Assembly (NCBI RefSeq): GCF_000164635.1 | Contig: NZ_GG770777.1 | Coordinates: 1,652,058 to 1,689,343, forward strand | DNA length: 37,286 nucleotides | From: Pseudoroseomonas cervicalis ATCC 49957 | Lineage (GTDB): Bacteria; Pseudomonadota; Alphaproteobacteria; Acetobacterales; Acetobacteraceae | Direction of reading: 5' to 3' | Part shown: piece by piece, positions 1 to 37,286 of the stretch | How the letters are laid out: the number at the start of each line of letters is the position of its first letter | Position numbering within the stretch: position 1 is the first letter of the stretch | The notes under the pieces: model-generated | Told to the model about the DNA's origin: nothing | Database searches by the model: none | The model's input: only the letters and a program-made list of their open reading frames with translations | Translations under genes and position numbers: made by a program

Positions 1-457
1 CCCCGCCGCCGCCCACGGTCGCGTTGATGGTGGCGCCGGGCGTCAGGCCGGTCAGCAGCCCCGCGCGGAACTCGCCGGCGCCGCCGCCGGAGCCGCCCGA
101 GACCGAGCCATTGCTGCCGCCGCCCCCACCGCCGCCCGCCCAGGCCAGCACCAGGCACTGCGTCTTGCCGAGCGGGACGGTCACCGCGCCCGACGACGTC
201 AGCACCGCGAATTGCAGCTGCGCGATCCGCCGCACGGCGGAAAGCAGCTGCGTGTTGCTGTTGGCCAGCGGCATGAAGCCCGCCGCCTCGATCACGCCGG
301 CCAGCTCCTCCTGCACACCGTTGAGCCACCAGGCCGGCACGCGGGTCGCCAGCACGCCGCCGACCGGGTCGCCCTCCGTGAAATAGCCGGTCGGGCCAGA
401 CAGGCTCGGCAGCGCCGGCAGCGCCGCGGCCGCGCTGGGATCCTGGATGCGCTTCAT
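1..457 (-). CDS. tail fibre / receptor-binding protein, N-terminal part (cut by window edge)
   Basis: The start is the ATG at 457, four bases after the stop of the gp48-like gene, which is where Mu-type phages place the fibre gene. The 152 residues seen begin MKRIQDPSAAAALPALPSLS. Next comes a helical segment around a WWLNGVQEEL core at about residue 50, a common base for joining a fibre to the baseplate. From about residue 105 the chain is nearly pure Gly/Ser, a glycine-rich domain of the kind found in phage tail fibres that forms exposed loops for host contact. The C-terminal tip, which sets host range, lies beyond the left edge. The position and low-complexity Gly tract support the call. 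The exact fibre family cannot be named from this fragment. Confidence 0.7.
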   Translation of the reverse strand, partial: MKRIQDPSAAAALPALPSLSGPTGYFTEGDPVGGVLATRVPAWWLNGVQEELAGVIEAAGFMPLANSNTQLLSAVRRIAQLQFAVLTSSGAVTVPLGKTQCLVLAWAGGGGGGGSNGSVSGGSGGGAGEFRAGLLTGLTPGATINATVGGGG

Positions 458-461
458 GGGG

Positions 462-1070
462 TCAGCTCCCGTAGGAAAAGAGCACCACGGTGTGGGCAGG
501 GACGAGCTGCCGCAGGGTGCATTCAAGGGAGGCGTTGCCCCAGGTCGCCAGGGCATCGCCGGCTTGGCTCTGGCCCGCACGAAAGCGGACCACGGTTGTC
601 TGCGGGGCGCGCACGCGCCAGGCATTCGCCCAGGCCTCACCGCACAGCGGCTGGCCGGCGCGCAGCGATCCGGCGCGCGCGGGGGCGAATTCCTCGATCG
701 TGATCTGGTAGCCGAGGGCGGCAGCGACGCCGATGAAGTAGGGCACCGACTGGCCGCCCTGGGCGGTCAGCCGCGCCACCACCTGGGCCCGTCGCTGCTG
801 CAGGCTGCCGGCGCCATCACCCGTGCTGCACTGGTCCGGCAGGCCGAGCGTCTCCTCCCAATCCGGCAGCAGCTCCAGCGCGGTCGCGGGGAACGCGTCG
901 GCCAGGACGGCGAGCGCCCGGGCATGCAGGCGGGCCACGCCCGTCGCCAGCCCGGATGCAACCCGGCCCTGGTCGGAGCCTGCATCCCGCCGCCAGATCA
1001 CGCCGCGCGGCAGCAGCGCCAGGAGCGCCGCCCGATAGTCGGCGGCGCTGCGCGCGAACCGAGCTGTCAT
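462..1070 (-). CDS. Mu gp48 / YmfQ-like baseplate protein (DUF2313)
   Basis: The protein has 202 residues. The N-terminal half carries the family signature: a short helix, then LLPRGVIWRRDAGS near residue 20, a helical stretch of Ala/Arg, and ELLPDWEETLGLPDQC near residue 65. The second half repeats the usual layout with a conserved Cys and a C-terminal TVVLFSYGS. In Mu-like phages gp48 works with the gp47 wedge protein at the baseplate rim and next to the fibre. Here it sits between gp47 and the fibre gene, as expected. The start is ATG at 1070, five bases from the preceding stop, so it is probably translated by coupling. Confidence 0.9.
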   Translation of the reverse strand: MTARFARSAADYRAALLALLPRGVIWRRDAGSDQGRVASGLATGVARLHARALAVLADAFPATALELLPDWEETLGLPDQCSTGDGAGSLQQRRAQVVARLTAQGGQSVPYFIGVAAALGYQITIEEFAPARAGSLRAGQPLCGEAWANAWRVRAPQTTVVRFRAGQSQAGDALATWGNASLECTLRQLVPAHTVVLFSYGS

Positions 1071-1075
1071 GGCGG

Positions 1076-2176
1076 TCAGCTCCAGACGATGGTGCCGAGC
1101 ACCGGAAGATGGCCGGCCGGCATCACGATGCTGGTCACCGGCTCGACCAGGGTGAACCGCTCGACGCCGGCCGCGGCACTGATCGCGCTGGTGATGTCGC
1201 TGGTGTAGATCGTGCCGCCCGGGACGCCCTTGCGGCGCAGCATGCCGATCAGCGAGGCGCGGATCGCCGCGCGGGTGGCCGCGCTGTCGACCTGCAGGTC
1301 ACCGATCTCCAGATCCAGCACATGGGGCACCGGCGCCACGACGCGAACCAGCGCCGTGACCGGCCGCAGCGGATAGACGTGGTCGGCCACCGCCAACTGG
1401 TCACCGGTCGCCGGCACGCCGCGCGTCTCCGCGCTGGCGACGCCATCGGAGCCCTGCGGGAATCCATCATGGGCAGCCTGGGCATCGTCGAGCATGACGT
1501 AGACCACGACCTCCGGCGACTGGCCGCGCCGCACCCAGGCGCGGGTGACGCCCGGCACCTCCAGCGCCCAGGCCAGGTAGTCCCGCTCCGCGCCGCCCTG
1601 CGGCGGCGCCTGAAAGCGCGCCAGCATGCGGCTGCGGACCGATTCCTGGTCTTCTTCATCGGCGCCGCCGGTCATGGCGCTGGCGGCGATGCCCGCGGCG
1701 TTGACGCCCGTGATGGCCGCCGAGATGACCATGGGCTGAGCGGAGGCGCCATTGCCAGCCGCTCCCGGCTCCACCGCCTCCACCGGCACGACCACCAGGC
1801 CGTCGCTGCCGACGGTGCCGAGCGCCGTGGTGCGGAAGGCCTGGCCATCCAGCGGCCGCGTCACCGGCGTGCCCTCGGGCAGCAGCGCGCCCGGGGTGCC
1901 GGTGAATTCCGCCGTTCCCGCCGCTGCCGCCGGCGGCACGGCCGCGATACCAACCAGCGCCGCCCAGCCGGCCAGGTATTCGTCGCGGGCGGTAACCGGC
2001 ACCGCCATGCGGGCGATCCAGTCGAGATACCCGTAGACGCCATGCAGCAGGCCAGCCAGGGCCTTGGCCAGGATGCCCAGCAGCGAGGCGCGCAGGACCA
2101 TCCCGCCCGTCGCCTCGCCCGCATCGTTGCGCGCCTGCTGCACCAGGGCCGTCAGCGTCGGCCGCTCATAGGGCAT
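1076..2176 (-). CDS. baseplate J-like wedge protein (Mu gp47 / P2 gpJ family)
   Basis: The protein has 366 residues, the usual length for the family. It opens with MPYERPTLTALVQQARNDAG, typical of baseplate J proteins. It continues with a hydrophobic helix, TARDEYLAGWAALVGI near residue 65, and an FRTTALGTVGSDG beta section near residue 115. A GAAGNG motif near residue 138 is the family hallmark (usually GxxGNV or similar). In contractile tails this protein builds the baseplate wedges that connect the hub to the fibres and trigger sheath contraction. The gene follows gp46 with a one-base gap and precedes gp48 by five bases. Confidence 0.95.
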   Translation of the reverse strand: MPYERPTLTALVQQARNDAGEATGGMVLRASLLGILAKALAGLLHGVYGYLDWIARMAVPVTARDEYLAGWAALVGIAAVPPAAAAGTAEFTGTPGALLPEGTPVTRPLDGQAFRTTALGTVGSDGLVVVPVEAVEPGAAGNGASAQPMVISAAITGVNAAGIAASAMTGGADEEDQESVRSRMLARFQAPPQGGAERDYLAWALEVPGVTRAWVRRGQSPEVVVYVMLDDAQAAHDGFPQGSDGVASAETRGVPATGDQLAVADHVYPLRPVTALVRVVAPVPHVLDLEIGDLQVDSAATRAAIRASLIGMLRRKGVPGGTIYTSDITSAISAAAGVERFTLVEPVTSIVMPAGHLPVLGTIVWS

Positions 2177-2177
2177 G

Positions 2178-2615
2178 CTAGACCCCCTGCCAGGCTATGG
2201 AGACGGCGACCTCTTGCCGGTCGGTCCCGCGGGTGATGGTGATGCGCGCGGCCAGGCGATCGCGCGTCTGCCACTCGGCTGCGATGGCGATGGCGTCGGC
2301 CAGGCCATCCTCTTTGAGCCAGGCGAGCGCCTCGGCCATGTAGCTCTCCGCCAGCCGGAGCGTGTCGCGGGTGCGGGCGTGTCGCCGCAGCAGCCAGAGG
2401 CGCGAGCCGATCGGCTCATCACCATCCCCCCACCACCCGCGCGGATCGGTGTCGCCGAGCGGCAGCCGGTCATCCGGCCGGGCACGCGCATCGGTGAAGA
2501 GGCTGACCAGCACCGCCGTGTGGATGCCCGGCGCCATGGCGAGCTGGCCGCCCGGCAGGATCTGCCAATCCGCCGCGGTGCGCTCGACATCCCAGGCGAT
2601 TGCGATGTCGCTCAT
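2178..2615 (-). CDS. Mu gp46-like baseplate protein
   Basis: The protein has 145 residues. It begins with a beta-rich MSDIAIAWDVERTAADWQ and carries VLVSLFTDARARPDD and GDTDPRGWWGD in the middle. These match the gp46 family pattern of an early LxT(D/A)RA segment followed by a short Asp-Pro-Arg-Gly-Trp-Trp stretch. The rest is LWLLRR, a helical block and a final beta strand ending in AWQGV. In phage Mu, gp46 lies between the spike and the wedge protein and belongs to the baseplate. The stop of gp45 overlaps this start by four bases (ATGA at 2612-2615), a sign of coupled translation. Confidence 0.9.
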   Translation of the reverse strand: MSDIAIAWDVERTAADWQILPGGQLAMAPGIHTAVLVSLFTDARARPDDRLPLGDTDPRGWWGDGDEPIGSRLWLLRRHARTRDTLRLAESYMAEALAWLKEDGLADAIAIAAEWQTRDRLAARITITRGTDRQEVAVSIAWQGV

Positions 2616-3097
2616 GCCGGCGGCCCGCTGGTGCCGCTGCCCGGATCGACGCCGCTATGCACATGCTCGCGCAGCGACACGCCGCCGGCGATCACGTCGC
2701 CGGTCACCTCCAGCAGCGGCGCCTCGACCACCACGCGCGCGGCGGCGCGCAGCAGGATCTCGCCACCCTTGCGCAGATGGATCAGCGTGCCGTCATTGGT
2801 GTGCAGGGCCACCTCGCCCTCGGCGAGATCGACCTGGTATCGCCGGTCATTGGTCGCCACGACGACGCCGCCGGTGCGGTTGCCGGCCACGAACAGCACC
2901 AGCGCGTCGGCGCCGACCGGCGGCCGCGACGCGATGCCGAATTGCGCCATCATCGGGGTGCCGTCGCGCCCCTCCGTGTCGTCGAAGCGAAGCTGCAGCA
3001 GCCGGATGCCGGCGCCGTTGCGGCTGGCCGCGACACGGGCGTAGCCGATCATGGACAGCACGCGCCCGAAGAGGCGCTGCGTCGCGGAATCGCTCAT
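2612..3097 (-). CDS. central tail spike / baseplate assembly protein (Mu gp45, gpV-like)
   Basis: The protein has 161 residues. Residues 1 to about 75 form the OB-fold-like base with GRVLSMIGYARVAASRNGAG. A beta-helix stem follows, seen as alternating short strands (DLAEGEVALHTNDGTLIHL). The C-terminus HVHSGVDPGSGTSGPP is the apex of a membrane-piercing spike. In Mu and P2 spikes the HxH motif at this point binds an iron ion at the trimer tip. The protein punctures the outer membrane when the sheath contracts. It overlaps both neighbours by four bases (ATGA), so the baseplate block is read as a coupled set. Confidence 0.94.
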   Translation of the reverse strand: MSDSATQRLFGRVLSMIGYARVAASRNGAGIRLLQLRFDDTEGRDGTPMMAQFGIASRPPVGADALVLFVAGNRTGGVVVATNDRRYQVDLAEGEVALHTNDGTLIHLRKGGEILLRAAARVVVEAPLLEVTGDVIAGGVSLREHVHSGVDPGSGTSGPPA

Positions 3098-4230
3098 GGA
3101 GCCAGTCCCCCGGTGTCGGTCGTGGGCGGCGTGGGATTGGCGTCGAGCGCCTGCCCCACCTGCCAGTCATAGGGCTGCAGCACCACCGGCTCGGCCGCGT
3201 AGGCCTCGGGCGGCATCAGCACGAGGTCGGCATGCGTGCCTTCCTGCCCACGGCGATAGGTCACCTCGGCGATGATCCAGGCGCGGTCGGGCAGCTTGAG
3301 CGCCGGCAGGTGGACCGTGGCCAGCCGGCCGGGCTCCCATAGCTGCCCGGCGGCGTCTCGCCAGGAATCGCAGGTGATGCTCACCGCCTGCGACCGCCCG
3401 AAGCGCCGCGTGGCCTCCCACTCGGCGCGGCGCTGCGCGATATCCTCGCCGCTCTGCATCTGCTCTGACACGAAGACGCGCGGCCGGAAGCGCGGCACGC
3501 CCTGGTCCCTCGCCCGGCCGCGCACGTTGTAGTCGAGCGGCCCACCGACCGCGCCAGCCAGGTCCTGCAGCACGTCGACGGACATCACAACCGCCTCGTA
3601 ATGGCTGTAGCGCTGGTCCATCGCGAAGGTGACCATGGCGGTCTCGACATTGATGCCCTGCACGAAGCCGCTGGCATGCCGATCCTTGCCGGCCTTGCCG
3701 ATGACGATGCGGCCCTGCGCATCCTCGTAGGCCAGCATGCCGGCATACCGGGCGACCCGATCGATGATCTCCCAGCCCGTCTCCGTCAGGGCGACGTTGA
3801 ACTGCGGAAGCACCGGCCCCTCGCCATCGGGGGCCAGCACCTGCAGGCCGAAGGGCGCCGCGAGCTGGCGGGCCAGCGCCGCCGCGCTTGCGAAGCTGAC
3901 CTGCCCGCGCACATCGCGCAGCCAGGCCTGGCAGTCGACCAAATCCTGTGCCTTGCCTCGGCCGGTGACGCGCACCTCATGGTGTCGGGCGCCGATCTCG
4001 AGCTGGACGCGGTCGACATAGCCGGTCAGCGCCACATCCTGGCCGATCCGCACCGTGCAGGGTTGCCCGGGCTGCACCGAGATGGCACTCGGCTCCCCGG
4101 GATATCGCTCGGTCACCAGCAGGTCGAAGTCGCTCGGTGTCCGCTCCAGCCCCCGCGCCAGCCTGACATTTTTCCAGCCGGTCAGCCGCTGGCCGCCGAC
4201 CGTCAGGGTCAGCTCGCCATTGTCCGTCAT
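3094..4230 (-). CDS. baseplate hub protein (Mu gp44 / gpP)
   Basis: The protein has 378 residues. The chosen start is the ATG at 4230, giving MTDNGELTLTVGGQRLTGWK. An upstream extension is possible, but it would read through the preceding gene in another frame and has no family character. The N-terminus shows the hub pattern: a barrel beginning with a beta strand, WKNVRLARGLERTPSDFDL, and RYPG. A second barrel follows around TVRIGQDVALTGYVDRV. A GYARxx-like segment (DRVARYAGMLAY, about residue 175) and DWQVGQALDAN at the end are also typical. The protein forms the trimeric hub under the tube that carries the gp45 spike. It overlaps gp45 by four bases. Confidence 0.93.
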   Translation of the reverse strand: MTDNGELTLTVGGQRLTGWKNVRLARGLERTPSDFDLLVTERYPGEPSAISVQPGQPCTVRIGQDVALTGYVDRVQLEIGARHHEVRVTGRGKAQDLVDCQAWLRDVRGQVSFASAAALARQLAAPFGLQVLAPDGEGPVLPQFNVALTETGWEIIDRVARYAGMLAYEDAQGRIVIGKAGKDRHASGFVQGINVETAMVTFAMDQRYSHYEAVVMSVDVLQDLAGAVGGPLDYNVRGRARDQGVPRFRPRVFVSEQMQSGEDIAQRRAEWEATRRFGRSQAVSITCDSWRDAAGQLWEPGRLATVHLPALKLPDRAWIIAEVTYRRGQEGTHADLVLMPPEAYAAEPVVLQPYDWQVGQALDANPTPPTTDTGGLAP

Positions 4231-4240
4231 GCCATGGCTC

Positions 4241-4804
4241 CTACCGGGCCAGGGCGCGGTAGCTCCCCGGCATGAAATTGGGATCGGCGGCGCCGGCGTA
4301 GTTGGCCAGCTCGTTGGCGCGGTCGGGATCGGCGTAGTAGCGATGCGCCTGCACCAGCGCCGGCACCGGACCGGGCGAGAGGATGTCGCGCAGCGCCGGC
4401 AGCTCGGCGGCGCGGCTGGTGATGTCCGACCACACCGCGACCCGCAGCGCGCGCAGCGCCGCCACGGTCTGGTCCTCCCCGGCGTCGCCGGCCACGAGGA
4501 TCTCGGCATCGATGGCCTCGACCATCTGCGCCCGCAGCACCACCGCCTCGTCATAGGAGCGCGGCTGCGCCGCAGCCGCCGCCCGGGCGGCCTCGGCCAG
4601 GGCGGCGCGGCGCATCACGGCCTGCACCGCCGCCTGCGCCGCCGCCTCCGCTAGGCCGATCGGATCGCCGGCCGTGGGGGCGGAGGCGATACCGCGCGCC
4701 AGCGTCAGCAGCAGCCGCACCTGGTCGGCGGGATCGTCGGCCACATCGCGCAGCGCCGCGGCGAGCCGGCGCGCACCGGCGGCGAAATCGTCCGTCGCTG
4801 TCAT
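4241..4804 (-). CDS. Mu gp43-type protein, C-terminal part encoded as a separate gene
   Basis: The 187 residues are mainly helical and Ala-rich. The last 80 match the C-terminal end of full-length gp43 / DNA circularisation proteins as I know them: RSYDEAVVLRAQMVEAIDAE, then ALRALRVAVWSDI, LPALRDI, an HRYYADPDRANELA block and a closing NFMPGSYRAL. The following gene is the hub, as in Mu. The upstream gene at 4801-5553 ends where the conserved N-terminal domain ends. So the single Mu gene appears here as two genes joined by an ATGA overlap (4801-4804). Either a real split or a sequencing error could cause this. The tidy overlap favours a real split. Confidence 0.75.
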   Translation of the reverse strand: MTATDDFAAGARRLAAALRDVADDPADQVRLLLTLARGIASAPTAGDPIGLAEAAAQAAVQAVMRRAALAEAARAAAAAQPRSYDEAVVLRAQMVEAIDAEILVAGDAGEDQTVAALRALRVAVWSDITSRAAELPALRDILSPGPVPALVQAHRYYADPDRANELANYAGAADPNFMPGSYRALAR

Positions 4805-5553
4805 AGGCGTCCCGCCAATCTCTCGAGGTTGCGCCCGGCGCTGGTCACCGCCTGCCGGGCCTGGGTCACCCGCGCCAGCGAGGACTGCACGGTGCGCAGC
4901 GGATCGGTCGCGCTGCGCATGCCCCGCGCGAAGCGGCTCAGCGCCCTGCCCTGCCCCGGCACCAGCGAGCCGACGGCATTGACCACCGAGGCCGCATCCC
5001 CCGCCAGGCGCTGCGCCTGGCCGGTCCAGCGGCCGACCGTGCTGACAGCCTGCCGCACCACCTCGCCGCCCTGGCGCAGCGCGGTGGTGGCCGCGCTGCC
5101 GAAATCACCCGCCGCCGCCAGATCCAGGGCGCTCGCGGCGTCGAACACCTGCGAGAGGCCGTCGAACAGGCCGGTCGGAAAGCTCGCCTGGCCGGGCTCG
5201 ACGAAGACCATGGCGAGCTCGACAACCCGGCCCTCCTCCGTGCGCTCGGAGGTGGCCAGGCTGATCATCGAGACGAGCTGCAGGCCGAGCGTGGGATGCA
5301 CCAGCTCGCCCGGGCCCTCTTCCTCGGCCGCCGCGATGAACTCATCCTTCTGGGCGAGAGCATCGTCGCCGGTCAGGTAGCCGAGCACGCGCAGCTCGCG
5401 CGGCCCCCGCCCGAGATCCTCGATCCACACCTGGTCCCGGTAGGGGTATTCGTGCCGGGTGGTGCGCCGCCCGAACTGCGCATCGTTTTGCCGCACGAAA
5501 AACGGCAGCCCGCGCCAGGAGGCGGGATAGAGGCTGTCCTGCCATGCGCTCAT
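4801..5553 (-). CDS. Mu gp43-like DNA circularisation protein, N-terminal domain (DNA_circ_N)
   Basis: The protein has 250 residues. Residues 1 to about 125 match the DNA_circ_N family closely: MSAWQDSLYPASWRGLPFFV, RRTTRHEYPYRD near residue 30, RELRVLGYLTGDDALAQKDE, and a long helix and strand ending in ELAMVFVEPGQ. The C-terminal half is an Ala-rich helical region. Despite the family name, in contractile tails this protein is a tail or baseplate component lying between tape measure and hub genes. Full family members are usually well over 400 residues. Here the missing part is found in the next gene (4241-4804). It overlaps the tape measure gene by four bases. Confidence 0.9.
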   Translation of the reverse strand: MSAWQDSLYPASWRGLPFFVRQNDAQFGRRTTRHEYPYRDQVWIEDLGRGPRELRVLGYLTGDDALAQKDEFIAAAEEEGPGELVHPTLGLQLVSMISLATSERTEEGRVVELAMVFVEPGQASFPTGLFDGLSQVFDAASALDLAAAGDFGSAATTALRQGGEVVRQAVSTVGRWTGQAQRLAGDAASVVNAVGSLVPGQGRALSRFARGMRSATDPLRTVQSSLARVTQARQAVTSAGRNLERLAGRL

Positions 5554-7610
5554 GGTCCGCTCCCTGGCATGGCCCGCTCGATCCGCGGCGCGCCGACATC
5601 CAGACCTGGGGCGCTGCGCACCTCGGCCGTGGTCCCAGGCGGCGCGCCGCGCAGGGTGATGTCGACGCGCGCAGCCGGCGCGGCCTGGGATTGTGGCGCC
5701 GCAGCCGGCGGTGCCGGGGCCTGCGGTGCCGCCTGCTGCCGCAGCCGGGGCAGCAGGCCCTCGGCCGTGTTCGCGCGGTTCTGCGCCTCACCGAAGCGGC
5801 CCGCCGGCTTCTCGTAGAAGAGCGAGATGGCGGCTGCCGCCTCCGCCGCCGTCCGGGCATTGAGCAGCGCGATGCGTGCCTGTCGGTGCGTCCCGCGCAG
5901 CTCATGCTCGATGAAGCCCAGCTGATCCTCGAAGCTGGATTGGCGGATGTCGCGGCCGGACCAGCGGCGAAAATCCTCCTGCCGCTCCGGGTGCCACTGC
6001 GCGACGCCATAGGCGCGGCCATTGTCGCCCACCGCCTGGTGGTCGAGATTGGCCCCGCTCTCGTGCCGGAGGTTGGCGACAATGCCGGCCGCCTGCTCCG
6101 GGGTGTAGCCGCGCCCCAGAAAATACTCGTAGGCCTGCCGTTGGCGCGGCGTTGGCGCGGAATCGGCCGGCCCGGCCCCGAGGCGCGAGGACGGGACACC
6201 ACCGCCGGGGGTCAGCCGGCGGTTCAGGAACGGATTGAGGCTCGACAGCGGGTTGCTGCGGTCCGTCAGCCCCTCGAACAGCTTCCCGGCGCCGCAGACA
6301 CCCATCGCGATACCGGCAATCGTGGCTCCGCCGCTGAGGCCGAGGAGCCGCAGAGCCCAAAGCGGCAGTCTGATCGAAGCAAGCGATGTGAGGCGTCCGA
6401 CTATGCCGGTCAAAGGCGCCAGAACGTTCAGCGCCAGCGATCCGCCGTCTGCACTTGCGCCCCCAGCCGCAGATGCGGCCGCCGCGCCACCAATACCAAG
6501 CAGCATGAGCGCCCAGATGGGCAGCCTTATCCCAGCCAGAGCCGACACTCGCCCCACAATTCCGATCAGCGGCGCCAAGATGCTCAGCGTCAGCACGCCA
6601 CCCAGGGCAATCGCGGCGTTTTTCCACCCTCCGAACAGATCAACGGCGCTCTGAGTGGCCGCCGCCATGCTGGAAATGCTCTCGGCCAGCTTGGCGGGGC
6701 CGCCGGAGGTCATCCAGCCATCGATGGCGGCCGCGATACGCCGCACCGCGGCCTGACCGCCATCGGCGGAGGTGATCCAGTCGGTCATCCGGCTCACGAT
6801 GCCGGTCAGCGCCGGCGCCAGGGACACGGTCAGCGCCGCGACCAGCCCCTGACTGGCCAGGACCAGCCGCGCCTGGGCCACGCGGGCCGCCTCCGCCCGG
6901 GCGACGCCCTCCTCCGAGATGACGCCATAGCGCCGCGCCTCGCGCGTCAGCTCCCGCAGGCCGGCGCTGCCCCGCTGGAGCAGCGGCAGCATGTCCGGCG
7001 AGATACCGAGCGCGCCCAGAACGCGCCCCTGCAGGCGCGGATCACGGATGCGGGCAATCTGGTCGGCGACCTCCGGCAGCACTTCGGCGGCCGTGCGGGC
7101 TTGGCCACTGGCATCGTGCAGCCGGATGCCCAGCAGACGCAAATACTGCAGCGCCTCCATGTTCCGGCCGCCGACGGCATCGCTCAGCGCCTGGCCCAAC
7201 CCCTGCAGGCTCGAGGTCATGCCCTCAGCCGAGCCGCCGGCCAGCACCGCGGCGCCCTGTAGGGCCTGGAGCTGGCCGGCGGTCATCTGCAGCCGCGCCG
7301 CCTCGGTCGCCAGCCGCGAGCCGAAGGTGGCCCAGCTGCTGGTCATCCGGACAATGCCGGCGATCGTGCCGATGCCGGCCAGAGCGGCCAGCGGCGGCGC
7401 CAGGTCGGCGGCGACGCGACCGACCGAGCGCAGCCCGGCGGCAAGCTTGGTGGCACCCGTCGCGTCACCCAGGCTGCGCACGCTGGCCGAGAGGCGGCCC
7501 AGCGCCAGGGACGGCATCCGGGCCGCCGCGGCGATCTGCCGCAGCGGGCCGGAGGCGCGATCGCGGGCGCTGATGGTGACGCTGAGCGCCTGCTGTGCGC
7601 TACCGCTCAT
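5550..7610 (-). CDS. tail tape measure protein with C-terminal tail-lysozyme domain
   Basis: The protein has 686 residues, starting at ATG 7610. The first 300 are long amphipathic helices, with LSVTISARDRASGPLRQI at the start and RLQMTAGQLQALQGAA near 110. Residues about 335-450 are hydrophobic and include a 52-residue period repeated twice. The second half ends in a lysozyme-like domain at about residues 485-625, including RGYTPEQAAGIVANLRHES with a probable catalytic Glu in HES and AYGVAQWHPER. It matches phage tail lysozyme / transglycosylase-like domains used to open peptidoglycan during DNA entry. The protein sets tail length and is delivered through the tube. A short Ala/Pro-rich tail follows the lysozyme. 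Confidence 0.92.
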   Translation of the reverse strand: MSGSAQQALSVTISARDRASGPLRQIAAAARMPSLALGRLSASVRSLGDATGATKLAAGLRSVGRVAADLAPPLAALAGIGTIAGIVRMTSSWATFGSRLATEAARLQMTAGQLQALQGAAVLAGGSAEGMTSSLQGLGQALSDAVGGRNMEALQYLRLLGIRLHDASGQARTAAEVLPEVADQIARIRDPRLQGRVLGALGISPDMLPLLQRGSAGLRELTREARRYGVISEEGVARAEAARVAQARLVLASQGLVAALTVSLAPALTGIVSRMTDWITSADGGQAAVRRIAAAIDGWMTSGGPAKLAESISSMAAATQSAVDLFGGWKNAAIALGGVLTLSILAPLIGIVGRVSALAGIRLPIWALMLLGIGGAAAASAAGGASADGGSLALNVLAPLTGIVGRLTSLASIRLPLWALRLLGLSGGATIAGIAMGVCGAGKLFEGLTDRSNPLSSLNPFLNRRLTPGGGVPSSRLGAGPADSAPTPRQRQAYEYFLGRGYTPEQAAGIVANLRHESGANLDHQAVGDNGRAYGVAQWHPERQEDFRRWSGRDIRQSSFEDQLGFIEHELRGTHRQARIALLNARTAAEAAAAISLFYEKPAGRFGEAQNRANTAEGLLPRLRQQAAPQAPAPPAAAPQSQAAPAARVDITLRGAPPGTTAEVRSAPGLDVGAPRIERAMPGSGP

Positions 7611-7773
7611 GTTGCCCCCTCCACGCTTCCTGGCGGCGCAGTCGTTCGCTGGTGCTGACCCAGGCCAGCAATTCCCACCAGGTCAGGCTGTCGGCGTCGC
7701 GCGGCCCCCATCCGCAGCGGATGGAGGTCTCCCGCGCTACTTCGCGCCAGTCGGCGGGGAGGGCGGAATAAAA
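7600..7773 (-). CDS. tail assembly chaperone, second part (GpE-like) made by probable -1 frameshift
   Basis: In the -1 frame relative to the gp41-like gene an open frame runs past that gene's TAG stop (7737-7739) to a TAG at 7600. It contains no ATG, GTG or TTG that could serve as its own start for over 200 bases upstream. The product after the shift reads SALPADWREVARETSIRCGW and later DSLTWWELLAWV, with Arg/Glu at the end. This resembles the short GpE-type domain placed after tail chaperones. Possible slip points are the run of four T at 7770-7773 (minus strand) and the C-rich run at 7756-7763. The end overlaps the tape measure start by 11 bases. The exact shift site is not determined. Confidence 0.65.
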   Translation of the reverse strand, partial: FYSALPADWREVARETSIRCGWGPRDADSLTWWELLAWVSTSERLRRQEAWRGQHER

Positions 7774-8018
7774 CGCGCGAAGAAGTCGGCCGCCTGGGTC
7801 ACGACGCGGATCGGGAGCTTGGACACCGCGGGGATCGGCAGGCCGGAGCAGAGCGAGATGAGCTTCTGCGTCTGCTCCAGATCCGTCTTGGCCTTCATCA
7901 TCTCGATCATGTCGCCGATGGTCGGCTCCCGCAGCGTCAGCTCGGAGTATTCGGCGCCATTGGCGGCGACCGGCTGCGGCAGCGTGATGGTCAGCGTGTC
8001 GTCCATGTGTTCGGTCAT
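7737..8018 (-). CDS. tail assembly chaperone (Mu gp41-like, Phage_TAC family)
   Basis: The protein has 93 residues. It starts with a beta strand rich in T/L (DTLTITLPQPVAANGAEYSE), then LTLREPTIGDMIEMMKAK and the helical LISLCSGLPIPAVSKLP, ending in DFFARFIPPSPP. These features fit the FluMu gp41 chaperone family. The protein binds the tape measure during tail assembly and is not kept in the virion. It sits between tube and tape measure genes, exactly as in Mu. A longer form made by frameshifting is expected in this family, and an open -1 frame is present (7600-7773). Confidence 0.88.
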   Translation of the reverse strand: MTEHMDDTLTITLPQPVAANGAEYSELTLREPTIGDMIEMMKAKTDLEQTQKLISLCSGLPIPAVSKLPIRVVTQAADFFARFIPPSPPTGAK

Positions 8019-8019
8019 G

Positions 8020-8388
8020 TCAGCTCTCCCGCACGTCCTCGCCCTCGAAACGGATGGCGAAGGTGCTCTCGGTGGAATTCACCTCCGGCGCCTCCACCGT
8101 CCACATGCCGACGCCGTAGATCTCCTTGCCGGAGGCCAGGCGCAGCGTGACGGAGACGTTCGTCATCTCCTCGAAATCCTTGACCCGCATGCCGGCGGTG
8201 TCGCGGATCGTCGCCGCGATGAAGCCGGCCTTGGGCGTCTCCGAATAGCCGCTGATGCCGCTCATCGAGGCCAGCGTCTGGCGGGTGACGGAGGACACGC
8301 CCCAGGTGGGCTCGGACACGACCTCGAAGGCCATGCCGTCCACCCAGAGCCACGCGACGCCGCCGAGGCGGCGCGAATTGTCGGCCAT
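8020..8388 (-). CDS. tail tube protein (Mu gpM-like)
   Basis: The protein has 122 residues. It begins MADNSRRLGGVAWLWVDGMA and contains GISGYSETPKAGFIAATIRD, the pattern of FluMu-type tail tube proteins. The last part is a beta strand pair (IYGVGMWTVEAPEVNSTE) and a conserved Phe/Arg end. Hexameric rings of this protein form the inner tube that passes through the sheath. It lies six bases downstream of the sheath gene and one base before the chaperone gene. Confidence 0.92.
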   Translation of the reverse strand: MADNSRRLGGVAWLWVDGMAFEVVSEPTWGVSSVTRQTLASMSGISGYSETPKAGFIAATIRDTAGMRVKDFEEMTNVSVTLRLASGKEIYGVGMWTVEAPEVNSTESTFAIRFEGEDVRES

Positions 8389-8393
8389 GGCGC

Positions 8394-9869
8394 TTACCCC
8401 TGCGAGTTGCGGAACTGCACCAGCGCGGCGAGCTGCCGCAGCTGGTCGATCGGGACGATGGGCAGCAGCGCGTCGATGCGGCAGCGGTTGGTGCCGTTGC
8501 GCTCCACCACCAGCGAGGCCTCGAACGCCGCCGAGTTCTGCACCAGACCGAGCCGCTCGAGTTCGCGGTAGCGGCCGATGATCGCGTTGCGGATCAGGTT
8601 CGGCGTGACGATGTTCTGGCCCGGCCGCACCGGCTGGTCATTGGAGGCCAGCTTCATCCGCCCGAAGGTGCTGGTCACGAAAATCCGGAGATTCCGGATC
8701 ACCGCCGCCAGCGTGTAGAGGCGCTCGACATACAGGTAGCTGTCATCGGCCGCGCCGAGCGGGTTGCGCTGGTAGGTGGTGACGATGGTCTCCGTGGTGA
8801 CCGTGCCGTCATCCTGCACCGTGTGGCTGCTGAGGCCGGACCAGAGCAGGGTGTTGCGCTCCCCGATCGTCCAGCGCTTCTCGGGCGGCGGCGCCAGCAC
8901 ATCCAGCCCCAGCCCATGCAGCGGCAGCGCCACATCGGCCCGCAGGCTCACCGCCAGCGCGCCGGTCAGGTTCGCCGCCCAGCACCAGGGCGGGGTCGGC
9001 GAGCCATCGCAGGGCATCACCGACACATGCGCGTCGTTGCGCGCCAGCCCGAAGGCGCCGGCCTGACCCAGCGTGCCCCGGACGGCCGCGAAGGCGCCGC
9101 CATACAGCATGCGGTCCCAGGCCCAGCGCGACGCCAGGAAGGACTTCAGGGCGTCCAGGCTGGTCGTGTCGGTGTAGGGCATGGCGATGTAGTCGAAGGG
9201 CATGTCGCCCAAATTCGCCAGCGCGGTGTCGAGCACGGGATTGGTGGTGCCGCCGCTCATGGCGGTGAAGGTCACCGTCAGCCCGTCCGGCGTCACCTCG
9301 CCGCCCGGCGCGCCGCGATAGTTCAGGACCAGCGGCAGGTCGTTGCCGGTCAGCCCCTTGTGCCGCGCCGTCAGCGTCACCGTGCTGGAGGCGGCGGCGG
9401 CGGTGACCGCCAGGTCGGCGGTGCCGTTGATCGTCGCCGCCAGCGCCGTGGCGATCTGCGCGGCCGTCTGCCCCGTCGTCACCAGCTGCTGCACGCGCAT
9501 GCCGCCGATGTAGAGGCTCAGCGTGCCGGCGGCGGTCGGCGAGCCGGACAGCGCGACGCTGCCCGTCGCCGCCACGCCGGCAACGGCATCGGCCAGCGGC
9601 AGCAGCCACACCTCCCCGAAGCCGTCGCGCTTGCGGTAGCACTCCGCCATCTGCGCCAGCATGGAGCCGGCGCCGGCGCGCTGCTTGACCCAGTCGACGC
9701 CCTGCATCAGCACCGGGACGCCGGCGGCCAGCGTGCCGCTGCCCAGCATCTGCCCGATGATGAGGCTGCGCTGCGCCTCCTGCGCGCTGTTCGCCCGGGA
9801 ATTGTCCAGCTCGGCGAAGAAGAGCGGGACGCGAAGATTGCTCGGGATCTCGCGAAAGCCGATGGCCAT
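8394..9869 (-). CDS. contractile tail sheath protein (Mu gpL-like)
   Basis: The protein has 491 residues. The opening MAIGFREIPSNLRVPLFFAE is characteristic of Mu-type sheath proteins, as is SLIIGQMLGSGTLAAGVPV near residue 35. Residues about 105-215 form an inserted beta-rich domain (VALSGSPTAAGTLSLYIGG and TAAAASSTVTLTARHKG). The remaining conserved domain includes SSHTVQDDGTV at about 350 and a C-terminal region near RNLRIFVTSTFGRMKLASND that docks on the tube. It is the largest tail gene after the tape measure. The 5' neighbour DUF2635 and the 3' neighbour tube are as in Mu. Confidence 0.95.
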   Translation of the reverse strand: MAIGFREIPSNLRVPLFFAELDNSRANSAQEAQRSLIIGQMLGSGTLAAGVPVLMQGVDWVKQRAGAGSMLAQMAECYRKRDGFGEVWLLPLADAVAGVAATGSVALSGSPTAAGTLSLYIGGMRVQQLVTTGQTAAQIATALAATINGTADLAVTAAAASSTVTLTARHKGLTGNDLPLVLNYRGAPGGEVTPDGLTVTFTAMSGGTTNPVLDTALANLGDMPFDYIAMPYTDTTSLDALKSFLASRWAWDRMLYGGAFAAVRGTLGQAGAFGLARNDAHVSVMPCDGSPTPPWCWAANLTGALAVSLRADVALPLHGLGLDVLAPPPEKRWTIGERNTLLWSGLSSHTVQDDGTVTTETIVTTYQRNPLGAADDSYLYVERLYTLAAVIRNLRIFVTSTFGRMKLASNDQPVRPGQNIVTPNLIRNAIIGRYRELERLGLVQNSAAFEASLVVERNGTNRCRIDALLPIVPIDQLRQLAALVQFRNSQG

Positions 9870-9879
9870 GCGTCCCTCC

Positions 9880-10047
9880 TCAGCGCTTCGGGGCGGCGGC
9901 CGGCTTGGCCTCGCCCTCGATCACATCCTCATCGCGGATGCGGCGAAGCCAGTAATCGGTGCGCGGCACGTCCCGGCCCTCTTCGGGCAGGAAGTCGCGC
10001 AGATCCGGGTCGGGCACGGCTCGCCCCGGAGCGGGTTTCACGAACAT
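9880..10047 (-). CDS. DUF2635 protein (Mu gp38 position)
   Basis: The protein has 55 residues. The start at 10047 gives MFVKPAPGRAVPDPDLRDFL, then EEGRDVPRTDYWLRRIRDED. This matches the DUF2635 pattern of a leading FVKPA, a DP turn, VP, YW and RR. A GAGGG-type ribosome binding site lies eight bases upstream, which supports this start over the in-frame ATG at 10101. The family is found before the sheath gene of Mu-like tails. Its biochemical role is unknown to me. Confidence 0.85.
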   Translation of the reverse strand: MFVKPAPGRAVPDPDLRDFLPEEGRDVPRTDYWLRRIRDEDVIEGEAKPAAAPKR

Positions 10048-10060
10048 GGGGGTGTCCCTC

Positions 10061-10585
10061 TCAGGGCAGCGGCGGAACCGTCTGCAGGGCGAGGACAGCA
10101 TCCTCGCAATCCACGGGAGGGTCCGGGATCTCGTAGACCTCGGACCATTTCATCTGGATCGACATGCCGGCGGTGAGCATGACGGACTCGCCCTTCAGCT
10201 CGGCATTGATGACGGTGCGCAGCTCGCCGAAGTCCTCGATCCCGTCATCCGCCAGAGCCAGGGCCGCATCCGTCAGCACAGCCTCATGGATCAGGCCGCA
10301 CAGCTCGCCGAGCTCGCGCTCCGCCGCCTCGCCAGCCTGCACCGACCGCACGACACGAATCTGGACGGCCATGATGCAGGAGACATCGAACGTCTTGACC
10401 AGCATGTCGCGGCCGGCGCGCACCTTGGTCTCCTGGTAGCCATAGACCAGCGCGGCCGGCGTATCGTGCGAATGCAGCGGCCAGGTGCGCGCGCGGTAGA
10501 CGGCACGGCGCAGCGGTTGGACCTTGGTGCGGAGGATCTCGGCCAGCCGGTCCGCCTCGCGGTCCCGCTTGCTCGGCCAGGTCAC
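10061..10585 (-). CDS. Mu gp37-position protein, possible tail terminator
   Basis: The protein has 174 residues. An N-terminal basic helix (MTWPSKRDREADRLAEIL) is followed by strands around ALVYGYQETKV and VKTFDVSCIMAVQIRVVR. A helix (ERELGELCGLIHEAVLTD) and a C-terminal MKWSEVYEIPDPPVDCED complete it. The order helix, long beta pair, helix, strand and the place between head-completion genes and DUF2635 are those of Mu gp37, which caps the tail tube in related phages. Sequence similarity is not strong enough by eye for a firm family call. It overlaps the upstream head gene by four bases. Confidence 0.6.
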   Translation of the reverse strand: MTWPSKRDREADRLAEILRTKVQPLRRAVYRARTWPLHSHDTPAALVYGYQETKVRAGRDMLVKTFDVSCIMAVQIRVVRSVQAGEAAERELGELCGLIHEAVLTDAALALADDGIEDFGELRTVINAELKGESVMLTAGMSIQMKWSEVYEIPDPPVDCEDAVLALQTVPPLP

Positions 10586-10962
10586 CGCGCACCGCCCATC
10601 TGGATCCGACCCAGCACCAGCAGGGCCATGCCGTCGGCGTCGTCCCGGACATCGGTCAGCAGCCAGGTGCCCCCGGCCACGGTCACCTGGTCGCCCTGGA
10701 TCGGCGCATATCCATGCCGGCGGTGGAGCTCATCCAGATCCACCAGCAGCGTCGTCTCGGTGATGGTGGCCGGCATGCCATCGTTGCCGACCACCGTCCG
10801 CCGCTGCGCGCGGGTGAAGACGCCCCGCCCCTCGAGCACACGCTCGCTGGACAGGCCCGGCGGATGGAAATGCGCCTCCGGCCGCCGCGGCCGGAACGCC
10901 GCCACCTCGCCAAGGATGTCGAGGGTGGAGGCGTTCAGCGCCCCGAAATCCGGCGGCGCCAT
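10582..10962 (-). CDS. head-tail joining / head completion protein (FII-like candidate)
   Basis: The protein has 126 residues, beginning MAPPDFGALNASTLDILGEV at ATG 10962. An in-frame ATG at 11061 lies inside the neighbouring gene and gives a non-natural N-terminus. The protein is beta-rich with a conserved HGYAPIQGDQVTVAGGTWLL and VRDDADGMALLVLGRIQMG at the end, the pattern seen in small head-tail connector proteins that close the head vertex. Its place after the capsid gene and before the tail genes matches lambda FII. I cannot confirm which connector ring it forms. Confidence 0.6.
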   Translation of the reverse strand: MAPPDFGALNASTLDILGEVAAFRPRRPEAHFHPPGLSSERVLEGRGVFTRAQRRTVVGNDGMPATITETTLLVDLDELHRRHGYAPIQGDQVTVAGGTWLLTDVRDDADGMALLVLGRIQMGGAR

Positions 10963-10964
10963 GG

Positions 10965-11348
10965 TCAGCCGCCGCTGATCGACGCGCCGCGCGCCTTCGG
11001 CTGGGCGGCCTCGGTCGTCTCGTAGAGACGCACCTTCCCGCTCCAGTCGGCCAGGTCGCATTCCGGGATCTCGAACACGGACCCGGCGAGGATCACCTGC
11101 ACGCCGTCATCGCCCTCCAGCGTGAAATCGGCCAGGGCCACGACCTCCACCCGCATGGACGTGGCGCGCAGGCGGTCCTGCTGGTCGAGCCGGCGCTGCA
11201 GCGCGTCGCGCTGCCGCCGCTGCGCCGCCTCCGCCTCGGTGCCCGAGCTGGCGCGCAGCTCCTCGACCAGCTGGCGGATCAGTGCGCCCTGATCCATCTG
11301 CTGCGCCCCCGCGCCGGCGTCGGAGGAGGTCTCCTTCTTCTCGGCCAT
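10965..11348 (-). CDS. unknown head protein with N-terminal coiled coil (lambda FI position)
   Basis: The protein has 127 residues. Residues 15-65 are charged helix (RQLVEELRASSGTEAEAAQR, then QRRLDQQDRLRATS), likely a coiled coil. The second half is a small beta domain (VEVVALADFTLEGDDGVQVI, VFEIPECDLADWSGKVRLYE). The gene lies between capsid and connector genes, where lambda has FI, a helper of DNA packaging. A functional link to FI is position-based only. The gene is separated by two bases from the connector gene and by one base from the capsid gene. Confidence 0.65.
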   Translation of the reverse strand: MAEKKETSSDAGAGAQQMDQGALIRQLVEELRASSGTEAEAAQRRQRDALQRRLDQQDRLRATSMRVEVVALADFTLEGDDGVQVILAGSVFEIPECDLADWSGKVRLYETTEAAQPKARGASISGG

Positions 11349-11349
11349 G

Positions 11350-12381
11350 TCAGTTCACCTTCGCGGACAGCACCGCATTGACGCGGGAGGGGATGACGAT
11401 GGTCGCCGACTGCGTCATCAGCCAGCGCACGCCGGGGTCCTTCTCGACCCAGCTCTTCGGCGCATAGGGCACCGCCGGGAAGCCGAGCTCCTCGTCCAGG
11501 ATGGCGGCATGGGCGCGCTCGCCATCGACAGCGGGGCTGCCGAGCAGCACCGTGCCATCGGGCAGCATCGGCTTCTCGACGCCATCCTCCGGATCGATGA
11601 ACCACTCGTAGTAGAGCCAGAGCGTGTATTGGCCCCAGGTGCCGAGGCGGATGGCGCCGGGGACCGGCCGGACGCCGGCCGCCTGGAAGTCCGGGTTGCC
11701 GTTGACGAAGGAGGCCACGACCTCCTTCACCAGCGGGTCCAGCCGGAACGCCGCCCAGGCGGAGGGCGTGAAGACGATGTCGGTGACCGGCTGGCCGGAC
11801 TCCTTCAGCACCCGGGCGGCCCATTCGTCGATATTGGCGCTGGGCGAGATACCGGCCTGGCCCCAGCGGTTGCCACCGGTGAGCACGACGCTCAGCGCCG
11901 CGGCGCGGCCGAAGTTGATGACGGCGGTGGGGAAGCCCTCGCCGACCACCGTGATCGCGCCATTGACCAGCGCGGAGGAGGCCATCCACTCCATCCGGCG
12001 GGTGATCTGGTTGATCTGGTCCTCCAGCTCGAAGGCGAGATTGGCCGCCTGCCGCTGCGCCGGCGACAGCTCGCCGCCGCCGATCCGCTCGCCGATGGCG
12101 CGGCGCACCGCGCGCGTCGGATCGAGGCGGGTCTTGGGCTTGATGTAGGGCGGCTTGAAGGTCGGGCTGCGGAAGCCGATCGGCTCCACGAACTTGCCTT
12201 CCTGCAGCGGATTGACGAACGGGGCCAGGCGCCGCTTGCCATCGAAGATGTCGATGGTCACGAACTCCGTCGTGCTCTGGGACGTGTTCGGGAAGAACTT
12301 GTCGAGCAGGAAGGAGCTGGGCGGCTTCAGGTTCTCCACCACGCGGATGAGCGTGGAGGTGTCGTAGATGCTCAGGGCCAT
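11350..12381 (-). CDS. major capsid protein (lambda gpE family)
   Basis: The protein has 343 residues, the lambda gpE size. It starts MALSIYDTSTLIRVVENLKP, then FLLDKFFPNTSQSTTEFVTI and DIFDGKRRLAPFVNP, all typical of the family. The middle carries the long E-loop and helix region (ELEDQINQITRRMEWMASSA). The C-terminus includes the A-domain strands (ITHV-type positions replaced by IVIPSRVNAV). Hexamers and pentamers of this HK97-fold protein form the head. It is preceded by decoration gene D and followed by head completion genes. Confidence 0.95.
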   Translation of the reverse strand: MALSIYDTSTLIRVVENLKPPSSFLLDKFFPNTSQSTTEFVTIDIFDGKRRLAPFVNPLQEGKFVEPIGFRSPTFKPPYIKPKTRLDPTRAVRRAIGERIGGGELSPAQRQAANLAFELEDQINQITRRMEWMASSALVNGAITVVGEGFPTAVINFGRAAALSVVLTGGNRWGQAGISPSANIDEWAARVLKESGQPVTDIVFTPSAWAAFRLDPLVKEVVASFVNGNPDFQAAGVRPVPGAIRLGTWGQYTLWLYYEWFIDPEDGVEKPMLPDGTVLLGSPAVDGERAHAAILDEELGFPAVPYAPKSWVEKDPGVRWLMTQSATIVIPSRVNAVLSAKVN

Positions 12382-12404
12382 GGGGCCGATCTCCTGCGGG
12401 CCGC

Positions 12405-12782
12405 TCAGGCCGGGTTGGAGGGCTTCACGAAGATGCCGAGGGCGCGGAACGCGGCCTTGACCGAGGCGAGGGTGTGCCCGGCGCCGAGGATCAGCGCGCG
12501 CTCATTGACCTCCGCCTGGACGAGCACGCCGCAGTTGGCGAGATCGCCGGCCGTGGCGTCGTAGTCGTCGAGCAGGACGCCATACGGGGTCTGGCTGCCG
12601 TCGCTGGCGGCGCTGGCGCTCAGCGTCACCTTGCCGGAGGCGGTGATCTTGCCGACCACGGCGCCGCGCTTGAGGTTCTGGCCGGAGAGCAGCGTCTCAT
12701 TGCTGGTGACGATCTGCGTGTTGCCGGCGATCAGCTTGTCCGGGACGAAGGATTCCTCGAACACGCGGGGGAGCTGGGACAT
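12405..12782 (-). CDS. head decoration protein (lambda gpD family)
   Basis: The protein has 125 residues. A variable N-terminal tail leads to RGAVVGKITASGKVTLS and TPYGVLLDDYDATAGD, then CGVLVQAEVNERALILGAG, the usual beta-tulip core of gpD-type proteins. Trimers cap the capsid surface after expansion and strengthen it against internal DNA pressure. It lies between the scaffold-like gene and the capsid gene as in lambda. The start ATG at 12782 is 12 bases from the scaffold stop. Confidence 0.93.
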   Translation of the reverse strand: MSQLPRVFEESFVPDKLIAGNTQIVTSNETLLSGQNLKRGAVVGKITASGKVTLSASAASDGSQTPYGVLLDDYDATAGDLANCGVLVQAEVNERALILGAGHTLASVKAAFRALGIFVKPSNPA

Positions 12783-12794
12783 GGTGACCCTCCG

Positions 12795-13382
12795 TTACCG
12801 GCCGCGCGCGGCCTTGGCCGCGCCCAGGATGAAGGCGACGTTGCCGTCGACGGTGTTGCGGTCCATCCCGCCGGCGGTGTCGGCGCCGACGGAGCCACGC
12901 GGCTGCCCGGACATGCGCTCGCCCAGCGAGGCGCGGCGGGGCTCCTGCGCGGCGGCGCCGGCCGCGCTGGACTTCAGCAGGGCCACGGCCTGCTTCGCCG
13001 GCAGCCCGGTCTCGAAGGCCAGGCTGGCGGCCAGGGGCAGGTTGCTGGCGGCCTCGGGCGCGCCGAAGATGGCGGCGCAGCGGGCCTTCTCGGCGGCTGC
13101 GCCGCGACGGAAGGCCTTGCGGGCGTCGGGCGTGCGCTCGGCGGGGGGCTCGGGATCGGGCGCCGGGTCATTGCCCTCTTCCTCCTCCTCGACCTGGTCC
13201 TCCAGGTCCTCGACGCGCTCTTCGAGCTCCTCGACCTCATCCTGGACGTCCTCGACGTCGTCCTGGGTGGCCGGGGTCTCCTCGGCGCGGGATTTGCCGG
13301 GCTTGGCGGAGGCGTTGCGGCGCAGGCCCGCCAGGTGGGCGAAGCGCGACGTCAGCCCGCCCGCGACATTGCGGAGGCTCAT
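12795..13382 (-). CDS. scaffold-like protein with acidic coiled coil (Nu3 counterpart)
   Basis: The protein has 195 residues. A basic N-terminus is followed at about residues 38-70 by an extreme acidic heptad coil (EDVQDEVEELEERVEDLEDQ). Then comes a Pro/Glu linker and a C-terminal helical block containing RCAAIFGAPEAASNLPLAAS and LAFETGLPAKQAVALL. That C-terminal block is the one normally found at the end of S49 head proteases of related prophages, which also acts as the scaffold. Here it is a separate gene 50 bases downstream of the protease stop. In lambda the scaffold Nu3 is made from an internal start inside C. The scaffolding role is inferred from position and this block. Confidence 0.7.
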   Translation of the reverse strand: MSLRNVAGGLTSRFAHLAGLRRNASAKPGKSRAEETPATQDDVEDVQDEVEELEERVEDLEDQVEEEEEGNDPAPDPEPPAERTPDARKAFRRGAAAEKARCAAIFGAPEAASNLPLAASLAFETGLPAKQAVALLKSSAAGAAAQEPRRASLGERMSGQPRGSVGADTAGGMDRNTVDGNVAFILGAAKAARGR

Positions 13383-13432
13383 GGTGTCATCCTCTGGGGT
13401 TGGGTGGCGGATACCCGCCGCGCCTGGACGGT

Positions 13433-14317
13433 CTAGGCCGCGTCCAGCTCGGCCAGCAGCGCGCGGAAGGCCTCATCCGGCGCCATCACGGCATCGGCCA
13501 GGCCCGCGGCGACGCCGCGCTCTCCCAGGAAATAGTCGGCCTCCTGCGCCTTCACGGCGTCGGCCGACATCCTGCGGTTCTGCGCGACCAGGTTGACGAA
13601 GATGTCGCCCATCATGGTCACATCCTGCTGCACACGCTGCAGCAGCTCCGGCTTGATGCCGGTGTACATCTGGCGGGTCTCCTCCGCCTTGCGCGCGCCG
13701 TAGTGCACGAAATGGACGGCGAGGCCCTCATCCGTGATGGCCTTGGAGTAATCGACCATCATGGTGATGACGCCGACGCTGCCGACGCCGCCGGTGCGGG
13801 GCACCGTGACGCGGTCGCAGGCGCTGGCCAGGGCATAGGCTGCCGAATAGGCGCAGTCGCCGCAGATGCCCCAGATCGGCTTGATGCCGCGGGCCTGGGT
13901 GATGGTGTCCGCCAGGTCGAAGCACCCGCTGACCTCGCCGCCGCCGCTGTTCAGGTCCAGCACGATGGCCTCGGCCTGCGTGTCGGCCAGCGCCGTCAGC
14001 AGGTTCTGGCGGATGCCGTCATAGCCGGTCATGCCCGAATACGGCCGGAGCGTGCCGGTCTTCTGGACCAGCATGCCCTCGACCTGGATGACGGCGACGC
14101 CGGCCACCAGGTCATAGCCGGCCCGGGTGGCGCGGGCCGGGGCGGAAAACCCCAGCTCGGCATCCTCCAGCGCCGAAGGCTTCCCGCCGCCCCGGAGGAT
14201 CGTCGAGATGCCCAGACGGTCGGCCAGGGCCGCCAGCGCGACCTCCGCCTTGTGCGGGTGCAGCGCCAGGGGCGTGTTGAAAATGCGCTGCGCCAGGCGC
14301 GGCAGGAGGTGGCTCAT
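13433..14317 (-). CDS. S49-family head maturation protease (lambda gpC-like)
   Basis: The protein has 294 residues, from ATG 14317 (MSHLLPRLAQRIFNTPLALH). S49 (SppA) features: VAVIQVEGMLVQKTG near 75, IVLDLNSGGGEVSG near 118, and the nucleophile region CAYSAAYALASACD with Ser158. GGVGSVGVITMMVDYSKAI follows, with a likely partner Lys near 210 in HYGARKAEE. The enzyme trims the portal and scaffold during head maturation. It lacks the C-terminal scaffold extension, which is encoded by the next gene. The start overlaps the portal stop by four bases (14314-14317). Confidence 0.93.
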   Translation of the reverse strand: MSHLLPRLAQRIFNTPLALHPHKAEVALAALADRLGISTILRGGGKPSALEDAELGFSAPARATRAGYDLVAGVAVIQVEGMLVQKTGTLRPYSGMTGYDGIRQNLLTALADTQAEAIVLDLNSGGGEVSGCFDLADTITQARGIKPIWGICGDCAYSAAYALASACDRVTVPRTGGVGSVGVITMMVDYSKAITDEGLAVHFVHYGARKAEETRQMYTGIKPELLQRVQQDVTMMGDIFVNLVAQNRRMSADAVKAQEADYFLGERGVAAGLADAVMAPDEAFRALLAELDAA

Positions 14318-15993
14318 GGACGGGGTCCCTCCCTCTCCTGCCGTTCCGGCGGCGCTGCGCCGGGATCCTGCTGCTGCCCGCCGGTCGTGGCGAACACCAG
14401 GTTGAGGCCGCGCCGCCGCGCCGCATCCTGTTCCAGCGCCAGCTGGTCCAGGTTCTCCTCCCAATCCAGGCCGTCATTCTCGGCGGCCTCGCGCTGCAGG
14501 GTGGAGAGGCCGGAGGCCATCTTCATGCGGCTGCCCTCCGGCTCCTTGGTCGGATCGATCCAGCCGCGCCCCGGGCCGATCCAGCGGCACCGCAGATATT
14601 CGGCCCGGGCCTCGGCGAAGTCCGGCGCCCCGGCGGGCAGCGGCACCTCGCCGCGATCGATGGCCTCTTCCAGCAGCGCGCCCGCAATCGGCGTGCAGAA
14701 GCCAGCGCCGAACTCGTGCCGCCGGCGGCCCAGCGTGCGCCAGGCCTCAAGCAGCGCCTGGCGGGCGGAGCTGTAGGTGCTGCCGCGATAGTCGCCGGAC
14801 ACCGCCTCATACGAGTTGCCGGTTGCCGCCGCGAAATTGCGCAGCATCGCGGCCTCGAACATGTCGAAGGCGCTGGCCGGGCGGCTGCTGCTGATCGTGT
14901 TGATCTTCTCGCCCGGGTAAAGCGTGGCCAATCGGACATCGCCGGCCATCAGGCGCCGGTCCTCGTGGAACTTCGCCCGCTCCTGCTGGTAGGCCGACAT
15001 CGCTTCGTCGCTGTTCAGCGCCGACTGGATATCGTCGGGATCGTAGGGGCTTTCGATGTAGGCCCCGAAGATCGCGTTGACGATCGCCGCCTGCACCTCC
15101 AGCTGGTCGTACTTCGCCAGCATGCGGAGCCGCGCCAGGACCGGCGTGAAGATGCCGCCGACCGGCCGGTGCTGCCCGGCGCGGTCCGCGTCGAAATGAT
15201 GCACGACGATCGGCCGCCCCCACTCCGTCTCGCGCGGCAGCCGCTCCCACTGCACCGATTTGCCGGCGGCAAACCAGTCCCCGAGATGCGCCATGCGGAA
15301 ATGGTAGGCCACCGGCACCTCATCGCCGTCCAGCTCGACGCCGCCGCGCAGGGTCTCGGTGTCCATGACCCCGTTCGGGTTCGAGAGCCGGTCGGGATCG
15401 ATGGTCTGGACGGTGGTCGCCCAGCGCGCGCGGCCATAACCGACCCGGTCCGGGCGCCACGGGATGCTGGCCACCGCCTCGCCCTCGACCAGGTAGTGGC
15501 GGAAGGCAAGGCGGCAGATCTGGGTGAAGCTATGCCGCCGGCCGAGGTCGCAATACCGGGCCGGGTCCGTCGCCCAGGCGCGATGGATCTGCTCGAAGGC
15601 ATCCGAGAACTCGCGCGCCCACACCGGGTCGAAGGCGGCGCCGAAGCGCCGCGCCAGGGCCCGATAGTCCGGGATGGAGCTTAGGCGGAAATCGGCGCCG
15701 ATGACCGCGTCCAGCGTGCGGGTGACGGTGCCGGCGGCCCATCCATCGTTGCGCACCAGGTCGCGGATGCGCGCCACGACGGTGTCGCGGTAGGGGTTGA
15801 CCTCGCCGTCAGGCGACCCCAGCCACGGGCGCCAGCTCGCCATCTCGGACGAGGTCCAGTCCGCGCCGTCGAACGGCACACCGCCGCGACCGACCAGCGC
15901 CTGCGCACCGCCGCCGGCGCGCCCGCGAAAGCGGGCCCGTGCGATCTCGCGCGCGGGGATCGGATTGCCGTGCTGATCGATGATCTGGGCCAT
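14314..15993 (-). CDS. portal protein (lambda gpB family)
   Basis: The protein has 559 residues, starting at ATG 15993 (MAQIIDQHGNPIPAREIARA). This start forms a TGATG junction with the gpW stop. Upstream ATGs would extend through the gpW gene in a wrong frame. Typical portal segments are VARIRDLVRNDGWAAGTVTR near 73 and VVHHFDADRAGQHRPVGG near 270. They continue with MLAKYDQLEVQAAIVNAIFG near 300 and YSSARQALLEAWRTLGRRR near 435. Twelve copies form the ring at the head vertex through which DNA is pumped. The N-terminus may be trimmed by the S49 protease. Confidence 0.95.
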   Translation of the reverse strand: MAQIIDQHGNPIPAREIARARFRGRAGGGAQALVGRGGVPFDGADWTSSEMASWRPWLGSPDGEVNPYRDTVVARIRDLVRNDGWAAGTVTRTLDAVIGADFRLSSIPDYRALARRFGAAFDPVWAREFSDAFEQIHRAWATDPARYCDLGRRHSFTQICRLAFRHYLVEGEAVASIPWRPDRVGYGRARWATTVQTIDPDRLSNPNGVMDTETLRGGVELDGDEVPVAYHFRMAHLGDWFAAGKSVQWERLPRETEWGRPIVVHHFDADRAGQHRPVGGIFTPVLARLRMLAKYDQLEVQAAIVNAIFGAYIESPYDPDDIQSALNSDEAMSAYQQERAKFHEDRRLMAGDVRLATLYPGEKINTISSSRPASAFDMFEAAMLRNFAAATGNSYEAVSGDYRGSTYSSARQALLEAWRTLGRRRHEFGAGFCTPIAGALLEEAIDRGEVPLPAGAPDFAEARAEYLRCRWIGPGRGWIDPTKEPEGSRMKMASGLSTLQREAAENDGLDWEENLDQLALEQDAARRRGLNLVFATTGGQQQDPGAAPPERQEREGPRP

Positions 15994-16253
15994 CAGAACC
16001 TCATGCCGATCGCCCGCCGCCGCTGCGGCCGCGCCATGCCACGCCGCCCCAGCTCGCTGGCCAGGCTGGCAATCCAGGCCCGCAGGTCGGGCAGCGAAGC
16101 CTGGGTGTAGGAGACGGCCCGGGAGCCGTCCGGACCGCCATGGCTGAGGCTCGCCTCGCGGCGGCCGGTGAGCAGGCTCTGCATCGCCTGCAGAGCCTGG
16201 CTGTGCCACAGGGTGAGGGTGTCGTTGTCGATCGCGCTCAGGTCCATCGCCAC
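15993..16253 (-). CDS. head-tail joining protein gpW
   Basis: The protein has 86 residues. It is a short helical protein with a conserved pattern DTLTLWHSQALQAMQSLLTG, a Gly/Ser turn region and a VSYTQASLPDLRAWIASLAS helix, as in gpW proteins (usually about 70 residues). gpW attaches to the portal after packaging and stabilises DNA. The basic tail RRRAIGMRF is longer than in lambda. The gene is between the large terminase and the portal, exactly where W lies in lambda. Confidence 0.88.
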   Translation of the reverse strand: MAMDLSAIDNDTLTLWHSQALQAMQSLLTGRREASLSHGGPDGSRAVSYTQASLPDLRAWIASLASELGRRGMARPQRRRAIGMRF

Positions 16254-16260
16254 CCCTCTC

Positions 16261-18402
16261 CTATGCGTATCGGCGCCCCCGGCTCTCGACCTGCACCGCG
16301 ACGCGCGGCCGGGGCTGCACCACCACGGCGGCCGCCAGCGGCCGGCGCGGCTGCTCGGCCACGGGCGAGCCGGCGGCGTCTGGCACCACCGGCAGCGGCG
16401 GCGCCGCTTCCGGCTCTGGCGGCGCCGGCAGCCCGACCAGGCTGTTGCGGTCCCATTCGTCAGCCCAGGCCGGCGGGCGCTCCCAGTTGAGACGCCGCAT
16501 GCCGTGCAGGCGGGCGCCGAGATGACAGCCCACCATCAGGTCCAGCACCTCGTTGCGGGCGCCGTCGCTGCGCTTCTCCCAGCGGCCCAGGCGGTTGCGC
16601 GCCTCGGCCGTCAGCTGGTCGAAGAAGTCCGGGAAGCCCTGGTGCAGCGCCGCCGGGAAATGGACGTAGCCCGGCCCCGGCATCATGCGCTGCAGGTGGC
16701 CAGACAGGTCGTTCTTCGCGCTGTCTGAGTTGAAGATGGCCACCGGAACCTGGCCGCGCGCCGCCGCGCGGCGATCGGAACGGGCATCCGGGTAACTCAC
16801 CACCAGCCGCCCGTCGGCGCCGCGCTCGCCCTTGCTGGGCAGGATGTTCCAGGCGTCGCGCCCATCGATCCGTCCCAGCTTCCGGGCCAGGCCCTTCTGC
16901 CGCCAGCGCATCCACGCCTCATAGGCCCGCTCCGTGGTGCCGGGCAGGCCGTAGGCGTCGAACATCACGCAGCGCGGCTGCATCACCCGCCCCGAGCCGT
17001 CAGCGAGCGGCAGCGGCCGGGTCAGCTCGGTGAAGAGCTGCAGCCAGTCCTCCGGGCTCGTGGCCGGCTCGGCCGGGCGGCGCGCGTAGTCCAGGACCCA
17101 GGATTCGCCGTCGACGCCCCAGCCGCGGCGGAGGACCTCGAAGCGGTTGCCCTGGGCGTCGGCCGACACCGTGAAGAAACGGACCCCTGGCGGGATCTCG
17201 CCCAGCGCCAGCGCCGGCTCGACGCGCTCCTTCAGCACCTCCGGGTCCAGCGTCCCCAGCGACCGCAGCGGCGCCGGAGGCTCGCCCCAGGTCTTGGCCA
17301 TGACGGTGCGCAGCGCGGTGTCATCGGCATCCGCCTCGGCCTTCCGCTCGGCCTCGACACGCGCCCGCGCCATGCCGCCGATGCCGCCCATCACGAAGGG
17401 CGACATCAGCCCATGGATCCAGAAAGCCGCGATCCGCTTGAGGTGGCGCTCACCCGTCACCCGGCCGTCTGCATCGATCTCCTCGCCCAGCCCGACCCAG
17501 CGCGCCGCGCGGTTCATGTCCCGCCGGACGTGGTCCTCGATCTTGCCCTGGCAGTGCGGGCATTTCAGCCGCGCCATGGCCTCGATCTCGTCCAGGGGCG
17601 CACGGTCGTCATAGTCGAGCAGCATGCGCGTGTGCGTGCCCGGGTTCGGGCTGCTGTAGCCACCGCAATGCGGGCAGGGCCACCACCAGGTCCTGCGGTC
17701 GCCGCGCGCGTAGAGCGACATGATGCCGCGCTGCCGGTCCACCGGCATGTGCAGCGGCAGGCCCTGGTCGGGGTGCGAGATGGCCAGCAGCATGGAGTCG
17801 GCACCGGCCGCCTGGCGGCGCGGGTCCAGCCAGGCCATCGGATCGCCCATGGACTTGTCGTAGGCGTCGACCTCATCCGCCACGATGCGCGTGACGTGCT
17901 TGTTGATGAGGTTGCTCGCCGTGAAGGCCAGGAATTCGGCCCGCATGGCGCGGAACCGCTTGAACTCCACGCTGTCCCGGCCGTGGCGCAGATGCCCGAT
18001 CAGCTTGTCATGGGCCTCGAGCATCGGCTCGATCCGGCCCTTGACGTAGGCATCCTTGGTCGGGTCGGTCTGCATGTACCACAGCAGGTCCGCCGGATCC
18101 TCGGCGATGCTCTTCAGCAGCCAGTTCTCGGCCACCATGGTCTTGCCGCAGGCCCCAGGGCCGACGATGGCAACCGTGTCGTGCTCGCGATGGTCGAGGG
18201 TCTCCATCGGCTCGACCAGATAGGGCGCGTCGCCATGGTCCCAGCGGACCAGATGGCCGCCCACCGCCGACTTCACCCAGCGCGAAGCGGCCGTGAATTC
18301 GGCTGTGCCGATGGCGCGCGGCGGCAGCAGGGAATCGAACGTCTCGATCAGCAGCCGGGCGGGGTCAGCATAGGGTATCTGGCTGGGCCTGATCCTCTTC
18401 AT
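16261..18402 (-). CDS. large terminase subunit (lambda GpA family)
   Basis: The protein has 713 residues. Walker A is GPGACGKT at 81-88, within the packaging ATPase. ADEVDAYDKS (near 172) is the Walker B region. Two CxxC pairs (CPHCGGYSS and LKCPHCQGK) near 235-285 are the zinc-binding insert of GpA. The second half holds the cos-cleaving nuclease domain, with conserved acidic stretches such as FFTVSADAQGNRFEVLRRGW and YDA-type motifs near VMFDAYGLPG. The enzyme cuts cos and translocates DNA. It starts at ATG 18402, overlapping the small subunit gene by 38 bases, so expression is coupled. Confidence 0.96.
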   Translation of the reverse strand: MKRIRPSQIPYADPARLLIETFDSLLPPRAIGTAEFTAASRWVKSAVGGHLVRWDHGDAPYLVEPMETLDHREHDTVAIVGPGACGKTMVAENWLLKSIAEDPADLLWYMQTDPTKDAYVKGRIEPMLEAHDKLIGHLRHGRDSVEFKRFRAMRAEFLAFTASNLINKHVTRIVADEVDAYDKSMGDPMAWLDPRRQAAGADSMLLAISHPDQGLPLHMPVDRQRGIMSLYARGDRRTWWWPCPHCGGYSSPNPGTHTRMLLDYDDRAPLDEIEAMARLKCPHCQGKIEDHVRRDMNRAARWVGLGEEIDADGRVTGERHLKRIAAFWIHGLMSPFVMGGIGGMARARVEAERKAEADADDTALRTVMAKTWGEPPAPLRSLGTLDPEVLKERVEPALALGEIPPGVRFFTVSADAQGNRFEVLRRGWGVDGESWVLDYARRPAEPATSPEDWLQLFTELTRPLPLADGSGRVMQPRCVMFDAYGLPGTTERAYEAWMRWRQKGLARKLGRIDGRDAWNILPSKGERGADGRLVVSYPDARSDRRAAARGQVPVAIFNSDSAKNDLSGHLQRMMPGPGYVHFPAALHQGFPDFFDQLTAEARNRLGRWEKRSDGARNEVLDLMVGCHLGARLHGMRRLNWERPPAWADEWDRNSLVGLPAPPEPEAAPPLPVVPDAAGSPVAEQPRRPLAAAVVVQPRPRVAVQVESRGRRYA

Positions 18403-18973
18403 CTGCGCCCTCTTCCTGGTCGCCTTCGCGCAGCTCAGGAGACAGCAGCGACACGAGGCGATCCCGCAGCACTGTCTGCTGGTCCTGCACGAAGCGGCGC
18501 ATGTCCCGCACCACGGCGTCCGGCAGGTTATGCCTTCGCCCCATCTGCACCGGCATGGCGCCCAGGGCCTGCGTCAGCTCGCGCCATGTCCGGTCCAGCA
18601 GGAACCGGATCTGGCTCTTGTCGAGCAGGAAGGATCGCTCCTTCTTCAGCCGGTCGAGATCGCGGGCGTTCTTGATCTCCTGCCCGAAATCCTTCGATCC
18701 GAGCTCCCGCTCGCTGGGCTCGCGGAGGCCGGCATCCAGGAGACTGAGCTGCGCGAGCTCCGCACTGCGCGTCCGCTCCGCCTCCGCCTCATCCTCGCGC
18801 TTGGCGGAGATGAAGGCGCGGACCTCCTCCGCATCGAACTGCCACGGCGTGCCCGCGCCGCCGCGCTGCAGAATGGGCATGTCCGGGTAGCGCACCGTCA
18901 GGTCGCGCATCGTGGGCAGGCTGACGTCGAGGAGGCGCGCCATCTCCTGCAGGTTCACCACCGGCATCGCCAC
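18365..18973 (-). CDS. small terminase subunit (Nu1-like)
   Basis: The protein has 202 residues. The N-terminal winged helix is clear: VNLQEMARLLDVSLPTMRDL, then MPILQRGGAGTPWQFDAEEV. A helical region with KKERSFLLDKSQIRFLLDRT follows, then a dimerisation region and an acidic C-terminus. Nu1-type proteins bind cosB and position the large subunit. The first two Met codons are three codons apart (MAMPVV), and either could start. The gene begins after a 155-base non-coding stretch with strong dyads that may be cos. Confidence 0.9.
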   Translation of the reverse strand: MAMPVVNLQEMARLLDVSLPTMRDLTVRYPDMPILQRGGAGTPWQFDAEEVRAFISAKREDEAEAERTRSAELAQLSLLDAGLREPSERELGSKDFGQEIKNARDLDRLKKERSFLLDKSQIRFLLDRTWRELTQALGAMPVQMGRRHNLPDAVVRDMRRFVQDQQTVLRDRLVSLLSPELREGDQEEGADEEDQAQPDTLC

Positions 18974-19128
18974 CCCCCGGACGGAAACAGGAAAAGCAAC
19001 AGAAGCCGTTGTTTTGCTTCTAAAATTCGGGGTGAACCCGGGCCGCGAATTACTCGCGGTGGACCCCCCCCTTCAGGAAGGACCCAACAGGGGGGGGGTG
19101 CCCCCTTCCTGCCTCTCCTTGCGCCGCC
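18974..19128. other. non-coding stretch before the terminase genes; candidate cos region
   Basis: No gene fits here. The stretch has an unusual base pattern for its size. There is a perfect 6-bp stem with a 5-base loop (CCGCGA-ATTAC-TCGCGG, 19043-19059), a run of eight C (19064-19071), the dyad CCTTCAGGAAGG (19070-19081) and a run of nine G (19090-19098). CAGGAAGG (19074-19081) pairs with CCTTCCTG (19104-19111). In lambda-type phages cos precedes the small terminase gene, so this is the natural place. The exact cut positions cannot be read from sequence alone. A terminator for the HAD gene is an alternative. Confidence 0.45.
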
Positions 19129-19605
19129 TCAGGCCCTCAGACGGGCCACGGCTGCATCCACCTGGCCAGCCTGAAGGCCGCAGCGCCAGTCGACAAAGAG
19201 AAGGTTTCCCCTCAGCCCTTCCAACCCTGGCAGCCAATCGTCGATTACCAGGAAGGTTGGATACCCATGCCCTGCCAGCCAGCGCGAGATTTCGGCGCCC
19301 CTATTCGGGCCAGCATCATCGGTTCGCCAATCCTCATGGAAGGTCCCACGCACTCCGGCATTACGAAGCACCGGCCGGACATCGCCACGCAGGCGCCAGC
19401 TACTCGAGACCACCAAGCCCGCGCCAGAGGCGGCGGTAATCGTATTGAGGGCACCGATACAATGCGGCACCAGAACCCGCCTGGATGAATGGATCGGTGG
19501 TTGGGCCGGGAAGCGCCCTCTGCTGTGACGGAAGGGTACCGAAACTGGCGGCGGCACCCTCAACGCCAGAACTCCATCTATGTCGAGGAAGATGACAGAC
19601 TTCAT
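19129..19605 (-). CDS. HAD-superfamily phosphatase-like protein (RNA-repair HAD type)
   Basis: The protein has 158 residues. Motif I is FLDIDGVLAL with Asp8 and Asp10 at the very N-terminus. Motif II is LVVSSSWRLRGD (Ser near 67), and the last acid pair is FLVIDDWLPGLEG near 120. The SSSWR and IDDW pattern is that of the small HAD domains grouped with RNA repair proteins (HAD_SAK type). Length fits a stand-alone domain. Its likely reaction is phosphomonoester hydrolysis on nucleic acid ends, by family only. It is an odd insert between late genes: a GpZ-like gene before it, the packaging site after it. The start at 19605 is 18 bases from the preceding stop. Confidence 0.75.
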   Translation of the reverse strand: MKSVIFLDIDGVLALRVPPPVSVPFRHSRGRFPAQPPIHSSRRVLVPHCIGALNTITAASGAGLVVSSSWRLRGDVRPVLRNAGVRGTFHEDWRTDDAGPNRGAEISRWLAGHGYPTFLVIDDWLPGLEGLRGNLLFVDWRCGLQAGQVDAAVARLRA

Positions 19606-19623
19606 GCGCGGCCCCCGCCTGCC

Positions 19624-20223
19624 CTACCTCGCGGTGGCCCTGGCCCGAGCGATGGCTTGCTGGAGCGCGGGGCCGAGCCGCGACCGCACCGACTTGATGA
19701 CCCGCGCCTTGAAGCCGAACACCGGCTTGTAAGTCGCCTCTCTTTTGAACGCCGCCAGCAGCTCCGGCGGCTGATCCTCGCGGCGGCGCCAGAAGCCGCC
19801 AGCACCACCCGGCCCCGTGCCGATGAAGACCCCGGGCTTGCCCTTGAGGTTCTTCAGCGCGTTCCGCGCCATGTTGCCATACTGGTTGCGCCGGATCTCG
19901 ACAGGGACAACCAGCGCACGCCGGCCCGCCTTGGGCTGCACGACGCCGCCGGTCTCCTGCGGCGCCAGATACTCGGCCTGGCGCTGCCGGATGTAGACCC
20001 TGGCCATCGGCGCACCGCGGCGCGCCGGCTGGATGGCGACACCGTTCCGGGTGAATGGGGTCGGCTGGTCGAAGATGCTGGGCAGCTCCTCCCTTACCTC
20101 ATCCGCCGCGCCTTTGGCCGCCGTGGTCAGGGTCAGCGCCTCAACGAATGGCATTTGCCGCGAGAGGCTGAGGAGGGCCTTTTCGAGACGCGGCAGATCG
20201 GTCCGGATGTGCAGATCGATCAT
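19624..20223 (-). CDS. putative minor virion protein, GpZ / HK97 gp10-like
   Basis: The protein has 199 residues, from ATG 20223 (MIDLHIRTDLPRLEKALLSL). The first helix and LTTAAKGAADEVREELPSIF resemble the start of tail-completion proteins. A beta section (VAIQPARRGAPMARVYIRQR, RALVVPVEIRRNQYGNMARN) is followed by KGKPGVFIGTGPG and a C-terminal helix (SRLGPALQQAIARA). Lambda gpZ and HK97 gp10-like proteins share this layout. The location is unusual, before the terminase rather than among head-tail genes. It is the first gene after the rho-independent terminator at 20284-20318. Confidence 0.5.
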   Translation of the reverse strand: MIDLHIRTDLPRLEKALLSLSRQMPFVEALTLTTAAKGAADEVREELPSIFDQPTPFTRNGVAIQPARRGAPMARVYIRQRQAEYLAPQETGGVVQPKAGRRALVVPVEIRRNQYGNMARNALKNLKGKPGVFIGTGPGGAGGFWRRREDQPPELLAAFKREATYKPVFGFKARVIKSVRSRLGPALQQAIARARATAR

Positions 20224-20283
20224 GGCTTCGATTGCCCCCGCAGGATGGACGCCGCCGGCGGCCATTCTGTCCTGGCCGGCGCA

Positions 20284-20318
20284 AACAGAAACGCCCGGTG
20301 GCCGTAAGGCTCCGGGCG
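20284..20318 (-). terminator. rho-independent terminator of the leftward early operon
   Basis: On the minus strand a 7-bp stem (CGCCCGG with CCGGGCG, 20292-20298 and 20312-20318) encloses a loop holding a second short stem (GCC/GGC). It is followed by TTTCTGTTT. It lies after the stop of the gene at 20371 and before the gene at 20223. It therefore separates early leftward transcription from the structural genes. Confidence 0.7.
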
Positions 20319-20370
20319 CTCGTGCTGCAGATTTTGACAACCTAGCGGCGTTTTGGATGAAGTCAACCAC

Positions 20371-20991
20371 TTAGCTGCGGCAGTAGTCGTCCGCGACCAT
20401 CCAGAGGTCGGCCAGCCGCGCGAGGCCGCCTTGCAGGGCATAGAGCCGGCCAGCGCAGCTCTCATCCTGGCCGGCGACAGCTTCCACGGCGCTTGCCTGT
20501 GCATAGGCAGCTTCGCCCCCAGGCTGCCGGAGGTGTTCCAGGGCCACATTCACCCGCTGGCGGTAATGCTCGCGCGCCTCGACGGCGTGGAGGCCGCTGG
20601 ACGCGGCAAAGCCGCTGCTGCCCAGCGACGCCACGACCCGCTGCATGGCGACCGAGCGCAGCCAGTAGAACCTGAACAGCATGCCCGCGTGCCAAAGGCG
20701 GTCGACCAGCTGGCCGCGCACGTTGAGGGCGTCCAGCCTGCACTCGATGCGGTTGCGCCTGACCCGCAGAACAGTGACCCGATCGACCCAATCGAGTTCC
20801 TCGGGGAAGGCCACGATGCGCGCCTCCTCCGGCATGCGAGCCTGGGCGGCGGGGCCATCGGCACCCTCATCCTTGGGCACCTCGACCAGCGCCTTCCGGA
20901 CAGCCCGCGCCGCAGGCTTCCGCAGCGAGCGCGCAACGGCGCGAGCTGCCGAGTGGTGGGCTTGCATGTTGCTGTTGTTCCCGATGCTCAT
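20371..20991 (-). CDS. unknown phage protein, possible late regulator
   Basis: The protein has 206 residues. A basic N-terminal half (ARSLRKPAARAVRKALVEVP, RRNRIECRLDALNVRGQLVD) is followed by a helical C-terminal half (EHYRQRVNVALEHLRQPGGE and LYALQGGLARLADLWMVADD). The general layout recalls DUF6456-like proteins of alphaproteobacterial phages, but I would not claim homology. It is the last gene of the leftward operon, just before a strong terminator and the late genes, the place where phages often keep an antiterminator or late activator. The start used is ATG 20991. Its ribosome binding site is weak. Confidence 0.6.
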   Translation of the reverse strand: MSIGNNSNMQAHHSAARAVARSLRKPAARAVRKALVEVPKDEGADGPAAQARMPEEARIVAFPEELDWVDRVTVLRVRRNRIECRLDALNVRGQLVDRLWHAGMLFRFYWLRSVAMQRVVASLGSSGFAASSGLHAVEAREHYRQRVNVALEHLRQPGGEAAYAQASAVEAVAGQDESCAGRLYALQGGLARLADLWMVADDYCRS

Positions 20992-21254
20992 GTTGCGGCC
21001 CGCGTTACCCGCGTTACCCGCCTGTTACCTCCTTCTGTTACCTATAAGGTATTGAATTAGAAGGATTGTATCAGAGGTAACGCTAAAGGGTGGGTATGCT
21101 CGTGTAGGAGAGAGAAAGCGCACCGGCCTTTGCATCAGCGCGCATATAGGGAATTGGCCGTTACCGCGTTACCTCGTTACCTGCCCAATGTTTCCAATGG
21201 GTTGGCGGTAACGCCCCGGGTAACGGGGTAACGCTGTGGGGGCACGGGGCCAGT
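20992..21254. repeat. GTTACC / GGTAAC hexamer array (11 copies), candidate replication origin or operator
   Basis: Eleven exact copies of GTTACC or its complement lie in 229 bases. Forward copies start at 21004, 21013, 21024, 21037, 21160, 21168 and 21176. Reverse copies start at 21076, 21207, 21219 and 21227. Spacing inside clusters is 8 to 13 bases, and the right cluster is three forward facing three reverse around an ATTGG-rich centre. The middle is AT-rich (TATAAGGTATTGAATTAG), unusual here. The array sits beside the replication ATPase gene, as phage origins often do. No ORF of note is seen in it. Confidence 0.8.
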
Positions 21255-23069
21255 TCATTCGCCCCCCTCGCTGCTGTTCAGAGCCAGCAACTCCAGGGGC
21301 AGCCACGTCCCTCGGCTCTTACCGCCATCGGTGAAGTGCATCGTCGGGCCGACTTCGACACCTTGGAGGTCCCGAAGGGCGCGATGCCAGACGCCATCCT
21401 TCCACCTAGTGTCGGCGAAGAGGCGTTCCGTGGCGGGGCCGCTGCCAATCCATAACCCAGGCGGGGGCAAGGGGCCATAGGTCAGTTTCAGCCGGTTCCG
21501 GCCGAGCTTGGAGGCCCATTCCTTCCGGAAATCCGCGTCGCCGCGCTTCGACCAGGCGGCCGAGAGCGCGCCGGCGATGGTGTCGGTGGTCCGGCCATCG
21601 CGGGACAGCTCGATTCGGGAGCCCAGGAAGTGCTGCAGCACCAGCTGCGGCGTGTCCTCCTCCGCCGTCTCCTCCTCGGTGAGGTAGAACTCGCGGAACT
21701 CCTCCAGGATGTGCCCGGCATCCTGCTGGGTCAGCGGCTCGTCATGGGCGAGCACCTGCCAGCCGGCCAGCAGGGCGGCGAGCTGGTCAGCGGCGCGGCC
21801 GGTCGACTGGCGCTCGACGGCGGCGGCGCGCAGCAGCGCACGGTTCTGCAGGTAGATGCCGAAACGGTTCTGCAGGCGGCGCAGCAGGGCCGGATACAGC
21901 TCCTTCGCGCGGCTGATGGCCTCCTCCACCCGAGCCTCATTCTGGGCGGCGGGGCGGCGCATCTGCAGCAGGGTGATGCGGGAGGCATCCGCCGGGGCCA
22001 GGACCACCGGGGTGATGGCCGCCAGCAGGAAGCACCCGTTGACGCGGAAGGTGCGCGCCTCGCCCTCGGCATTGCCGCGCGCGGTGACGGCGCCCTGCCG
22101 CCCGCTGGCGCCGCGCATGAGGTCGAGGATGCGGGCGATGTGGCCGGTGTTGGCCTCGGCCTCATCCACTGGGATCAGCACCGCGCGGTTGTCATAGACC
22201 TGGCGTAGCGCCGCCTCGCTGGTGTCGGTGGTGGGCAGGCTGCCGCCACAGGCCGCCGCGATCCAGCGCATCAGCGCCGACTTGCCAGAGCCGAAGGGGC
22301 CACGCAGCAGCATGTGCGGGCGCCAGGGCAAGGCCGCCGCCAGGATGCCATTGGCGACCATGCCCAGCAGCAGGGCCGGCCCCGCATCCAGCTGGGTATG
22401 GGAGAAGGCCCAGAGGTTGAGGTCCTTCCAGAGCTGGGCGACCTGCTCCTTCGTGGCCTCTTTGGGGGTGGGGCGTGGCCGCGGCGCAGCAGCCAGGTAG
22501 ACGGCGCTGCCATGCTGGTGGCCGGGCGGGTAGACCTCGCCATCGGCCAGGATGCGGTCGCCGCAATGGATGACGAGGCTGTCGGGGCTCGGGCCGAGCC
22601 AGACGCCATCCAGGCGCATCTCGCGACGTTCCACCGGCCCGGCCGCCGTGCACGCGGCCATCAGGGCATCGCCCGCGATGCGCGCGGAGAAGTCGCCGCT
22701 GCGCTGCATGACGGGCAGGCCTTTTTCGTCCCGGACGATCTTGCCGAGCGAATCGCGGATCGGCGACATGTGCGGCCAGCGGCGGGCCAGCCATGCCTTG
22801 CCGGAGGCGCCGGCATAGAGGGAGGAGATGCAGGCCGCCGCGTGCATATCCCGCGCGGCCAGAATCTGCTGCAGCCCGGCGGCGTCCAGGAAGACATAGG
22901 CCGTCGCGCCGCGGCGGGACATCACGCCCAGCGGCACCACCGCGCCGAAGCCGGTGGGCTCCTCCTCCTTCTCCTGCGGCTCGGGCCCACCCTCGGTCGC
23001 GGGCGGCTTGCGGCGGCGCTTCTCCTCCCGCACCGCCTGGTCCAGCTTGACCACATTCGGGCCGCTCAT
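21255..23069 (-). CDS. P-loop replication ATPase / helicase-like protein (DUF927-like)
   Basis: The protein has 604 residues. Residues 1-40 are charged and disordered. An N-terminal domain follows, then the ATPase core with Walker A GPFGSGKSAL near 257 and Walker B AVLIPVDEAEAN near 296. A sensor-like NGCFLLAAITPVVLAP is near 350, and an Arg-finger candidate (SRITLLQMRRP) follows. A helical C-terminal lid comes next. The layout matches the single-motor helicases used by phages and plasmids of the DUF927 / primase-helicase group. The gene overlaps the upstream gene by four bases and ends at the hexamer array, which fits replication initiation. A primase domain is not evident. Confidence 0.8.
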   Translation of the reverse strand: MSGPNVVKLDQAVREEKRRRKPPATEGGPEPQEKEEEPTGFGAVVPLGVMSRRGATAYVFLDAAGLQQILAARDMHAAACISSLYAGASGKAWLARRWPHMSPIRDSLGKIVRDEKGLPVMQRSGDFSARIAGDALMAACTAAGPVERREMRLDGVWLGPSPDSLVIHCGDRILADGEVYPPGHQHGSAVYLAAAPRPRPTPKEATKEQVAQLWKDLNLWAFSHTQLDAGPALLLGMVANGILAAALPWRPHMLLRGPFGSGKSALMRWIAAACGGSLPTTDTSEAALRQVYDNRAVLIPVDEAEANTGHIARILDLMRGASGRQGAVTARGNAEGEARTFRVNGCFLLAAITPVVLAPADASRITLLQMRRPAAQNEARVEEAISRAKELYPALLRRLQNRFGIYLQNRALLRAAAVERQSTGRAADQLAALLAGWQVLAHDEPLTQQDAGHILEEFREFYLTEEETAEEDTPQLVLQHFLGSRIELSRDGRTTDTIAGALSAAWSKRGDADFRKEWASKLGRNRLKLTYGPLPPPGLWIGSGPATERLFADTRWKDGVWHRALRDLQGVEVGPTMHFTDGGKSRGTWLPLELLALNSSEGGE

Positions 23070-23758
23070 GCCGCCTCCACATACAGCTCAGGGAGCGGAG
23101 CGGCCTCGCGGCGCATCAGCGCCTGCAGCTGCTTGCCATGCTCCGTTGTCTCGGTGACCACGCCGCCCCGGAGGCCGCGCAGGAAATGCGCCTGTTCCTC
23201 GGCCGGGCCGAGCGGCAGGCATGCCCCATCGAGGGCGCGGGCCAGCCAGCGCGCGACGTTGCGCACCACCAGCACCGGCTGCTCTGTGCGATCCGACCAG
23301 TGGTCGGGGTCCAGCGCGCCGCCCAGGGCGGGCGCCAGGCCAGTCAGGCGGCGCGGCTGCTTCTCGAGCGCCTGGTCCACCACCAGGAGATCGATGATGT
23401 CCGGGCCCCACAGAGCGCGGGCGCCCAGCAGGCGCGGCTCCATGGCCGGTGTCGCCAGGCCGCTCACAGGATCGACCTCGACAAGGCACGGGTAGCGAGA
23501 GAAGCCGTCATCCGGCACCGGCGGCGCACCGCAGCGCACGGCCATGACCAGGCGGAAATCGGAATCCTTGGCGCCGCGCCAGGGCAGCGGGTCCCAGTAG
23601 CCCGGGCCGGCGCCGCGCACCGGCATGACCGCGAAGAGCTGGCGGCAGCGCCATTGGCCGTCCACGCCGCCGAAACGCTCGCGCAGCCAGGCACCATGGC
23701 GCCGCCGGTCGAGCCGCCGGACGGCATCGTCGAACAGGGCGGCGGGGTCATGGTGCAT
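23066..23758 (-). CDS. unknown protein coupled to the replication ATPase
   Basis: The protein has 230 residues. Recognisable features are few: an N-terminal DDAVRRLDRRRHGAWLRERF, a beta section (CRQLFAVMPVRGAGPG, LVMAVRCGAPPVPDDG), ALWGPDIIDLLVVDQ near 120, then a LVVRNVARWLARALDGACLP segment. The last pattern, a hydrophobic strand before a WL..A....G block, is what I recall from proteins placed before phage helicase genes in alphaproteobacteria. No catalytic motif is visible. It overlaps the ATPase start by ATGA (23066-23069), so the two are probably a functional pair in replication. Confidence 0.65.
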   Translation of the reverse strand: MHHDPAALFDDAVRRLDRRRHGAWLRERFGGVDGQWRCRQLFAVMPVRGAGPGYWDPLPWRGAKDSDFRLVMAVRCGAPPVPDDGFSRYPCLVEVDPVSGLATPAMEPRLLGARALWGPDIIDLLVVDQALEKQPRRLTGLAPALGGALDPDHWSDRTEQPVLVVRNVARWLARALDGACLPLGPAEEQAHFLRGLRGGVVTETTEHGKQLQALMRREAAPLPELYVEAA

Positions 23759-23779
23759 GGCATCCTGCCGGGCACGGGC

Positions 23780-23950
23780 TCATTGGCCGCGCCACCACAG
23801 CGCCGCCCGGCGCGCAGCCTTGGCCCGCCACAGCGTCCAGTCGGCAAGGTCGTACCAGCGGCGCTCACGCCAGATGGCGAACAGCTCCATCGGCCGGCGG
23901 GCAGGCCGCAACAGCGGCCGCGCCAGCGCCCGGAGAATGGATCGAATCAT
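23780..23950 (-). CDS. small Arg/Trp-rich ORF in the replication operon
   Basis: A 56-residue open frame from ATG 23950 to TGA 23780. It begins MIRSILRALARPLLRPARRP and contains WYDLADWTLWRAKAARRAAL and a final LWWRGQ. It has seven Trp in 56 residues and a high positive charge. It overlaps the end of the upstream HTH gene by 86 bases. A shorter form from an internal ATG at 23890 would overlap by only 26. The spacing to the next gene (21 bases) and the biased composition suggest it may be real, but the overlap keeps confidence low. No family is recognised. Confidence 0.4.
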   Translation of the reverse strand: MIRSILRALARPLLRPARRPMELFAIWRERRWYDLADWTLWRAKAARRAALWWRGQ

Positions 23951-24227
23951 GCGAGGTCCTCAGGGCGTCGAGCCGCGCCTCGAGCAGGGCTCGGCGGGCG
24001 TCGAGACGGCGGGTTTCGGCGGTGATCCAGGCGGCGTAGCCGTCGCGGATGCGGCAGCTCTCGCTCTGGCGGGGATCGGTGGCCTCGCCATGCCAGTAGC
24101 CACGGACGCGGCGCGGCGAGATGCCGCACAGGCGCGCCACAGCGGCATAGGCACGGTCGAGGCCGGAGGGGCGGTGCGCCTGCACCATCTCGCGGATCAT
24201 GTCCGGGGCGGCGATGGCGTCACTCAT
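23865..24227 (-). CDS. small HTH protein, first gene of the leftward operon
   Basis: The protein has 120 residues from ATG 24227 (MSDAIAAPDMIREMVQAHRP). The middle is a clear helix-turn-helix (DRAYAAVARLCGISPRRVRG), followed by YWHGEATDPRQSESC and a coiled helix (AETRRLDARRALLEARLDAL). The layout resembles small phage regulators that recruit host factors. An ATG at 24320 would add 31 residues that run through a pair of operator-like inverted repeats, so the shorter start is preferred. The inverted pair at 24249-24282 lies 22 to 55 bases upstream of this start and could be its own control site. Confidence 0.7.
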   Translation of the reverse strand: MSDAIAAPDMIREMVQAHRPSGLDRAYAAVARLCGISPRRVRGYWHGEATDPRQSESCRIRDGYAAWITAETRRLDARRALLEARLDALRTSHDSIHSPGAGAAAVAACPPADGAVRHLA

Positions 24228-24248
24228 GGGCGCCGCGCCCGGCAGCGC

Positions 24249-24282
24249 GGGCGAAACGCCCGAAATTTTGGGTGAAATACCC
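24249..24282. promoter_or_regulatory. pair of 13-bp inverted repeats (operator candidate)
   Basis: GGGCGAAACGCCC (24249-24261) and GGGTGAAATACCC (24270-24282) share the form GGGNGAAANNCCC with matching arms. Their centres are 21 bases apart, two turns of the helix, so a protein could sit on both on one face. They lie just upstream of the HTH gene start (24227) and within the divergent region to the WYL-like gene. Confidence 0.6.
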
Positions 24283-24356
24283 GGCACAGCGGGTGCCCTC
24301 CATGACAGGATTCTGGCCATGGAGAGTGTTGCTGTTGCTCGTGAGTACCGACTGAG

Positions 24357-24539
24357 CGGCGCCGGGCTGGAACCCCGGCGCCGTTCGCATTTCGGGGAGG
24401 GGGCGGCCGATAGTGTGGGCCGCCCCCTGATCCGCCGCCGGGGGAGGCAGGCTGGCGGCGGAAGCTACGTGGGCGCGGACCGTGCCGTTGCCGGAACGGC
24501 CCGCGCCCTCCACCATGGCCGCACCCCTGCGGGCCATGG
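24357..24539 (+). ncRNA. structured leader: five consecutive strong hairpins before the WYL-like gene
   Basis: Hairpin I 24357-24383: 10-bp perfect stem CGGCGCCGGG, 7-base loop. II 24399-24427: 10-bp perfect stem GGGGGCGGCC, 9-base loop. III 24431-24462: 9-bp perfect stem TCCGCCGCC, 14-base loop. IV 24471-24508: 8-bp stem GGGCGCGG, a 5-base bulge, then a 6-bp stem GCCGTT with a 5-base loop. V 24513-24539: 8-bp stem CCATGGCC with an inner 3-bp stem. They cover nearly the whole 183 bases. The 3' arm of V overlaps the GGAGGA ribosome binding site (24538-24543) of the gene starting at 24556. Transcription and function are not shown. The frame across it reads as non-coding. Confidence 0.55.
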
Positions 24540-24555
24540 AGGAACCGGACAGCAC

Positions 24556-25065
24556 ATGATCGAGAACATTCTGATCGGCGGCGTTCTGCTGCTGCTGGTC
24601 CTGGCGTTGATCGGGAAGCTCTTCGGAGAAAAGCTGACCCGACTGGAGGCCAAGCTGCGCGCCGATCCGGCCGCGCCAGCGCCGAGGCAACCGGCGCCCC
24701 AGGCGCCAAAACCGCCGCTTGAATTCACCCGGCCGCCGCCGGAGGGCGACCGGATACGCTTCGGCTACACGGACCGGGAGGGCCGGGAATCCATCCGGAT
24801 GGTTACCCCGACGCAGCTCAATTTCGGCTACACGCCGGCCGGCGAGCGGGTGATCGAGAACTTCTCGGCCTACTGCCACGACAGCCGCGCCAGCCGCACT
24901 TTCCGCGTCGACCGGATGAAGCAGGCTTACGTCTTCGACACGGGCGAAGTGTTGGGAGACGCGGCGGCGATCGAGCGCTGGCTGCTGGAGGAGCTTCCGA
25001 CCCCCGCGGGCCGGCGCCGCCGCAAGCCTCGGGCCAAGCCCAAGCCGCGAAATGTCGCGGAATGA
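24556..25065 (+). CDS. membrane-anchored WYL-like domain protein
   Basis: The protein has 169 residues. Residues 5-23 are a single membrane span (NILIGGVLLLLVLALIG), followed by a short helix and a Pro/Ala-rich linker to about 60. The rest is one domain: IRFGYTDREGRESIRMVTP, GYTPAGERVIENFSAYCHDS and RASRTFRVDRMKQAYVFDTG. The YC..SR..RTFR.DR pattern is that of WYL domains, which usually bind nucleotides or nucleic acid in regulators. The C-terminus is very basic (RRRRKPRAKPKP). Here no HTH is attached, and a membrane anchor replaces it. The gene stands alone on the plus strand in the switch region, behind a structured leader. Confidence 0.7.
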   Translation: MIENILIGGVLLLLVLALIGKLFGEKLTRLEAKLRADPAAPAPRQPAPQAPKPPLEFTRPPPEGDRIRFGYTDREGRESIRMVTPTQLNFGYTPAGERVIENFSAYCHDSRASRTFRVDRMKQAYVFDTGEVLGDAAAIERWLLEELPTPAGRRRRKPRAKPKPRNVAE

Positions 25066-25079
25066 GGGACGAGTCGCGG

Positions 25080-25316
25080 TCATGCGGCCCGCCCATCGGC
25101 GAAGGGCTCGGCGAACACGTCAGGGCGCAGTTGATGGCAGGGGATGCCGGTCAGGCGCGAAATGGCGGCGACATGCTCGGCTGGAATGCGCCGCCATTTG
25201 TGCGGAGCCGTCCTGCTCAGACCAAGGTGGCCTGCCAAAGCCGCATTGCTGCCGGCCGCTTTGACCGCAGCCTCAACGCCAGCCCGAAGACGCGATTTGA
25301 GATCGATGTCGGCCAT
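25080..25316 (-). CDS. YdaS / Cro-like small DNA-binding protein
   Basis: The protein has 78 residues. It reads LKSRLRAGVEAAVKAAGSNA, then ALAGHLGLSRTAPHKWRRIP and VAAISRLTGIPCHQLRPDVF, the standard pattern of YdaS-type helix-turn-helix proteins, which act as Cro-like regulators of lysogeny switches. A 17-bp operator (25326-25342) lies nine bases before its ATG, where a bound repressor would block transcription. It converges with the WYL-like gene (14-base gap). No Shine-Dalgarno is obvious, so it may be leaderless or weakly translated. Confidence 0.88.
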   Translation of the reverse strand: MADIDLKSRLRAGVEAAVKAAGSNAALAGHLGLSRTAPHKWRRIPAEHVAAISRLTGIPCHQLRPDVFAEPFADGRAA

Positions 25317-25325
25317 AAAGGATTT

Positions 25326-25342
25326 GTAGAGAAATTCTCTAC
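25326..25342. promoter_or_regulatory. operator copy 1 (17-bp dyad) between YdaS-like and XRE genes
   Basis: GTAGAGAAATTCTCTAC is a near-perfect dyad of two 7-base arms (GTAGAGA/TCTCTAC) around AAT. The same form is found at 25909-25925 and 25940-25956. It sits in the divergent promoter region of the switch pair. Confidence 0.8.
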
Positions 25343-25412
25343 GGCCGACAAGTCGGAAGCTTGCGATCCTCTCAACAGCCAGGAGGCAAGAAATTCAACA
25401 CACTGCCTGCCC

Positions 25413-25733
25413 ATGACAGACGCCCACCACAAAAGAGACGTGGGAGATCGGCTCCGGCAGGCGCGCGAAGCCCTTGGCTTTGGCCTCAGAGAGTTTGCTC
25501 GCCTACACGACCTCGATCCGACCAAGCTCAGCCACTGGGAAAAGGGCAAGCACTACCCCGACCCCCAGTTCATCCGCGAGCTCTGGCGGCGGCATCGAGT
25601 GAACGCCGATTGGGTCTATCTCGGTGAGATCGCTAGTCTTCCTCACAGCCTGGTGGAGAGTTTGCGGGCGGCCGAACGGGGATCACAGGGGGCTTCTTCG
25701 GCGGCTTCTGCCCCTTTGCCAGAAAAGACCTAG
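25413..25733 (+). CDS. XRE-family repressor (CI-like)
   Basis: The protein has 106 residues. A helix-turn-helix at about 8-62: DVGDRLRQAREALGFGLREF, ARLHDLDPTKLSHWEKGKHY and FIRELWRRHRVNADWVYLGE. The SHWEKGKHYPDP turn is typical of XRE proteins. The C-terminal 40 residues are Ser/Ala-rich, without a LexA-type peptidase domain, so this is not a self-cleaving CI. The start is ATG 25413. An AGGAGG at 25381-25386 is 26 bases upstream, unusually far, so the true start may differ or use no SD. It is divergent to the YdaS-like gene across operator 1, and is the likely lysogeny repressor. Confidence 0.82.
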   Translation: MTDAHHKRDVGDRLRQAREALGFGLREFARLHDLDPTKLSHWEKGKHYPDPQFIRELWRRHRVNADWVYLGEIASLPHSLVESLRAAERGSQGASSAASAPLPEKT

Positions 25734-25908
25734 TCAGCACTCCACCGATCATCGCGGCACCTCCACGCGAACCATTTCAGAACATTTAAGGAACATCAAG
25801 AGCCAAAAAAACCTACACTCTAGGAATATAGGCACAAGCAGGAAGGGCGCACCGGAAAGCCCGGCCGCCATCAATCAGGCTGCTCCTTGGAGATCGCGCA
25901 ACCAGCGC

Positions 25909-25925
25909 GTTGAGATTTTCTCAAC
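25909..25925. promoter_or_regulatory. operator copy 2 (17-bp dyad)
   Basis: GTTGAGATTTTCTCAAC has the same arms-and-centre architecture as operator 1 (7-base arms, 3-base centre), with A/T swapped at the third arm base and a TTT centre. It lies 31 bases from operator 3 and upstream of the rightward operon, so the same repressor may cover both switch promoters. Confidence 0.7.
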
Positions 25926-25939
25926 ATTTCCACTTGCTC

Positions 25940-25956
25940 GTAGAGAAATCCTCTAC
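25940..25956. promoter_or_regulatory. operator copy 3 (17-bp dyad)
   Basis: GTAGAGAAATCCTCTAC differs from operator 1 in a single base. It is upstream of the gene at 25998, with TTGCTC before and GAATAT after at 17-base spacing. It may therefore lie between the -35 and -10 of the rightward promoter, although those boxes are weak. Confidence 0.78.
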
Positions 25957-25997
25957 GAATATCCTCCCCGCGCCATCCCGGCGCTGGAGGCATCACC

Positions 25998-26531
25998 ATG
26001 GGAGCGCGCATCACCCGCGCGGCCGCGACGCCGAGCCCGAATGATCTGGGATCGGCCTGCATCGGCACCCTCAATGGCGACCTGCTGATCGCGCAGCAGG
26101 GCCAGATCCTGGCCACCATCAAGGCCAGCGGCGACATCACCGGCAACAAGGTGGCGGCCCTGGCCGCCCTGCGCGGCGACCGGCTGCACACGGCGCAGCG
26201 CGTGGCCATCATGGCCGCGCTGCACCATGCCGTGCTGCTGGACGAGCGGCTTGCGGCGGAGAGCCGCCCGGCCCCGCCGCCGATGCAGGAGCTGCACAGC
26301 CTGCACCGCCGCGGGCTGCGGCTGGACCTGCATCGCAGCCTGGAAGCGCCGGGCAGCTTCGCCGTGTTCCGCGACCTTCCCCCGCCCGCCTGCCGCGCGT
26401 CCGACCTTGCCTCCGCGCGCCGCTGGGCGTTGCAGGCGGCCCAGGCTTTCCCCGGCGCGACCTTTGCCGCCTGCCAGCTGGTGGAGGCCACCCGCCTGGA
26501 GGCGATGCCGGCCCAGGAGATCGCGGCATGA
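25998..26531 (+). CDS. unknown protein, first gene of the rightward operon
   Basis: The protein has 177 residues and a clear ribosome site (GGAGG seven bases before ATG). An early beta section (LNGDLLIAQQGQILATIKAS) is followed by a helical segment (KVAALAALRGDRLHTAQRVA) and a mixed C-terminal part (GLRLDLHRSLEAPGSFAVFR; SARRWALQAAQAFPGATFAA). No family is recognised. It is controlled by operators 2 and 3 by position and overlaps the next gene by four bases (ATGA). Early phage genes at this place often interfere with host functions, but nothing in the sequence says which. Confidence 0.75.
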   Translation: MGARITRAAATPSPNDLGSACIGTLNGDLLIAQQGQILATIKASGDITGNKVAALAALRGDRLHTAQRVAIMAALHHAVLLDERLAAESRPAPPPMQELHSLHRRGLRLDLHRSLEAPGSFAVFRDLPPPACRASDLASARRWALQAAQAFPGATFAACQLVEATRLEAMPAQEIAA

Positions 26532-26941
26532 CCCAGGCGACACTCTCCACCGCCGCCTCTCTGCCCGCCGTCGCCATCATCGACCCCAGCCGGGGCTGGC
26601 TGGCGACCATCCACCCCTGCGGCCACATCGACGGCAGCGCCGAAGCCGCGCTCGACCACCTCTCCCGCCAGACGCCCGGCCCCGCCGCCCAGCCCGGCCA
26701 CACGCTGATGCTGGCCGCGCTGCGGCTGGCGCTGCGCGGCCGGACCCTCGACGTGCCGCCGCGCTACGACCAGCAGGGTTTCGTGGTGCTGCGCAGCCTG
26801 CCGCTCGACACCGAGTTGCACCGCTCCGAGAACGCCGCCCGCGCCAGCGCCGAGGACCTGGCCGACAGCCACCCGGGCAAGGAGATCCGCGTCGCCCAGC
26901 TGCTCGCCACCTACCGCCAGGGTGCGTGCCATGTTGGGTGA
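26528..26941 (+). CDS. unknown early protein
   Basis: The protein has 137 residues. A beta-rich N-terminus (ASLPAVAIIDPSRGWLATIH) precedes a helical segment around GHTLMLAALRLALRGRTLDV. The end is charged (ENAARASAEDLADSHPGKEI, then VAQLLATYRQGACHVG). It overlaps the previous gene by four bases and the next by 11, so it belongs to the same coupled series. No conserved motif is apparent. Its codon use is the same as its neighbours. Confidence 0.7.
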   Translation: MTQATLSTAASLPAVAIIDPSRGWLATIHPCGHIDGSAEAALDHLSRQTPGPAAQPGHTLMLAALRLALRGRTLDVPPRYDQQGFVVLRSLPLDTELHRSENAARASAEDLADSHPGKEIRVAQLLATYRQGACHVG

Positions 26942-27296
26942 CGCCCTGCTGCGCCTGACCACGGCGGCCGAGGCCGCCCTCGACCGCGACCCGGCCGCCC
27001 TGCCGCCGGGCTGGATCGACGAGGTCAACCGCTACGCCAACGCCCTGCTGCGCAAGCCGCGCCCGGACCAGGCCGAGCTGCGCCGCCTGGGCGGCCGCAT
27101 CGGCGGCGTGCTGCTGTCGCTGATCTCAGCCCCGCGCGGCAGCGAGGCCCTGGCCCGCCATCGCCTCGCCGAGCTGCGCCGCCACGCCGAGGCCGTCCGC
27201 GCCGCCGAGGACCCGGAGGCGTTGCGTATCCCCGAGCCCGCCAACCGCAACATCCTGGTGCAGCGCCTGACCTGGCCGCTGAAGATCGGCCGGTGA
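26931..27296 (+). CDS. unknown helical early protein
   Basis: The protein has 121 residues from ATG 26931 (MLGDALLRLTTAAEAALDRD). A GTG at 26922 would add three residues. The chain is almost wholly helical: GWIDEVNRYANALLRKPRPD, LRRLGGRIGGVLLSLISAPR and ARHRLAELRRHAEAVRAAED. It overlaps the preceding gene by 11 bases and the next possible start (GTG 27293) by four. No family recognised. Confidence 0.7.
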   Translation: MLGDALLRLTTAAEAALDRDPAALPPGWIDEVNRYANALLRKPRPDQAELRRLGGRIGGVLLSLISAPRGSEALARHRLAELRRHAEAVRAAEDPEALRIPEPANRNILVQRLTWPLKIGR

Positions 27297-27394
27297 GCAC
27301 CCGCCCCCACCCCCGCCCGTCCTGCGAGACCGCCGCCAATCTGCTGGCCGGCCGGCGCGGCGCGGGCGCCACCCACAACCCTGTCGGAGCCCCC

Positions 27395-27601
27395 ATGCGC
27401 CCCTTCGACATCCGCGTGCGCGAGGTCATGGACCATCAGTGCCGCATGCTCCCGGCCGAGCGCGCCGCCGAGTTCGTCGCGCTGGAGCAGGACCGCGACC
27501 GCCTGCGCAGCATCGTGGCCGAGATGCTGCCGGCCGACACCATGCCCCCGGCGGGCGGCGCCGCGCCGGTCAGCGCCGCGAACGCGGGAGAGGCCGAATG
27601 A
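27395..27601 (+). CDS. small helical protein, unknown
   Basis: The protein has 68 residues from ATG 27395 (MRPFDIRVREVMDHQCRMLP), with GGAG five to six bases before. A GTG at 27293 gives a 102-residue form whose first 34 residues are Pro/Arg/Gly-rich and look non-natural, although it would overlap the preceding gene by GTGA. The helix continues to ALEQDRDRLRSIVAEML and the end is Ala/Gly-rich. It overlaps the MarR-like gene by four bases. Confidence 0.6.
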   Translation: MRPFDIRVREVMDHQCRMLPAERAAEFVALEQDRDRLRSIVAEMLPADTMPPAGGAAPVSAANAGEAE

Positions 27602-27918
27602 CCCACATCACCCTCGACACGCTGCACCGCGTCGTCGTGAGCGCCGTCCGCTCCGACGCGCCGGATCTCTCCCAGCGCCAGCTGGCCGTCCTGCTCGACG
27701 CCGCGCGCCAGCCCGAGCCGCGGACCGTGCGCGGCCTGGCGGCGGCGCTGAACGTCTCGAAGCCGGCCATCACCCGCGCGCTGGACCGGCTGGAGGAGCT
27801 GTCCCTGGCGCGCCGCATCCCCGACCCGAAGGACCGCCGTAGTGTGCTGGTCAGCGTCACCCACGCCGGGCGCGAGCATCTCGCGCGCCTGGTCAGCCCC
27901 GGCGAGGTCCTCCAATGA
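27598..27918 (+). CDS. MarR-like winged-helix protein
   Basis: The protein has 106 residues. The fold is plain: a helix with DLSQRQLAVLLDAARQPEPR, the recognition region RGLAAALNVSKPAITRALDR and LEELSLARRIPDPKDRRSVL with the DRRS wing, then VTHAGREHL. This is the MarR DNA-binding core without the long dimerisation helices of full MarR proteins (usually about 140 residues). It overlaps both neighbours by four bases. It probably acts on phage or host promoters, target unknown. Confidence 0.85.
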   Translation: MTHITLDTLHRVVVSAVRSDAPDLSQRQLAVLLDAARQPEPRTVRGLAAALNVSKPAITRALDRLEELSLARRIPDPKDRRSVLVSVTHAGREHLARLVSPGEVLQ

Positions 27919-28572
27919 ACAGCGAGGCCAACCGCCTCCTGCTGGAGGCCATTTCGAAGATCGCCAGGGCCGTCGAGCTGATGCACGCGGACGCCTTCCC
28001 GCCGCCGGCAGCGGCGCGGCCCAGGCGCGACCACGCCTCCACGGTGCGCGCGCTGGAGCGCTGGAAGCACAGCCCCCTCCCCGTCCTGGCCGTTGAGCCC
28101 CCCCCCCATGCCTGCCGCGGAGCCGGCACCGGTGGCTGAGCCCGCCCAGCCGGCTGCGGAAGCCGCCGCGCCCGAAACCCGCCGCGGACGCGCATGGACG
28201 CCGCAGCAGCGCCAGGCCGCCGCCGAGCGCATGCGCGCGACCATGGCCAAGCGGCGTGGCGCCGCCGCCCCTGCGCCGATCCAGCAGCAGGAAGCGGCTC
28301 CCGCGCCGGAAGCGGTCCAGCCGCCCACAGCTGCGCCCCGTCAGCCGGAGTCGCCTGCTCGTCAACCGGAGACGCCGATCCGTCAACCGGAATCCGTCGC
28401 GCCGCCGCTGCCGCCGGTTGTTGATGATCCTCGTGAGGATGCTCGCAATCTGCTAGCCGCCGGCATGTCGCCGCGCGAGGTGGCCGACGAAACGGGCCTG
28501 AAGCTCAGCGAGGTTTCCGCCCTCGCCTTTGCTCTGCGCGAACAGCGCGCCGCCAGCGCAGGGAGGGCCTGA
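27915..28572 (+). pseudogene. HTH protein interrupted by a run of ten C (two out-of-frame parts)
   Basis: Part A runs from ATG 27915 (MNSEANRLLLEAISKIARAV) to a stop at 28139. After the C10 run (28098-28107) its frame gives an unlikely HACRGAGTGG end. Part B is open in another frame from a TTG at 28093 or ATG at 28108 to TGA 28572, but either start has no good ribosome site. With nine C the two join into one protein of 218 residues. It would have a helical N-terminus, TRRGRAWTPQQRQAAAERMR, three 7-residue repeats RQPE(S/T) (28339-28401) and an HTH-like end (GMSPREVADETGLKLSEVSA). So it is a slippage site, a broken gene or a read error. Confidence 0.7.
28098..28107. repeat. C10 homopolymer tract inside a coding frame
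   Basis: Ten C in a row directly before an ATG. Removing one C joins two parts of the same HTH protein. Runs of this length are prone to slippage in replication, transcription and sequencing. Confidence 0.85.
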
Positions 28573-30248
28573 TGGGCGACGTCATCCCCACGCCGCGCCA
28601 GGTCGACATCGAGGCGGACATGGCACCGCCGCGCGCGCTGCTGGCGCCGATCGGCGAGGTCGCCGCCGCCGGCGACAACCTCCGCCGCCACAGGGCGCCG
28701 GATCGTGACCGGCAGCTGCGCGACAGCATCGCCGCCATGGGCATCCTGCAGCCGCTTCTGGTGCGCCCGCGCGCCGAGGGCGGCTGGGTCGTGATCGAGG
28801 GCCATGGCCGTCTGCAGGCGGCGCAGGAGCTTGGCCTCGCCCAGGTGCCCATCCTGGTGCGGCCGTCCGGCGAGGCCGAGCAGCTGGCGGTGCAGGCGGC
28901 CACCAACATCGTCCGCGCGCCGCTGGAGCCGATCGACCAGTGGCGCGCCATCGTGTCGCTGCAGGAGCGCGGCTACAGCCTGGTGGAGGCCGCAGGTGCC
29001 ATCGGCATCGCGGAGCGCAAGGCACGCCAGCTCGACCGCCTCGGCCGCCTACATCCCGCGCTGTTGGCGGAGATCGAGAAGAGCGGCATGCCGGCCGACC
29101 ATGTGCTGATCCGCGTTGCCTCGGCGCCGCCGGAGGCGCAGGCCGCAGCGCTCAAGGCACCTGGCGCGTGGCAAGGCAGCGGGAAGGCGCGCCAGCTGGC
29201 TTGGCACAATCTGAGCGCCGCGCTGGCCTCCGCCCGCATCCCGCGCAGCCGAGCCATCTTCGATCCGGCCGAGGCCGGCATCGCCGTGGAGGAGGACCTC
29301 TTCGCCGAGCCCGGGAGCAAGGAGCAGTTCTTCTTCACGGACGTGCGCGGCTTCATGGCCGCCCAGGAACAGGCCCTCGCCAAGCTCGCCGCCGCGAAGC
29401 CGAAGCCCCGCATCGAGATTGTCGCGTGGAAGGAGCAGGGCCCCGCCATCCCGCGCGGCTGGATCCGGCTGTATGGCGACAAGAAGCCGAAAGGCTGCGT
29501 CTCTTACCGCGCCATCGCACCGTCCGGCTGGAACATCGGCGAGGTGGTGGAGGTCCTGGCCCTGCCGCCGGCACCGCCCAAGAAGAAGGACGGTCAGCCT
29601 GGCGCAGTGGCCTCGACCGAGGCGGAGGAGGCCGAGACGCCGCCGGTGCCGCAGCGTGAGCGGCTGACGAAGCGCGGCCGCGACATCCTGGCGCAGATGC
29701 AGACCGATGGCCTGCACGCTGCCCTGCGCCAGGACGCGGAGCAGCGCGACGAAGCCGAATGGCTGGAGCTGCTGCTGGTGGCCCTCTGCGCCGACAATGT
29801 GCAGATCCGCCCGGGCGGAACGGATCGCTATCAGCCGCTGGTGCGGTTCGGCGACATCGCAGCTCAGCTGCTGGACGAACAGGCGCAGCAGCGCGAGCTC
29901 GAACACGGCGTGACGCGGCGCCTGGCGGCCGAGGCGCTGTGCCGCATCCTCTCGGTGACGGGACCGACGCGCGCCGGCAGCGGCCGCGCCGCGCACTGGG
30001 TCGGCCGCTGGGTGGATGCGCGCGGCAGCATGCCGTTCCTGGACACGCCGGAGCTACTTGCGACGCTGTCGGCCGACACGCTGCGCCACATCGCCGCCGA
30101 CCTCGACATGCCGACCAGCGGCACGGCGACGGCGCTGCGCGAGCGCCTGGCAGGCAAGGCCCGCGCCATGTGGCTCGAGGAAGCGGAGTTCACCGCGCCC
30201 GGCCCGCGGGCGCCGGAACCTGAGCCCGACGAAGAGGAAGAGGAATGA
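28572..30248 (+). CDS. ParB-like protein with SAP-like C-terminus
   Basis: The protein has 558 residues. The N-terminal ParB domain, about residues 25-100: NLRRHRAPDRDRQLRDSIAA, MGILQPLLVRPRAEGGWVVI and EGHGRLQAAQELGLAQVPIL (the GHGRL box takes the place of GERR/GHRR). NIVRAPLEPIDQWRAIVSLQ and the HTH segment follow. A middle domain and a Lys/Pro linker lead to a C-terminal LLATLSADTLRHIAADLDMP and SGTATALRERLAGKA, a SAP-like DNA-binding motif near 505-545. It ends in a run of Glu. Such long ParB-like phage proteins may act in DNA modification, partition or transcription. No ParA partner is nearby, so classical partition is unlikely. Confidence 0.85.
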   Translation: MGDVIPTPRQVDIEADMAPPRALLAPIGEVAAAGDNLRRHRAPDRDRQLRDSIAAMGILQPLLVRPRAEGGWVVIEGHGRLQAAQELGLAQVPILVRPSGEAEQLAVQAATNIVRAPLEPIDQWRAIVSLQERGYSLVEAAGAIGIAERKARQLDRLGRLHPALLAEIEKSGMPADHVLIRVASAPPEAQAAALKAPGAWQGSGKARQLAWHNLSAALASARIPRSRAIFDPAEAGIAVEEDLFAEPGSKEQFFFTDVRGFMAAQEQALAKLAAAKPKPRIEIVAWKEQGPAIPRGWIRLYGDKKPKGCVSYRAIAPSGWNIGEVVEVLALPPAPPKKKDGQPGAVASTEAEEAETPPVPQRERLTKRGRDILAQMQTDGLHAALRQDAEQRDEAEWLELLLVALCADNVQIRPGGTDRYQPLVRFGDIAAQLLDEQAQQRELEHGVTRRLAAEALCRILSVTGPTRAGSGRAAHWVGRWVDARGSMPFLDTPELLATLSADTLRHIAADLDMPTSGTATALRERLAGKARAMWLEEAEFTAPGPRAPEPEPDEEEEE

Positions 30249-30358
30249 AGCACCTCGCGGAGATGGGCGTGGTGGCGCTGGTGCTGCTGGCCCTGCTGAA
30301 CCTGGCGGCCGTGCTCGAGCAGGGGGCGGAGCTGCATGCTCTGCTGGGTGGCCTGTGA
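30245..30358 (+). CDS. 37-residue single-span membrane peptide
   Basis: ATG 30245 overlaps the ParB-like stop by four bases, and the TGA at 30356 overlaps the next GTG start. The product begins MKHLAEMGVVALVLLALLNL and ends with AVLEQGAELHALLGGL. It has one hydrophobic span at about 8-24. The double overlap argues for a real gene. Function unknown. Confidence 0.6.
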   Translation: MKHLAEMGVVALVLLALLNLAAVLEQGAELHALLGGL

Positions 30359-30843
30359 GCGGCGCCCCTTCCCCGCTGCCGCCCGCCGAGTTGCGCCAGC
30401 AGGCCATCGCCGTGGAGCTGCGCCTGCGGAATCCCTGGCTCTACCCAAACACCGAGGCCGGGGGCTTCCGGGCGATGGAGGACGCAGCCGCGGTAATGGG
30501 AGCCGGAGCTCTCGCCGCCCGCGCCGCGATCCGCGCGGAGCATGCCGCGTGGTCGGATGCGACCTTCGGCCGCCCGCCTGCCATCGGACCGCTCGGTCCG
30601 CTGAAGCACCTGGCCAAGGAAGCCTTGGAGGCCGCCGCCGCGCCGCACGCGCTGGAGGAATGGGCCGACCTGCAGTTCCTGCTGTGGGACGCCCAGCGCC
30701 GCGCCGGCATCACCGACGACCAGGTTGTCGCCGCCATGCGGCAGAAGCTGGCGGTCAACAAAGCGCGGCACTGGCCAGCTCCGCAGGACGGCGAGCCGCG
30801 CGAGCATGTGAAGCCTGCAGGAGGCGCCGACGATGCCGAATAG
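30355..30843 (+). CDS. dATP/dGTP-type NTP pyrophosphohydrolase (DUF550-like, MazG-type fold)
   Basis: The protein has 162 residues from GTG 30355, coupled to the previous stop. The catalytic block is in the second half: TFGRPPAIGPLGPLKHLAKE, then EALEAAAAPHALEEWADLQF with the E..E and E..D metal ligands, LLWDAQRRAGI, and KLAVNKARHWPAPQDGEPRE at the end. The closing KxxxNKxRxWP and the final EH are typical of DUF550 enzymes, which split dNTPs to dNMP and pyrophosphate. Phages may use it to change nucleotide pools. The N-terminal half is less conserved, with a helical RQQAIAVELRLRNPWLYPNT. Confidence 0.85.
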   Translation: MSGAPSPLPPAELRQQAIAVELRLRNPWLYPNTEAGGFRAMEDAAAVMGAGALAARAAIRAEHAAWSDATFGRPPAIGPLGPLKHLAKEALEAAAAPHALEEWADLQFLLWDAQRRAGITDDQVVAAMRQKLAVNKARHWPAPQDGEPREHVKPAGGADDAE

Positions 30844-31174
30844 CCGCGTCATCCGCCGCCTGGGGCACAGCGTCAGCGATGCCGGTGTTATCACCTACCA
30901 TGAGCGTGAGGCGACTTGGGCAGAGGCCGATGCAGTGGCCGGGCGGCGGGTGGATCGCCGACGGCTCTACTGCATCATGACCGACGACGACGGCCGCGAC
31001 GCCCTGCATGAGGTGCTGCGCTGGACGCAGCACTGCACCGGCTGCACCGAGGTGCCGGAGATGACCCTTCCTCCAGATCGCGGCCCAGGCTGTCGGGAAT
31101 GCGGCTATCAGGGGCGGGTGCGGAATAGCGTCTGGATCGCCTCAGACCAGGGAGGCGCCGACGATGCCGGGTGA
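30833..31174 (+). CDS. small zinc-ribbon protein, unknown
   Basis: The protein has 113 residues from ATG 30833, overlapping the previous gene by 11 bases. N-terminal SRVIRRLGHSVSDAGVITYH is followed by REATWAEADAVAGRRVDRRR. The C-terminal part has two Cys pairs, HCTGCTE and GCRECGYQGR, that would bind one zinc. Its last residues GGADDAG repeat those of the preceding protein (GGADDAE) because of a 19-base repeat at the gene junctions. Function unknown. It may be a single-domain DNA- or protein-binding factor. Confidence 0.7.
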   Translation: MPNSRVIRRLGHSVSDAGVITYHEREATWAEADAVAGRRVDRRRLYCIMTDDDGRDALHEVLRWTQHCTGCTEVPEMTLPPDRGPGCRECGYQGRVRNSVWIASDQGGADDAG

Positions 31175-31265
31175 TCGCCCCATTTCCTTCGGCTCGGCCC
31201 GCGATGTGTCCGCGGACTGGGCGAGCGCCGCGGCGCCCACTGAACCGGAGGGCGGCGATGGATAG
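31164..31265 (+). CDS. 33-residue ORF between the zinc-ribbon and excisionase genes
   Basis: ATG 31164 with GGGAGG eight bases upstream, stop TAG 31263-31265. The product is MPGDRPISFGSARDVSADWA plus 13 more residues. It overlaps the zinc-ribbon gene by 11 bases and the excisionase start by eight. It could mainly serve to carry ribosomes to the next gene. No conserved feature visible. Confidence 0.45.
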   Translation: MPGDRPISFGSARDVSADWASAAAPTEPEGGDG

Positions 31266-31602
31266 GCGGTTTCTCAGCCTCAGCGAGGCCGCTGCCTATG
31301 TCGGCGTCGGGCAGGATCTGTTTGCCGCGGAGGTCGAGGCCGGCATGTGGCCACGTCCCCTGCGGCGCGGCCGAACGGGGCGCCGCCTCACCTGGGACCG
31401 CAAGCTGCTGGACGCCAGGGCCGACGCGCTCGGCCAGGAGCATGGAGGCGCGCCGCAGCCCCCGCCAGCACCCGATGCCGCAGACCTCGGTCACCAACAG
31501 CCCGCTGGCCCTGCCAGCCGGGAAGCCGAATTGCTCAGAAGGATTGCCAGCCGCCATGACGGCCAAGCCGCCGCCGGCCGAGGACGTGCCCGCCGGACTT
31601 AA
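31258..31602 (+). CDS. AlpA-like excisionase / HTH_17 protein
   Basis: The protein has 114 residues from ATG 31258. The first 55 are an excisionase-type winged helix: MDRRFLSLSEAAAYVGVGQD, LFAAEVEAGMWPRPLRRGRT and RRLTWDRKLLDARAD. The tail is Pro/Ala-rich, longer than in most Xis proteins. It overlaps the integrase by 47 bases. By analogy it binds beside the attachment site and directs the integrase towards excision, or it acts as a small regulator. Confidence 0.8.
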   Translation: MDRRFLSLSEAAAYVGVGQDLFAAEVEAGMWPRPLRRGRTGRRLTWDRKLLDARADALGQEHGGAPQPPPAPDAADLGHQQPAGPASREAELLRRIASRHDGQAAAGRGRARRT

Positions 31603-32722
31603 GCCCATCCGCAAGCGTCTCGCGGATGGAAGCTTTCGCACCTACTACTTCGACCGCCGCACGGGCACCGCCCTTGGGACGGATCGCGCCGTGGCGATTG
31701 AGCGCCTCCGCGACATGCGCGAGGAAGCGCTTGCCCCTCCCGCCGTGGAGCCGGGCAGCTTTGAGGCCCTGGTTTCCGCCTTTCGGGCCTCGCCGGAGTA
31801 TCTCGACAAGCGGGCCACCACCCGGCAGCAGTATGCCTACGAGATGACGGAGCTGCTGCGCGACCTGCATGGCAGCCTCCTGTCCGACATCACGCCGGCG
31901 GTGGTCTATGCCATCCGTGACCGGACGGCCGCCGCCGGCCATCGCCACAAGGCCAACAGCCTCATCCGCATGCTCCGCATCCTGTTCGGATTCGCCAAGC
32001 GCCGCGGGCTGGCGGCGACAAAGCCCACCGATGACGTGCCCCTGATCGCGGTGGAGCCCCGGACGGCCGTCTGGACCCCGCAGCAGATCGAGGCATTCCT
32101 GACCGGTGCCCGCCCCAGCCTGCAGGCTGGCATGGCGCTCCTGCTCTACACGGTGCAGCGCCTCTCGGACGTGATGGCGCTGACGAGGGAGAACCTCCAC
32201 GAAAACCCGGCGGATGGGCGGCTGTGGATCGGGCTACGGCAGCGGAAGACCTCCGCCCTGGTCTGGACGCCCTGCCACCAGCGCCTGGCGGCAATCTTGA
32301 GGGCCTTGCCGCCCGAGCAGCACCACCTGGTCCCCTCGCCCACCGGCCTGCCCTGGCCCAAGCGCAATTTCGCCCGGTCGTGGGACGCGCACCTGCAGCG
32401 CCGCAACAAGCAGCTGGCGGAGCAGGGCTTGCCCCTGATTCCGGCGCTTCAGCGCCGCGACCTGCGCCGCACGGGGATGGTGCAGATGGCCCTGGCCGGC
32501 GCCACGCCAAACCAGATCGCGGCCGTATCAGGGCACAGCATCGACCAGACCATGAAGATCCTGGACGTCTACATCCCACGTCGGGGCGACGTAGCAGCGG
32601 GCGCCATCACGGCCTGGGAATCGAGTCCCGGCGGAGAGACCTTCTCGGCCTTCGAAAAAGGGGGCGGAAACCAGTTTCCGGTTACCGGAAACCGGAAAAC
32701 GAGCAGTTCGGTAAAGACTTGA
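31556..32722 (+). CDS. int: tyrosine-recombinase integrase
   Basis: The protein has 388 residues. ATG 31556 was chosen because upstream codons overlap the excisionase and lose the family start. An N-terminal arm-binding part leads to a core-binding domain around residues 65-165 (EYLDKRATTRQQYAYEMTEL). The catalytic domain has Arg202 in TVQRLSDVMAL, Lys231 in RQRKTSALV, RRDLRRTGM with Arg304, His327 in SGHSID and nucleophile Tyr339 in LDVYIPRR. The usual His of the H..R box is Arg301. The gene ends seven bases from the tRNA-Arg 3' end, the standard layout for a tRNA-targeting integrase. Confidence 0.95.
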   Translation: MTAKPPPAEDVPAGLKPIRKRLADGSFRTYYFDRRTGTALGTDRAVAIERLRDMREEALAPPAVEPGSFEALVSAFRASPEYLDKRATTRQQYAYEMTELLRDLHGSLLSDITPAVVYAIRDRTAAAGHRHKANSLIRMLRILFGFAKRRGLAATKPTDDVPLIAVEPRTAVWTPQQIEAFLTGARPSLQAGMALLLYTVQRLSDVMALTRENLHENPADGRLWIGLRQRKTSALVWTPCHQRLAAILRALPPEQHHLVPSPTGLPWPKRNFARSWDAHLQRRNKQLAEQGLPLIPALQRRDLRRTGMVQMALAGATPNQIAAVSGHSIDQTMKILDVYIPRRGDVAAGAITAWESSPGGETFSAFEKGGGNQFPVTGNRKTSSSVKT

Positions 32723-32729
32723 AAAGGCA

Positions 32730-32780
32730 TGTCCCCGGCGGGATTCGAACCCACGGCCCCCAGATTAGGAATCTGGTGCT
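32730..32780. other. prophage-host junction (attachment site in tRNA 3' half)
   Basis: All sequence to the left is phage, the integrase stops at 32722, and the tRNA begins at 32730 on its 3' side. The recombination core must therefore lie in the tRNA 3' half, probably between the anticodon arm and the discriminator base. The partner copy is outside the window, so the exact core length cannot be given. Confidence 0.65.
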
Positions 32781-32803
32781 CTATCCGGCTGAGCTACGGA
32801 GAC
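32730..32803 (-). tRNA. tRNA-Arg (anticodon CCT)
   Basis: A full cloverleaf can be folded on the minus strand. The acceptor GTCTCCG pairs with CGGGGAC (one G-U pair), the D arm is GCTC/GAGC, the anticodon arm CCAGA-TTCCTAA-TCTGG gives CCT, and the T arm is GTGGG-TTCGAAT-CCCGC. The discriminator is A and CCA is not encoded. It is 74 bases and serves as the phage integration site. Confidence 0.95.
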
Positions 32804-32868
32804 GCCGCGCGCAGGATAGCGGAGTTCGCCGCGCAACGGAACCGGGCCCGGCCCGGTGGCGGCGCGCC

Positions 32869-33819
32869 TCAGCCGCGGCGGCGGAAGCGCTCCACCGCCG
32901 CCACCAGCGCCACCCGCACGCCCGGCTCCAGCGCCGAATGCCCGGCATCGGGGATCACGGTCAGCCGCGCCTTCGGCCAGGCGGCCGCCAGGTCGAAGGC
33001 GCTCTCGGCCGGGCAGACCATGTCGTAGCGGCCCTGCACGATCTCCGCCGGCAGATGCGCGATGCGCGCCATGTGGCCGAGCAGCCCCTCCGGCGGCAGG
33101 AACAGGTCGTGGGCGAAGTAGTGCGCCTCGATCCGGGCGAGGCCCAGCGCCGTGCGGTCCTGCGCGAAGCTCGCCACCGTCTCCGGGCTCGGCATCAGCG
33201 TGCTGCACAGCCCCTCATACTGGCTCCAGGCGCGGGCGGCGGCGAAATGCACCTGCGGGTCCGGGTCGGTCAGCCGCGCCAGATAGGCGGTCAGCAGGTC
33301 GCCGCGCTCGGCCTCGGGGATGTGCTCGGCGAATTGCGCCCAGGCATCGGGGAAGACGCGGCGCATGCCGTAGAGGAACCACTCCACCTCCGCCGCGCGG
33401 CCGAGGAAGACGCCGCGCAGCACGCAGCCCTGCACCCGCTCGGGGTGGGCCTGGGCATAGGCCAGCGCCAGCGTCGAGCCCCAGGAGCCGCCGAACAGCA
33501 GCCAGCCCTCGATGCCGAGGAAGCGGCGCAGCGTCTCGATATCGGCCACCAGGTTCGGCGTGGTGTTGCCGGCGAGCTCGCCCAGCGGGCGGGAGCGGCC
33601 GGAGCCGCGCTGGTCGAAGATGATGATGCGCCAATGCGCGGGGTCGAAGAAGCGGCGATGCACCGCCCCCGCCCCGGCCCCCGGCCCGCCATGCAGGAAC
33701 AGCACCGGCTGGCCCTGCGGATTGCCCACCTGCTCCCAGTACATGACATGCCCGCCGGACAACGGCAGCAGGCCGGTCTCGTAGGGTGCGATATCGGGGA
33801 AGAGGTCGCCGCGCGGCAT
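32869..33819 (-). CDS. pip: proline iminopeptidase
   Basis: The protein has 316 residues from ATG 33819 (MPRGDLFPDIAPYETGLLPL). The alpha/beta hydrolase signature is complete: HGGPG oxyanion-hole motif at 43-47, FDQRGSGRS near 68, nucleophile Ser112 in GGSWGS, a late Asp in GRYDMVCP and His in DAGHSALEPG. Length and motifs match bacterial Pip, a cytoplasmic enzyme that releases N-terminal proline from short peptides. A long reading frame continues upstream to 35031, but the section beyond 33819 is antisense to two other genes. First host gene beyond the prophage. Confidence 0.95.
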   Translation of the reverse strand: MPRGDLFPDIAPYETGLLPLSGGHVMYWEQVGNPQGQPVLFLHGGPGAGAGAVHRRFFDPAHWRIIIFDQRGSGRSRPLGELAGNTTPNLVADIETLRRFLGIEGWLLFGGSWGSTLALAYAQAHPERVQGCVLRGVFLGRAAEVEWFLYGMRRVFPDAWAQFAEHIPEAERGDLLTAYLARLTDPDPQVHFAAARAWSQYEGLCSTLMPSPETVASFAQDRTALGLARIEAHYFAHDLFLPPEGLLGHMARIAHLPAEIVQGRYDMVCPAESAFDLAAAWPKARLTVIPDAGHSALEPGVRVALVAAVERFRRRG

Positions 33820-33933
33820 GGCGCGATCTTTGGCGCGACCGGACCGGCCGCGCAACACCGCGGCCGCGGCGATGACCGCTTTTGCGCGCCGCCGCCCCTT
33901 CGCGCCGGGCGGCTTCGTGCCTAGCTTGGGGGG

Positions 33934-34713
33934 ATGGCGACCTCCTCCACCCCTGCCGGCTCTCCCTCCGCCGGTTCCAAGCCCGGCGGCGCCCCCGGCG
34001 GCCTGCGCTGCGCCGTCTGCGGGGGCGAGAGCCGCCAGCCCCCCTTCCGCCCCGGCCCGCCCGAACAGGCGCCCGATCTCGACCTGCGCCCCGGCGAGCC
34101 GCTGCGCGGCACCATGGCGCGCTGGCTGCAGCAATGCCCGCATTGCGCCTATGCCGCCCCCGACATCGGCCGCGCCCATCCGGCGGCGGCCGAGGCCGTG
34201 GCCGCCGCCCCCTTCCGCGCGCTGATCGCCGACACCAGCCACCCGCCCCTGGCCCGCCGCTTCCTGGCCTGGGCGCATGTGCTGGAGGAGACCGGCGCGC
34301 TGCACGCCGCCGCCGAGGCGACGCTGCACGCCGCCTGGGTGGCCGACGACATGAACCGCCCCGACCTGGCCGCGCATTGGCGGCAGGAGGCGGTGGCGCT
34401 GTGGCGCGGCGGCCCGCCGCTGGATGCCGAGCAGAATGTGCGGGTGATCGACGCGCTGCGCCGCGCCGAGGCCTGGGAGGATGCCGCCGCCACCGCCCGC
34501 CACCTGGCCGAGAGCCGGCCGGAGGAGGCGGTGGCCCAGGTGGTGGCGCTGGAGCTGCGGCTGATCGCCCAGCGCGATGCCGGGCGGCATACCCTGGCCA
34601 GCGCCCTGCCGCCGCCCTCGCAGCAGCGGCGGCACCAGGCGCACCGGCGCGGCCAGCCGCCGGCCGGGCCGGGGCTGTGGCAGCGCATCGCCGGGCTGTT
34701 CCGCCGCCGATAG
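33934..34713 (+). CDS. zinc-ribbon plus helical-repeat protein, unknown
   Basis: The protein has 259 residues. A Ser/Gly/Pro N-terminus is followed by CAVCGGE (about 26) and CPHCAY (about 68), two Cys pairs likely to bind a metal. The rest is helical in pairs: HPPLARRFLAWAHVLEETGA, AEATLHAAWVADDMNRPDLA and VRVIDALRRAEAWEDAAATA, much like tetratricopeptide repeats. The C-terminus is basic (LWQRIAGLFRRR). Similar proteins are common in alphaproteobacteria and I know no assigned role. A GGGGGG site precedes the ATG. Confidence 0.8.
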   Translation: MATSSTPAGSPSAGSKPGGAPGGLRCAVCGGESRQPPFRPGPPEQAPDLDLRPGEPLRGTMARWLQQCPHCAYAAPDIGRAHPAAAEAVAAAPFRALIADTSHPPLARRFLAWAHVLEETGALHAAAEATLHAAWVADDMNRPDLAAHWRQEAVALWRGGPPLDAEQNVRVIDALRRAEAWEDAAATARHLAESRPEEAVAQVVALELRLIAQRDAGRHTLASALPPPSQQRRHQAHRRGQPPAGPGLWQRIAGLFRRR

Positions 34714-34757
34714 AAGGCGCCGCGCGGGCTTGCTTTCACGGCCATGGCGGCGCATCT

Positions 34758-34775
34758 GGAACACTATAACGTTCC
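34758..34775. promoter_or_regulatory. dyad upstream of the ZnuA-like gene, possible metalloregulator site
   Basis: GGAACACTATAACGTTCC has 5-base matching arms and a TATA centre, 14 of 18 bases symmetric. It ends 11 bases before the ATG of a metal-uptake gene. A Zur or related site is possible. It does not match a consensus exactly. Confidence 0.35.
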
Positions 34776-34786
34776 TGGAGACCGCC

Positions 34787-35722
34787 ATGCAGCGCCGCGC
34801 CTTGCTGGGCCTCGCCCTCGCCTCCCCCTTCCTCGGCCGCGCCGCCCTCGCCCAGGGGGCGCCCCTGCCGGTCGTCGCCTCCTTCTCCATCCTGGGCGAC
34901 ATGGTGCGGCAGATCGGCGGCGACGCCGTGGCCGTGCGCAGCATCGCCGGGCCCGATGTGGACGCGCACAGCTTCCAGCCCCGCCCCTCCGACGCCCAGG
35001 CGCTGCGCGAGGCGAAGCTGCTGGTGCGCAACGGCCTCGGCTTCGACCCCTGGGTGGACCGGCTGGCCCGCTCCGCCGGCTATGCCGGCACCGTCGCCAC
35101 CGCGACCGAGGGCGTCACCCCCCGCAGGATGGAGGAGGCCGGGCACAGCCATGGCCACGGGCACAGCCACGGGCATGGCCACAGCCATGGCAGCGAGGAC
35201 CCGCATGCCTGGCAGGACCTGCGCAACGGCCAGATCTACGCCCGCACCATCGGCGAGGCCCTGGCCAAGGCCGACCCCGCCCGCGCCGAGACCTTCCGCG
35301 CCGCCGCCACCGCCTATGCCGGGCGCCTCGGCGCGCTCGACGCCTGGGTGCGGGAGCAGATCGCCACCGTGCCCGAGGCGCGGCGCAAGGTCGTCACCAG
35401 CCACGACGCCTTCGGCTATTTCGGCACCGCCTATGGCGTGCGCTTCCTGGCGCCCCAAGGGGTCAGCACCGAGAGCGAACCCTCCGCCGCCCAGGTGGCG
35501 CGGCTGATCCGCACCCTGAAGCAGGAGAACATCACCGCCCTCTTCCTGGAGAACATGGCCAACCCGGCCACGCTGAACCGCCTGGCGGCGGAGGCGGGGG
35601 TGACGGTGCGTGGCAAGCTCTATGCCGATGCGCTCTCCGCCGCGGACGGGCCGGCGCCGACCTATGAGGCCATGGTGCGGCACAATGTCGGGCTGCTGGT
35701 GCCGGCGATGCGCGGGAACTGA
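34787..35722 (+). CDS. zinc/manganese ABC transporter substrate-binding protein (ZnuA-like)
   Basis: The protein has 311 residues. A signal peptide is clear: MQRRALLGLALASPFLGRAA then LAQG, with two Arg, a hydrophobic core and an A-x-A type end. The mature part starts PVVASFSILGDMVRQIGGDA. Metal ligands fit the cluster-9 family: His61 in DAHSFQPRPSD, His140 in EDPHAWQDL, His near 206 in TSHDAFGYF and a late Asp in LYADAL. A His-rich loop spans 120-140 (GHSHGHGHSHGHGHSHG), typical of zinc rather than manganese binders. The matching permease and ATPase genes are not in the window. Confidence 0.92.
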   Translation: MQRRALLGLALASPFLGRAALAQGAPLPVVASFSILGDMVRQIGGDAVAVRSIAGPDVDAHSFQPRPSDAQALREAKLLVRNGLGFDPWVDRLARSAGYAGTVATATEGVTPRRMEEAGHSHGHGHSHGHGHSHGSEDPHAWQDLRNGQIYARTIGEALAKADPARAETFRAAATAYAGRLGALDAWVREQIATVPEARRKVVTSHDAFGYFGTAYGVRFLAPQGVSTESEPSAAQVARLIRTLKQENITALFLENMANPATLNRLAAEAGVTVRGKLYADALSAADGPAPTYEAMVRHNVGLLVPAMRGN

Positions 35723-35731
35723 CAGGACAGG

Positions 35732-35779
35732 CCAGGGGCGCCGCCCCTGGACCCCGCCGGGGTGGCAGGGCCACCCCGG
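35732..35779. terminator. two tandem GC hairpins between convergent genes
   Basis: CCAGGGGC / GCCCCTGG (35732-35739 and 35743-35750, loop three bases) and CCGGGGTGGC / GCCACCCCGG (35757-35766 and 35770-35779, loop three bases) are perfect stems. No T run follows. They lie between two convergent genes and probably end transcription on both strands. They may also belong to a dispersed palindrome family of this genome. Confidence 0.65.
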
Positions 35780-35788
35780 ACCCCGCCT

Positions 35789-36136
35789 TCAGTCCACAGG
35801 CAAGAAGATGAACACCACGGCGGCGATCAGGCAGCCCATCGCGGCCAGATAGGTCCAGCGCAGCGGCTCCCCCAGCACCATCACCGAGAAGCCGCCGAAC
35901 ACCATCAGCGTGATCACCTCCTGCATCACCTTCAGCTGCTGGCCCGTATAGGCGCCATAGCCGATGCGGTTGGCCGGCACCGCCAGGCAGTACTCGAAGA
36001 AGGCGATGCCCCAGCTGATCAGCACCGCCATCCAGAGCGGCCAGGAAGGCTGCTTCAGATGGCCATACCAGGCCCAGGTCATGACGATGTTGGAGCCGAC
36101 CAGCAGCAGCGGCGGCAGCAGCAGGGCAAGGTTCAT
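35789..36136 (-). CDS. DUF486 small membrane protein (DMT-related)
   Basis: The protein has 115 residues from ATG 36136 (MNLALLLPPLLLVGSNIVMT). Four membrane spans can be drawn: 3-20, 34-52, 70-90 and 95-113. Between them are the conserved WAWYGHLKQPSWPLWMAVLI, EYCLAVPANRIGYGAYTGQQ and LKVMQEVITLMVFGGFSVMV. These match DUF486 members, small proteins related to drug/metabolite transporters. An ATG at 36220 would add a Pro/Arg-rich stretch and is not preferred. Substrate unknown. Confidence 0.9.
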   Translation of the reverse strand: MNLALLLPPLLLVGSNIVMTWAWYGHLKQPSWPLWMAVLISWGIAFFEYCLAVPANRIGYGAYTGQQLKVMQEVITLMVFGGFSVMVLGEPLRWTYLAAMGCLIAAVVFIFLPVD

Positions 36137-36390
36137 CGGGGCATCCCGGTTCGGTGGCACCACCCCGCGAGGCGGGGCGGGGGCGGCAAGGAGAGGCTGG
36201 CGCCGGCCAGGGCCAAGCATGCCACGCCGGCCCTGCCAACGCCCGCTCGCGCCGCTGTTTTCCGCGTGGCGGGAACTTCACCCGCAGGCCATCCATGCCG
36301 GGGCGCGGGGCGCCTTTCCTCTTGCCTCGGCAGGGCGCCGGGCCTAACCAGCCGGCTTCTCAGGCTTTCAGGAACAGGGAAAGGGTCCGC
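36137..36390. other. 254-base stretch upstream of accD without a gene
   Basis: No credible reading frame or RNA gene is seen. It separates two divergent genes (DUF486 on the minus strand, accD on the plus) and must hold both promoters, though none is clear. A purine-rich GGGAAAGGG site lies before the accD start. Confidence 0.5.
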
Positions 36391-37286
36391 ATGAACTGGA
36401 TCAGCGAATGGGCGCTGCCGAAGATCCAGACATGGCTCGGCCGCAAGGAGGTGCCGGACAATCTCTGGCACAAATGCCCCGCCTGCGAGCAGATGATCTT
36501 CCACCGCGACCTCGAGCGCGCGCAGCATGTCTGCACCCATTGCGGGCACCACATGCGCATCCCCGCCGCCAAGCGGATCGAATACACGCTCGACGCCGGC
36601 TTCCAGCGCATCGAGCTGCCCAAGGCGCCCGCCGACCCGCTGCGCTTCCGCGACCAGCGCCGCTACGCCGACCGGCTGAAGGAGGCGCAGGCGAAATCCG
36701 GCATGGATGACGCCGTCGCCGTCGCCCATGGCACCATCGAGGGCCGCCGCGCCGTCGTCGCCGCCTTCGAGTTCGGCTTCATGGCCGGCTCGATGAGCCC
36801 CGGCGTGGGCGAGGCGCTGGTCACCGCCGCGCGGCTGGCCGTGCTGCAGGACGCGCCGCTGATCGTCTTCACCGCCTCGGGCGGCGCCCGCATGCAGGAA
36901 GGCGCGCTGAGCCTGATGCAGATGCCGCGCACCGTCATCGCCGCGCAGATGGTGAAGGAGGCCGGCCTGCCCTTCATCGTCGTGCTGTGCGACCCGACCA
37001 CCGGCGGCGTCACCGCCAGCTTCGCCATGCTGGGCGACATCCAGATCGCCGAGCCCGGCGCGCTGATCGGCTTCGCCGGCGCCCGCGTCATCGAGCAGAC
37101 GGTGCGCGAGAAGCTGCCCGAGGGCTTCCAGCGCGCCGAATACCTGCTGGAGCACGGCATCCTCGACATGGTGGTCAAGCGCGGCGCGATGCGCGAGACG
37201 CTGGCCCATGTCATCGGCCTGCTGCGCGAGCCGCTGCTGCCCGAGGCGGCGCCCGAGCCCGCCCTGGCCGAGGCCGCCGCGCCCGA
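36391..37286 (+). CDS. accD: acetyl-CoA carboxylase carboxyltransferase beta subunit (cut by window edge)
   Basis: 298 residues are seen, and the frame is open to the right edge. The N-terminal zinc ribbon has Cys29, Cys32, Cys48 and Cys51 (CPAC and CTHC). The crotonase-type core follows: FEFGFMAGSMSPGVGEALVT, FTASGGARMQEGALSLMQMP (oxyanion GGARM), DPTTGGVTASFAMLGDIQIA and GFAGARVIEQTVREKLPEGF. The last part is an acidic Ala/Pro tail, common in alphaproteobacterial AccD. It transfers carboxyl from biotin to acetyl-CoA in fatty acid synthesis, with AccA. The host gene, with its ATG at 36391, is preceded by a GGGAAAGGG site. Confidence 0.97.
   Translation, partial: MNWISEWALPKIQTWLGRKEVPDNLWHKCPACEQMIFHRDLERAQHVCTHCGHHMRIPAAKRIEYTLDAGFQRIELPKAPADPLRFRDQRRYADRLKEAQAKSGMDDAVAVAHGTIEGRRAVVAAFEFGFMAGSMSPGVGEALVTAARLAVLQDAPLIVFTASGGARMQEGALSLMQMPRTVIAAQMVKEAGLPFIVVLCDPTTGGVTASFAMLGDIQIAEPGALIGFAGARVIEQTVREKLPEGFQRAEYLLEHGILDMVVKRGAMRETLAHVIGLLREPLLPEAAPEPALAEAAAP

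Follow-up and report, generated by a model that had tools for sequence, protein, structure and literature searches.

The put RNA of phage HK022 suppresses transcription termination without a phage protein, via the β′ zinc-binding domain. In lambda and P22, the outward early transcripts carry, between cro and the genes for replication, nut sites that consist of a hairpin with a GNRA-like loop (boxB) and boxA, while lambda oop and other phage antisense RNAs are complementary to the beginning of a gene that lies near cro on the other strand. In the HK022 source drawn on here, putL and putR are described as ~70 nt in length, with two stem-loops, and present on both early transcripts (PMC9378689). 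Among start-associated phage repeats, those nearest to the element described below are the SAS/ESAS of Cluster K mycobacteriophages, in which an inverted repeat and a start-associated sequence stand directly before the start codons of various genes, the SAS being a 13-bp GGGATAGGAGCCC ahead of the start codon with 11-19 SAS per genome (PMC3203893; see also PMC12699233).

We have analyzed a stretch of 37,286 nt from Pseudoroseomonas cervicalis ATCC 49957 (hereafter the window), in which a prophage carries a phage element of two hairpins. Like HK022 put, this element is short (76 nt), comprises two adjacent covarying stem-loops, would lie on the early-transcript strand of a temperate phage and occurs on both sides of the immunity region in 4/26 loci, with one copy in the window; unlike put, it overlaps signals of a gene on the opposite strand (a promoter-like motif and a ribosome site), is usually one-sided and may be tandem; its likeness to put is one of architecture. 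It shares with lambda and P22 nut a hairpin with a GNRA-like loop on a presumed early outward transcript, situated between cro and replication genes, but its stem is much longer and a second hairpin is present; no conserved or boxA-like motif was noticed beside it by eye. As with SAS/ESAS, the element directly precedes start codons of varied phage genes, but the sequences are different (the SAS consensus was absent from 28 aligned copies by inspection), structure is conserved more than sequence, and the site is the immunity region. Unlike lambda oop, it would in our reading form part of a long early transcript and has a conserved two-hairpin fold. A literature search of titles and abstract openings found no description of the element, and the terms WYL, hairpin and RNA structure are absent from the main text of the paper on Acetobacter phage phiAP1 (PMC8566455), a phage with two copies.

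Results

A preliminary description of this DNA had proposed that five strong hairpins in a row form a structured leader of the downstream gene, which encodes a WYL domain. In the window, where GC content is 71%, all five stems were found where that description had put them (H1-H5, 24354-24543), together with a sixth, weaker hairpin (H0) absent from its list (Table 1). They are far beyond chance, as had been claimed: RNAfold gave -144.4 kcal/mol for 24340-24575 vs. -114.8 +/- 5.2 in dinucleotide shuffles (z -5.67), with 0/200 shuffles as stable, and z for 24296-24555 was -6.39 on the plus and -7.18 on the minus strand. When GC-corrected energy was scanned over 742 sliding stretches of the window (200 nt each, step 50), the stretch from 24351 was lowest on both strands; it also held 4 perfect hairpins (stem ≥8 bp, loop 3-15 nt), with a maximum of 2 elsewhere. 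Of the two mismatches in H4, the first is A.C on the plus and G.U on the minus strand, and the second, in the window, is G.A on the plus and U.C on the minus strand. We discarded an intrinsic terminator, as inspection by eye revealed no T-run after the stems on either strand.

Table 1. Features of the hairpin region and its surroundings (window positions).
Feature	Position	Strand	Basis or remark
Primase-like outward gene	21255-23069	minus	phrog_35358, E 1.5e-41
First outward gene past the hairpins	23865-24227	minus	start uncertain, ORF open to 24320; no family match
H0, sixth, weaker hairpin	24299-24325	n/a	fold and relatives
H1, strong hairpin	24354-24386		not part of the widely conserved element
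H2, strong hairpin	24398-24428		not part of the widely conserved element
H3, strong hairpin	24431-24462		not part of the widely conserved element
H4, long hairpin	24471-24508	minus	8+4+3 bp, two single mismatches; minus loop GCAA
H5, second hairpin	24509-24543	minus	plus-strand 3' arm is the GGAGGA ribosome site
Conserved two-hairpin RNA element	24471-24546	minus, 5'-H5'-H4'-3'	models R1-R3, 28-copy alignment, strand tests
Promoter-like motif of inward gene (predicted)	TTGCCG 24488-24493, 17-nt spacer, CACCAT 24511-24516	plus	conservation
GGAGGA ribosome site of inward gene	24538-24543	plus	sequence
Inward gene, N-terminal hydrophobic segment and WYL domain	24556-25065	plus	Pfam WYL, E 1.7e-7
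Cro-like (YdaS) regulator	25080-25316	minus	PF15943, E 3e-14
HTH repressor	25413-25733	plus	PF12844, E 3.2e-10

Comparison with relatives did not bear out the five-hairpin row as a unit, in that H4 and H5 alone are widely conserved. A close relative (L017, genome G202) keeps the hairpins as well as the gene at 79% identity, and H1-H3 can be aligned there, with H3 unformed in that relative's own fold; two further loci (L018 of G203 and L065 of G107) keep H4 and H5 ahead of unrelated-looking genes, the latter with H0 and an H1-like stem matched by eye. H0 is compensated in a relative, with CTCCATG/CATGGAG changed to CTGCATG/CATGCAG. On the gene strand, z was -2.82 for L017 (1/200 shuffles as stable), -1.22 for L018 (20/200) and -4.66 for L065 (0/200). 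H0-H3 are extra stems of the window's phage and its nearest relatives.

The covariation that the preliminary description had proposed to look for in homologues' leaders proved strong. In the alignment of the window with these three relatives, 9 pairs were double-changed and none was changed on one side only. Applied to 17 genomes of the genus, a covariance model of the four rows (R1) yielded six strong copies, including two new ones, and these six made up a second model (R2); in their alignment, double changes occur at 10 pairs (18 cells in all) and single-sided changes at none, and the pair that contains a ribosome-site base (40-72 in alignment A8) is C-G in three copies and U-A in the other three. 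In a larger alignment of 28 copies, drawn from 32 listed ones by leaving out L152 (nearly the same as L151) and second copies in L150, L160 and L162, 20/26 pairs were double-changed in at least one copy, and the 102 compensatory double-change cells compare with 36 in shuffles, of which 0/500 reached 102. Conservation is poor in the outer pairs of H4, two of which are unpaired in 20/28 copies. What this comparison shows is a predicted RNA of ~76 nt (copies of 75, 77 and 78 nt occur), with two adjacent stem-loops on the minus strand that are maintained by compensatory changes. A conserved peptide was also considered, as a frame across H4-H5 translates to PLPERPAPSTMAAPLRAME in the window, with similar readings in L017, L018 and L065; it was rejected because the 75-, 77- and 78-nt copies shift the frame and the double changes track pairing. 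Peptide searching matched 143/200 genomes at E up to 1, which we took as chance save for the window's own match; one of these (L065) coincided with a real copy.

With R2 at E <= 0.01, matches were found in 30/397 genomes of the same family, in 17 genera, the weakest being doubtful, and in 27 rows at E <= 0.0001 among loci taken from these genomes, with 1-3 copies per prophage locus. Two R2 rows in set A10 (L140 of G217, L145 of G151) were judged noise, a judgement that applies to A10 rows other than L147-L149, and an R1 match (L113) proved to be coding sequence. At the class level, 7/289 genomes matched at E <= 0.01, of which, besides the window, G449 alone was taken as clear; in a different family of the class (f51), 4/82 genomes matched at E <= 0.001, with G714 and G449 the best. 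G449 contains three tandem copies within 1.6 kb (L228, 5957-7522), two folding to a GAAA-capped stem, best 14 bp, and the third a weak hairpin.

Viral sequences also carry the element. A pattern scan gave 46 stretches, many possibly chance, and in 45 loci other than the window's own there were 26 R2 and 28 R3 matches (R3 being the minus-strand model, see below) at E <= 0.01. An earlier scan gave 4 stretches, and two further scans yielded no additional relative, as judged from L094. One of the 4, in IMG/VR contig UViG_2513237333_000010 (L063), is like the window over 601 bases by eye, with the same score; from sequence, the prophage of the window seems to have been catalogued already as a virus in IMG/VR. 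Phage phiAP1 has one copy at 8015-8086 (32 bits with the covariance model) and a second at 7247-7330, identified by fold and eye ahead of its WYL gene.

In the window itself, model searching found no second copy: away from the site, the next-best score was 12.7 bits in 23800-29000 with filters off and 22.2 bits (7514-7563) over the whole window. The absence of a named RNA family, suggested earlier, was confirmed for Rfam 15, in which no family reached its gathering score at the element and a tRNA was the only match in the window; the best sub-threshold match at the site had 20.4 bits vs. a cut-off of 80. DNA similarity searching matched at least 190/397 genomes, the matches listed beyond the window, G202 and G203 being short, and gave no phage match; one match (L026) looks like coding sequence, and two in Streptomyces plasmids were judged chance. 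When loci were sought with the WYL protein, the single one obtained was remote and was left unused.

The preliminary description had placed the structure on the strand of the WYL gene. Our strand tests favor the minus strand, antisense to that gene, as the one that probably folds, and they do so from sequence comparison in four respects: 1) odd cells in well-paired columns are on the plus strand mostly A.C, i.e. G.U on the minus, and among 21 non-redundant rows and 23 core pairs there were 45 G.U wobbles on the minus vs. 8 on the plus strand (p 2e-7; 36 vs. 8, p 2.5e-5, without two always-odd columns), these p-values being indicative only since cells share descent; 2) R3, a minus-strand mirror of R2 built from the same six sequences with slightly different gap placement, scored above R2 in 21/25 held-out copies (p 9e-4), L152 left aside, the plus model being better in L164, L169 and one copy each of L161 and L162, and in 20/24 viral copies (p 4e-4), part of which are the same phages as in the held-out set, with L206 and L219 left aside as their scores equal that of L202; 3) the minus RNA folded lower in 27/28 aligned copies, by a mean of 8 kcal/mol; 4) the H4 loop on the minus strand is GCAA in 22/28 and ACAA in 6/28 copies, and GAAA in two tandem copies of G449, with deviant loops in L221, L231 and the second copy of L160. 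G.U counts, folding energy and model scores are mutually dependent evidence, and the G.U asymmetry may also come from strand-biased mutation; since plus-strand models were used to detect the 28 copies, detection bias opposes the minus-strand conclusion. The H5 loop is in many copies GU-rich on the minus strand (GGTTGGTTGTGG, GTGTTGCAAC) and CA-rich on the plus; it is a possible protein or RNA contact.

Reading leftward on the minus strand, the window has the YdaS/Cro-like gene, the hairpins, small genes and the primase-like gene. This order suggests a lambda-like immunity region with an early operon that would start at the Cro-like gene and run leftward through the hairpins, antisense to WYL. 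Cro/CI seeds (phmmer), taken from 11 loci of the same set, matched 24/26 loci, 13 of the 24 having given no seed (L152 being close to L151); matches were weak in L153 and L162, and L161 and L164 had none. In 24/24 of these loci, the element has its gene strand directed toward cro/cI and its structured strand outward, with an additional Cro-like match on the outer side in L158. In most loci, including the window, the element was found on one side only; it is on both in L157, L160, L163 and L168, and L167 has two copies, both on the cI side. On the cro side it lies beyond the inward gene, at a distance of about 0.2 to 2 kb from cro. In 9/25 genomes, a Pfam YdaS match is present on the opposite strand no more than 2.3 kb downstream.

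The other strand of the element also looks constrained. As previously noted, the last hairpin extends over the inward gene's ribosome site, with GGAGGA falling within the H5 3' arm; GGAG or GAGG occupies this position in 29/32 listed copies (L173 by eye), the exceptions being L166 and the second copies of L150 and L162. A start codon follows 1-9 nt beyond the element in 25/25 copies examined, vs. an estimated one-third by chance, and the frame behind it is at least 30 aa in 21/25 copies and 15-21 aa in the other four (L127-L130). A promoter-like motif, TT.-N3-N17/18-.A..AT, is present in 52/58 distinct copies (49 with TTG, a form found in 103/20000 random control windows) and missing in L172, L175, L186, L191, L221 and L231; these copies are homologous, with weak matches included, so that the figure reflects conservation and not independent origin. 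By this conservation, we surmise that TTG-N3-N17-CACCAT is the promoter of the inward gene. Were this the case, transcription of the inward gene would begin in the loop of H5 and its mRNA would be devoid of the hairpins; that would account for the occurrence of RNA-type wobbles on the minus strand only.

The inward genes look different by eye, several being WYL-like and others coding for small proteins, either soluble or in the membrane; as a gene other than WYL often follows the element, the designation as a leader of the WYL gene was too narrow. A gene-element-gene unit is repeated in phiAP1 and other loci. Covariation, the lack of which the preliminary description would have held against itself, is present; WYL genes without the stems, which it would have held against itself too, do exist, since among 11 other genomes with a WYL-protein match, the element occurs in three (G025, G135, G142) and no match is listed in eight. 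In L159 and L173, an inward-strand frame with HHPG(I/L)GWIGA near its end reaches up to or near H4 (by eye), and the element there is seemingly flanked by two co-oriented genes. On the whole, the earlier interpretation is partly supported.

Discussion

Structure, strand and placement of the element are well supported, and from these we infer its role. The reading that we favor, with a probability of roughly 40%, is that the copy in the window belongs to a conserved phage element whose strands each have a role, the outward RNA being a candidate antiterminator that would act in cis on elongation as put does. According to this reading, cro and the genes for replication share the minus strand with the two-stem-loop RNA; as polymerase copies the outward early operon (PR-like, and in some phages also PL-like), the RNA would fold and act in cis to lessen pausing or termination, as HK022 put RNA does, with the result that genes beyond the element would be made, while the other strand would serve as promoter and ribosome site of an inward accessory gene, here the WYL membrane gene. 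We prefer this mechanism because put, with its similar length, paired stem-loops and presence on both early transcripts, is the closest known RNA. Several findings count against it: 1) on the cro side, the element stands behind the inward gene and would be of no help to polymerase across the preceding antisense stretch; 2) the inward gene is its firmest partner, and a repeated gene-element-gene unit is needless for a single antiterminator; 3) the window has a single copy and most loci are one-sided; 4) the plus-strand folds of L017 and L018 are weak and the outer H4 pairs often unpaired; 5) 4/25 held-out copies favor the plus-strand model, and nothing like boxA caught the eye. A broader proposal, that temperate phages of Alphaproteobacteria, remote from HK022, possess in these elements a new family of RNA antiterminators, put-like and independent of protein, with the promoter and ribosome site of exchangeable accessory genes on the opposite strand of the same 76 bp, is doubtful at present, and we advance it tentatively.

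The main rival, which we regard as unlikely, albeit the first to be considered, is antisense control, in which hairpin loops of the outward early transcript would pair with the leader of the inward mRNA and shut its ribosome site on induction, a mode of action known from CopA/CopT or further phage antisense RNAs. The strand that bears the structure is the exact antisense of the gene strand, on which the conserved ribosome site and nearby start codon lie and whose fold is weaker, and the units repeat with their inward genes, all in agreement with such control. On the other hand, a transcript antisense to a whole gene has no need of conserved hairpins, the loop sequences vary, and an inward mRNA from the promoter-like motif would lack H4.

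We consider it quite unlikely that the element is a leader or processing signal of the outward gene, whereby cutting by RNase III or 5'-end protection would separate the antisense part from the replication mRNA and set its translation. The stems are long and near-perfect, and in several copies H4 is followed within a few tens of nt by what is likely to be the ribosome site and start codon of an outward gene (by eye), as this would predict; against this, the inward frame that reaches H4 in L159 and L173 (by eye) makes it seem that the outward gene does not start there, and RNase III does not need a conserved loop. More improbable again is the translational leader of the inward WYL gene, with H5 hiding GGAGGA until a signal opens it: the ribosome site does fall within the H5 3' arm in 6/6 aligned copies and one pair covaries, but on the gene strand there are A.C mismatches and G.U is rare, models score lower and folding is weaker, and mRNA from the promoter-like motif would be without hairpins. 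The least probable of all is a DNA element (a single-strand initiation site, cruciform or recombination site at a cassette boundary), for even if G.T is tolerated in single-stranded DNA as well and the same element precedes different-looking genes as a cassette boundary might, the GNRA-type loop swaps (GCAA, GAAA) and strict outward orientation suit RNA better.

Whatever the mechanism, this looks like one sequence under selection for RNA structure on one strand and for promoter and ribosome site on the other. This structured RNA matches no Rfam family, occurs in prophages of many genera of one family as well as in an isolated phage, and shows covariation sufficient to define it. The element marks where early transcripts would exit the immunity region and offers a way to locate the accessory genes of these prophages. 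If put-like, it would extend RNA-only antitermination well beyond the HK022 group; if the new-family proposal is true, lytic read-through and inward gene expression would be built into one sequence.

Near-identical palindromes, GTAGAGAAATTCTCTAC (25326-25342) and GTAGAGAAATCCTCTAC (25940-25956), flank the repressor gene and look like the right and left operators of a lambda-like switch. Elsewhere in the window, a plus-strand gene of 474 aa ends beside a minus-strand tRNA gene (32730-32803), the two spanning 31298-32803, and they may represent integrase and attachment site. On the rightward side of the prophage there is a ParB-like gene at 28572-30248.
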